Shown here one piece after another: positions 1 through 44,318 of a stretch of 44,318 bases of DNA. The translations under genes were made by a program, and so were the position numbers. The stretch is from Opitutia bacterium (GTDB lineage Bacteria > Verrucomicrobiota > Verrucomicrobiae > Opitutales > Opitutaceae). Position 1 is the stretch's first letter, and the number at the start of each line of letters is the position of its first letter. The stretch is taken from assembly GCA_947442255.1 (NCBI GenBank), contig CANEVO010000017.1, positions 1 through 44,318 of the forward strand. The letters are read 5' to 3'. The notes under the pieces were generated by a model. It ran no database searches and was not told the DNA's origin. It saw only the letters and a list, made by a program, of their open reading frames with translations.

Positions 1-675
1 CAGGTGTACTGGCGGATCGGCGACACGGGCACCCCGATACTCGCGTTTCCCTTTGTTGGTGGCGAATTCGGCGGTTTCCGCGCCAAACCCGATGGCGACA
101 TCGATCCGAATTCGGCGCACCTCGACGTGTTCTACTTTACCAACACGGCAGGCACCATTTCCGCTCCGCAGGCGTCGGACGCGGCGTTCTATACGGATGA
201 CATCTATATCGACCAGGACGGCATCAATCTCTCCGACCCGACGGGCCGTGGGGGTGGGGCAAGCGGCGGCGCCGGCCTGTTCAACATGTCGACCCGCGGC
301 GAGGTCCAAACCGGCAGCAAAATCATGATCAGCGGATTCGTCATCACGGGCCGCGAGCCGCAAAAGGTCCTGATTCGTGCGGCCGGTCCCGTGCTCGAAA
401 AATTTGGCGTCTCCGGCACGCTGGCGACTCCCAACCTCAAGGTGCTGACCGCCACCGGCGCCACCGTCGGTGAGAATGCCGGCTGGAGCAAGGCGACTAA
501 TGCCACGGAAATTTCCGCGGCCGCCGCCACGGTCGGAGCTTTTGCCTTCCCGTCCGGATCGAACGATTGCGCCCTGATTGTCACGCTCGCGCCTGGCGCC
601 TACACGGCCATGGTGACGGGCACGAGTGGTGCCACCGGCGTCGCGCTGGTTGAGGTCTACGCCGTCACGAAGTAG
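1..675 (+). CDS. C-terminal part of a large exported protein with a shared beta-rich C-terminal domain (5' truncated by window)
   Basis: The frame is open from the first base, so this is the last 224 residues of a longer protein; the GTG at base 4 need not be a start. The first ~85 residues (VFYFTNTAG, FYTDDIYID) resemble the end of a beta-sandwich or lectin-like domain, but I cannot name it. After a Gly-rich linker (~81-92) comes a domain with the landmarks STRGEVQTG, VLIRAAGPVLEKFGV, NAGW, LAPGAYTA and ALVEVY. The same domain ends the lipoprotein at 10481-11278. From memory, this tail is common at the C-terminus of large secreted proteins of Opitutaceae; its function is not known to me. No sorting tail or membrane anchor follows it. 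The TAG at 673-675 lies 52 bases before the next gene. Confidence 0.7.
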   Translation, partial: QVYWRIGDTGTPILAFPFVGGEFGGFRAKPDGDIDPNSAHLDVFYFTNTAGTISAPQASDAAFYTDDIYIDQDGINLSDPTGRGGGASGGAGLFNMSTRGEVQTGSKIMISGFVITGREPQKVLIRAAGPVLEKFGVSGTLATPNLKVLTATGATVGENAGWSKATNATEISAAAATVGAFAFPSGSNDCALIVTLAPGAYTAMVTGTSGATGVALVEVYAVTK

Positions 676-727
676 TCGTTCCGCCGCCTTCCGCGAGAGA
701 GATTGCGCCACCCAAGAATTAGAAGCC

Positions 728-1960
728 ATGAAATCATACCACCTCCTGCTCCTCACCGGACTGGCGCTGCTCGCGCCGGCCGCACGCTCCGCCGATAATC
801 CCGACTACAGCGTTCGTGGCTCCGGCCCCGAGCTCGAACGGAACCTGCCCGATGGTTTTCGTCGTATTAATCTCGGCGATGCCGCGCCAGACTTCAATCT
901 GGTGGGCGTCGATGACAAACGGTACTCGCTGAAGGACTTCGCCCAGCACAAGTACCTGCTGGTGGTGTTTCTCTCGAATCACTGCCCGTATTCGCACGCG
1001 GCCGAGTCCCGGATGGTTCCTTGGATCAACCGGATGAAGGCGAAAGGTCTCGGGGTCGTGGCCATTCAGCCGAATCACCCGGATGCGATCACGGTCGATG
1101 AACTGGGTTTCAGCAAGTACAGCGACAGCTTCGACGAGATGAAGCTCTACGCGAAGGAGAACCATTTTACGTTCCCCTATCTCTATGACGGCGAGACCCA
1201 GGAGGTCGCCAAGGCCTATGGCGCACTGGCCACCCCCGATCTCTTCATTTTCGACGAGAACCGGAAGCTGCGCTACTCGGGCCGTTATGACGACTCGCGC
1301 TTCGAGGACCCGAAGACGGTGTCGAAGCACGACGCGGTCAATGCGTTTGAGGACTTGGTGACGACGAACACCATCAAGGTCCCCTACGCCCGGCCGATGG
1401 GCTGTGCTGTCAAGTGGCTGACGAAGCTCTCCAAGGTCGCTGCGACCAAGGAAGCCGCATGGCCCCACGAACCCATCACGCTTGATACGATCGATGCGGC
1501 GGGCGTCGCCGCCTTGGCGAAGAACCCCACGAACAAGCTGCGGTTGATCAACGTCTGGGCGACCTGGTGCGCGCCGTGCGTCGCGGAGTTTCCCGAGTTG
1601 GCCAAGTTTTCCCGGCGGCTGAAGCGCCGCGATTTCGAGGTGATCACCATCAGTCTCGATGATCCCAAGGATCGGGGCAAGGCGCTGGCGTTCCTGCAGG
1701 GTCAGCACGCCGGCATGCCGGAGCGGATCAAGGACACGCTCAAGGCCGAGGGACGCACGACCAACAATTACCTGTTCACCGAGGCGAACACCGATGCGCT
1801 GGTCAAGGGACTCGATCCGGCGTGGCCGGGCCCGATTCCGCACTCGGTGCTGGTGGCACCCGGTGGGGAGATCATTTGGCGGCAGAACGGCCAGTTCGAT
1901 CCGGTCGTTCTCGGTCGCAAGATTCTCGACAAACTCGGCGGTTTTTATCCCGAGGAGTGA
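728..1960 (+). CDS. Exported protein with two thioredoxin-fold domains (redoxin + TlpA-like)
   Basis: A 410-residue protein with a signal peptide (residues 1-22, ending near AARSA). The first domain (~45-190) is AhpC/TSA-like with SNHCPYSH, where Cys86 is the only cysteine of the active-site loop. This NHCPY form occurs in a redoxin subgroup and cannot form a CxxC disulfide. The second domain (~265-405) carries the classic WATWCAPC motif (Cys281, Cys284) and a C-terminal PHSVLVAPGG with the cis-Pro region, as in TlpA/ResA thiol reductases. It probably acts in the periplasm on thiols or peroxide. The ATG at 728 is chosen because it starts the signal peptide; the frame is open further upstream but overlaps the preceding gene. 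The DUF1080 gene follows after 31 bases, so the two are likely cotranscribed. The redox partner is unknown. Confidence 0.85.
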   Translation: MKSYHLLLLTGLALLAPAARSADNPDYSVRGSGPELERNLPDGFRRINLGDAAPDFNLVGVDDKRYSLKDFAQHKYLLVVFLSNHCPYSHAAESRMVPWINRMKAKGLGVVAIQPNHPDAITVDELGFSKYSDSFDEMKLYAKENHFTFPYLYDGETQEVAKAYGALATPDLFIFDENRKLRYSGRYDDSRFEDPKTVSKHDAVNAFEDLVTTNTIKVPYARPMGCAVKWLTKLSKVAATKEAAWPHEPITLDTIDAAGVAALAKNPTNKLRLINVWATWCAPCVAEFPELAKFSRRLKRRDFEVITISLDDPKDRGKALAFLQGQHAGMPERIKDTLKAEGRTTNNYLFTEANTDALVKGLDPAWPGPIPHSVLVAPGGEIIWRQNGQFDPVVLGRKILDKLGGFYPEE

Positions 1961-1991
1961 CGCGGCCCAGGCCGCGACGCCGGCGTTTTCC

Positions 1992-2969
1992 ATGACTACT
2001 CCTGTCAACCCCACCCGGCGCGGATTCATCACCTCGGCCTCGATGCTGATCGCCGCGTCGACGCTGCCGAAGCAACTGGCAGCGGCCGAGCTGGCGCTCC
2101 CGGATCGCTTGTACACGACCGAGGATACGACCCACGGCAAGCGGCGGCTCTTCGATGGTGTCTCCCTGCGCGGCTGGCGGGCCATCCCGCGGCTCGATCC
2201 GGGCGCGGTACTCGCCAACGGCGACGTCCCCGTGGAGGAACTCGAGGCCCGCACGCTGGCGCACTATCGGGCGCAGCCGGACGCCAAGGCGACGCTGGAG
2301 CACAAGGGCAAATGGGAGGTCATCGATGGTGCAATTGTGGGTGGGCAGCAGCCGTCGGGTTCGGGGCTCGGGGCCTACTTGATCACGGAAGATAAATTTC
2401 AGGACTTCGAACTCGAGTTCGAGGCGAACCACGACTGGCCGATCGATAGCGGGGTCCTTTTCCGGCAGCACCCGCTCGGGGCCATGGGCTACCAGTTTTC
2501 CGTGGAGCCGCGGCCGCGCGGCAACAACGGCGGTTTCTATGTCAACGGCATCGGCAATTTCCGCTCGGCGCCATTCTACATCGATGCGCTCGAGTTGCCG
2601 AATTTCAAGTACACCCATGTGACCCAGGGCGTGCATGACAGCCGGCCGTTCTGGCCGCTGGATTACGCGGCTCACTTCGAGGACTTCGTGAAGATTTGGC
2701 GGCCCAGCGACTGGAACACGTTCCGTCTTCGGTGCGAAGGCAAGGTGCCCAAGCTCACTTCCTGGATCAACGGGCTCAAGATCGCCGAGTTGGACTATGC
2801 GAATGTCTGGATGCCGGGTTTCAATCCGGAACGGGCACAAAAATATCTGGGTGGTCCGGGGCACATTGGACTCGAGGTCCATAACTCTCCCCCGGGCGGC
2901 ATGGGCCGAAATCGCTGGGCGCCCGGCGCCGTGACGCGCTGGCGGAATATCACGATTCAGCCGCGGTGA
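1992..2969 (+). CDS. Tat-exported DUF1080 family protein (3-keto-disaccharide hydrolase-like)
   Basis: A 325-residue protein. The N-terminus has a twin-arginine motif (TRRGFITSAS, residues ~8-17) followed by a hydrophobic stretch to about residue 33, so export by the Tat system is likely. The body begins with the typical DUF1080 opening (RRLFDGVSLRGWRAI), then KWEVIDGAIVGG, a region FQDFELEFEANHDWPIDSGVLFR, and ends with GHIGLEVHN and RWRNITIQ. The family has a concanavalin-like beta-sandwich, is greatly expanded in Verrucomicrobiota and Planctomycetota, and some members hydrolyse 3-keto-glycosides; the substrate here cannot be told. The ATG at 1992 is preferred because it places the Tat motif at the N-terminus; the open frame continues upstream over the preceding gene. 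It probably forms an operon with the thioredoxin-like gene. Confidence 0.85.
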   Translation: MTTPVNPTRRGFITSASMLIAASTLPKQLAAAELALPDRLYTTEDTTHGKRRLFDGVSLRGWRAIPRLDPGAVLANGDVPVEELEARTLAHYRAQPDAKATLEHKGKWEVIDGAIVGGQQPSGSGLGAYLITEDKFQDFELEFEANHDWPIDSGVLFRQHPLGAMGYQFSVEPRPRGNNGGFYVNGIGNFRSAPFYIDALELPNFKYTHVTQGVHDSRPFWPLDYAAHFEDFVKIWRPSDWNTFRLRCEGKVPKLTSWINGLKIAELDYANVWMPGFNPERAQKYLGGPGHIGLEVHNSPPGGMGRNRWAPGAVTRWRNITIQPR

Positions 2970-3045
2970 GGCGGGGAATGGAGTTGAGGGCAGAGAGACC
3001 TGTCCCGCCCCGGGCTTCAACCGGAGTGATCGACAGCGGGCAAGC

Positions 3046-4170
3046 TTAACGCGCCCGCGGGACTTCGAGCGCGCGGATGGCGTCGAGGTCGATGTCCAGA
3101 CCGAGCCCAGGCTTATTTGGCACCTCGAAGCAGCCGTCGACCAGGGGCAGGGGCGTCCGGATGAGTCCGGAGGCGAACGGATTCTCTGTCACGTCGAACT
3201 CGACCATCGGCGTGCTCACGCCGGGCATCAGGGTCGGCTCCTGGATCAGCGAAACGATCTGGATCGAGGCGGCGTTGAGGATCGCACCACTCCAGGAATG
3301 GGGGATGCATTGGACGCCATAGAGCTCGGCCAGCTCCGCGACGAACAGCACTTCCCTGATCCCGCCGCACAGGCTCGCGTCCGGTTGCACGATATCCACC
3401 GCGCGCCGGTCGAGGAGTTCCTTAAAGGCCTGCCGGTTCTGGAGCATCTCGCCGCCGGCGATAGCGATGTCGAGTTGGGCGGCGAGTTCCGGGTACCCGC
3501 GGTAGCCAAACTGCGGCAGCGGCTCCTCGTAAAATGTGATCCCAAGGCGCTCGAGCTCACGTCCAACCATGAGGGCGGTGGCCAGCGTGTAGGAGCCCCA
3601 CGCATCGACCATGAGCTTCACGTTGGACGGGAGTCCGGCGCGGACGACTGCGAGGGCCTCGAGTTCCGAACGAGGATCGTAGCGGCCAATCTTCAGCTTG
3701 ATGGCCCGAAAACCGCGGGCCACGTGCGCCTGCGTTTCGGCCGGCCAGATTTCGGCGGGGTGGACTCCTTCGAAATAGCCGCCGCCGGACGCGTACGCGG
3801 GAACCCGGTGTCGTCGCGCGCCGCCGTAGAGTTGGTGCACCGGCACGCCGAGGGCCTGGCCCACGAGGTCGTGCATCGCGATGTCAATGGCGCCGATCGC
3901 CAGCCGGTTTTCGAACGGCGCGAGCCAGCGCGTCCGCCACGAGAGGCCGATGGCGCGCGGATCGCGGCCGACCAGCAGGGCGGCGTAACTCGTATCGATC
4001 GTTTCCCGGACGCCGGCCAAGGGTGCCGTTTCACCCCAACCCACGAGACCGTCATCGGTCGAAATCCGCACCAGCAGGGTCTTGCGCCAGTCGTTGAGTA
4101 CGGACGCCGGACCGGTGGGTCGAGTGAGCTTGTGCTGGAGCAGGATCGTTTCGACGGACTCGATTTTCAT
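3046..4170 (-). CDS. Enolase superfamily protein, mandelate racemase-type subgroup (sugar-acid dehydratase-like)
   Basis: A 374-residue protein of normal length for the family. It has an N-terminal capping domain (1-~120) with GWGETAPL, then a TIM barrel. Visible active-site elements are the KxK motif in IKLKIG (Lys158, Lys160), metal ligands Asp189 (VDAWGSY), Glu215 (YEEPLP) and Glu241 (GGEM), and a His-Asp pair (Asp264 in QPDASLCGG, His291 in IPHSWSG). The pair points to the mandelate racemase subgroup, which contains acid-sugar dehydratases and racemases. The substrate cannot be read from sequence. The ATG at 4170 gives the usual MKIESVETI start; a longer open frame upstream lacks family similarity. 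The cupin gene lies about 300 bases upstream on the same strand. Confidence 0.85.
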   Translation of the reverse strand: MKIESVETILLQHKLTRPTGPASVLNDWRKTLLVRISTDDGLVGWGETAPLAGVRETIDTSYAALLVGRDPRAIGLSWRTRWLAPFENRLAIGAIDIAMHDLVGQALGVPVHQLYGGARRHRVPAYASGGGYFEGVHPAEIWPAETQAHVARGFRAIKLKIGRYDPRSELEALAVVRAGLPSNVKLMVDAWGSYTLATALMVGRELERLGITFYEEPLPQFGYRGYPELAAQLDIAIAGGEMLQNRQAFKELLDRRAVDIVQPDASLCGGIREVLFVAELAELYGVQCIPHSWSGAILNAASIQIVSLIQEPTLMPGVSTPMVEFDVTENPFASGLIRTPLPLVDGCFEVPNKPGLGLDIDLDAIRALEVPRAR

Positions 4171-4468
4171 GGGGAGAAGACGGGGCGGGACCGCGGGGCA
4201 GGCCAAGAAGTGATCGCTTTCGGCCATCGAAGCCATCCTGCGAGAGTGGCCATAATTGTGGACCGGGACTCCGAGTAGCCTGCTTTGGCGGCGGTTCGGT
4301 GGCCGGTCAGCCGACACACCCCGGCGCTGCGCGCCACCCTTCTCCAGAGGAAACCTTCGGAAAGCACGGGGTCATGATCTCCTCATGGAGAGGGGTGTCC
4401 GCAGGGCGAGGTGTGTGGCCCGGCCGGTCCGGTGCGGCGGCTGCAAGACCCAGCGTTATTCCACTTCC
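4171..4468. other. Gene-poor gap with an imperfect inverted repeat
   Basis: About 300 bases without a credible gene. It contains an imperfect palindrome: CCCTTCTCCAGAGGA near 4338-4353 faces TCCTCATGGAGAGGGGT near 4383-4400, next to the GC-rich string CCGGCGCTGCGCGCC. On the minus strand this lies downstream of the cupin gene and upstream of the enolase-superfamily gene, so it could end the cupin transcript or carry the promoter of the next gene. There is no T-run after the hairpin, and I could not pick a clear promoter. Confidence 0.45.
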
Positions 4469-4960
4469 CTACCGGATAAACTGATCGACGTAGTCGCCGA
4501 GGCCGACGCTGCGGTAGTGGGCGCGGCACATGTCGATTTTGGTGAAGACGTCTTCGTACCCATTCTGCCCGCCCTGGTCGTCGAGGTAGATCATGGCGCC
4601 GGCGATGTTGAAGAACGTGATCATCTCCTCGACGCCTTCGTCGACCACGAGGGTGTGAATCTCGCCCGGCGGTTCGTAAACAAAGTGTCCGGCTGCGGCG
4701 ACCCACGGGTGCTCGAGGTACCGCCACGAGCCCTTGATGACGTAACCGACGACGAGCCCGGGATGCCGGTGTCGCGAGATCATGCCGGACTTGCGGACGC
4801 GAAGCAGATTGCACCAGCCGCCCGTGACCGTGTTGAGCAGGAGCGGACGGAACCAGACGTTCGGGGCCTGCGGAACCCAGACGCGTTCGTCAGTCGGGAT
4901 CGCGCCGATCGCGATTTCGGGTTGGATGCCGGACGAAGGGAGGATGCGGGGCGCACTCAT
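4469..4960 (-). CDS. Cupin protein of the 2,4'-dihydroxyacetophenone dioxygenase-like family
   Basis: A 163-residue single-domain cupin, the usual size for this group. Metal-binding candidates are His64 and His66 (SRHRHPG) and His102 (PPGEIHTLV), with an acidic residue (Glu100) just before the last. The layout (N-terminal WVPQAPNVWFRPLLL, then VGYVIKGSWRYLEHPWVAAAGHFVYEPPGE) matches proteins annotated as 2,4'-dihydroxyacetophenone dioxygenase-like. The characterised enzyme cleaves a C-C bond in an aromatic ketone with iron, but many relatives are uncharacterised, so the reaction is not certain. It lies head to head with the SDR gene (129-base divergent gap) and upstream of the enolase-superfamily gene, suggesting one catabolic locus. 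Confidence 0.75.
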   Translation of the reverse strand: MSAPRILPSSGIQPEIAIGAIPTDERVWVPQAPNVWFRPLLLNTVTGGWCNLLRVRKSGMISRHRHPGLVVGYVIKGSWRYLEHPWVAAAGHFVYEPPGEIHTLVVDEGVEEMITFFNIAGAMIYLDDQGGQNGYEDVFTKIDMCRAHYRSVGLGDYVDQFIR

Positions 4961-5089
4961 CGCGCGGGCAAGCTGCCGCCAGGGCTAGGAGCTGGCAATG
5001 ACGGATGGCGTGGGGGGCGGCGCCTTCACTCTGGACGCTCGGCGGCGGCTCCAACTGACTCGGGGCCAAACCCACTGCTCGAATTCCCG

Positions 5090-5914
5090 ATGAATCCTCC
5101 CCAACTCTTTTCCCTTGCCGGTCGCAACGCGCTGGTCACCGGCGCCAGCCGCGGAATCGGGCGTGCCCTCGCCGAGGGCCTAGCCGCGCACGGTGCCAAC
5201 GTGGTCTGCGCGGCGCGCACCACCGTGGATCTGGAAATCCTGACGGCCGCGATCCAGGCCGCTGGCGGGCAGGCCAAGGCGTTGAGCATGGATGTCGGAG
5301 ATCGCGATTCGCTGCCAGCGGCGGCCGCGGCGGCGGAGGCCTGTTTCGGGCCGATCGACATTCTTGTGAACAATGCCGGCGTGAATTTTCGCGAGCCGTT
5401 GGCCGAAATCTCGGGCGAGCACTTTGATCGCATCCTGTCGATCAACGTCGAGGGCATGCTGTTCCTGACCCAGGCGGTGGCGAAGGGAATGATGGAGCGG
5501 CGAAGCGGGAAGATCATCAATGTCGGATCGATCACCACCGGCTTCGGTCTTTCGAATCTCGCGGTCTACACGCTGACCAAGGGCGCAGTCGGCCAGTTGA
5601 CCAAGGCGCTCGCGACGGAACTCGGCCGCCACAACATTCAGGTGAACGCACTCTGCCCGGGGTTCATCATGACGCCGATGACCAACAAACTGTGGTCGAT
5701 GCCGCACATGCAGGAGTGGGGGCAGCGGAGAATTCCGTTGGGCCGAATCGCGACGCCCGCCGATCTGGTCGGTTCGGTCGTTTTCCTCGCGTCGGGCGCG
5801 TCCGACTACGTGACCGGCCACTCGCTCTTCGTCGATGGCGGCTTCACCGCTGGCGAGCCCTGGCCGATTCCGAGCGGCGGCGGCAACGTGGCGCCGCCGG
5901 GTGAGATCGCGTAA
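5090..5914 (+). CDS. Short-chain dehydrogenase/reductase (SDR), NAD(P)-dependent
   Basis: A 274-residue classical SDR. The Rossmann glycine motif TGASRGIG is at 17-24, NNAG at 94-97, and the catalytic Ser147, Tyr160 and Lys164 (YTLTK) are in place. The C-terminal half has the usual PGFIMTPMT and a FLASGASDYVTGHSLFVDGG ending. The pattern resembles gluconate 5-dehydrogenase or 3-oxoacyl-ACP reductase-like SDRs that oxidise sugar acids or polyols; the exact substrate is unknown. A short tail (WPIPSGGGNVAPPGEIA) extends beyond the usual end. The ATG at 5090 gives the normal N-terminal distance to the nucleotide motif. It is divergent from the cupin gene, which supports a shared role in breakdown of a sugar acid or aromatic compound. 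Confidence 0.9.
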   Translation: MNPPQLFSLAGRNALVTGASRGIGRALAEGLAAHGANVVCAARTTVDLEILTAAIQAAGGQAKALSMDVGDRDSLPAAAAAAEACFGPIDILVNNAGVNFREPLAEISGEHFDRILSINVEGMLFLTQAVAKGMMERRSGKIINVGSITTGFGLSNLAVYTLTKGAVGQLTKALATELGRHNIQVNALCPGFIMTPMTNKLWSMPHMQEWGQRRIPLGRIATPADLVGSVVFLASGASDYVTGHSLFVDGGFTAGEPWPIPSGGGNVAPPGEIA

Positions 5915-5932
5915 AGTGGCAGTCGCTCCGAC

Positions 5933-6006
5933 GTAGCGCCGGTCTCCGACCGGCGGCAAGAAAGGTGAGGTAAAGCGATCTCCGCCGGTCAGAGACCCGG
6001 CGCTAC
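5933..6006. repeat. Dispersed inverted repeat, family A (copy 1)
   Basis: The left arm begins GTAGCGCCGGTCTCCGACCG and the right arm ends CAGAGACCCGGCGCTAC; the two are near-perfect reverse complements of about 24 bases around a 25-base spacer. A second copy lies at 22696-22775. This copy sits between the convergent ends of the SDR gene and pdhC, so it may fold in both transcripts. It has the look of a REP-type palindromic intergenic element. Confidence 0.75.
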
Positions 6007-6028
6007 CGCGTCCGTGCTTCGTTTCTCT

Positions 6029-7306
6029 TCAGACCAGCAGCAGCGCAGGGCTCTCGAGCAGGGTCTTCAAGGCACCGAGGTATTGCGCACCGACGGCGCC
6101 ATCGACCACGCGGTGATCGCAGGAGAGCGTGAGGATCATCGTCTGGCCGATCACGATCTGGTTGTTTTTCACCACGGGCTTCGTGACGGTCGTGCCGACC
6201 GCGAGGATCGCGGCATTCGGCGGGTTGATGATCGCGCTGAAACGCGGGATGCCCATCATGCCGAGATTCGAAACGCAGAAGGTTCCGCCCGTGAACTGAT
6301 CCGGCTTGAGCTTCTTCTCCTTGGCCTGCTTGCCGAGCAACTTGGCCTCGGTGCTGATCTGAAAAATCGACTTCAGGTGCGCATCGCGGACCACCGGGGT
6401 GATCAGGCCGTCGTCGATCGCGACCGCGAACGCGACATGGGCCGCGCTGAAATAGCGAATCTGCGTCCCTTCCCACGAGCCGTTGACGGCCGGCACCCGG
6501 CGAAGCGCCTCGGCGCTGCCCTTGAGGATGAAATCGTTGACGGAGAGCTTCACGCCCTCGGCCTCAAGGCCGGAGTTGAGCTGCTCGCGCAGGGCCAAGA
6601 GCGGCGCGGCGTCGACTTCGATTTCGACGTAGAAGTGCGGGAGCTGCGTCTTTGACTCGAGCAACCGGCGGGCGATCGCGCCGCGCATGTTGGAAACCTG
6701 GACGGTCTTCTCCTCCTGGATCGGACCCTTGGCCAGCAAGGACGGAGTCGACGGAACGGACTTGCCGCTGACTTTGGTGGCGGGGGAATTCGCCGCCGCG
6801 GCGAGAATGTCGGCCTGCACGATGCGGCCACCGGGGCCGGAACCCGTGACACGGGAGGCATCGACACCCTTCTCGGCGGCGAGTTTGCGGGCGAGCGGGG
6901 AAATCCTCAGGCGGTCGCCGGATGAGGCGACAAGGGCAGACGCGGGTACGGCTACGGCCGGAGTTGGTGTCACGGCGCGGGGCGCGGCGGCGGCCGCGGC
7001 GGCCGGGGCCGTCGTCGGTGCGCTGGCGGGGGCGGCGGGCTTGCAGACGGGCGCGTCGACCTTTTCGCCGGGTTTGCCGATGACGCAGAGCGGGGCGCCG
7101 AGTTCGACTTGGGCGCCCGCGGGGGCGAAAATCCTTAGGATCGTGCCATCGAAGAACGACTCGAGCTCCATCGTGGCCTTGTCGGTTTCGACCTCGGCGA
7201 GCATGTCACCGGACTTCACGACGTCGCCCTCCTGCTTCAGCCACTTGATCAGCGTGCCCACGGTCATGGTGTCGCTGAGCTTCGGCATTTCGATGATGTT
7301 CGGCAT
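6029..7306 (-). CDS. pdhC: Pyruvate dehydrogenase E2, dihydrolipoamide acetyltransferase
   Basis: A 425-residue E2 subunit that transfers the acetyl group from lipoyl to CoA in the cytoplasmic pyruvate dehydrogenase complex. Residues 1-~76 form one lipoyl domain with the modified Lys43 in VETDKATME. An Ala/Pro-rich linker (~85-130) follows. The peripheral subunit-binding domain is at ~132-166 (RISPLARKLAAEKGVDASRV). The catalytic domain ends with DHRVVDG (His398, Asp402), the standard active site. It is the last gene of the pdhA-pdhB-pdhC operon, 59 bases after pdhB. An E3 gene is absent here, so E3 must come from elsewhere. The substrate is called pyruvate from the operon form; a branched-chain 2-oxoacid complex is the alternative. 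Confidence 0.93.
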   Translation of the reverse strand: MPNIIEMPKLSDTMTVGTLIKWLKQEGDVVKSGDMLAEVETDKATMELESFFDGTILRIFAPAGAQVELGAPLCVIGKPGEKVDAPVCKPAAPASAPTTAPAAAAAAAPRAVTPTPAVAVPASALVASSGDRLRISPLARKLAAEKGVDASRVTGSGPGGRIVQADILAAAANSPATKVSGKSVPSTPSLLAKGPIQEEKTVQVSNMRGAIARRLLESKTQLPHFYVEIEVDAAPLLALREQLNSGLEAEGVKLSVNDFILKGSAEALRRVPAVNGSWEGTQIRYFSAAHVAFAVAIDDGLITPVVRDAHLKSIFQISTEAKLLGKQAKEKKLKPDQFTGGTFCVSNLGMMGIPRFSAIINPPNAAILAVGTTVTKPVVKNNQIVIGQTMILTLSCDHRVVDGAVGAQYLGALKTLLESPALLLV

Positions 7307-7365
7307 GGGAAAGTAGCGGGTAGTGCGGCAGCGCGGTGTTTGAAATTGGGTATGCTCGCTACTCG

Positions 7366-8352
7366 CTAGGCGCGACCCGCTACTGCTTCGAGGGCGGCCT
7401 GGATGACGCGCTGCGGGTTCGGGAGCTGCTCGGTTTCGACGGGCGGGCTGTAGATGGCGGGCGCGTCGACGGTCGTGAGCCGGTGAATCGGGCCGTCGAG
7501 TTCGTCGAAGGCTTCGCGCTGGATCATGTAGGCCAGTTGGGAACCGACCGAGCAGAAGGGCTTCTGCTCCTCGACGATCAGGACGCGATGCGTCTTGGCG
7601 ACGGAGGCGAGGACCGGATCGATGTCGAGCGGGCGAATGGAGCGCAGGTCGATGACCTCGACCGAGATATCGTGCTCCTGCTCGAGGATCGCAGCGGCGG
7701 CGAGTGAGTGCAGGACGCAGCGACCGTAGGTGACGATGGTGAGATCGGTCCCGACGCGCTTCACGTCGGACTTGCCGAGAGGAATGACGTAGTCGCCGGC
7801 CGGGACCTCGCCTTTGTCTCCGTAGAGAATGGTGTTCTCGAGGAAGAAGACGGGGTCGTTGTCGCGGATGGCGGACTTGAGCAGGCCCTTGGCGTCGTAA
7901 GGCGTGGCGGGGACGACGACCTTCACGCCGGGATGATTGGCCAGGACGTTCTCCGGGGTGTGCGAGTGGGTGGCGCCGACATTGGTGCCGCCGTTGGCGG
8001 GACCGCGAATCACGATCGGGCAGTTAATCAACCCGCCGCTCATGTAGCGGACGTTGGCGGCGTTGTTCAGGATCTGGTCGAACGCGACCGAGTAGAACGA
8101 CCAGAACATCAGCTCCATCACGGGACGGACGCCAAGCATCGAGGCCCCGATGCCCATGCCGATGAAGCCGGCCTCGCTGATCGGCGTGTCGACGATCCGC
8201 TGCGGGCCATACTTGGCGAGCAGGCCCTCGGTGATCTTGTAGGCGCCGTTGAACTGGGCGACTTCCTCACCCATGACGACGACGTTGGAATCGCGCTCGA
8301 TTTCCTCGGCGAGGGCGTGGCGAATGGCTTCGCGGTAGGAGATGACGGGCAT
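7366..8352 (-). CDS. pdhB: Pyruvate dehydrogenase E1 component, beta subunit
   Basis: A 328-residue E1 beta subunit of normal length. It begins with the conserved ISYREAIRHALAEEIERD and MGEEVAQFNGAYKITEGL, followed by DTPISEAGFIGMGIGASMLGVRPV and the C-terminal transketolase-like domain with LIVEEQKPFCSVGSQLAYMI. With E1 alpha it decarboxylates pyruvate using thiamine diphosphate and passes the acetyl group to the lipoyl arm of E2. It lies 103 bases after pdhA, and that gap holds an inverted repeat of the dispersed family D, which may affect relative expression of alpha and beta subunits. The 59-base gap to pdhC contains short CGCTACT/TAGCGGGTAG-like motifs. Confidence 0.95.
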   Translation of the reverse strand: MPVISYREAIRHALAEEIERDSNVVVMGEEVAQFNGAYKITEGLLAKYGPQRIVDTPISEAGFIGMGIGASMLGVRPVMELMFWSFYSVAFDQILNNAANVRYMSGGLINCPIVIRGPANGGTNVGATHSHTPENVLANHPGVKVVVPATPYDAKGLLKSAIRDNDPVFFLENTILYGDKGEVPAGDYVIPLGKSDVKRVGTDLTIVTYGRCVLHSLAAAAILEQEHDISVEVIDLRSIRPLDIDPVLASVAKTHRVLIVEEQKPFCSVGSQLAYMIQREAFDELDGPIHRLTTVDAPAIYSPPVETEQLPNPQRVIQAALEAVAGRA

Positions 8353-8372
8353 TTTAGTAAGTCAGAGAGGTA

Positions 8373-8449
8373 CCGCGAAACACACGAAGGCTGGAATTGA
8401 TGCGGGCAGCCGGCAGTCCGGTTGGTTTCTCTTTGGTGTGTTTCGTGGC
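8373..8449. repeat. Inverted repeat (family D) between pdhA and pdhB
   Basis: The arms are CCGCGAAACACACGAAGG (8373-8390) and CTTTGGTGTGTTTCGTGGC (8431-8449), reverse complements with few mismatches around a 40-base spacer. The element occupies most of the pdhA-pdhB gap and stops seven bases short of the pdhA stop codon. No T-run follows, so it is not an obvious terminator. In RNA it could form a stem within the operon transcript. Confidence 0.7.
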
Positions 8450-8455
8450 TAATTC

Positions 8456-9559
8456 TTAATCGAAGAAGAGACGGCCCCCGGATTTACGCTCGGAGGGATT
8501 GTCGGACTCCCAGTAAACATCCTTCTGGATGTCATCGACGGTCGGGTAGGGGCTGGCCTCGGCGAACTCGGCGGAGGTTTCCGCCTCGGCGCGCGCCTCG
8601 GCGTCGATCTTCTCGATCAAGGCGTCGGTGAGAACGCCCTCGCTCAGAAGTTGGCGCTGGAAGACCTCGATGGGATCCTTCGTCTTCCGGTAGTCCTCGA
8701 TTTCCGACTTGGTGCGATAGGTGTTGTCCGGATCCGCGACCGAGTGCCCGCGATAACGGTACGTATCCACTTCGACTGTGCTCGGCTGGCCATCGCGGGC
8801 CATCTTGAGATGCTTGTCCATGCACGCACGCACCTCGTACACATCGTGGCCGTTGCACTGGCCCCAAGGCATGTCGTAGCCCTCCGCCCGCTTGGCGAGT
8901 TGGCCGGCGGAAGACCGCGCCTGGCTGGTGCCCATGGAGTAGCCGTTGTTCTCAATCACGAACACGACCGGCAGCTTCCAGAGGGAGGCGAGATTGTAGG
9001 CTTCGTGGACCGCGCCCTGGTTGACCGCGCCATCGCCCATGAACGCCATGGCGGCGCCCTTCAGTCCCTTGTACTTGAGTCCGTAGGCCAGGCCAACTCC
9101 GAGTGGAATCTGGCCGCCAACGATGCCATGCCCGCCCCAGAAATTGCGCGACGGATCAAAATAGTGCATCGATCCGCCCTTGCCCTTGGAGCAACCGGTT
9201 GCCCTGCCGTAGAGCTCAGCCATCAAGGGATTTAGCTCCATGCCGACCGCGATGGCGTGCCCATGGTCGCGATACGCGGTAATCACGTGATCATTGGGTC
9301 CCATGAGCGAGCAGCAACCGACGGCGACGGCCTCCTGACCAATATAAAGGTGAAGGAAACCACCGATCTTCTTCGCTTGGTAGGCCCGCAGGCTGCGCTC
9401 TTCGAAGCGCCTAATTCGCACCATTTTACGGTGCAACTCGATCTTCGCTTCGCAGCTCAGCTCCGCATTGATCGGCGCCTGCGCGGCGTCAACCGGCTTG
9501 GCCGGGACGGCGCTGGGCTGGGCTTTCGGTTCGGCAATGGTGCTCGTTTTCTTACTCAC
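8456..9559 (-). CDS. pdhA: Pyruvate dehydrogenase E1 component, alpha subunit
   Basis: A 367-residue E1 alpha subunit. After an Ala/Pro-rich N-terminal extension (~1-32) comes the conserved start of the domain (KMVRIRRFEERSLRAYQAKKIGGFLHLYIGQEA). The thiamine diphosphate motif is present as GDGAVNQGAVHEA through VIENNGYSMGT, and the phosphorylation-loop region YRYRGHSVADPDNTYR is conserved. It forms a heterotetramer with PdhB and commits pyruvate to acetyl-CoA. It is the first gene of the minus-strand pdhABC operon. The 260-base gap upstream, toward the Nudix gene, contains a long inverted repeat of family B. Confidence 0.95.
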   Translation of the reverse strand: MSKKTSTIAEPKAQPSAVPAKPVDAAQAPINAELSCEAKIELHRKMVRIRRFEERSLRAYQAKKIGGFLHLYIGQEAVAVGCCSLMGPNDHVITAYRDHGHAIAVGMELNPLMAELYGRATGCSKGKGGSMHYFDPSRNFWGGHGIVGGQIPLGVGLAYGLKYKGLKGAAMAFMGDGAVNQGAVHEAYNLASLWKLPVVFVIENNGYSMGTSQARSSAGQLAKRAEGYDMPWGQCNGHDVYEVRACMDKHLKMARDGQPSTVEVDTYRYRGHSVADPDNTYRTKSEIEDYRKTKDPIEVFQRQLLSEGVLTDALIEKIDAEARAEAETSAEFAEASPYPTVDDIQKDVYWESDNPSERKSGGRLFFD

Positions 9560-9730
9560 GGAGGAAGGCTCTTTTGATTGAAATGGGAAAGTGTTTGGCG
9601 TCAGCGGGGGAAATCAAGCGTTGAGTGGCCCCTGCCGTTCGCAAGGGAGGAGGTTTTGACCGAATCGCGAACCCGGCAGACATCATTCCAAGCCGGCGAG
9701 GCCGGCGCCGTCGGTAGCCCCGAGTATCAG

Positions 9731-9809
9731 CGAGCGCCAGCGAGTTGATGACGGGTTGGACAGCGGATCTCCGTCTTAAGGCCAGCAGGCCGCCACTCGC
9801 TGGCGCTCG
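9731..9809. repeat. Inverted repeat of dispersed family B
   Basis: CGAGCGCCAGCGAGT at 9731-9745 and its exact reverse complement ACTCGCTGGCGCTCG at 9795-9809 enclose a 49-base spacer. The element lies between the pdhA start and the Nudix stop codon, both on the minus strand. Related single arms are found at 16791-16809, 16839-16852, 17848-17860 and 22104-22124. There is no open frame of interest inside. Confidence 0.75.
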
Positions 9810-9819
9810 TGGTTACGCT

Positions 9820-10332
9820 TCAGGCCTGTGCGGGAGTGATTTCCTCGATCGTGACGTCGATCGGGCGGCCGGGAGCGCAGTCGGCCTTGAGGGCGACGAA
9901 GCGATTCTTGTGCTGATCGAAGATCGGCCAGAGGGCTTTCTTATCGGTCTCGGGGATCGCGAGCGTTTCGATGGCTGCGCGGCTGAAAAACGCGAAGCTC
10001 CCCTCGGAGATTTCCGGCGGGAGCGCGGCGATTGGCCGGCGGCAGTGGAACAGGAACATCAGCCAGTGCGTTTGGCCCTCGTAGGCCTTCTCCGCGATCA
10101 TGGCGAAGAGGTGCAGATCGGAAGCGGCGACCTGGAACCCGGTTTCCTCGTAGGTCTCGCGGACGGCGCACTCGAACGGCGATTCACCGATCTCGGTCTC
10201 GAGCTTGCCGCCAATTGGGCTCCAGACGCCGAGATTCGGCGGCTTGGCGCGCAGCATGAGGAGCAATTCCCCGGCCTCGTTCTCGAGGAAGACGAGGACG
10301 GCGATTTTGTAACCGAGCAGCGCAGTGGCCAT
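9820..10332 (-). CDS. Nudix hydrolase
   Basis: A 170-residue protein with a Nudix fold. The Nudix box spans residues 42-66 and ends in the canonical RETYEETGF with Glu59, Glu62 and Glu63 as metal ligands. The first half has a two-residue insertion: seven instead of five residues lie between Gly42 and Glu50. The family hydrolyses nucleoside diphosphates linked to another group; the substrate cannot be told. The ATG at 10332 starts the first beta strand (ALLGYKIAVLVFLEN). Longer upstream readings would overlap the promoter region of the divergent lipoprotein gene. The stop codon is only about ten bases from the family B repeat arm. Confidence 0.85.
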   Translation of the reverse strand: MATALLGYKIAVLVFLENEAGELLLMLRAKPPNLGVWSPIGGKLETEIGESPFECAVRETYEETGFQVAASDLHLFAMIAEKAYEGQTHWLMFLFHCRRPIAALPPEISEGSFAFFSRAAIETLAIPETDKKALWPIFDQHKNRFVALKADCAPGRPIDVTIEEITPAQA

Positions 10333-10480
10333 TCGCCGACATTTCCGTTCCGGGTGCGGGGGAGCAACCCGGATTCTTCCCGGGCGACGGACCCGCGGCG
10401 GAAATCCGTGCCTCTGCGACCGGCGACCAATTGCGCGTGACCTGCCGCGCCTGACGCATACGTTTGTCGCCTTTCCTCTC

Positions 10481-11278
10481 ATGGCGTTGCTCCCAATCCA
10501 CTTTCCCCGTTCGACCTGTGTGGCGGGCCTGATCGCAGTGGGCGTGTGGTTCGCGGGATGTGCGACGCCGGAGCCACCGACCGACGCGAAGATTCGCCTG
10601 ATGTCCGCCGCGCTCCGCGCGCGGGAGCAAGGCGATCTTTTTGCCGCGCAAAAGGCCGTCGCGGAACTCGCGGTGCTCGCGCCGACCGATGCCAGTGTCC
10701 GGCGGCTGGGCCGCGAAATCGAGACGCAGATCGCGTCGATGAAAGGGGTCGCCAGCGAACTGAAGACGACGCTCGTCACGCCGGCCGCACCCGCGCCCGG
10801 CAGCGTGGAAATAATCGATCTCAACGCCTTCACGTCGACGAAGCCGACCGTGGATTACGCGGCCAAGAAGGTGAGTTTCTTCGCCACGCGCGGGCATGTC
10901 GGCGTTGACGATCGCACCTTGCGGGTCACCTTTTCCGTCGAGCGGGCGGGCGGCACCCGGCTCGTGCTGATTCGCGGCGTGGGTCCGTCGCTGCGGCGAT
11001 TCGGGCAGAAACGCGGATTTCTTTCGGAACCTCAGGTCGAGTTGAGCGACGCGAGCAACCGGGTCATTGGCGTGAACAGCGACTGGCGTAAAAGCGGCGA
11101 TCCGGCCTTCATCTCCGCGATGGTTCAGGCGGGTGGGGGCGTGGCCTTCGATGCGGCGGGCAAGGATGCCGCGATCGTGGCGACGCTGGCACCGGGAGAC
11201 TACTCGGTGCGGTTAAGCGGGGTGCGGGAGAAGACCGGCATCGGGGCGATCGAGATCTATCAGTTCACGCCGCCGTAG
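10481..11278 (+). CDS. Probable lipoprotein with the shared C-terminal beta domain, upstream of the pilus-like operon
   Basis: A 265-residue protein. The N-terminus has a hydrophobic segment (14-26) ending in FAGC, a plausible lipobox with Cys27. Residues ~35-85 look helical (SAALRAREQGDLFAAQKAVAELAVLAPTDASVRRL), similar to a TPR-like helical pair. The C-terminal ~125 residues (from ATRGHVGVDD through LVLIRGVGPSLRRFG, NSDW, LAPGDYSV and GAIEIYQF) match the domain at the C-terminus of the protein at 1-675. The stop is only 50 bases before the PilM-like gene, so it may be the first gene of that operon. Akkermansia also has an extra gene (Amuc_1102) beside its PilM-like gene; whether this one corresponds to it is open. 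Confidence 0.7.
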   Translation: MALLPIHFPRSTCVAGLIAVGVWFAGCATPEPPTDAKIRLMSAALRAREQGDLFAAQKAVAELAVLAPTDASVRRLGREIETQIASMKGVASELKTTLVTPAAPAPGSVEIIDLNAFTSTKPTVDYAAKKVSFFATRGHVGVDDRTLRVTFSVERAGGTRLVLIRGVGPSLRRFGQKRGFLSEPQVELSDASNRVIGVNSDWRKSGDPAFISAMVQAGGGVAFDAAGKDAAIVATLAPGDYSVRLSGVREKTGIGAIEIYQFTPP

Positions 11279-11328
11279 CCGGCGGTGCGGGTCTGGGACG
11301 CCGCCGCGAGACCCCGATTTCCGGGGCA

Positions 11329-13101
11329 ATGCGCTTTTGCGCCACCTGCCGGTCTCGCGATCTTCGGGGAGTGGCCATCTCCTCCGCGCGCCTTCTCGTC
11401 TTCGATCTCGGAACCAGCCACGTGGCCGGGGCGCGTTTCACGTTGCGCGGCGGCGTGGCCCAGCTCGAGGAGTGCGGAATTGAGTTCCACAGCGCGGATC
11501 CGACGCCGGAGCCGCCGTGGGCGCAGCGGGTCGCCGAATCGCTCGATTCCCTGATCGTGGGTCGAGGATGGACGGGCTCCTGCACGATGGTCCTGCCGAG
11601 TCACCTGACGTGGTCGAAGATCGTGACGCCCCCCCCTTGCGAGGCCGACGGTGTCCTGGCGGCGGTGACCGCAGCGGCAAAAGAGCACATCCCGCTTCCG
11701 CTGTCGGAGGTCGTGTGGTGTCACCGAATTCTCTCCCGGACGGATCACGAACTGCAGATTATGCTGGTCGCCGCTCGGCGCGAGGCGGTCGCCGCCGTTT
11801 GCGAAATGGCGAGGCTCCGCGGGCTCGCGGTCGAGCGAATCTTGCCGACGGGGCAGGCGTTGGGGGGGCACTTGGCGATCGGGACACCGGCTAGGCCTGA
11901 CACCGTCATCCTCGCCGATCTCGGGGCGAGGACGACAACCCTGGTGTGGTCGGAGGACACCCATGGCCGGGTCAGGATTTCGGGCGTCGCCGGCAATGCG
12001 ATCACGCACGCCATCAGCGCGGCGTTGGAAATGGATTACGCGGCGGCCGAGGAACTCAAAGTCGCGGTGTTGTCCGGATGCTCCCAGTTGCCGGCGGATG
12101 CCCCGCCACGTCGCGCGGTAGAACAGGCCGTGGTGGACTTCGTGCCCCGAATGACCCGGGAGATCTCCCTCGCGGTTGCTGCGATCCGCCGCCGAAGCCC
12201 GGGTATTGCGGCCTTGAGCGTGGAGATCCTGGGCGGAAATTCCGGCCTGCCCGGCCTCGAAACGGAGCTGACGCGGACGCTGGGGTTGCCCGTCCGTCGC
12301 TGGGTCGCGGCGGCGGACTCGCTGTCCGCGGAAGCGGCTGCGGCTGCGCAGCGGGCGAAGGGGCGCGGCCTGGCGGCGCTCACGGGCGTGGCGACCGCCT
12401 GCCTCTCGGGCAACGCGAGCGACCTTAATCTCCTGCCGGCGGAAGATGCGCAGGCGCAGGCCGCGAAAACGGACCGACGCAGCCAGGTGCTGCCAACGGT
12501 CTTGCTTCTCGGGGCGATGCTGCCGCCGCTGGGATATTTCGGGTGGAGCGCCCGATCCGCACGGGAAGATGCGGCGGAGATCGAGGGTCGACTGATCCCG
12601 GTCCGAGCGCGGCAGGGGCGAATCGATGCGTTACACCGTGAGCGACAGCAGGTGGATATCGATCTGGGCGGGCTCGAGCGGGCGCGGTGGGCACGGACGG
12701 AATGGCTGCGTTTGCTCGGGCAATTGGAGGAGATCGTCGGCTCGATCGAAGGAGTCTGGCTGGAGCGGCTGTCGGTGGACCGCACCGCGCTCCCCGCTGT
12801 GCGGGCGGATCCCGTTCGCGTCGGCCAGAGGAATGTCCCCATCGCCACGGAGCGCGGCGAACACGATGCGGCGGGGCCGGCATCGGAGACACGACTGCGA
12901 TTGGCCGGCCGGGTGGTGGAGTTAAACCTTTCGGAACTCCGCGAGGTCGCGAATAGGGTCGGTCGGGTGAAGGCGCTCTTTCAGCAATTTCAGCTTTCGC
13001 CCTTGGTTGCGCGGATTGAAAGCGAGCGCTTCGATCCGAGTCGCGAAGGCGTCCTCGGCTTCGAAGTCACGCTGGTGCTGCAGCGGGACGTGCTCCGATG
13101 A
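11329..13101 (+). CDS. PilM-PilN fusion: actin-like ATPase joined to a membrane-anchored PilN-like domain
   Basis: A 590-residue protein. Residues ~20-370 form an FtsA/PilM-type actin-like domain: phosphate motif 1 LLVFDLGTSHVAGARF, phosphate motif 2 VILADLGARTTTLVW, and the adenosine motif VEILGGNSGLPGLE. A single hydrophobic segment (~387-406) follows, then a coiled-coil region (~410-455) and a C-terminal PilN-like fold (~475-590) ending in GFEVTLVLQRD. In most type IV pilus systems PilM and PilN are separate proteins that bind each other at the inner membrane, so here they are joined. The start is uncertain: GTG at 11371 would remove 14 residues and begin directly at the ATPase fold. The stop overlaps the next start by four bases (ATGA). 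Confidence 0.8.
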   Translation: MRFCATCRSRDLRGVAISSARLLVFDLGTSHVAGARFTLRGGVAQLEECGIEFHSADPTPEPPWAQRVAESLDSLIVGRGWTGSCTMVLPSHLTWSKIVTPPPCEADGVLAAVTAAAKEHIPLPLSEVVWCHRILSRTDHELQIMLVAARREAVAAVCEMARLRGLAVERILPTGQALGGHLAIGTPARPDTVILADLGARTTTLVWSEDTHGRVRISGVAGNAITHAISAALEMDYAAAEELKVAVLSGCSQLPADAPPRRAVEQAVVDFVPRMTREISLAVAAIRRRSPGIAALSVEILGGNSGLPGLETELTRTLGLPVRRWVAAADSLSAEAAAAAQRAKGRGLAALTGVATACLSGNASDLNLLPAEDAQAQAAKTDRRSQVLPTVLLLGAMLPPLGYFGWSARSAREDAAEIEGRLIPVRARQGRIDALHRERQQVDIDLGGLERARWARTEWLRLLGQLEEIVGSIEGVWLERLSVDRTALPAVRADPVRVGQRNVPIATERGEHDAAGPASETRLRLAGRVVELNLSELREVANRVGRVKALFQQFQLSPLVARIESERFDPSREGVLGFEVTLVLQRDVLR

Positions 13102-14123
13102 AAGCGCAGGCCGATTCTCATTCAATGAACGCGCCGCGCATCCCCCGCTGGAGTCTTTTCGTGCTCCTCATTGTCGTGGGTGGCGGCGAGGGCGCGCTGT
13201 TGTGGCAATGGCGGCAGGAGGGCTGGCGGGCGGCCGCGTTGCTCGCCGCGCGGCAGGCCGAGGCAGATCAGTGGCAGCGTCGGCAGTCGGTGCCGACGGT
13301 GACACACGAGGCCGCGATCGCTGATGACCTGGCCACGCGACGGACGAGGCTGGCGTGGCTGGGAGTCGAATTGATGGGGAAGGGAGAAGCGTCGTCGGTT
13401 GCGGGCGAAGCGGACGCCCCGGCGGAGCGCACGGACGTGTTCTTCGCGATCGCCGCGATGCGCGATCACCTGAAGGCGCTTGCTCAGGTTCGCGGAGTGC
13501 GCCTCGACGTCCACGCCGCCGACTTTGGATTTGGCGCGTTCGCCAGCGAGGCGCCCACCGTCGATCAGCTGGAGAACGTGAATCGGCAGCGCGCCGTGCT
13601 GCGTGACCTAATCGAAGCCCTCCTGGAGTCGGGTCCACGGGCGGTTCTTTCGATCCAGCGTGAAACGGAAGTCGCAGCCGCCCGCTCCCCTGAATTCCCG
13701 ATGAACGTGATTCCCTCCGGCGTCAGAAAGAGTGGCGGCGGGCGAGGGATCGAACGCGGGGACTCTTTCGCGCTGGACCGCGGAGTGAGCGTGGCGGTGC
13801 CGGGTTTGCTTGAGACCCTCGGATTTCGCCTCGTGTTCTGCGGCGACACCGAAGTTCTGCGGGTCTTTCTGAATCGGGTGTCGCACCACGGGCGGACCTT
13901 GGTGATTCGCGACGTGGAAGTCTCCCTCGCCAGCGCGGCCGAGGCCGGTGCGTCGCCGGCTACAAGCGGCGACCGGAATCTAGCGGCGAAGCCCGCAGCT
14001 CCACTTGTCACGCGTCCGCTTTCGCGGTTCACGGTGACGATCGAGTCGATAGAACGGGTGGCCCCGGATCATCGAGGCCGGCGGCCCACGCCGCCGGTTG
14101 CGTCCACGGGGGCCGGATCATGA
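13098..14123 (+). CDS. Amuc_1100-like (PilO-position) membrane-anchored pilus cluster protein
   Basis: A 341-residue protein with a short cytoplasmic N-terminus, one membrane helix (~19-40, WSLFVLLIVVGGGEGALLW) and a large periplasmic part. The helical region (~42-90) is followed by two alpha/beta units. The first holds FGFGAFASEAPTVDQLENV, which lines up with GFQVYSTQAPSVQ as I recall it from Akkermansia Amuc_1100. The second holds FRLVFCGDTEVLRVFLNRV, which lines up with the LEIAFQGDRESVLKAMNAI region of the same protein. Amuc_1100 has a PilO-like arrangement. The C-terminus is Pro/Ala-rich and probably disordered. The ATG at 13098 overlaps the previous stop; an internal ATG at 13125 is an alternative. 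It also overlaps the next gene by ATGA. Confidence 0.75.
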   Translation: MKAQADSHSMNAPRIPRWSLFVLLIVVGGGEGALLWQWRQEGWRAAALLAARQAEADQWQRRQSVPTVTHEAAIADDLATRRTRLAWLGVELMGKGEASSVAGEADAPAERTDVFFAIAAMRDHLKALAQVRGVRLDVHAADFGFGAFASEAPTVDQLENVNRQRAVLRDLIEALLESGPRAVLSIQRETEVAAARSPEFPMNVIPSGVRKSGGGRGIERGDSFALDRGVSVAVPGLLETLGFRLVFCGDTEVLRVFLNRVSHHGRTLVIRDVEVSLASAAEAGASPATSGDRNLAAKPAAPLVTRPLSRFTVTIESIERVAPDHRGRRPTPPVASTGAGS

Positions 14124-14776
14124 TCGGGGAAAAGCCGGTCCTGCTTTGTGTCGCGGCTGGGCTGGCCGGCTTGTCCGTGTTTGCCTTTGGTTGGCTGGGT
14201 TGGCGGCGGGAGAACGCGCGGCGAGCCTTGAGTCTGGACTTGGTTCTGAGGGAAAAGACCGTGATCACGAGGCCGTTGGATCGAGGAGAGGATCGCCTGT
14301 CGGTCTGGTCATCTCGGTCGAGTGCTGTCGAGGAGCGCTTCGATCTCTTCACGGCGCCGGACCTCTGGTTCGATTCCCATGCGAAGAGCTACTCCGTTCG
14401 TTCCCTCCCGGAGGACGCGGACGAGCGCGTGGCCGACAAAGCCGGGTTGGCGTTGGCGGAGATAGCGCCCCGGCCGTATCGGATCCGGCTGATTGGGCAC
14501 CAAGGCGGGCCGGGTGCGTGGCGGGGATGTTTCGTCGACGATGAGACGGGTGAGATGGCGAGCGCGGGGGTGGGCGGACTTCAGCCGCTGCGCCTCGAGG
14601 TGCTTCGTCTCGATCTGCAGCGCGCGAAGGTAGACGCCACCGATACCATTCAATTTCGAAAAGAGGCCGTCGCGGTGGTGCGTGATTTCGACTCGGGTCG
14701 GGAGATTACGCTGCGCGAAGGCGAGGGGGTCGCGCGGGAAGAGTCGGACGTTGGAGCAGCCGGAGAGTCCCGATGA
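14120..14776 (+). CDS. Small membrane-anchored pilus cluster protein (PilP / Amuc_1099 position)
   Basis: A 218-residue protein with an N-terminal membrane helix (~6-28, VLLCVAAGLAGLSVFAFGWLGW) and a periplasmic part of ~190 residues. It contains LWFDSHAKSYSVR, a strand-rich segment PYRIRLIGHQGGPGAWRGCFVDDETGE and, near the end, FDSGREITLREGEG. No catalytic motif is visible. PilP usually links the inner-membrane PilNO pair to the secretin; this gene sits exactly in that position, between the PilO-like and secretin genes, and at the place of Amuc_1099 in Akkermansia. Sequence similarity to PilP is not evident by eye, so the role is inferred from position. Both ends overlap neighbours by four bases (ATGA), indicating translational coupling. 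Confidence 0.65.
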   Translation: MIGEKPVLLCVAAGLAGLSVFAFGWLGWRRENARRALSLDLVLREKTVITRPLDRGEDRLSVWSSRSSAVEERFDLFTAPDLWFDSHAKSYSVRSLPEDADERVADKAGLALAEIAPRPYRIRLIGHQGGPGAWRGCFVDDETGEMASAGVGGLQPLRLEVLRLDLQRAKVDATDTIQFRKEAVAVVRDFDSGREITLREGEGVAREESDVGAAGESR

Positions 14777-16725
14777 ACGATTGCGTGAACGGACTGACCA
14801 GAGTGCTCGCGAAGACCAGCCAGGCCATCGGCCAGGCGGTCGCGCTGCTCGCGCTCATGGCGGGGCACGGACGAGCTGACGAGAATCGGAACCGCGTGCC
14901 GGACGTTCGCGAAGGGGAAGAGCTGCACGAACAACCTCGCGGTGTTGTGCCGCGCGAGATGACGCGGGCGAAACTGTTGCAGGAGGTGGAACAGGGCTGG
15001 CAGCGACCGTCGAACCCGGTGACCACGGATCCCGATGTTTTGGTCTCCGACGCGACCGCGACTCTGCGGCGCAAGTTGAACGACATTGTGCTGCCGCAGG
15101 TGAGTTTCACGCGCGCCGAGATTGGGCAGGTGGTCGGCGCGCTGAGTTCGATTTCGCAGGAGTTCGATCCGGCCAGCGATGGGGTGAAGGGCATCAACGT
15201 CGTGCTGCTCGATCCGGAAAACCGCCGTCCGCAGGTCACGCTGGTGCTTCGGCAGGCGAGCCTGAAGCGTGTGCTCGATTTTGTGACTGCGAGCATTGGC
15301 TACGAGTACGAGGTGCAGGTCGACGCGATTGTCGTTCGGCCGGGAGGCGAAGCGCGCCCGCTGGATACCGACTTCTTTCCGGTGACGCGGGCCACTGTCT
15401 TGCGCATGATGGGAGGTTCCGGATCGGCAGTCGGCGGGCGGGAAACGGGGCGCCGCGAGCCGGGCGAGCGTGCTGGCGGAGCCAATGAAGCGGCGGCGTT
15501 GCAGGCCTTTCTTCAGCAGGCGGGCGTGAGCTTCGCCGGGGAGGGCGCGTCGCTGGCCTATGATGGGGCGGCGCTGATCGTCACCCAGACCGCGCGCAAC
15601 CTGCAACGGATTCGAAATATTGTTTCTCGTTACCGCGAAGTCCGGCAGGTGGAGATCGAGGCCAAGTTCATGGAGGTGCAGGAAGGAGCGTTGGAGGAAC
15701 TCGGCGTGCAATGGAACCTCACCCGGCGCGGTGTCCCGCGACTCGATCCCGTCACCGGTTCGCCCTTGGTCGACGCCCACGGGCGGCAGATCTTCGATCC
15801 GCAGGAGAGCTACACGACGAGTGGCATCAACCGATCGCTGGCGGCAGGGTTTCCCAGCAGCACGAACAATCCCGCGATCACGATCGACGCGGCGGCGAGT
15901 GCCGGTGCGATTATCGACGGGGTCGCGCTGCCCGGTACCGCGGCAGAGAGTCGCGTCATTCCCGTCGCGCCGCCGGGCATTCCCGGCAGCGTGGCGCTTG
16001 GCAATGCCGCCTCGGCGCTGGGCACGATCGCGGGCTTCGTGGGTGAGTTCGATGTGAGTGCCGTGATTCGGGCGCTGGCTCAGAAGCAGGGCACGGATCT
16101 CCTGAGTTCGCCGCGGATCACGGTGCTGTCGGGCAATCTCGCGACCATCACGGTGGCGCAGGAGATGCGGTACCCGCAGAGCTATGGGGAAATCCAGAGC
16201 CAGGTGGGATCGGGCAGCGGCAACGGCACGGGAATCAGCGCGGCCGGCGTGACCGTCACCGCCGGAACGCCGCAGGATTTCACCACGCGCAACATCGGCG
16301 TGGAACTGAAGGTCACGCCGACCGTGGAGGACGACGATCGCGCCATCAGCCTCGACCTGAACCCGAGGGTCACGGAGTTCGAGGGTTTCGTCGAATACGG
16401 CGGGCCGAGCATCGCCATTTCGTCAGGGGTCACCGTCAAAGTTCCCCCGGGGTTCTATCAACCGATCTTCTCGGTGCGCGACATCTCGACGCGGGTGACG
16501 ATCTGGGATGGCGCGACGCTCGTGATGGGTGGGTTGACGCGCGAGGAGGTCAAGAAGGTCGACGACAAGGTGCCGTTCCTTGGTGATCTGCCGCTGCTCG
16601 GGCGGTTCTTCCGATCGAAGGCCGAGAGCGCGCAGAAGCGAAACCTCCTAATCTTCGTCACGGCGAATCTCGTGAGCCCGGGTGGATCGCCCCTGCGTCG
16701 TACGTCCCCGGTGGCGGATCGATGA
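14773..16725 (+). CDS. Secretin (GspD/PilQ family), Amuc_1098-like
   Basis: A 650-residue outer-membrane secretin. The N-terminus (~10-35) is a probable signal peptide. Residues ~95-195 form an N0/STN-like domain (GINVVLLDPENRRPQVTLVL), and ~235-310 an N3-like domain (LAYDGAALIVTQTARNLQRI). The secretin domain runs from ~420 to 645, with DLLSSPRITVLSGNLATITV, a Gly/Ser-rich insertion, VGVELKVTPTVE-type strands and the signature VPFLGDLPLLGRFF near residue 600. Such proteins form a multimeric outer-membrane channel for pili or type II export. It is the last gene of the coupled operon. No pilotin, assembly ATPase, platform protein or prepilin gene is in the window, so those parts must be elsewhere if the machine is a full pilus. 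Confidence 0.92.
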   Translation: MNDCVNGLTRVLAKTSQAIGQAVALLALMAGHGRADENRNRVPDVREGEELHEQPRGVVPREMTRAKLLQEVEQGWQRPSNPVTTDPDVLVSDATATLRRKLNDIVLPQVSFTRAEIGQVVGALSSISQEFDPASDGVKGINVVLLDPENRRPQVTLVLRQASLKRVLDFVTASIGYEYEVQVDAIVVRPGGEARPLDTDFFPVTRATVLRMMGGSGSAVGGRETGRREPGERAGGANEAAALQAFLQQAGVSFAGEGASLAYDGAALIVTQTARNLQRIRNIVSRYREVRQVEIEAKFMEVQEGALEELGVQWNLTRRGVPRLDPVTGSPLVDAHGRQIFDPQESYTTSGINRSLAAGFPSSTNNPAITIDAAASAGAIIDGVALPGTAAESRVIPVAPPGIPGSVALGNAASALGTIAGFVGEFDVSAVIRALAQKQGTDLLSSPRITVLSGNLATITVAQEMRYPQSYGEIQSQVGSGSGNGTGISAAGVTVTAGTPQDFTTRNIGVELKVTPTVEDDDRAISLDLNPRVTEFEGFVEYGGPSIAISSGVTVKVPPGFYQPIFSVRDISTRVTIWDGATLVMGGLTREEVKKVDDKVPFLGDLPLLGRFFRSKAESAQKRNLLIFVTANLVSPGGSPLRRTSPVADR

Positions 16726-16790
16726 TGCCCGCTGCGAACTGAACCGGGCTGACGGCGACCGGGGGGGGGGCAATGGCCTTCTGTGGCTGC

Positions 16791-16852
16791 GAGCGTGAGC
16801 GAGTGGCGGCCGCTCGCGGCCACGGCGCCGGTCGATTCTTCGCTGGCGCTCC
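16791..16852. repeat. Family B repeat, degenerate inverted copy
   Basis: GAGCGTGAGCGAGTGGCGG (16791-16809) and TTCGCTGGCGCTCC (16839-16852) are arms related to the perfect pair at 9731-9809. The copy lies between the secretin gene and the exonuclease gene, immediately after a run of ten G (16761-16770). An open frame crosses it upstream of the exonuclease start, but the resulting peptide has no family similarity. Confidence 0.55.
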
Positions 16853-16877
16853 CCGCGGGGCTGGATTGTTTTGGCGC

Positions 16878-17810
16878 ATGGCGAAGTGGCTTCTGATCGA
16901 CGGCTTCAATCTGGCTTACCGGTGCTTTCATGCGCTGCCGGAACTGACGCGGGCTGACGGATTTCCCACCGGGGCGCTGCACGGCTGGGTGAAATCGCTC
17001 TGGAAGCTGATCGATCAAGAAAAACCGGATGCGACGCTCGTCTTCTTCGATCTCGGAGAATCATTGGACCGGCTGGCGCTGCTCGCCGAGTACAAGGCGC
17101 ACCGCAAACCGATGCCGGACCCGTTGCGTCAGCAAATCGATCCCATCAAGGCCCTCACCCGCGCCATGGGACTCGCGGGGATCGAGCAGGACGGCGTCGA
17201 GAGTGACGACCTGGTGGCGTCGGAGGCCGTCGCCCTCGCGCGGGACGGCCATGAGGTGGTAATCGTCAGCAGCGACAAGGATTTCGCCCAAATCGTCGGC
17301 GACCGGATCAGGATCATGCTGCCGCCTCCCTCCGCCAATCCGAAGCTGGGCTGGCGGCTGCTCGATGCCGCGGGCGTGGTGGAGAAGTTCGGCGTCCCGC
17401 CGTGGCAGATCGCGCACTACCTCGCGCTGGTCGGTGATACCTCGGATAACATTCCGGGCTTGGTCGGCGTGGGACCCAAGACGGCGGCGAAATGGCTGGC
17501 CGAGCACGACGGCAGCGTGGAGGGCGTGTTGAAAAAGGCGGCGGAGCTGAAGCCGGAGCGCTTCCGCAATCAGGTCGGCGCCGCGGGCGAACAACTCCGG
17601 CGCAACCTGAAGCTGACGACGCTGAACCTGAATCTGCCTCCGGTGAAGCCGGAGTGGCGGACCCCGCAGCCGGAGGAACTCTTCCGGTTGCTGGACGGTT
17701 TTGAAATGCGAGGCTCGGCCGCTGAGGCGCGGCGGCGTTACTCCGGTGGCTTGGCCCCGGTCCCGCCGGTCGGCCCGCTATTGATCGCGACGCAGGGGGA
17801 GCTGTTTTAG
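16878..17810 (+). CDS. Stand-alone 5'-3' exonuclease / flap endonuclease (PolA N-terminal domain-like)
   Basis: A 310-residue protein of the size of the PolA N-terminal nuclease or the ExoIX/T5 FEN family. It opens with LLIDGFNLAYRCFHALP, followed by VFFDLGESLDR in place of the usual aspartate-rich strand, VESDDLVAS, VSSDKDFAQIV and the helix-3-turn site GDTSDNIPGLVGVGPKTAAKWL. The metal-binding acidic residues of the family (D in IDGFN, E/DD in ESDDL, D in SSDKDF, D in GDTSDN) are all visible. It probably removes RNA primers or 5' flaps in the cytoplasm. No polymerase domain follows. The ATG at 16878 gives the normal N-terminus. It follows the secretin gene after 152 bases and is probably unrelated to the pilus system. 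Confidence 0.88.
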   Translation: MAKWLLIDGFNLAYRCFHALPELTRADGFPTGALHGWVKSLWKLIDQEKPDATLVFFDLGESLDRLALLAEYKAHRKPMPDPLRQQIDPIKALTRAMGLAGIEQDGVESDDLVASEAVALARDGHEVVIVSSDKDFAQIVGDRIRIMLPPPSANPKLGWRLLDAAGVVEKFGVPPWQIAHYLALVGDTSDNIPGLVGVGPKTAAKWLAEHDGSVEGVLKKAAELKPERFRNQVGAAGEQLRRNLKLTTLNLNLPPVKPEWRTPQPEELFRLLDGFEMRGSAAEARRRYSGGLAPVPPVGPLLIATQGELF

Positions 17811-18155
17811 AGGGCGTCCGAGAATCTCACCCGCGGCGCGGTTGTAGCCACGAGCGCCAGCTCCGTGCATTCTGTGCCTTCGGTGGTTTAAACATCCCCG
17901 TGTTTAACCACCGAGTGCACCGAGTGGATCCGTTGCTCTAAAAAAGGAGCAACGGGAAGACCGGGAAGTGAGGTTGGGCCGATTCCTGGCTTTCTGGATT
18001 CCGGCTCAACTCCGGCTGGCTCGATCGAGGTGGAGAATCGAGTCATAAACTTTTTCATTGCTCCGCTCGATGAAGTCCCGCTGCTCACGCCGCGGGCCAC
18101 AAAGTTCGCTTTTTCCCGATTTGCTACTGCGACGCTCCGGCTTAGCAAGCCCCGC
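17811..18155. other. Intergenic region with two hairpins and repeat fragments
   Basis: No gene seen in these 345 bases between the convergent exonuclease and response-regulator genes. It holds a family B arm (CCACGAGCGCCAG, 17848-17860). An inverted repeat follows, with arms TCGGTGGTTTAAACA (17880-17894) and TGTTTAACCACCGA (17901-17914). A second hairpin has arms CGTTGCTC (17931-17938) and GAGCAACG (17947-17954). Neither hairpin has a T-run right after it on either strand, but they may still help end transcription from both sides. The remainder shows nothing I can name. Confidence 0.6.
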
Positions 18156-18920
18156 TCAGTTGCGTCCGTTGGCCACCGGTGGCTCGAAGATGTAGCCGAT
18201 GCCGTGCACGGTGCGAAAGGCGTCGAGATTCAGTCCGTGCGCGCTGAAAAGATCTCGCACCTTCACGATATACTGATCCAGCGACCGGCTCTTCACGTCC
18301 GCATGGATGCCCCAGACGGAATGGATCAGGGCCTTGCGGGTGATGACCTGGCCGGGGTGGGCGTTGAGGTACAAGAGAATGCCGAGTTCCTTGCGGCCGA
18401 GCTTCTGCGTCGCTCCATCGGGAAAGGAAATCTCCAGCCGCTCCGGAATGACGCGCGCGCCGCAGAAGGCGAAGGGCTGATCGTTGACGCGGACGTTCTT
18501 GGTGACGTTGACATTGCCCTGGGATTCAGTTCGGCGGAGCACGGCGCGAATCCGCGCCACGAGTTCGACGTAACTAAACGGCTTGGTGACGTAGTCGTCG
18601 CCGCCCATTTCCAGACCCTTCACCTTGCTGTTCTCTTCGACATTTCCGGTGGGGAAAATGACGGGCACGGTGATGTTCGCCTTCTTGAAATCCTCGACGA
18701 GGGAGAAGCCGGACTGGTCGGTCAGGTTGATGTCGACGAGCACGAGATTGGCGAAATTCTTCCTGAGGTGTTTCAGCGCATGCGCGGCTCGATTGCGGAT
18801 CTGGGTATTCATGCCGTTGCGCTCGAGAGGCGTGGCAACCAGCGATGCCAACTCAGCCTCGTCTTCGACAATGACGATAAGTGGCTTGGGCTCCGTGCGA
18901 GAAGGGGCCGTGGCGAGCAT
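18156..18920 (-). CDS. OmpR/PhoB-type response regulator
   Basis: A 254-residue two-domain transcription factor. The receiver domain (~14-132) has the acidic pair Glu19-Asp20, phospho-acceptor Asp63 (LVDINL), Thr91 (FPTGN) and Lys113 (VTKPF). The C-terminal winged-helix domain (~150-245) carries LGRKELGILLYLNAHPGQVITRKALIHSVWG and ends with FRTVHGIGYIF. All phosphorylation residues are present, so it is probably controlled by a histidine kinase, but no kinase gene is adjacent; it is an orphan here. It is divergent from hisG with a 116-base gap that includes a run of nine C. Target genes are unknown. Confidence 0.92.
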   Translation of the reverse strand: MLATAPSRTEPKPLIVIVEDEAELASLVATPLERNGMNTQIRNRAAHALKHLRKNFANLVLVDINLTDQSGFSLVEDFKKANITVPVIFPTGNVEENSKVKGLEMGGDDYVTKPFSYVELVARIRAVLRRTESQGNVNVTKNVRVNDQPFAFCGARVIPERLEISFPDGATQKLGRKELGILLYLNAHPGQVITRKALIHSVWGIHADVKSRSLDQYIVKVRDLFSAHGLNLDAFRTVHGIGYIFEPPVANGRN

Positions 18921-19036
18921 GTCCGTTCTGCGACGCGCTTTTACATTTCGGTTCCCTGACTATCAAGCCCCCCCCCGGCGAGAACGCGGCGGCAAATAGG
19001 CTTGAACGGCCTCGCCGTGGCGTCTCCTTTGGCCGT

Positions 19037-19921
19037 ATGTCAGGGAAAGCACCATTGCTCATGCTCGGATTGCCGAAGGGTAGTCTCGAGGAATCGACCA
19101 AGAACCTGTTCGCCAAGGCGGGCTGGAAAATCACCACGAGCTCGCGCAGCTATCGCCCGGTGATCGACGATCCGGAGCTGGACGGCCGCTTTATCCGGGC
19201 GCAGGAAGTTAGCCGGTACGTGGAGCACGGGTTCTTCGACTGCGGACTCACCGGCCAGGACTGGGTGCAGGAGAACAATTCCGACGTGATCGAGGTTTGC
19301 GACCTCATCTATAGCCGCGCCTCGATCAAGAAATCCCGCTGGGTGCTCTGCGTGCCGGAGGGTTCGACCGTGAAGTCCGCCGCCGATTTGGCGGGCAAGC
19401 GCGTCGCCACTGAACTCGTCAACACGACGAAGCGCTACTTCGAGCAAAAGGGCGTGAAGGTGGAAGTGGAGTTTTCCTGGGGCGCGACCGAGGTGAAAGT
19501 GCCGGATCTCGTCGATGCCATCGTGGACATCACCGAGACGGGCAGTTCGCTGCGGGCGAACAACCTGCGGATCGTCGACACGCTCCTCGAGACCAACACC
19601 AAGCTCATCGCCAACAAGGCGAGCTGGGCGAACCCGGAGAAGCGGCGGAAGATCGAGACGATTGCGTTGCTGCTGCGCGGAGCGCTCGAGGCGGAATCGA
19701 AGGTGGGGCTGAAAATGAACCTGCCGCGGCGCTCGCTCGAGGCGGTGGTGCAGGCGCTGCCCGCCCTGCGCAACCCGACCATCTCCCAGCTCAGCAGTCC
19801 CGATTGGGTGGCGCTCGAGACGATCATCGACGAGAGCGTCGTCCGGGAAATCATTCCGCAGCTCAAGGCGCTCGGCGCCGAGGGCATTGTGGAGTACCCG
19901 CTGAACAAAGTGGTTTATTGA
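19037..19921 (+). CDS. hisG: ATP phosphoribosyltransferase, long form
   Basis: A 294-residue enzyme for the first step of histidine synthesis: condensation of ATP and PRPP in the cytoplasm. Visible landmarks are GLPKGSLEE at the start, FFDCGLTGQDW, the PRPP-binding segment around VDAIVDITETGSSLRANNL, and a C-terminal ~75-residue domain. That extra domain, an ACT-like regulatory domain, marks the long form, which is a hexamer inhibited by histidine and does not need HisZ. No other his gene is adjacent, so hisG is separated from the rest of the pathway here. The ATG at 19037 was chosen to fit the family N-terminus. A fragment of the AT-rich repeat C (ATTTTCAATTTTGGATT) begins at the last base of the stop codon. 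Confidence 0.93.
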   Translation: MSGKAPLLMLGLPKGSLEESTKNLFAKAGWKITTSSRSYRPVIDDPELDGRFIRAQEVSRYVEHGFFDCGLTGQDWVQENNSDVIEVCDLIYSRASIKKSRWVLCVPEGSTVKSAADLAGKRVATELVNTTKRYFEQKGVKVEVEFSWGATEVKVPDLVDAIVDITETGSSLRANNLRIVDTLLETNTKLIANKASWANPEKRRKIETIALLLRGALEAESKVGLKMNLPRRSLEAVVQALPALRNPTISQLSSPDWVALETIIDESVVREIIPQLKALGAEGIVEYPLNKVVY

Positions 19922-20036
19922 TTTTCAATTTTGGATTGGAGTCAGCCGGCGTGGCCCCGATGACTTCGGAGTAATTTCCCGGTGGAGTCTCCGGCGGGTC
20001 TGAGCACGGTTTTGCCCATGAGATGGAGAGTCAGGG

Positions 20037-20068
20037 AATCGAAAATCGAGAATCCAAAATCAAAAATT
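20037..20068 (+). repeat. AT-rich heptamer-like repeat C (copy 1), directly upstream of aguB
   Basis: A 32-base AT-rich element starting AATCGAAAATCGAGAATCC lies three bases before the aguB ATG. A copy of equal length with about 29 of 32 identical bases is at 21014-21045, inside the 5' end of aguA. A shorter inverted fragment is at 19921-19937. Read in the frame of the following gene, both full copies encode SKIENPKSKI. The low GC stands out from the surrounding sequence. Confidence 0.75.
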
Positions 20069-20071
20069 CAG

Positions 20072-20950
20072 ATGTCCACGGTCACCCTCGGCCTGTTGCA
20101 GCATGCGTGTTCCCCCAGCCCGGCGGAGAACCTGAAGAAGACATTGGCCCTGGTCGCCAAGGCCGCGCGGCGGGGGGCGAACATCATCTGCACGCAGGAG
20201 TTGTTTCGTTCCCAATACTTCTGCCAGAAGGAGGACTACGACTCCTTCAAGCTGGCGGAGCCCATCCCGGGTCCCACGACGAAGGTGTTCCAGGCGCTGG
20301 CCAAGAAGCACGGCTGCGTGATCATTGCGTCGCTCTTCGAGAAGCGGGCGGCAGGCCTTTATCACAACACCGCCGTGGTGATCGACGCGGACGGTGCCCT
20401 CCTCGGGAAGTACCGAAAAATGCACATTCCGGATGATCCGGCCTACTACGAGAAATTCTATTTTACGCCGGGCGACACCGGATTTCGCGCGTGGGACACG
20501 AAGTTTGGCCGGATCGGTGTCCTGATTTGCTGGGATCAATGGTATCCCGAGGCGGCGCGGCTCACCGCGATGCAGGGCGCTGAAATCCTCTTTTACCCGA
20601 CCGCCATCGGCTGGCATCCGGCCGAGAAGTCGACGCAGGGCATCAAGCAGCACGGGGCTTGGGAAACCGTCCAGCGCGGGCACGCCGTCGCCAATGGTTG
20701 TTACGTGGCGGCTGTGAACCGCATCGGAATGGAGAAGCCCGCCGGCGATCCGGGTCTCGAGTTCTGGGGCCAGAGTTTCGTCGCGGGAACGAGCGGGGAG
20801 TTGCTCGCGAAGGCCAGTTCCGATCGCGAGGAAGTCCTGCTCGTGCCCGTCGATCTCGGCCACATCGATGCCACCCGGACCCATTGGCCTTTCCTGCGCG
20901 ACCGCCGGATCGATGCCTACGGCGATCTCACGAAGCGTTTCAGCGACTAA
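20072..20950 (+). CDS. aguB: N-carbamoylputrescine amidase
   Basis: A 292-residue member of the nitrilase superfamily. The catalytic triad is visible: Glu43 (CTQELF), Lys116 (GKYRKMHIPDD) and Cys153 (LICWDQWYPE). The segment SQYFCQKEDYDSFKLAEPIPGP and HIPDDPAYYEKFYFTPGD are typical of AguB, which hydrolyses N-carbamoylputrescine to putrescine, CO2 and ammonia. It is followed after 56 bases by the agmatine deiminase gene, the preceding step of the pathway, which makes the assignment firm. The ATG at 20072 begins the family-typical core (VTLGLLQHAC); an in-frame upstream extension would be translated from repeat C and is less likely. Confidence 0.95.
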   Translation: MSTVTLGLLQHACSPSPAENLKKTLALVAKAARRGANIICTQELFRSQYFCQKEDYDSFKLAEPIPGPTTKVFQALAKKHGCVIIASLFEKRAAGLYHNTAVVIDADGALLGKYRKMHIPDDPAYYEKFYFTPGDTGFRAWDTKFGRIGVLICWDQWYPEAARLTAMQGAEILFYPTAIGWHPAEKSTQGIKQHGAWETVQRGHAVANGCYVAAVNRIGMEKPAGDPGLEFWGQSFVAGTSGELLAKASSDREEVLLVPVDLGHIDATRTHWPFLRDRRIDAYGDLTKRFSD

Positions 20951-21006
20951 GGGGGAATCGCGGACGCGATTCCCTAGGCCCCGCGCGGCGCGGGGCGTTC
21001 ATTCCG

Positions 21007-22077
21007 ATGGCCCAATCGAAAATCGAGAACCCGAAATCGAAAATTGCGACGCCGCGGGCGTTGGGTTTTCGGATGCCCGCGGAGTGGGAGCGGCAGGCGG
21101 CGGTGTGGTTGTCCTGGCCCCACCGCGCCAAGACTTGGCCGGGAATATTTCGGCAGGTGCCGGCGGCCTACGCGAAGTTCGTCGCGGCGATCAGTCGCTT
21201 CGAGCCGGTGCGGATCAATTGCGCGGCGCGACTTCAACCGCGGGCCCGGCGCTGCTGCGAGGAGGCCGGGGCGGACCTGGCTAAGGTGACCTTCTGCGAT
21301 CATCCGACCAATGACGCATGGGTGCGCGATCACGGACCGATCTTCGTCAAGCACCAGAGCTCGGGCGAGGTCGCGATCACCGATTGGAGGTACAATGCGT
21401 GGGGCGACAAGTATCCGCCCTACGATCTCGACAACGCGATCCCGCCGCAGATCGCCCGCCGGCTGAAGTTGCGCCGCTTCGTCAATTCCATGGTGCTCGA
21501 GGGCGGCTCGATCGACGTCAATGGCCGCGGCCTCCTGCTGACGAGCGAGCAGTGCCTGTTGCATCCGAATCGGAATCCTCAACTTACCCGCACCGACATC
21601 GAGCGGCACCTCCGCGATTATCTGGGCGCGACGACGGTGCTGTGGCTCGGAGAAGGAATCGTCGGTGACGACACCGACGGACACATCGACGACATGACGC
21701 GCTTCTTCGCGCCGGCCGGAATTGTCAGTTGCGTCGAGGCGAATGGCCGCGACCCCAATCATCGCGTCTTGGCGGAGAACATCGAACGACTGCAGGGCTT
21801 TCGCACGCCGGGCGGCAGGAAGTTCGAACTGGTTCCGCTGCCGATGCCGAAGCCGGTGGCGTTCCGGGGCCAACGCCTGCCAGCGAGCTACGCGAATTTC
21901 CTGATCATCAATGGAGCGGTGCTCGTCCCCACCTTCCGGCAACGGCGTCGCGATGCGGAAGCGTGCGAAATTATTGGCGGCTGTTTCCCGGGACGTGAAG
22001 TGGTGCCGGTGGATGCTTCCAAACTCATTTGGGGATTAGGAACATTGCATTGCCTGTCGCAGCAGCAGCCGGCTTGA
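21007..22077 (+). CDS. aguA: Agmatine deiminase
   Basis: A 356-residue enzyme that converts agmatine to N-carbamoylputrescine and ammonia. Conserved features are LGFRMPAEWERQAAVWLSWPH, NDAWVRDHGPIFV, LEGGSIDVNG, GDDTDGHIDDM (with His226 and the substrate-binding acids) and the catalytic cysteine near the end (Cys349 in GLGTLHCLSQQ). The family motif TPRALGFRMPAEW begins at residue 15, so the ATG at 21007 is favoured over the ATG at 21073. As a result, residues 4-13 (SKIENPKSKI) come from the AT-rich repeat C. Together with aguB it forms a two-step route from agmatine to putrescine. No arginine decarboxylase gene is in the window. Confidence 0.95.
   Translation: MAQSKIENPKSKIATPRALGFRMPAEWERQAAVWLSWPHRAKTWPGIFRQVPAAYAKFVAAISRFEPVRINCAARLQPRARRCCEEAGADLAKVTFCDHPTNDAWVRDHGPIFVKHQSSGEVAITDWRYNAWGDKYPPYDLDNAIPPQIARRLKLRRFVNSMVLEGGSIDVNGRGLLLTSEQCLLHPNRNPQLTRTDIERHLRDYLGATTVLWLGEGIVGDDTDGHIDDMTRFFAPAGIVSCVEANGRDPNHRVLAENIERLQGFRTPGGRKFELVPLPMPKPVAFRGQRLPASYANFLIINGAVLVPTFRQRRRDAEACEIIGGCFPGREVVPVDASKLIWGLGTLHCLSQQQPA
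21014..21045 (+). repeat. AT-rich repeat C (copy 2), inside the 5' end of aguA
   Basis: The second full copy of the 32-base repeat starts AATCGAAAATCGAGAACCC and lies seven bases inside the aguA frame. It encodes residues SKIENPKSKI between the start Met and the first conserved family motif. This is the same peptide, in the same frame, as would be read upstream of aguB. Confidence 0.75.
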
Positions 22078-22103
22078 AGCGGTGGGTTCGTGGCCGGTCC
22101 TTT

Positions 22104-22124
22104 CCACTCGCGGGCGCTCGTGGC
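22104..22124. repeat. Family B repeat arm
   Basis: CCACTCGCGGGCGCTCGTGG in the gap between aguA and the small lipoprotein gene is a single arm of the family B sequence, with one difference from the arm at 9795-9809. Confidence 0.5.
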
Positions 22125-22207
22125 TGCGGGCGGGGGTTCGCACGCGGGGACGTGGAACGATCTCCATCGGACTTGCTGGGATGTCGGCGGAGGGGAACAC
22201 TGCGGCG

Positions 22208-22699
22208 ATGAAACGAATCGTGTCCTGCCTTGCGGTCCTCGTCCTTGCCCTCGCGGGCTGCGAGTCGATCTCAGAGGCCACGAATTCCGTGCGCGGCAAG
22301 CTGGCGGCCCGGGAGGAAGGACGGAGCCGGAGCTACGCCGCGCCGCAGCGCGTGACGTATCAGGCGGTCCGCACGACAGCGGAGCGGATGGGTTATCGCA
22401 TTCTGCGGGGTGGGGCGGCGCAGGGCTTTCTCGAGGCAGTCACGACGGTCGGGCGGGGTGAGTCCAACCGCAGCGCGCGCCAGATCTCGATGAAGGTCGA
22501 CCTGCGATCGACGCTGGACGAAGGGACCGCGGTGCAGATTCGCCTGGCCGAGGTGCTTGAAACCGAGTCGGCGACCCGCGCGGTGTTGGCGACGGAAACG
22601 CCTTTGCAAGGCACGCCCCAGTACGAGGTTTTCTTTCGCGGGGTGCAGCAAGCGCTTGATGAACAGGGGGCAGTGGAGGACAGAGCGGCTGGGAAGTAG
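22208..22699 (+). CDS. Small putative lipoprotein
   Basis: A 163-residue protein with a clear lipoprotein signal: a positively charged start (MKR), a hydrophobic core and a lipobox LAGC with Cys18. The mature part holds YAAPQRVTYQAVRTTAERMGYRILRGGAAQGFLEAVTTVG and a regular strand-rich second half (MKVDLRSTLDEGTAVQIRLAEV). It looks like a small alpha/beta envelope domain, but I do not recognise the family and assign no function. The stop codon TAG lies inside the left arm of repeat A copy 2. An in-frame ATG 27 bases earlier is possible, but 22208 places the signal peptide correctly. Confidence 0.75.
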   Translation: MKRIVSCLAVLVLALAGCESISEATNSVRGKLAAREEGRSRSYAAPQRVTYQAVRTTAERMGYRILRGGAAQGFLEAVTTVGRGESNRSARQISMKVDLRSTLDEGTAVQIRLAEVLETESATRAVLATETPLQGTPQYEVFFRGVQQALDEQGAVEDRAAGK

Positions 22700-22775
22700 C
22701 GCCGTGTCTCCGACCGGCCGATTTCATTCTGATTCACCTTCCAGCCTGCGCCGGTCAGAGACGCGTCGCCACCTA
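22696..22775. repeat. Dispersed inverted repeat, family A (copy 2)
   Basis: The left arm GTAGCGCCGTGTCTCCGACC begins at 22696 and supplies the stop codon TAG (22697-22699) of the lipoprotein gene. The right arm (GCGCCGGTCAGAGACGCGTC from 22748) is its imperfect reverse complement. The copy is about as long as the one at 5933-6006 but more degenerate. Confidence 0.7.
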
Positions 22776-23014
22776 GGCGGGAGAAACCGGGCCTTGTCCC
22801 CTCGATAATCACCGAGTTTCAGCTTGCCGCCGCCTCGTGGCCCGAGGACTTTGACCGTTCGCGGTTGTTACATTGGTCAGGTCGGCGTCGCCGCGATGCT
22901 CCCGCCGGCCTTTCACGTTAGTCTAACCATCAACCTACGGACCCGCTTTACGGCGGGGCCATCGCGCTGGAAGGACGTCTCTTGGAGCAAGGCGGCCGGC
23001 CGGCGTTCATTGCC
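22776..23014. other. rpsA leader region
   Basis: Between repeat A and the rpsA ATG no gene is seen. A TTGACC hexamer at 22851-22856 has no good -10 element at normal spacing. A perfect small palindrome GTTAGTCTAAC lies at 22917-22927, about 90 bases before the start codon. A purine-rich GGAAGGA (22968-22974) precedes a TTG at 22982, which is an alternative start in frame. The long untranslated leader would allow regulation by S1 itself, as known in other bacteria, but nothing in the sequence proves it. Confidence 0.4.
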
Positions 23015-24685
23015 ATGAGTTCAGTAATGCAAGACCTGCTCGCGCAGTCGTCCTTCGATAAGTTGAAGGAAGGCGCCATCGTCCCGGGCATCATCACCGA
23101 AATCCGCCATAACGAAGTTGTCGTCGATATCGGCGGCAAATCCGAAGGCGTCATCCCAGCCAACGAATTCATCGACATCGGTGATCTCCAGATTGGCTCC
23201 ACCATCGAGGTGCTCGTCGAGAAACTCGAAGACAAGAGCGGCGCCCCCGTTCTCTCCTTCGACAAGGCCGAGCAGAAGAAGAACTGGGATAACATTCTCA
23301 CCAAGTTTCCCGAGGGCTCCATCGCCGCGGGCCGCGTGAAGGCCAAGGTCAAGGGCGGCCTCATCATCAGCATCGGCGTCGATGCGTTCATGCCGGCGTC
23401 GCACATCGACATCCAGCCCCCCAAGAACCTCGACCAGTACGTGGGCCAGACCTACGACTTCAAGGTTCTCAAAATCAATCTCGAGCGGAAGAACATCGTT
23501 CTCTCCCGCCGCGAGCTCATCGAGCAGCAGCGCACCGACAAGCGTCGCAACCTCCTCGACTCGATCCAGCCCGGCCAGGTCCGCAAGGGCGTGGTCAAGA
23601 ACATCACCGACTTCGGCGCGTTCATCGACCTCGACGGCATGGACGGCCTGCTGCACATCACGGACATGTCGTGGGGTCGCATCTCGCACCCGAGCGAAAT
23701 GCTCAAGCAGGGTGAAGAGGTTCAGGTCATGATCATCGAGGTCAACCGCGAGAAGGAACGCGTTTCCCTCGGCCTCAAGCAGACCACCAAGAATCCGTGG
23801 GACGAGATCGACCGGAAGTACCCGGTCGGTGCCAAGGTTCACGGCAAGGTCGTCAACCTGGTTCCCTACGGCGCGTTCGTCGAAATCGAACCCGGCGTCG
23901 AGGGCCTCGTCCACATCACCGAGATGTCCTGGACCAAGCGCATCACCAAGCCCTCCGAACTGCTCAAGGTCGGCCAGGAGCTCGATGCGGTTGTCCTCGG
24001 CATCCAGAAGGAAGAGCAGAAGATCTCGCTCGGCCTCCGCCAGCTCGAGCCGAACCCGTGGGATATGGTCCGCCATAACTACCCGATCGGTGCGCGCGTC
24101 CGCGGCAAGGTTCGCAACATGACCACCTACGGCGCCTTCATCGAACTCGAAGAGGGCATCGACGGCATGGTGCACGTCTCCGACATGAGCTGGACCCGCA
24201 AGGTGAACCATCCGTCGGAAGTCCTGAAGAAGGGCGACGAAGTGGACGCGATCGTCCTCGACGTCGACGCGCAGCAGCAGCGGATCAGCCTCGGCATGAA
24301 GCAGCTCGCGACCGATCCGTGGTCGGACATCGATTCCTTCTTCAAGATCGGCGACGTCGTGAAGGGCAGCGTGACCAAGATCACGTCCTTCGGCGCCTTC
24401 GTCGAACTGAAGGATGGCATCGACGGCCTGGTGCACATCTCGCAGATCAGCGAGGATCGCATCGACAAGGTGAAGGATGTCCTCAAGCCCGGTCAGGAAG
24501 TCGACGCCCGCGTGATCAAGATCGATCGCGAAGAGCGCCGGCTCGGCCTGTCGATCAAGGCCGCGAACTACTCCAGCGAGCAGCTCGCCGCCGAGACCTC
24601 GGCTTACGAGGCGCTCAATCGCAGCGCCGGCAACGACATGATGAACCTCGGCGACATTCTCGACGAGGCCTCGAAGAAGGAATGA
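23015..24685 (+). CDS. rpsA: 30S ribosomal protein S1
   Basis: A 556-residue protein with six S1 RNA-binding repeats, at roughly 20-90, 105-172, 190-260, 275-345, 362-432 and 447-520. Repeats 3-6 have the typical GxVxxxxxxGAFxxL...GLxHxSxxS pattern (for example KNITDFGAFIDLDGMDGLLHITDMS). It binds mRNA and helps initiation on the 30S subunit. The C-terminal ~35 residues are acidic. The ATG at 23015 gives MSSVMQDLLAQ, but it has no clear ribosome-binding sequence; a TTG at 22982 with a purine stretch in front is an alternative that adds 11 residues. S1 genes often lack a strong Shine-Dalgarno site. A strong intrinsic terminator follows 65 bases after the stop. Confidence 0.95.
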   Translation: MSSVMQDLLAQSSFDKLKEGAIVPGIITEIRHNEVVVDIGGKSEGVIPANEFIDIGDLQIGSTIEVLVEKLEDKSGAPVLSFDKAEQKKNWDNILTKFPEGSIAAGRVKAKVKGGLIISIGVDAFMPASHIDIQPPKNLDQYVGQTYDFKVLKINLERKNIVLSRRELIEQQRTDKRRNLLDSIQPGQVRKGVVKNITDFGAFIDLDGMDGLLHITDMSWGRISHPSEMLKQGEEVQVMIIEVNREKERVSLGLKQTTKNPWDEIDRKYPVGAKVHGKVVNLVPYGAFVEIEPGVEGLVHITEMSWTKRITKPSELLKVGQELDAVVLGIQKEEQKISLGLRQLEPNPWDMVRHNYPIGARVRGKVRNMTTYGAFIELEEGIDGMVHVSDMSWTRKVNHPSEVLKKGDEVDAIVLDVDAQQQRISLGMKQLATDPWSDIDSFFKIGDVVKGSVTKITSFGAFVELKDGIDGLVHISQISEDRIDKVKDVLKPGQEVDARVIKIDREERRLGLSIKAANYSSEQLAAETSAYEALNRSAGNDMMNLGDILDEASKKE

Positions 24686-24750
24686 GAATGGCCTGACGGC
24701 CATTCTCCAAGCCGGCCTTCAGCCAGCTGACGAGGCTGGAACAATTACAA

Positions 24751-24780
24751 GCCGCCCGGAGCAATCCGGGTGGCTTTTTT
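24751..24780 (+). terminator. Intrinsic terminator of rpsA
   Basis: GCCGCCCGGA, loop GCAA, TCCGGGTGGC and then TTTTTT: a ten-pair stem with one G-T pair followed by six T. It lies 65 bases downstream of the rpsA stop codon on the same strand and is the clearest terminator in the window. Confidence 0.93.
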
Positions 24781-24884
24781 GTGCCGTCGCACCAAGGCCC
24801 CGCCGCTCACGCTGCGGGTTGCCAGGTTCGCCTCTTCGCGATCGCTCCTGCATCAATCCGGCCAGGCATCGCAGGCTGGTGGGA

Positions 24885-25583
24885 TCAGAGTTCCTCGAGC
24901 CGGACGATCAGTTTCCGGGCGTGTTCGCAGCGCTGGCGCGATCGCTCGACGCCGAGGGCATCGAGCCCGAGGCGATTCGCCACGGCTAGGACAGTGCCGA
25001 CGCCGCAAAAGGGATCGACGATCAGCTTCGCTCCCACCTGATCGCGCGCAAACCGCACGGCATGAGCGGCCGCGCGAATGCCCATCGCCCGCACCCACGG
25101 TAGCCGGCCGGGGTCGAGGATGACATCGGGAATCGGCAGGATCTCCGGGCAGCGCATGGCCCGCGACACCGCGATGAGATGGGTGAAGCCGGGCCGTCGC
25201 CCGGCGGGCGACCCGGGCGGGCGGCGACATACGATCTTGTGGAAGAGCACATGCGCCCGCGAGTCCTCGGCGGCCCGCACGACCATGGCGCCTTTGTCGA
25301 TCCAGATGCCGTCCCGCTGAATATCCGACTGAAAGAAAATCGCGGCGCTGTCGTCCGGTACGCTCCCGATCACGAGCTGCACGGCGTCGAGAAACCACGT
25401 TCGCCAGGCGTACAGGTTCAGCTTCACTTCCGAGACATCGGGCAGTGAGGTGATAGCGCAGGCCCCTTCAATCTGGCCACGGGCCTTCATCCACGGGATC
25501 GAGTCGCCCTCATTGACCTCCCGACTGCCGCGAGGCGTCGCCGGGTCGGCGGACTGAGGACCGGAATCGGGGATCGCGTTCAC
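24885..25583 (-). CDS. SAM-dependent methyltransferase-like protein
   Basis: A 232-residue protein with a GTG start. The C-terminal part has LIVDPFCGVGTVLAVANRLGLDALGVERS, a SAM-binding motif I of the DPFxGxGT type that is typical of DNA N4/N6 methylases and some RNA methylases. The catalytic (D/N/S)PP(Y/W) motif of those enzymes is not seen. The N-terminal half contains VKLNLYAWRTWFLDAVQLVIGSVPDDSAAIFFQSDIQRDGIWIDKG and RAHVLFHKIVCRRPPGSPAGRRPGFTHLIAVSR, which I do not recognise. The target could be DNA, RNA or a small molecule. The start is uncertain; an internal ATG (residue 32, MKARGQIEG) is an alternative. It is read toward rpsA, converging on its terminator. Confidence 0.65.
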   Translation of the reverse strand: MNAIPDSGPQSADPATPRGSREVNEGDSIPWMKARGQIEGACAITSLPDVSEVKLNLYAWRTWFLDAVQLVIGSVPDDSAAIFFQSDIQRDGIWIDKGAMVVRAAEDSRAHVLFHKIVCRRPPGSPAGRRPGFTHLIAVSRAMRCPEILPIPDVILDPGRLPWVRAMGIRAAAHAVRFARDQVGAKLIVDPFCGVGTVLAVANRLGLDALGVERSRQRCEHARKLIVRLEEL

Positions 25584-25637
25584 CGGACGAGCAAAGGTCC
25601 ACCGTCATCGCGGCTCAACCGTGGAATGGCGGAGCCG

Positions 25638-25676
25638 GACCCAAACCCTGGACAGGACTTACCGGAGACGAACCGG
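25638..25676. repeat. Dispersed repeat E (copy 1)
   Basis: A 39-base element starting GACCCAAACCCTGGACAGG lies just downstream of the class III aminotransferase gene (its stop codon is at 25703-25705, minus strand). About 32 of 39 bases match the element at 28512-28550, which sits in the same place relative to trpE. Confidence 0.65.
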
Positions 25677-25702
25677 GATGAGTTGGACCGGAGCGGTCGG
25701 TA

Positions 25703-27073
25703 TCAACACGGCAGGTTTCGGGCGCGGGCGACATCGCCCAAAGCCTGCGCTGCCACCCGGACGGTCCGCTCGAGGGCATCGCGCGGTGCGATCAAGGGCG
25801 GAGCCAGTTCGAAGGCCGTCCCGATGGGGCTGACGATGACACCGAGTTCGCGCATCCGGCGGACGACGGCGGCGACCGTGTCGTCGGTGAAGGTAGCTTT
25901 CGTGGCCTTGTCGCGGGTCAGATCCACGGCGAGCCACATCCCGATCCCACGCACCTGCCCGACGATGGGCAGCGGCTCAAGCTCGGCCTTGAGGGCTTCG
26001 AGGAACCAGGCGCCGGTCTCCCTGGCCCGGACGATCAGTTGCTCGCGTTCGTAGATCGCGATGCTGGCGTTAGCCGCGGCGACGGACCCGAGATGGCCGC
26101 TGAAGGTGTGCAGGTGAAGGAAACTTTCCGGCGCGTCGATGATCGCTGGAGTGGTCATCACTGCGCCCATGGGGGCGTAGCCTGCGGTCATGGCCTTCGC
26201 CATCGTCATGATGTCGGGCACCAGGCCAAAGTGATTGCTCGCAAACCAATCGCCGGTGCGACCAAAGCCGGTGATGACTTCGTCGGCGATGAGCAGGACT
26301 TCATACTTGCGGCAAATCTCGCGTACCCGCGGCCAATAGTCCGCCGGAGGAATCTGCACGCCGTTGGCCTGCATGATGGGCTCGCCAATAAAGGCCGCGA
26401 CATAGTCGGGCCCCTCGTGAAGGATCTGCTGCTCGAGCTGACGGACACAAAGATCCGTGTAGGCCTCATCCTCCATCCCGAACGGATTGCGGTAGCAGGT
26501 CGGCCCCGGAACGAAGGAATGGCCCGGCACGGCCGGCTCCGCGATGTGCCGGAGATTGAGCCAGTCGGTCGCACCGATTGCGCCCATCGTCGAGCCATGG
26601 TAGGCGTTCCACCGGGAAATGATCTTCCGGGCGTGGGGCTTGGCGCCCCGGCTGCGGTGATATTGCCGGGCGAGCTTGAAGGCTGTCTCGACGGCCTCGG
26701 ATCCGCCGCTGACGAACATCGACTTGGAGAGCGCGCCCGGGGCGAGCTGCGCGAGCCGGGTGGCCAGGCGGATCGTCGGCGCGGATAAATTGTTGCGCGT
26801 CCCGACGTAGTGCAGCGTTGCCAGTTGATCCCCGACGGCCCGGGCGATCTCCTGGTTGCCATAGCCCAGGGTGTTCGCGCGGGTGTGCGCGGAGATCATG
26901 TCGAGATAGGTTCTTCCCTGCAGGTCGTGCAGCTCCACGCCTTCGCCGTGCGTGTAGACCTGCACGCTGTCGGCGGTGCGGCCCGACCGGGGAAACATGG
27001 GGAAAACACAGTAATCGAGCGCGTCTTGCGCGAGGTTCTCAGGGTCGTCGGGGAGTCGAAGAGAAGCGGACAT
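25703..27073 (-). CDS. PLP-dependent class III aminotransferase
   Basis: A 456-residue fold-type I transaminase. Landmarks are MFVSGGSEAVETAFKLARQYH, SRWNAYHGSTMGAIGATDW, LIADEVITGFGRTGDWFA (Asp binding the cofactor nitrogen) and the PLP lysine Lys293 in MTMAKAMTAGYAPMGAV. The overall pattern resembles omega-amino acid:pyruvate or taurine:pyruvate aminotransferases. A role in removing putrescine-derived or beta-amino acids is possible given the agmatine genes nearby, but the distance (3.6 kb and the opposite strand) makes this weak. The ATG at 27073 gives MSASLRLPDD; a longer open frame upstream crosses the preceding terminator and is unlikely. A perfect small inverted repeat (CGGACGG-CA-CCGTCCG, about 27122-27137) lies in its 5' region. 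Confidence 0.88.
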   Translation of the reverse strand: MSASLRLPDDPENLAQDALDYCVFPMFPRSGRTADSVQVYTHGEGVELHDLQGRTYLDMISAHTRANTLGYGNQEIARAVGDQLATLHYVGTRNNLSAPTIRLATRLAQLAPGALSKSMFVSGGSEAVETAFKLARQYHRSRGAKPHARKIISRWNAYHGSTMGAIGATDWLNLRHIAEPAVPGHSFVPGPTCYRNPFGMEDEAYTDLCVRQLEQQILHEGPDYVAAFIGEPIMQANGVQIPPADYWPRVREICRKYEVLLIADEVITGFGRTGDWFASNHFGLVPDIMTMAKAMTAGYAPMGAVMTTPAIIDAPESFLHLHTFSGHLGSVAAANASIAIYEREQLIVRARETGAWFLEALKAELEPLPIVGQVRGIGMWLAVDLTRDKATKATFTDDTVAAVVRRMRELGVIVSPIGTAFELAPPLIAPRDALERTVRVAAQALGDVARARNLPC

Positions 27074-27149
27074 GGGGATATCTGACCTTGCGATGTGAGC
27101 GAATCGAAGCCGAGCGAAAATCGGACGGCACCGTCCGACCTCGCCCAAC

Positions 27150-27176
27150 AAAAAGGCCGGCCGGTGAAGGCCGGCC
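27150..27176 (-). terminator. Intrinsic terminator of the sigma factor gene
   Basis: On the minus strand the stem GGCCGGCC, loop TTCACC, GGCCGGCC is followed by TTTTT. It lies 28 bases past the stop codon of the sigma factor gene and separates that gene from the aminotransferase gene. Confidence 0.88.
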
Positions 27177-27204
27177 GGATGCACAGAAGTCGAAAACCGC
27201 GGGC

Positions 27205-28329
27205 CTAGTTGCGCCCGTCTTTGCCTGGTTTATTGGTCTTGCTCTCGACGAACTCGCGGATGACGAGCATCCGTTCGCGCTGGCGCTTGTCCTGTTCGAT
27301 TTCGTCGACGGTCCGGACGGCTTCGTTCTTCGCCATCGCCTTCCGCATTTTCGTCAGCGCGAGATACTCGAGCTGGCGGATGCGTTCGCGGGTGACGTGG
27401 AATTTCTTGCCCACCTCCTCGAGCGTGAGCTCGTCGCGGCCCTCGAGGCCGAAACGCAGCTTGATGATCTCGGCTTCCCGCTTGTCGAGGGAGTCGACCA
27501 TGGCGGAGAGATCGCGGTTGAGGTTCTTTTCGCGCAGGCCCTCGTAGGGACTGACGGCGTTGTCGTCGCCGACGACCTCGCCGAAGGTCGCGGAATCGCC
27601 TTCCTCGCCGATCGGCGCGTCGAGGGACGCCGGCCGCACGCTGACCGACTTGAGGTGCGCCACCTTGGAGGTGGGAATCTGCAGCTCGATGGCCAATTCC
27701 TCGTCCGTGGGTTCCCGGCCGAGCTCCTCCGTCAGCACCATGGCGGTGCGGCGCATCTTGGAAATCTTGTCCACGAGGTGCACGGGCAGCCGGATGGTTT
27801 TACTCTGGTTGGCCAGGGCGCGCTTGATCGACTGCTTGATCCACCACGCCGCGTAGGTCGAGAGCTTGCCACCCTTGCGCGGGTCGAAACGCTCGACGGC
27901 CTTGATCAGGCCGATGTTGCCCTCGCTGATGAGGTCGAGCAGCGGCAGGCCAAAGTCCTTGTAGTCCATCGCGATTTTCACGACGAGCCGGAGGTTAGCC
28001 GAGATCATGTGATCGCGGGCCGCCTTGTCACCGCGGCGAATCCGACGGGCGAGGGTGACCTCCTCGGCAATCGTCAGCAGGGGCGTCTTGCCGATTTCCT
28101 GCAGGTAGAGCTGGAGATTACTGCGTTCACCGTGAGCGATTTGCTCCGCGGGAGCGGGTTCGAATTTTTCGAGAAACGAGGGCGGGGCGTCTATCGGAAT
28201 AACCGCGAGAGCCGTACTGGCGCGGTCAGGAGTGAAGGACCCGTCCGTGGCCTCGTGGCGGCGATAGGACTTTGATGTAACGGGCATGGTAAAATTTGAA
28301 CCTGTTGTGGTTAGAGGATTGGGCGTCAT
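27205..28329 (-). CDS. RNA polymerase sigma-70 family factor, primary type (RpoD/SigA-like)
   Basis: A 374-residue sigma factor. Region 1.2 starts near residue 71 ([15 protein letters not shown]). Region 2 (~106-180) includes [46 protein letters not shown], with the promoter-melting and -10 recognition residues. Region 3 lies at ~185-270. Region 4 ends with [32 protein letters not shown], the -35 helix-turn-helix. No region 1.1 or long nonconserved insert is present, so this may be a group 1 or group 2 sigma factor. The start at 28329 is chosen because AGAGGAA stands five bases before it; the ATG at 28287 has no such site. The C-terminus has a charged tail (~350-374). A strong terminator follows. 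Confidence 0.9.
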
Positions 28330-28511
28330 GCTTGTTCCTCTGGGTGAAGCGGAATTCGTTCCACTCCCTGCTACGCATGGCTCCAGAGGAGAGTTGCATT
28401 TCGGGACGAAAATGGGCGCGCAATTATGGCGCACCGCGTGCCACGGACCCATCAAATCGGCACCGATTCGGAATACTTTACCGAGATTCGCGGATCACGC
28501 TGACAAAGCGG

Positions 28512-28550
28512 GACCCAGACGTTGGACAGGATTGACAGGAGACGAGCCGG
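28512..28550. repeat. Dispersed repeat E (copy 2)
   Basis: A 39-base element starting GACCCAGACGTTGGACAGG ends one base before the trpE stop codon region (28552-28554, minus strand). It matches copy 1 at 25638-25676 in about 32 of 39 positions and in orientation relative to the minus-strand gene. On the minus strand its core reads CCTGTCAATCCTGTCC. Confidence 0.65.
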
Positions 28551-28551
28551 C

Positions 28552-30033
<1,482 letters not shown>

Positions 30034-30083
30034 CGTCAAAAAAGGGCTTATGCGAGGTGCCGCGGAACGTCGCAAGGCGAATG

Positions 30084-30119
30084 AAAAAACAGCGCGGCTC
30101 GAAGTTCGAGGCGCACTGT
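30084..30119 (-). terminator. Intrinsic terminator between glmS and trpE
   Basis: On the minus strand ACAGTGCGCCTCGAA pairs with TTCGAGCCGCGCTGT (one mismatch, one wobble), followed by TTTTTT. It is 87 bases after the glmS stop codon and 51 bases before the trpE start. The simplest reading is the glmS terminator. If trpE has a promoter further upstream it would act as a leader terminator, but no Trp-rich leader peptide is visible. Confidence 0.75.
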
Positions 30120-30205
30120 GCGCCCCGGTGGCCCGGGTATTCCGACCCGTGAAATGCGGACCGAAATCGGCGGCCTGGGTCGGGAAACCCAAGTCGCACC
30201 CATGG

Positions 30206-32059
30206 TCACTCGACCGTCACCGACTTCGCCATGTTGCGCGGCTTGTCGACGTCGCAACCGCGTTCGACCGCGATGTAATAACTCAGGAGCTGCACGGGGA
30301 TCGCGGCGACGATGGGCAGGACGGCCTCATGGCAGTCCGGGATCGTGATGATTTCGTCCGCGAGACCGGGAGGCAGTTCGCAGCCTTCGGTGATGATGGC
30401 GATGACCGAACCCTTGCGCGCTTTGATTTCCTGCATGGAGGAAACGATCTTGGGGGAAATTTCGCCAGCGGGGGCAAAGAAGACGGACGGGCACTTCTCG
30501 CTGATGAGGGCGATCGGGCCATGCTTCATCTCCGCGGCCGGGTAGCCTTCAGCATGGATGTACGAAATTTCCTTCAGCTTGAGCGCACCCTCGAGGGCGA
30601 GCGGGAAGAGCGAAAGCCGGCCGAGGAAGAGCATGTCGTGATAGCCGGCAAACCGCTTCGCGATCGCCTTGATGTGCTCGGCTTGAAGGAGCGCCTGGCG
30701 GACGAGGTCGGGGGCGCCCTTGAGCGCCTTCACGTATCGCACGCCGCCGCTGAAGCTCATGTCCCGCAGACGCGCCACGTAGAGGGCGATCATGGCGCCG
30801 ACCATGAGTTGGGAGGTAAAGGCCTTGGTCGAGGCCACGCCGATTTCGGGGCCGACGTGCTGGTAGATGCCGCCATCGGCTTCGCGGGCGATCGTCGAGC
30901 CTACGACATTGTTGATCGCGAGGGCCTTGTAATCCTTGCGCTTGGCCTCGCGCAGTGCCGCCAGCGTGTCGATGGTCTCCCCCGACTGGCTCACGACGAA
31001 GAACAGCGTGTTGCTGTGCAGCGGGGTGTTCCGGCAGCGGAACTCGGAGGCGCAATCCACTTCGCAGGGAATGCGGGCGAAGCGCTCGATCAGGTGCTCG
31101 GTGACGAGGCACGCATGCCAGGCCGTGCCGCAGGCGCAGAAGAGGAAGCGATCAATCTGGCGCAGTTCGGACGCGGTGATGTTCAGGCCGCCGAAGTTGG
31201 CGGTGCTGCCGTCCTCGGCGAATCGGCCGCGCATGGTGTTCTCGAGCGCCTGCGGCTGCTCGAAGATTTCCTTCTCCATAAAGTGGGTGTAGGCGCCGCG
31301 GTCCGCATCGGTGATCGACCACGTGATGCGATCCACGACCGGCGAGACATCCTCCTGATCGAGCGTGGTGATGGAAAACGCCAGCGGCGTGATATGGACG
31401 ATCTCGCCGTCCTAGAGGTACACCACGTTCTGGGTCCGGCCGATCAACGCGGACGCATCGGAAGCGACGATCTACTCGCCGTCGCCCACCCCGAGAAGCA
31501 GGGGCGACGCCTTGCGAGCTGCGACCATCTCGGCGGGGTTGTCGACGCACAGCACGACGATGCCGTAGGTGCCTTCGACATGGCGCAGGGACTTGCGCGC
31601 GCTCTCCAGGAAGCGGTTGGTGCCATTGTTGCCCACGGGCTCCTTCGCATAGTGATACGTGATCAGGTTTCAGAGCACCTCCGTGTCGGTCTCGGACTGG
31701 AAAGTATAATTCTTGGCGGCCAGAAACTGCTTCATCTGGACGTAATTCTCGATCACGCCGTTGTGAATGAGGACGAACTTCCCGTCGCTGCTGATGTGGG
31801 GATGTGCGTTGGCATCCGTCACGCCGCCGTGCGTGGCCCAGCGCGTGTGACCGATGCCGGTGGTGCCGGAAAAGCGGTGCTTGGCGGCCTCCTTGGCTAG
31901 GATTTCCACCCAGCCGGCTTTCTTGGCCACGTCCAATTTACCGCCCTGGTGCACGCATACTCGCGCGGAATCGTAGCCGCGGTACTCGAGGCGTTTCAGG
32001 CCTTCGATGAGGATCGGGACTGCTTTCTGTTTACCGATGTAGCCGACAATTCCGCACAT
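30206..32059 (-). pseudogene. glmS: Glutamine-fructose-6-phosphate aminotransferase, full-length frame with three in-frame stops
   Basis: The reading frame covers 618 codons, the normal GlmS length, from MCGIVGYIG (catalytic Cys after Met removal) to the conserved end NMAKSVTVE. The enzyme makes glucosamine-6-phosphate for peptidoglycan and lipopolysaccharide and is normally essential. There are three in-frame stop codons: TGA at codon 130 (31670-31672, after SETDTEVL), TAG at codon 196 (31472-31474, after GVGDGE) and TAG at codon 216 (31412-31414, in VVYL-stop-DGEIV). Between and after them the protein sequence is fully conserved, including the GNNGTNRF region and both sugar isomerase domains (for example VVSQSGETIDTL, HGPIALI). 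No frameshift is needed. Sequence errors, recent decay or readthrough are possible. The epimerase gene lies 149 bases upstream. Confidence 0.85.
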
Positions 32060-32208
32060 GAGAAGATGGAGAGTTAAGTGAGAGGCGCAGGATGGCGCCC
32101 GCCACGGTCAACCGGCAACTCGCGAAAAGAAAACACGTCCCGACACGTAGATCTGATCGAGAATCACGCATTTTCACCCCGTCGGGTATGGGGCGAAGAC
32201 CGACCCAA

Positions 32209-33135
32209 TTACTCCGCGCCCAATTCCGCCAAGCCGCTCTCGACCGTGACCGTCGCGCGAAACCCCAGGGTCCGTTGAGCCTCGGACGGATTGCCGATGG
32301 AATGGAGAATATCACCCGCCCGGGCCGGGGCGTGGATCGGCAAGCCGGCCGCGGGGTGCCGACGGGCAAAGTGCGAGGCCAGTTCGAGCAGGGAGGTGCC
32401 CTGGCCGGTGCAGATGTTGGCGATTCCCGAGTGCGAGGCAGTCGTCGCCAGCGCGTTGGCCCGCGCCACGTCATGGACGGAAATGAAGTCACGGGTCTGG
32501 CGCCCGTCGCCATAAATGGTCACCGGCCGGCTCTCGCGATACCGGCGTTGAAAGATCGAGATCACACCGGAATACGGCGAAGCCGGATCCTGGCGGGGAC
32601 CGAAGACATTGAAATAGCGCTGGCAGCGTACGACGAAGCCGTAGGCAGCGGCATGTCCGAGGAGGATTGCCTCGGACGCCAGCTTGGCCGCGCCATAGGG
32701 GCTGAGGGGCTTCTTCTCGTCCGACTCCGACACGGGGAGCCGGATCGGTTCGCCGTACACCGCGGCGGAAGACGCGAACACCACCCGGGGCACCCGGTGG
32801 AGGCGCGCGGCCTCGGCCACGTGAAACGTTGCCTCGATATTCAACGAATGATTCAGCGCGGGCTGGGCGATGCTTTCCGGGACACTTACGAGGGCGGCCA
32901 GATGAATGATGGCATCGACCGGTCGGGCGGCGGCGAGGGCGGCGAGTACGCCGGGCCGGGCAACGTCGCACTCGTGGAACGTAAAGTCCGGGCGGGTGAG
33001 AGCGGCGGCGAGATTTGCACGCTGCCCCGTGCGGAAATTATCCAAGCCAGTCACCGTGTGGCCCGAGTTTAGCAGGCAATCGACGGTATGACTGCCGATG
33101 AAGCCCGCGGCGCCGGTAACGATGATGTGGGGCAT
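32209..33135 (-). CDS. NAD-dependent nucleotide-sugar epimerase/dehydratase
   Basis: A 308-residue extended SDR. The NAD motif GAAGFIGSH is at residues ~8-16. IIHLAALVSVPESI, the catalytic Ser in VFASSAAVYGE, YGAAK (Tyr-x-x-x-Lys: PYGAAKLASE) and RYFNVFGPRQDP follow. This order is typical of UDP-glucose 4-epimerase-like and related WbpP/GalE enzymes that act on UDP-sugars for cell-surface polysaccharides. The exact sugar is not readable. It is at the normal length for the family. The ATG at 33135 gives MPHIIVTGAAGFIG. It diverges from glgC with a 90-base gap and precedes glmS on the same strand, so a shared role in cell-envelope sugar supply is plausible. Confidence 0.9.
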   Translation of the reverse strand: MPHIIVTGAAGFIGSHTVDCLLNSGHTVTGLDNFRTGQRANLAAALTRPDFTFHECDVARPGVLAALAAARPVDAIIHLAALVSVPESIAQPALNHSLNIEATFHVAEAARLHRVPRVVFASSAAVYGEPIRLPVSESDEKKPLSPYGAAKLASEAILLGHAAAYGFVVRCQRYFNVFGPRQDPASPYSGVISIFQRRYRESRPVTIYGDGRQTRDFISVHDVARANALATTASHSGIANICTGQGTSLLELASHFARRHPAAGLPIHAPARAGDILHSIGNPSEAQRTLGFRATVTVESGLAELGAE

Positions 33136-33225
33136 GAAGCTCCGACGAATCCGCCAGAAAGTGCTGGCGAAAACTGAGGTGGGTGCAAAGTTCGGGCAAG
33201 CGTTTATAAAACCTTTCCCTTTCGC

Positions 33226-34518
33226 ATGATGACGACTCAGAAGCGGGTTCTGGCAGTGATTATGGGCGGTGGACGCGGCACTCGCCTGCATCCGCTGACC
33301 GCTGAGCGCTGCAAGCCGGCCGTCCCCCTCGCGGGCAAATACCGGCTCGTGGACATCCCGATCAGCAACTGCCTCAACAGCGACATCAACCGCATGTTTC
33401 TACTCACGCAGTTTCAGACGGCGTCGCTGCACCGCCACGTGCAGAGCACGTATCACTTCGATCCCTTCGGCGGCGGGTTCGTCGACATTCTCGCAGCGGA
33501 GCAGACCGAGAAGGGGTCCGACTGGTATCAGGGGACGGCGGACGCCGTGCGGCGGAATCTCCTCCACTTTCGCGCGTTCCCGCACGACCTGATTCTCATC
33601 CTCTCGGGCGATCAGCTCTACCGGATGGATTTTCGGAAGATCATCGAAGACCATCTCGCGAAAAGCGCCGACGTCACGATCGCGGCGATCCCGTTCCCGG
33701 TTTCGAAGGTGGAGGGCCTCGGGCTCATGCAGGTCGACGACAATCTCGCGATCCAGCGCTTCGTGGAGAAGCCGAAGGATCCGGCGGTAATCGCGAGCCT
33801 CGCCATCAGCGACAAGATCGAGGCGACGCTGGAAATCCCCTCGGAGGAGAAGCGCTGCCTCGCGTCGATGGGCATCTATGTCTTCAACCGCGCCATTCTC
33901 GCGGAGGCGCTCGACAACTCGATGACCGACTTCGGTCGGGAAATCATTCCGGCGCTGCTCAACCGCAAGCGGCTGTTCGCGCACGTTTTCGAGGGCTACT
34001 GGGAGGACATCGGTACCGTCCGGGCGTTCTTCGATGCCAATCTCGCGCTCGCGCAGCCGTTGCCGCCCTTCAATTTCTTCGATCCCTCGGCGCCGATTTA
34101 CACCCAGGATCGCTATCTGCCCGCCTCCAAGCTGAACAAGTGCGCCATCGATCACGTGGTGATTGGCGACGGTTCGATCCTGACGGATTCCTCCCTGCAT
34201 CACTGCGTGCTCGGGATTCGATCGCTGATCGGCGAGGGCTGCGTCCTCGAAGATACCATCGTGATGGGCTCGGATTACTACGAGACGAAGGCGCAGCTGG
34301 CGGCCGGTCGCGCCCTCGGGCAGCCCGACATGGGTCTGGGCAAGAACTGCCGGATTGATGGGTCCATCATCGACAAGAACGCGCGCATCGGCGACGGCTG
34401 CATCCTCTCGCCGAAGGGCAAGGCGGACGGCACCTATCTCGACGGAGCGATTATCATCCGCGACGGCGTGCTGGTCGTGGCCAAGGGCGCGATCGTGCCC
34501 GCGGGCACGGTGCTCTAG
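33226..34518 (+). CDS. glgC: Glucose-1-phosphate adenylyltransferase
   Basis: A 430-residue ADP-glucose pyrophosphorylase, the committed step of glycogen synthesis. It opens with VLAVIMGGGRGTRLHPLTAERCKPAVPLAGKYRLVDIPISNCLNS (nucleotide-binding GGGxGTRL). Then come QGTADAVRRN, LSGDQLYRMDF, the substrate-binding VEKPKDP region and EGYWEDIGTVRAF. A C-terminal left-handed beta-helix starts near residue 300 (VIGDGSIL, SLIGEGCVLEDTIVMGSDYYE). A doubled start (ATG at 33226 or 33229) changes one residue only. The stop codon overlaps that of the convergent lgt gene. No other glycogen gene is in the window. Confidence 0.95.
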   Translation: MMTTQKRVLAVIMGGGRGTRLHPLTAERCKPAVPLAGKYRLVDIPISNCLNSDINRMFLLTQFQTASLHRHVQSTYHFDPFGGGFVDILAAEQTEKGSDWYQGTADAVRRNLLHFRAFPHDLILILSGDQLYRMDFRKIIEDHLAKSADVTIAAIPFPVSKVEGLGLMQVDDNLAIQRFVEKPKDPAVIASLAISDKIEATLEIPSEEKRCLASMGIYVFNRAILAEALDNSMTDFGREIIPALLNRKRLFAHVFEGYWEDIGTVRAFFDANLALAQPLPPFNFFDPSAPIYTQDRYLPASKLNKCAIDHVVIGDGSILTDSSLHHCVLGIRSLIGEGCVLEDTIVMGSDYYETKAQLAAGRALGQPDMGLGKNCRIDGSIIDKNARIGDGCILSPKGKADGTYLDGAIIIRDGVLVVAKGAIVPAGTVL

Positions 34519-35363
34519 GCAGCCGCGCCCCGGCTGGGCGACGACCGGCGGGAGCGGACGATGAAGCCTGCGCCGGCCAGAATCAGGAAGATCGAGTAAA
34601 ACGTGCCCCGGCTCAGTCCGAAGAGCAGGGATGCATCCGGCTCGCGGAAGAGTTCCCCGATCATTCGCACCACCGCGTAGGCGATCAGGAACTCACCCGT
34701 GAGCTGGCCGGGCCGGGTGCGAGCGACCTCGCTCCGCCAGAAACGCCATTGGATGTAACCCAGCAGGACCGCGCCCTCGAGGGCGGCCTGATAAAGCTGA
34801 GACGGGTGGCGGGGTAGCGCCTGCGCCAGGCCGCGATCGAGTTCGTTGTCCGGAAAAATCACCGCCCACGCGACCGTCGTGACCTTCCCCGGGAGTTCGC
34901 CGTTGATGAAGTTGGCGAGGCGGCCGAGCAGCAGGCCGACCGGGGTGACGGTGGCGATCAAGTCGCCGATCCGCCCGAACGGGATGCGCTGCCTCCTTGC
35001 CCACCACGCCAGGGCCACCGCGACGCCGACAAATCCACCGTGGCTGGCCATCCCGCCTTCCCAGACCCGGAGGATCGTGAAGGGGTCCGCGGCGACCGTG
35101 GCCGTCTGGTAGAGCAAAAAATATCCGAGCCGGCCCCCCAGGAGCACGCCGAGAATCACGAATGTCATCAGGTCTGCGATGGCCGCAGAGTTGAACGGGG
35201 ATCGCCCTCGGTGATGATACGCCGTTAGCAGCCACCATGCGCCGACGAAGCCGAGCAGATAAGCCAGGCCGTAGTACCGAATGCCGAAGTCTCCAGAGAA
35301 ACGGACCAGGAATGGACTCAGATCGTGAACCCAATACGCGAGTGGCGGCACGCCCGTGATCAC
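34515..35363 (-). CDS. lgt: Prolipoprotein diacylglyceryl transferase
   Basis: A 282-residue integral inner-membrane enzyme that attaches diacylglycerol to the lipobox cysteine of prolipoproteins. It has about seven hydrophobic segments, the conserved GIRYYGLAYLLGF near the N-terminus, EGGMASHGG with His108, and the signature GRLANFINGELPG with Arg148. Then come RHPSQLYQAALEG and a C-terminal helix with FREPDASLLFGLSRGTFYSI. It serves all lipoproteins of the cell, including those predicted in this window. Its last four bases overlap the end of the convergent glgC gene, so both stop codons share sequence and transcripts overlap. It is divergent from gcvT with a 131-base gap. Confidence 0.95.
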   Translation of the reverse strand: MITGVPPLAYWVHDLSPFLVRFSGDFGIRYYGLAYLLGFVGAWWLLTAYHHRGRSPFNSAAIADLMTFVILGVLLGGRLGYFLLYQTATVAADPFTILRVWEGGMASHGGFVGVAVALAWWARRQRIPFGRIGDLIATVTPVGLLLGRLANFINGELPGKVTTVAWAVIFPDNELDRGLAQALPRHPSQLYQAALEGAVLLGYIQWRFWRSEVARTRPGQLTGEFLIAYAVVRMIGELFREPDASLLFGLSRGTFYSIFLILAGAGFIVRSRRSSPSRGAAA

Positions 35364-35494
35364 GGCAACCGCTTGTCCAGTGGCGAATAAATTCTGCCGG
35401 GGATGAGTCCGCGGCGGAGGTTGGCGCGGGGCCCGGCACGCCCGATGAAAACAAACCTTGCGGCGGCGCCGCGTGACATCGCTATGCTGGAGGC

Positions 35495-36598
35495 ATGAGC
35501 GGACTCAAACGGACCTCGTTGCGCGATTTTCACGCCGCCCATGGAGCGCGCCGGGTGGACTTCGCAGGCTGGGAGATGCCGGTGCAGTACCGGAGCATCC
35601 TCGAGGAGCACAAGGCGGTGCGCCGCGCCGCCGGACTCTTCGACGTGAGCCACATGGGGGAAGTCGACGTCCGCGGACCTGAAGCCGGCAAGTTCCTGAA
35701 CCGCCTCGTGACCAATGATGTCACGAAGCTTTATCCCGGTCGCGTTCTGTACTCGCCGATGTGCTATCCGAGCGGCGGCGTGGTGGACGATCTATTGGTC
35801 TACCAGCGCGGGCTGGACGATTACTTCCTCTGCATCAACGCGGGTAACATCGACAAGGACGTCGCGTGGATTCGGGAGCAGGCTGCCGGCTTCGCCGTCA
35901 CGATCGAGGATCGCAGTGCCGACTATGGCCTCCTCGCCGTGCAAGGTCCCATGGCCGCTGCCATCGTGCAGTCGTTGACCGGCGCGAAGCTCGGCCTGAT
36001 CAAATACTATCACTTTGCCGAAGCGACGGTGGCCGGTATTCACTGTCTCGCGAGCCGCACCGGCTACACGGGCGAGGACGGCTTTGAACTTTATCACGCC
36101 GCGTCGGAGTCGGTCGCGTTGGCGGAGGCCTTGTTGGCGGCCGGCGTACCTCATGGGCTGGAACTGGCCGGCTTGGGTGCGCGGGACAGCCTCCGGCTCG
36201 AGGCCGGCTTCCCGCTCTATGGGCACGAGATCACCGCGGACATCTCACCCTTGACGGCCGGGCTGGGCTGGACCGTCAAACTGGACAAGGGCTCGGACTT
36301 CGTCGGCGGGGCGGCCCTGCTCGCCGAGAAGCAGGGCGGAGCCCCCAACCAGGTGATCTTCTTCAAGACGGGCGATCGTCGGATCGTGCGCGCGGACACC
36401 CCGGTACTCGGTCCGGACGGCACGATCGTAGGGCGGGTACTTTCCGGCACCTTGTCGCCGATTCTCAATGAGGCGATTGGCTCCGCCTTCGTGACGACCG
36501 CGAGCGCCGCGGGGGAGGGAGGCTGGTCGGTGGACATTAGGGGAGCGCGGCTGCCCTTGCACCGGGTTCGGCCTCCCTTCGTGCCGCTGAAAAAATGA
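35495..36598 (+). CDS. gcvT: Glycine cleavage system T protein (aminomethyltransferase)
   Basis: A 367-residue protein of normal length. It begins with LKRTSLRDFHAAHGARRVDFAGWEMPVQY and contains AGLFDVSHMGEVDVRG, NRLVTNDVTKL, GLLAVQGPMAA, SRTGYTGEDGFELYH, GLGARDSLRLEAGFPLYGHE and DKGSDFVGGAALL. These are the classic GcvT sequence blocks for folate binding and the aminomethyl arm. It takes the aminomethyl group from lipoyl-GcvH and forms 5,10-methylene-tetrahydrofolate and ammonia. gcvH follows after 89 bases; gcvP is not in the window within the following genes and must lie elsewhere. The ATG at 35495 gives MSGLKRTSL. Confidence 0.96.
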   Translation: MSGLKRTSLRDFHAAHGARRVDFAGWEMPVQYRSILEEHKAVRRAAGLFDVSHMGEVDVRGPEAGKFLNRLVTNDVTKLYPGRVLYSPMCYPSGGVVDDLLVYQRGLDDYFLCINAGNIDKDVAWIREQAAGFAVTIEDRSADYGLLAVQGPMAAAIVQSLTGAKLGLIKYYHFAEATVAGIHCLASRTGYTGEDGFELYHAASESVALAEALLAAGVPHGLELAGLGARDSLRLEAGFPLYGHEITADISPLTAGLGWTVKLDKGSDFVGGAALLAEKQGGAPNQVIFFKTGDRRIVRADTPVLGPDGTIVGRVLSGTLSPILNEAIGSAFVTTASAAGEGGWSVDIRGARLPLHRVRPPFVPLKK

Positions 36599-36687
36599 GC
36601 CATCGCTGCGCCCCGGCTTGCACGCGTGGAACATTCGCGTCAAATCGACGCGTTTTGGCCCCGCAACTCCGTCCCTGACCGACCTTG

Positions 36688-37071
36688 ATGAGCACTATTC
36701 CCGCCGATCTCCGCTACGCAAAATCGCATGAATGGCTGAAGCTGGAAAGCGACGGCACGGCGACGATCGGGATTACGGATTTTGCCCAAGATTCGCTCGG
36801 CGACATCACCTACGTCCAGATGCCGAAGGTCGGCGCCACGCTCAAGGCGGGCGAAACCTTTGGCGTGGTTGAGTCGGTGAAGGCCGCGAGCGATCTTTAC
36901 GCCCCGGTCAGCGGAACCGTCCTGGCGGTGAATTCGGCGCTCGATTCCGCTCCCGAGACGGTCAATCGGGCACCTTACTCGGACGGCTGGATGCTGAAGC
37001 TGAAACTGGCGGATCCTGCGGCCGCGGCTGCGTTGCTCGATTCCGGCGCCTACGCCAAGTTGGCAGGGTAG
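36688..37071 (+). CDS. gcvH: Glycine cleavage system H protein
   Basis: A 127-residue lipoyl carrier protein. It opens with [17 protein letters not shown] and has the lipoyl site Lys65 in [19 protein letters not shown] typical C-terminal part with [13 protein letters not shown] follows. It shuttles the aminomethyl group between GcvP, GcvT and the lipoamide dehydrogenase. The ATG at 36688 is preferred to the TTG one codon earlier. It is probably cotranscribed with gcvT. The 169-base gap to the RND pair contains no gene. Confidence 0.96.
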
Positions 37072-37240
37072 CGGCTAGTTAGGTGTCGGAGTGGGCCAGT
37101 CGTGAGCTGGTTCGTCCACGAAGATCGCTCGAAGATCACTCGCCCGCGCAACGACGTGCAGGCCGGTGCGTCTTTAACCCGAAGCCCATCGTATAGAACC
37201 TTTGCAAGCCCACTAATTTTCCGCAGTTATCTGACTCCCC

Positions 37241-38524
37241 GTGATATATCGAAAGCGCATTTCCCGCCTGGTTCTCCTTGCCCTCCTTGTGGCAGTGGGG
37301 TGCATCAAACCTGATCATGCTGCGATTGCGGCAGTAAGCGAAGGCTCCGGCAACTCGCCGGCCGTGCCGACAGAGGGTAAGCGCAAAAAGAAAGCGGTCG
37401 AGGAAGGCGGAGCGGTAACATCGGATCCTGTCGCGAAGGACAGTGCCGCCAAGACCGGTGCGAAGACCGGTGGAGCGAATAAAAAGACGGGTGGCAAAGC
37501 CGGCGGCGCCGGCGGGGGGCGCGGCGGGTCGGTTCAGCCGGTTGAGGTTACCAATATTTCGCGACGCGATCTCGTCGAGTCGCTCCGGGTGGTGGGTTCG
37601 CTCGGCGCCAATGAGACCGCCAGCATCCGGCCCGAGATGGCCGGGATTATCCGGGCGGTGCTTTTTGAGGAAGGCTTTGCGGTCAAGAAAGGGGATTTGC
37701 TCCTCAAGATCGACGACCAGGAACTCCAGGCGCAAGTCGACCAGAGCAAGGCCCGCTTCGAACTCGCGAAGCAAAACCTGGCCCGTGCCGAAAGCCTGCA
37801 ACTCACGCAGTCGAACACGCAGGCCGACGTCGATCGCTCCCGCAGCGAGTTCGCCGCCGCGCAGGCCGATCGGACCCTGCTCGAAGTGCGGCTGCGTCGG
37901 ACGGAGATTCGGGCGCCCTTTGACGGTGTCGTTGGATCCCGGGTGCTTTCGCCGGGCGATTTCATCAACACGCAGTCGGTGGTGACGATTATCAACGACC
38001 TGAGCCGGCTGAAGGCCGAGTTTCAGGTGCCGGAACGTTATGTGGCGAAGGTGCGGCAAGGCACGCCCTTCGCCGTGAAATCAACAACCGGCGACACGAG
38101 TTTGTCGACTTCGGGTGAGGTCTATTTCGTCAACTCGGTGATCGATCGAAACACCCGCTCGAGCGAGGTGAAGGGCTACCTCACCAGTCCGCCCCCGGCG
38201 CTCAAGCCCGGCATGTTTGGCGTTTTTGAAATCGTCCTCGAACAGCGGAAAAATGCCCTAGCTGTGCCGGAAGGTGCGATTTTCGTGGATCAGCGTGGCC
38301 CGCAACTCGTGGTCGTGAAGGATCAGGGCGGGGACAAGGTTGTCGAATTCGTGCCGGTCAAGCTGGGTTTGCGGACCAAGGGGCTGGTCGAGGTCATCGC
38401 GACCGTCACCAAGCTGGACGAGCGGACCCAAATCGTCGGCGCCGGCGTGGGCGCGCTGCCACTGTTTCCCGGAGCCCGCGTGGAATCACGGCCGCTGCGC
38501 GAGGAATTCCGTATCACCGACTAA
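37241..38524 (+). CDS. RND efflux pump membrane fusion protein (periplasmic adaptor)
   Basis: A 427-residue adaptor with a GTG start. The N-terminal hydrophobic segment ends in VAVGC, a possible lipobox with Cys21. A long, low-complexity Lys/Gly/Ala-rich linker (~45-100) precedes the folded part. The barrel-sandwich hybrid begins with VVGSLGANETASIRPEMAGIIRAVLFEEGFAVKKGDLLLKIDD. A helical hairpin (~165-215), the second half RRTEIRAPFDGVVGSRVLSPGDFI, a beta-barrel and the membrane-proximal domain follow. It links the RND pump to an outer-membrane channel; no channel gene is in the window. The pump gene starts three bases after its stop codon, so the two are cotranscribed. The substrate is unknown. 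Confidence 0.93.
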   Translation: MIYRKRISRLVLLALLVAVGCIKPDHAAIAAVSEGSGNSPAVPTEGKRKKKAVEEGGAVTSDPVAKDSAAKTGAKTGGANKKTGGKAGGAGGGRGGSVQPVEVTNISRRDLVESLRVVGSLGANETASIRPEMAGIIRAVLFEEGFAVKKGDLLLKIDDQELQAQVDQSKARFELAKQNLARAESLQLTQSNTQADVDRSRSEFAAAQADRTLLEVRLRRTEIRAPFDGVVGSRVLSPGDFINTQSVVTIINDLSRLKAEFQVPERYVAKVRQGTPFAVKSTTGDTSLSTSGEVYFVNSVIDRNTRSSEVKGYLTSPPPALKPGMFGVFEIVLEQRKNALAVPEGAIFVDQRGPQLVVVKDQGGDKVVEFVPVKLGLRTKGLVEVIATVTKLDERTQIVGAGVGALPLFPGARVESRPLREEFRITD

Positions 38525-38527
38525 ATC

Positions 38528-41500
38528 ATGCTTCTCTCCGACCTTTCCATCAAGCGGCCGGTCATCTGCCTGGTCGCGTCGATTGTCATCATGCTCGTCG
38601 GCGCGCTTTCGTTCGGCCGGCTCGCCGTGCGGGAGTATCCCGACACGGACGCGCCTGTAATCTCCATTAGCGTGAGCTACCGGGGTGCATCGGCCGAGGT
38701 CATCGAGTCGAAGCTGATCGAAATCATTGAAAAGGAAGTCGCCGCCATCGACGGGCTGCGGGTGATTCGCTCCTTTTCGTTCGAACAGCGGGGCTACATC
38801 CAGCTCGAGTTTAACGTCGGCCGCAATATCGACGAGGCCGCCAACGATGTCCGCGACAAGGTGGCCCGCGTGCGCCGGCAGCTCCCGCCCGAGGTCGACG
38901 ACCCAACGATTTCCAAGGCCGACTCCGAGGCGGATCCTGTGGTCTCCCTGTCGTTCAGCTCGGAACGCCACAACCGCCTCGAGCTGACCGAGCTGGTGGA
39001 CAAACTGGCCGTGCAACGGATTCAGACGATCTCCGGCGTCGCTGCGGTCGAGCTACGCGGCCAGCGCTATGCGATGCGGCTTTGGGTCGATGCGACCCGG
39101 CTTGCGGCCTACAATCTGACGGTGGCGGACCTTGAGCGCGCGTTGCGGCAGCAGAATGTCGACCTTCCCGGCGGCCGGATCGAGTCGCTGTCCCGCGAGT
39201 TTCCCGTCCGGATGAAGGGGCGGATGGACCGACCGTCCGAATTCGAAAATCTCATTCTATCCTCCCGGAACGGTTCACAGGTGAAGTTTAGCGACATCGG
39301 CCGGGTGGAACTTGGACCCGCGGATTACCGGCAGGAGTCGTTTTTCAACGGCCTTCCCTCCGTCAGCGTGCAGGTCCTGCGGCAGTCGACCGCGAATCTG
39401 CTTGATGTCGCCAGTGCCGTGAAGGCGTTGATCCCGGTCTTGCAGGAGGAAATGCCCGAAGGGGTTAAAATCGATATTTCCTCCGACTACAGCATCTTTG
39501 TCGGTCGGTCGGTGGAACGGGTCTACCAAACCCTCTGGGAGTCGGCGGCGCTGGTCATCCTGATGATCTTTCTGTTCCTGCGTGACTGGCGCGCCACCCT
39601 CGTTCCCCTGCTGGCGATTCCAGTTTCGCTGGTCGGAACGTTTGCCGTGATGAACTGGCTTGGATTCACCATCAACACCCTGACCATGTTGGCGCTGGTG
39701 CTGGCCGTGGGCTTGGTGGTGGACGACGCGATCGTCATGCTGGAAAACATTTATCGGCGAATCGAAGCCGGTGAGAGCCCGATTCACGCTTCGATCTTCG
39801 GCGCCCGGCAGGTGGCGTTCGCCATCATCGCGTCGACGCTGACTCTCATCGCGGTGTTTTTCCCCGTGGCGTTCCAGTCTGGCGCCACTGGCCGGTTGTT
39901 TTACGAATTCGGCCTGACGCTCGCCATCGCGGTGTCCGTTTCACTCTTTGTCGCGCTGACCCTCTCGCCGATGCTCTGCTCGCGGATCTTGCGCACCAAG
40001 ATGGTGAACGGTCACGTGCAGCACGGCTGGTTGTACGAAAAGACCGAGCCGTTCTTCGTGGGGTTGAACCGCGCCTTCGAGTATCTTCTGCGGGGCGCGC
40101 TGAAATGGCGGCTGCTCGTGCTCCTGTTCGCCGTCGTCTTCGCCGTCACGGGGCCATACCTCTACACCAAGATGCAGCGCGAACTCACCCCGATGGAGGA
40201 TCGCGGCATCTTCAGCGCGAACTTCAATGCGCCGACGGGTTCGACCCCGGAGTACAACAAGGTCTACACCCGGCAGATTGAGGACATCCTGCTGGCCATG
40301 CCGGAAGTCGAGCGAACCTTCACCAACACGGGTGACGGTCGTGGATATGTCAGTGCGCAGCTCAAGCCGTGGGAGGAGCGGACCCGCAAAACTCAGGACA
40401 TCGTGGTGGAATTGCGCGCCAAGCTGCAGAATGAGATCACCGGCGGCGTCGCCTCGGCCAATCCAGTCCGGCCCATGGGCGGTGGCAGCAGTGGTCGCGG
40501 CAGTAGCGGTGGCGGTTTTGGCCTGCAAATGGTCCTCCAGGGGAGTGATTTCGACCGGCTGCAGGAACTCGGGAATCAGATGCTGGGGGTGATTCGCGGC
40601 TCGGAAGTATTCCGCACGGCACGGGTCTTCCCTTCGCCGACGAAACCCCAGCTCGACGTGATCATCGATCGCAACAAGGCCGCCGATTTGGGCGTGTCCG
40701 TTTCCGATGTGGCCGGAACGCTGGAGTCCCTGCTCGGCGGCCGCCGCGTGACGCAGTTCCAGCGCGGTAGCGAGCAGTACGATGTCCTGGTGCAGGTGGA
40801 GGACGCGAACCGCACGAGCCCGTCCGACCTTGCCCGGCTTTATGTGCGCTCGAGCAGTGGCAACATGATCCAGCTCAGTAATGTCGTCGACTACGGCGAG
40901 TCCGTCGTGCCCGAGAGCTTTCCCCATTTCAACCGGCTGCGCTCGGTGACCGTTTCGGCGCAGTTGGCCCCGGGCTACACCATCGGCGATGGCGTCGCGT
41001 TTCTCACGGAGGCGACCCGCGGCACCTTGCCGGCCGGTTATGCCATCGCCTGGGATGGCGAGGCCCGCGAGTTCGTCGAAAGCGCAAAGGACACCTACGT
41101 TCTCTTCGGCCTCGCCCTGATCTTCACCTTCCTCGTGCTCGCGGCCCAGTTCGAATCCTGGATTCACCCGATGACCATCTTCACCGGCATCTTCCTCGCG
41201 GTTTCGGGTGGTCTGATCGTGCTCTACTGCAGCCAGTATTTCGGCAAGCCGCTCACGGATAACATATTTTCCCGCTTCGGGATCATCATGTTGATCGGCA
41301 TGGTGGCAAAGAACGGCATCCTAGTCGTGGAGTTCGCGAATCAACTCCAGGTGCAGGGCCGCAATGCCTTCGATGCGGCCTTTCAGGCGGCTTCGGTTCG
41401 CTTCCGGCCGATCATCATGACGTCGATCGCGACCGTGCTCGGTGCCGCGCCGATTGCGTTCGGCGGCGGCCCGGGAGCCGAGACGCGCAACCCGATGGGC

Positions 41501-41692
41501 ATCGTGGTCGTCGGAGGTCTCTCGATTGCGACGGTTCTGACTCTTTTCGTCGTACCGATCGTGTACGTTATTATGGACCGTCTGTGCGTAAAGTTCACCG
41601 GTCAGTCCAGCGCGCACGGTCTCGTGCGGGCGGCGGAAATTGATCGTGAGACCGCCGGCGCTGACACGCCCGAACCGGCGATGTCGCACTAG
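38528..41692 (+). CDS. RND family efflux pump, inner-membrane permease (HAE1/AcrB-like)
   Basis: A 1054-residue transporter with twelve expected membrane helices and two large periplasmic loops. The N-terminus ([23 protein letters not shown]) and the proton-relay aspartates Asp399-Asp400 in [18 protein letters not shown] are typical. Conserved blocks include [52 protein letters not shown]-like TM4 and, near the end, [23 protein letters not shown]. An unusual Gly/Ser-rich insert (~649-664, [16 protein letters not shown]) occurs in the second porter half. It exports a hydrophobic or drug-like substrate using the proton gradient; specificity cannot be told. It follows the adaptor gene directly. 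Confidence 0.96.
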   Translation: [1054 protein letters not shown]

Positions 41693-41904
41693 GCCGCTCG
41701 TTGCAGTTGAATGGAGGGCCGGCGCTTGCGACGGACCTGTTTTGCCAAGTCAAATTGGAGCCTGCCGACGAGCCGGTTCGGCAGGCTCACGGCCAATCGG
41801 AAGGGATGTCAGGCCCTGAGCCAGTCGAAGGGCGGCAGCCCTCCATCAATCGACTTCGGCCCGGTCGCCGTCGAAATCGCCCGGACTGCACGCTTCCGTC
41901 GTAC
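41693..41904. repeat. Convergent intergenic region with a palindrome (repeat G)
   Basis: No gene is seen between the RND pump and photolyase stop codons. A perfect hairpin has arms GCCTGCCGA (41760-41768) and TCGGCAGGC (41778-41786). It is followed by CAGGCCCTGAGCCAGTCGAA (from 41810), a string I recognise as a kind of short intergenic repeat seen in many bacterial genomes. The hairpin could slow transcription from both sides, but no T-run follows. Confidence 0.55.
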
Positions 41905-43491
41905 CTACAGCAGTTTGTCAGTTGCCGCCGGAGGTGCGCCGCCGTTGGCCCTGATCTCGGCCGCACGGTTCTGAATCAACTCCCGCACCGCCGGTTTCAG
42001 TCGCGCGAGATTTTTTACCTGCAGCGCCATGCGCTGGTTCTTCGCCAGCCGCGCTTCATGGCGCAGGAGGAAATCCCAATAGAGGGTCGTGAACGGACAG
42101 GCATCGGATCCCGTGGCTTCGGCGGGATCAAACCGGCAGCCCGCGCAGTAGTTGCTCATCCGCTGGATGTATTTCCCCGTCGCGGCATACGGCTTCGAAG
42201 CCATGATGCCGCCATCGCCATACTGCGACATGCCGAGCGTGTTCGGCAGTTCGACCCACTCGACGGCGTCCACATAGACCGCGAGATACCACTCGTGCGT
42301 CTCCTGGGGCCGCACGCCCAGCAACAACGAGTAGAGGCCCGTGACCATCAGGCGCTGGATGTGGTGGGCGTAACCATGACGCAGCGTCTGGCCGATGGTC
42401 GCACGCAGGCAGTTCATCTCGCAGTTTCCCGTCCAATAAAACGCCGGAAGTTTCTCGCGCGCCTCGAGTGAATTCAGGCCGAGATAGTCGGGCATGAATC
42501 GCCAGTAGATCCCGCGCACATATTCGCGCCAGCCGAGGATTTGCCGGATGAAACCCTCGGCTGCCGCCAGCGGCACCCGTCCCTCGCGATAGGCGCGCTC
42601 CGCCGCCGCCACGGCCTCGCGCGGATTGAGGAGCTTCAAGTTCATCGCCGCGGCGATCCGCGCATGAAACAGCCAGGGCTCGTCGACCCACATCGCGTCC
42701 TGAAACTGCCCGAAGCTGGCCAGGCGATGTTCGATGAAATCGTCGAGGGTCGCCCGGGCCGCTTCGGGGGTCACGGGCCAGGCAAAGTCAGTGAGCGTGC
42801 CGGGATGGTCCTCAAACCGTCGCTCGACTAGCGCGAGCACCGCGCGCGTCGTCGCATCGGGCGGCGAGAGCGCCGGCGGTCGCAGTTTTTCCGCCGCGGG
42901 GCCCTGCTTCGAAAAGCTGCCCCGGTTGTCGTGGTCGAAATTCCACTGTCCGCCCTCCGGTTCGCCCTTCGCGTCCAGCAATATGCCGTGCCGTCGTCGC
43001 ACCTCCCGGTAGAAGAATTCCATCCGCAACATTTTTCGGCCCTCGGCATGGGCCGCAAAATCCGCCTTGGTGCAGAAGAAGTGATCGTCCGGGCGCACCT
43101 CGAGCCGCACGCCGGCCGCCTTCGCCGCCCCGGCGATCAACTCCTGCACCCGCCACTCGCCCGCCTCCGTCATGACGAGTTGCTCCGGCCGCAGTTCCGC
43201 CACCGCTCGGGCCAGCTCGCCCGCGAGCGACTGGGTGTTTCCGGGATCCTCCAATGCCGTGTAACGCACCGTGCGGCCAAGTTTCCGCTGGCCGTCGCGA
43301 AAGTGCCTCATGGCCGAGAGAAACAGCGCGATGCGCGGCTTGCTCGTCCAGACGTGTTCCGACTCCGCGGCCACCTCGGCCAGCCAGACAACGTCCCTCT
43401 TCGGGTCGAAATCGTCGAAGGCTGCGGCCGCCGGATCGAGCTGGTCGCCCAGCACCAACACCAGCGAACGGATTGGTTTCGCGGCCCTCAT
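41905..43491 (-). CDS. Cryptochrome/photolyase family protein with four-Cys iron-sulfur site (prokaryotic 6-4 photolyase type)
   Basis: A 528-residue protein. The N-terminal antenna domain starts with SLVLVLGDQLDP and contains PDDHFFCTKADF. The FAD-binding helical domain has HRLASFGQFQDAMW, FIRQILGWREYVRGIYW, GQTLRHGYAHHIQRLMVTG, and WVELPNTLGMSQYGDGG. Four cysteines lie at 361 (CEMNC, second Cys), 449, 452 (CAGC) and 465 (DACPF). This spacing (X87, X2, X12) fits what I recall for PhrB of Agrobacterium, the bacterial 6-4 photolyase with a 4Fe-4S cluster. The expected role is light-driven repair of pyrimidine 6-4 photoproducts. The DUF2071 gene lies 40 bases upstream on the same strand. Confidence 0.92.
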   Translation of the reverse strand: MRAAKPIRSLVLVLGDQLDPAAAAFDDFDPKRDVVWLAEVAAESEHVWTSKPRIALFLSAMRHFRDGQRKLGRTVRYTALEDPGNTQSLAGELARAVAELRPEQLVMTEAGEWRVQELIAGAAKAAGVRLEVRPDDHFFCTKADFAAHAEGRKMLRMEFFYREVRRRHGILLDAKGEPEGGQWNFDHDNRGSFSKQGPAAEKLRPPALSPPDATTRAVLALVERRFEDHPGTLTDFAWPVTPEAARATLDDFIEHRLASFGQFQDAMWVDEPWLFHARIAAAMNLKLLNPREAVAAAERAYREGRVPLAAAEGFIRQILGWREYVRGIYWRFMPDYLGLNSLEAREKLPAFYWTGNCEMNCLRATIGQTLRHGYAHHIQRLMVTGLYSLLLGVRPQETHEWYLAVYVDAVEWVELPNTLGMSQYGDGGIMASKPYAATGKYIQRMSNYCAGCRFDPAEATGSDACPFTTLYWDFLLRHEARLAKNQRMALQVKNLARLKPAVRELIQNRAAEIRANGGAPPAATDKLL

Positions 43492-43531
43492 CGCGCCGCC
43501 CGTGCTCGAACGGGACTGTTCTTAACCGTGT

Positions 43532-44251
43532 TCATGCCGAGAAGGGATGCAGGGGCCGAAGTGGAAAGACGGAAACATCAACCGGCAGCGCGGCGAGCAC
43601 GGACACCGGCGGCCCGTCCAGGCGGAATCCGGCCAGCCGCGCGGGCTCGACCGAAAATTCCGAAAGCTTCGGCAGGTTGACGCGATAGGGCGAATGATGC
43701 ACGCGTCCCGAGTAGAGCCGGCCCGCCGCGTCGGCGGCAAAAAGCAGGTACCGTTCAACCAAGAAGAATTCGAGTGATCCCGGGGTGACGGGCGCCGCCG
43801 TGGCGCCCGGGGCCCAGAGGTAACGGCAGGATTCAACTTCGTCGCGCCGCTGGCATCGATAGTGAATCGTGTCGCCATGGAACGACGCCGCCATGCGCGC
43901 ATGGCAGTAGGGCAGATGGAAAAACCGCCGCGCGATCGTCACCGCGAGCGCGCGGCTGCAATCCAGTGAATAGAACCAGACGCCCGGGCGGCCGCTCTCA
44001 TCATGGACGTAAGTGCGAACGTTGAGCTCGAGAAACCAGGAAACCCAGGGCAGGGGAGGAAGCCACGCGGGGCGTACCCGCTCCATGGCGAACGGAACGA
44101 TGCCGAGGTACGCCCCACCGGCATACGTATCCACGTAAAGGCCACGCGGCAGTGTCGCCTGCACCGCGCCCGGATCGACCTGCCAATGCGCGAACAGCAA
44201 CTGACTCCATCGCTGATAACCGACGACCCAGTCGGCGGGACGCTGCTGCAA
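43532..44251 (-). CDS. DUF2071 (YqjF-like) protein
   Basis: A protein of at least 239 residues. Family landmarks are LLFAHWQVDPGAVQATLPRGLYVDTYAGGAYLGIVPFAMERVRP, a middle FLELNVRTYVHDESGRPGVWFYSLDCSRALAV, and a C-terminal SLEFFLVERYLLFAADAAGRLYSGRVHHSPY. The family function is not established to my knowledge; the fold is related to acetoacetate decarboxylase-like beta barrels. TTG at 44251 is the nearest start, but the frame stays open upstream with residues that could belong to the protein, so the real start may be further 5'. It shares a strand and a 40-base gap with the photolyase gene, suggesting cotranscription. Confidence 0.8.
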   Translation of the reverse strand: MQQRPADWVVGYQRWSQLLFAHWQVDPGAVQATLPRGLYVDTYAGGAYLGIVPFAMERVRPAWLPPLPWVSWFLELNVRTYVHDESGRPGVWFYSLDCSRALAVTIARRFFHLPYCHARMAASFHGDTIHYRCQRRDEVESCRYLWAPGATAAPVTPGSLEFFLVERYLLFAADAAGRLYSGRVHHSPYRVNLPKLSEFSVEPARLAGFRLDGPPVSVLAALPVDVSVFPLRPLHPFSA

Positions 44252-44318
44252 GTCGCAACGCTGCGCCAGAGTGGGGGGGGCTCCCGCCAGCGACCGTGGC
44301 GAAGCCCGGTTCTCGTTC

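Follow-up and report, generated by a model that had tools for sequence, protein, structure and literature searches.

What does a run of four genes that resembles the core of a type IV pilus machine do in a neighbourhood that holds neither pilins nor motors? The question arises from a 44,318-nucleotide stretch of an Opitutia genome, hereafter the window, in which a PilM-like gene, an Amuc_1100-like gene, a small gene in the PilP position and a secretin gene follow one another. Amuc_1100 and its neighbours in Akkermansia have been studied for host signalling, and their machine is unclear. The operon probably makes, for a type IV pilus-like machine resembling MUL2 of Akkermansia, the envelope-spanning alignment and secretin module, in a form that is slimmed in the window lineage and headed by a putative pilotin-like protein.

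As an earlier note on this DNA had described, four genes lie head to tail on the forward strand: M (11329..13101, 590 aa, with an alternative GTG start at 11371), O (13098..14123, 341 aa), P (14120..14776, 218 aa) and Q (14773..16725, 650 aa). All frames are open, and each of the three junctions reads ATGA, an exact overlap, again as described. The count of four genes stands for this core, but the set falls short by one: the gene here called up (10481..11278, 265 aa from the ATG at 10481), which encodes a lipoprotein-like TPR-beta protein, lies on the same strand and ends 50 bases before the start of M. Likewise, the picture drawn in that note is right for the core genes but overlooks the losses that make the window copy unusual.

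How close are these proteins to those of Akkermansia? M matches the NCBIfam Amuc_1101 family (E 6e-43, 147 bits against a curated equivalog cut-off of 650 bits), O the Amuc_1100 family (NF038287; E 6e-7, 29 bits against 180), and Q the Amuc_1098 family (NF042912; E 8e-105, 352 bits against 750). The order is the same and all lie on one strand, which bears out the proposed equivalence to Amuc_1098-1101, and by sequence M, O and Q are relatives of Amuc_1101, Amuc_1100 and Amuc_1098, with scores well under the equivalog cut-offs. Q, rightly taken for a secretin, also matches PF00263 (E 1.9e-35). The reading of O as Amuc_1100/PilO-like is strengthened by a profile from 16 O proteins (A2), which matches the solved structure of Amuc_1100 (6kny) at 2.3e-9; the O sequence alone found no relative among solved structures, only one chance-level match. 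M is a PilM-like protein of the actin fold, by Pfam (PF11104, E 1.8e-7) and by its match to the Thermus PilM structure 2ych (1.9e-13). The further claim that it is fused to a PilN-like part fares less evenly: an NLLP motif (12427..12438, M residues 367-370), with L368 and P370 invariant in an alignment of 18 sequences, presumably resembles the PilM-binding N-terminus of PilN and favours it, but no PilN model of Pfam or NCBIfam matches M at E up to 1. A different feature is seen in the M of locus L108 (6296-8008, on the same contig as G005:C67), which is without about 44 actin-like-domain residues kept by relatives; PF11104 no longer detects the L108-type M in G005.

The third gene is best read through its relatives. 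Window P matches no Pfam or NCBIfam model, and with the NCBIfam model of Amuc_1099 (NF042425) only one of 15 relatives gives a match (E 0.005), so that the tie of P to Amuc_1099 itself is weak. Foldseek alone matched P to nothing significantly (E 0.57 for a PilP, in 46th place), and the P profile found none among solved structures. A full-length relative, from locus L117, is nevertheless predicted to fold like PilP (VIA-align), and it is through this modelled fold that P can be called PilP-like. Both proteins encoded between 13098 and 14776 thus have the structural tie that the earlier note had staked its reading on: for O through the profile match, for P through the fold of this relative. The window copy spans positions 4-224 of a 288-position model, whereas in the named loci surveyed every one of the 72 P ORFs ends at position 256 or beyond, and that of L108 (a contig of G005) reaches 279. 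About 65 C-terminal residues, the last strands of the PilP fold, are absent, and the truncated P may fail to reach the secretin. A frameshift was considered as the cause and rejected: other frames hold no C-terminal remnant (best tblastn E 0.23), and three homologues, 96, 70 and 62% identical, are each 218 aa as well. Judged by these homologues, the short P is a conserved form. A search of 27 same-genus genomes with window P gave matches in 22, at 27-35% identity, and by frame length none of the 27 shows the short form, the contig of G001 ending before P. Since short P and up each have homologues of their own, neither is an assembly slip.

The comparison covers 29 relative genomes, of which G001-G019 belong to the same genus, and a survey of named loci limited to the best 80 of 440 relatives; almost all of these 80 come from assemblies of Opitutae or Verrucomicrobia. 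With O-P fusions counted as ordered, M-O-P-Q order is found in 55 of the 56 named loci whose sequence extends beyond 4.2 kb upstream of Q, so the expected conservation of gene order in other Verrucomicrobiota is indeed seen. The sole exception is Cephaloticoccus primus (L154), whose secretin has no detected M, O or P in 9.8 kb upstream; in six loci (L122, L145, L148, L150, L153 and L172) the O and P matches fall in one ORF, likely a gene fusion. An Amuc_1098-type secretin above 170 bits occurs in 25 of the 29 relatives, the exceptions being G001, G006, G016 and G023, and in alignment A4 window Q is 63-71% identical to seven same-genus rows and 39-53% to eight others. The nearest relative genome, G001, is 98% identical over window positions 9183-13762 (4.6 kb), where its contig stops inside O. 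Against it, dN/dS is 0.45 for M and 0.43 for O, from few changes, which suggests only modest constraint.

The segment 17845-18154, between an exonuclease gene and a response regulator gene, belongs to an intergenic dispersed repeat family with at least about 40 matches in G001 and partial matches in G005. A 28-base motif (16784-16811) has its first 24 bases repeated exactly 8 times in 20 kb of G005:C63 (L107), some copies being about 300 bases apart, within longer repeated units.

What, then, has the window copy lost? In relatives, long secretins start with a TPR-like module; window Q covers only positions 210-804 of its family and is without this N-terminal extension. (The Q of L165, from Oleiharenicola, is also without it; there a repeat protein, Sel1-like by eye, is encoded at 5222-6340, directly upstream of M.) A gene of the pilin-like Amuc_1102 family is present in 19 of the 29 relatives, usually directly upstream of M, and among the named loci in 33 of the 54 that could be assessed; the family was assigned through NF042424, which matches 3 of 13 members, and through a weak match to 7DSZ (0.023). 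In the window its profile (A1) matches no ORF at E 10, and no homologue was found in G001, G003 or G005. Downstream of Q, an ORF of at least 1000 aa occurs in 19 of the 44 named loci with more than 7 kb there, and 16 of the 19 carry a domain, D, in a protein of 1735-3062 aa or a cut one. Two of the giant proteins, read by eye, look like Ig-repeat proteins. The window has no such giant protein downstream of Q, no secretin TPR and no Amuc_1102 gene. The loss of Amuc_1102, together with that of part of P, shows which pieces the core module can spare.

Two of the missing pieces reappear, joined, in up. Its product has a signal peptide with FAGC, which we read as lipobox-like from the lipobox consensus, followed by a short helical part resembling TPRs and, at the C-terminus, a beta-sandwich; the predicted structure (pLDDT 77, numbering from 10478) places helices at residues 34-96 and the sandwich at about 127-264. 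No Pfam family was found for it. The TPR-like module (10580..10753) is homologous to the N-terminus of relatives' long secretins: the N-terminal part matches residues 17-131 of the L034 secretin (phmmer E 4e-15), and a profile from 32 secretin N-termini scores 70.6 bits on up. The C-terminal part (10856..11269) is homologous to D, the last domain of the giant protein, so that up unites the secretin's TPR module with the giant protein's end. Its homologues number 47, of which the top 24 align over 55-100% of its length. The G005 copy is 83% identical, and that of G001 differs by one residue (6 synonymous codon changes, 1 non-synonymous). The window-type layout recurs in L108, there with a long P; in L140 and L141 a gene upstream of M encodes a free TPR protein that has no D. 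In G011 up is not tied to the operon, since an up-like TPR-D gene lies on contig C68 and the operon on C151. Matches to up, nearly all to D (LVRGIGP type), number at least 47-116 per genome in 17 of the 19 genomes G001-G019, and 16 in G001 and G005.

Some attractive generalizations did not survive. That Amuc_1102 and the secretin TPR are strictly lost together seemed clear from the 54 assessable named loci plus the window (30 with both, 3 with Amuc_1102 only, 6 with TPR only, 16 with neither; 26 of the 80 loci were set aside, M being unseen or too near an edge), with a raw Fisher p of 1.5e-6; the tree-aware p is 0.25, from only 3 independent pairs, 2.5 of which on average run in the same direction. 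That the free TPR gene arose twice was suggested by a quick tree, which joins some long branches and sets L140/L141 apart from window/L108, the latter inside a 34-row clade mostly with both parts, but a single clade of all four is not rejected (AU p 0.114). The idea that D is a sorting tag for Q is weakened by G016 and G006, which have at least 108 and at least 63 matches to up, most of them in D, but gave no strong Q of the Amuc_1098 type, and by nine other families that keep Q, eight of which have 0-2 matches to up/D and one 11.

Where are the motors and pilins? Nine PilB, PilT, PilC, T2SS-E/F and pilin queries from relatives gave no tblastn match in the window at E 0.01; five ORFs of more than 500 aa from the ATPase region of G008 gave no phmmer match at E 10; no window ORF of at least 60 aa carries the prepilin-type motif searched for; and Pfam finds no motor or pilin among 26 chosen ORFs. 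Their reported absence from the neighbourhood is therefore confirmed. That this absence sets the locus apart is not: a motor-free neighbourhood is usual, because relatives encode pilB, pilT and pilC elsewhere. A T2SSE-family match is found in 29 of 29 relatives, 28 above the cut-off. In G008, pilT is flanked on both sides by PilB-type ATPases, with a PilC match, about 21-26 kb downstream of Q, and in G029 a row of ATPase, pilT, ATPase and PilC-like genes lies on a contig other than that of its Q (gene names in both being based on family matches, resemblance and position). Relatives have ATPases and PilC, and 6 of 7 a prepilin peptidase. Orthologues 89-99% identical to the G008 pilT are present in five of nine genomes (G003, G005, G006, G016 and G018); none at this level was found in G001, G023, G025 or G028. 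The PilT paralogues of G001 are at most 44% identical, a short 46% piece being of PilB type, so that this set of motors may be missing from the window species, or the G001 draft (94% complete, 580 contigs) may be incomplete. G001 does have other PilB/PilT-family ATPases, PilC-type proteins and a prepilin peptidase.

The best PilM_2 match sits in such an operon in 20 of the 24 genomes that have one: 18 on the contig of the Q match, one beside O (G001) and one beside the Amuc_1102-type gene (G019). The remainder comprises G022, G023 and G028, with only weak matches, and the ambiguous G002. Since the operon's M is the best PilM and the motors lie elsewhere, the module seems to serve this genus as the alignment complex for motors at a distance. 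In these drafts motor and module are not strictly coupled, because G006 and G016 have the pilT orthologue with no O, no PilM_2 match and no strong Q.

These data suggest how the module may be built. M would unite a PilM-like part in the cytoplasm with a PilN-like part in the membrane; O would supply the PilO/Amuc_1100 component, P the PilP-like periplasmic link and Q the outer-membrane channel, with motors and pilins presumably provided by other loci. In the window lineage the Amuc_1102-like subunit and the giant protein would have gone from the locus, P would have partly lost its PilP domain, and the secretin's TPR module would have been relocated onto up at the operon head. This protein, a putative split-off pilotin-like part, most likely does the secretin's pilotin-like job, in outer-membrane targeting or assembly, and its beta-sandwich may be an added surface or docking part. 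A bolder proposal, which strikes us as doubtful, is that the TPR module shifts as one piece between the secretin N-terminus and a free lipoprotein in the Amuc_1102 place: natural fission of a built-in pilotin would have yielded a protein that does the pilotin job and also, by the beta-sandwich that it has in common with giant exported proteins, fills the part of Amuc_1102, leaving a pilus machine without the usual MUL2 subunit.

Might the module no longer make pili at all, and work instead, together with the lipoprotein, as a motor-less complex built on the secretin, at the surface or for export? The missing Amuc_1102 homologue in the window, G001, G003 and G005, the missing pilT orthologue in G001, a P kept at 218 aa without part of its PilP domain and the shortened actin-like domain of the L108 M would all fit. 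Yet the sister with the same layout, G005, keeps its pilT orthologue with PilB and PilC matches beside it, G001 has the other ATPases, PilC-type proteins and peptidase, and drafts can miss genes, which makes this unlikely. The same losses, with the L108 deletion and dN/dS values near 0.45 from few changes, could also be drift in an operon on its way out; open frames with exact overlaps, the 63-71% identity of Q to seven genus relatives, a P of one length down to 62% identity and an up one residue off that of G001 make such decay quite improbable. A type II secretion-like system exporting the D-domain proteins, numerous in the genus, is harder still to credit: a D protein follows Q in the 16 named loci mentioned, and up joins the secretin TPR with D, but G016 and G006 are rich in D without a strong Amuc_1098-type Q, and the other Q-keeping families are poor in it. 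An alignment module of a pilus-like machine remains the reading that we favour.

Is such a locus new? It had been put forward as a poorly described system, which is only partly true. A recent paper treats Amuc_1099-1102 beside a secretin as MUL2, reported as often conserved in Verrucomicrobiales and less so in Chthoniobacterales (PMC13174399); the locus is reported as a pili-like cluster of Akkermansia (PMC5332112; PMC10688800), and the MUL genes include pili genes (PMC12418764). Searches of an open-licence library found no paper that describes the split TPR protein or the slimmed form of Opitutae. The kind of locus is already known; the split protein and the slimmed form appear to be new. Because the TPR part of the secretin is naturally separate in this lineage, whether it acts as a pilotin can be tested cleanly here.

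Set beside known systems, the locus is close in content to Amuc_1098-1102 of Akkermansia muciniphila: relatives of 1101, 1100 and 1098 come in the same order, a PilP-like protein takes the place of 1099, and the window's relatives also keep a 1102-type gene. Unlike it, the window has neither 1102 nor the TPR part of the secretin, its P is short, and a TPR-D lipoprotein-like gene stands in the 1102 place. With PilMNOPQ of type IV pili it shares the PilM family, the NLLP motif, the PilP fold (that of a relative), the secretin and the order; unlike there, M and N are fused, no motors lie beside the operon, O is tied to PilO only through Amuc_1100, and P, which holds only part of the PilP fold, only by that of its relative. 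Secretins have TPR pilotins, such as PilF, PilW and Tgl. Like these, and like TadD, up is lipoprotein-like, contains a TPR-like part and is linked to the operon of a secretin; unlike them, it has an extra beta-sandwich and a helical part that we take to be shorter, and its lipid anchor and binding to the secretin are putative.
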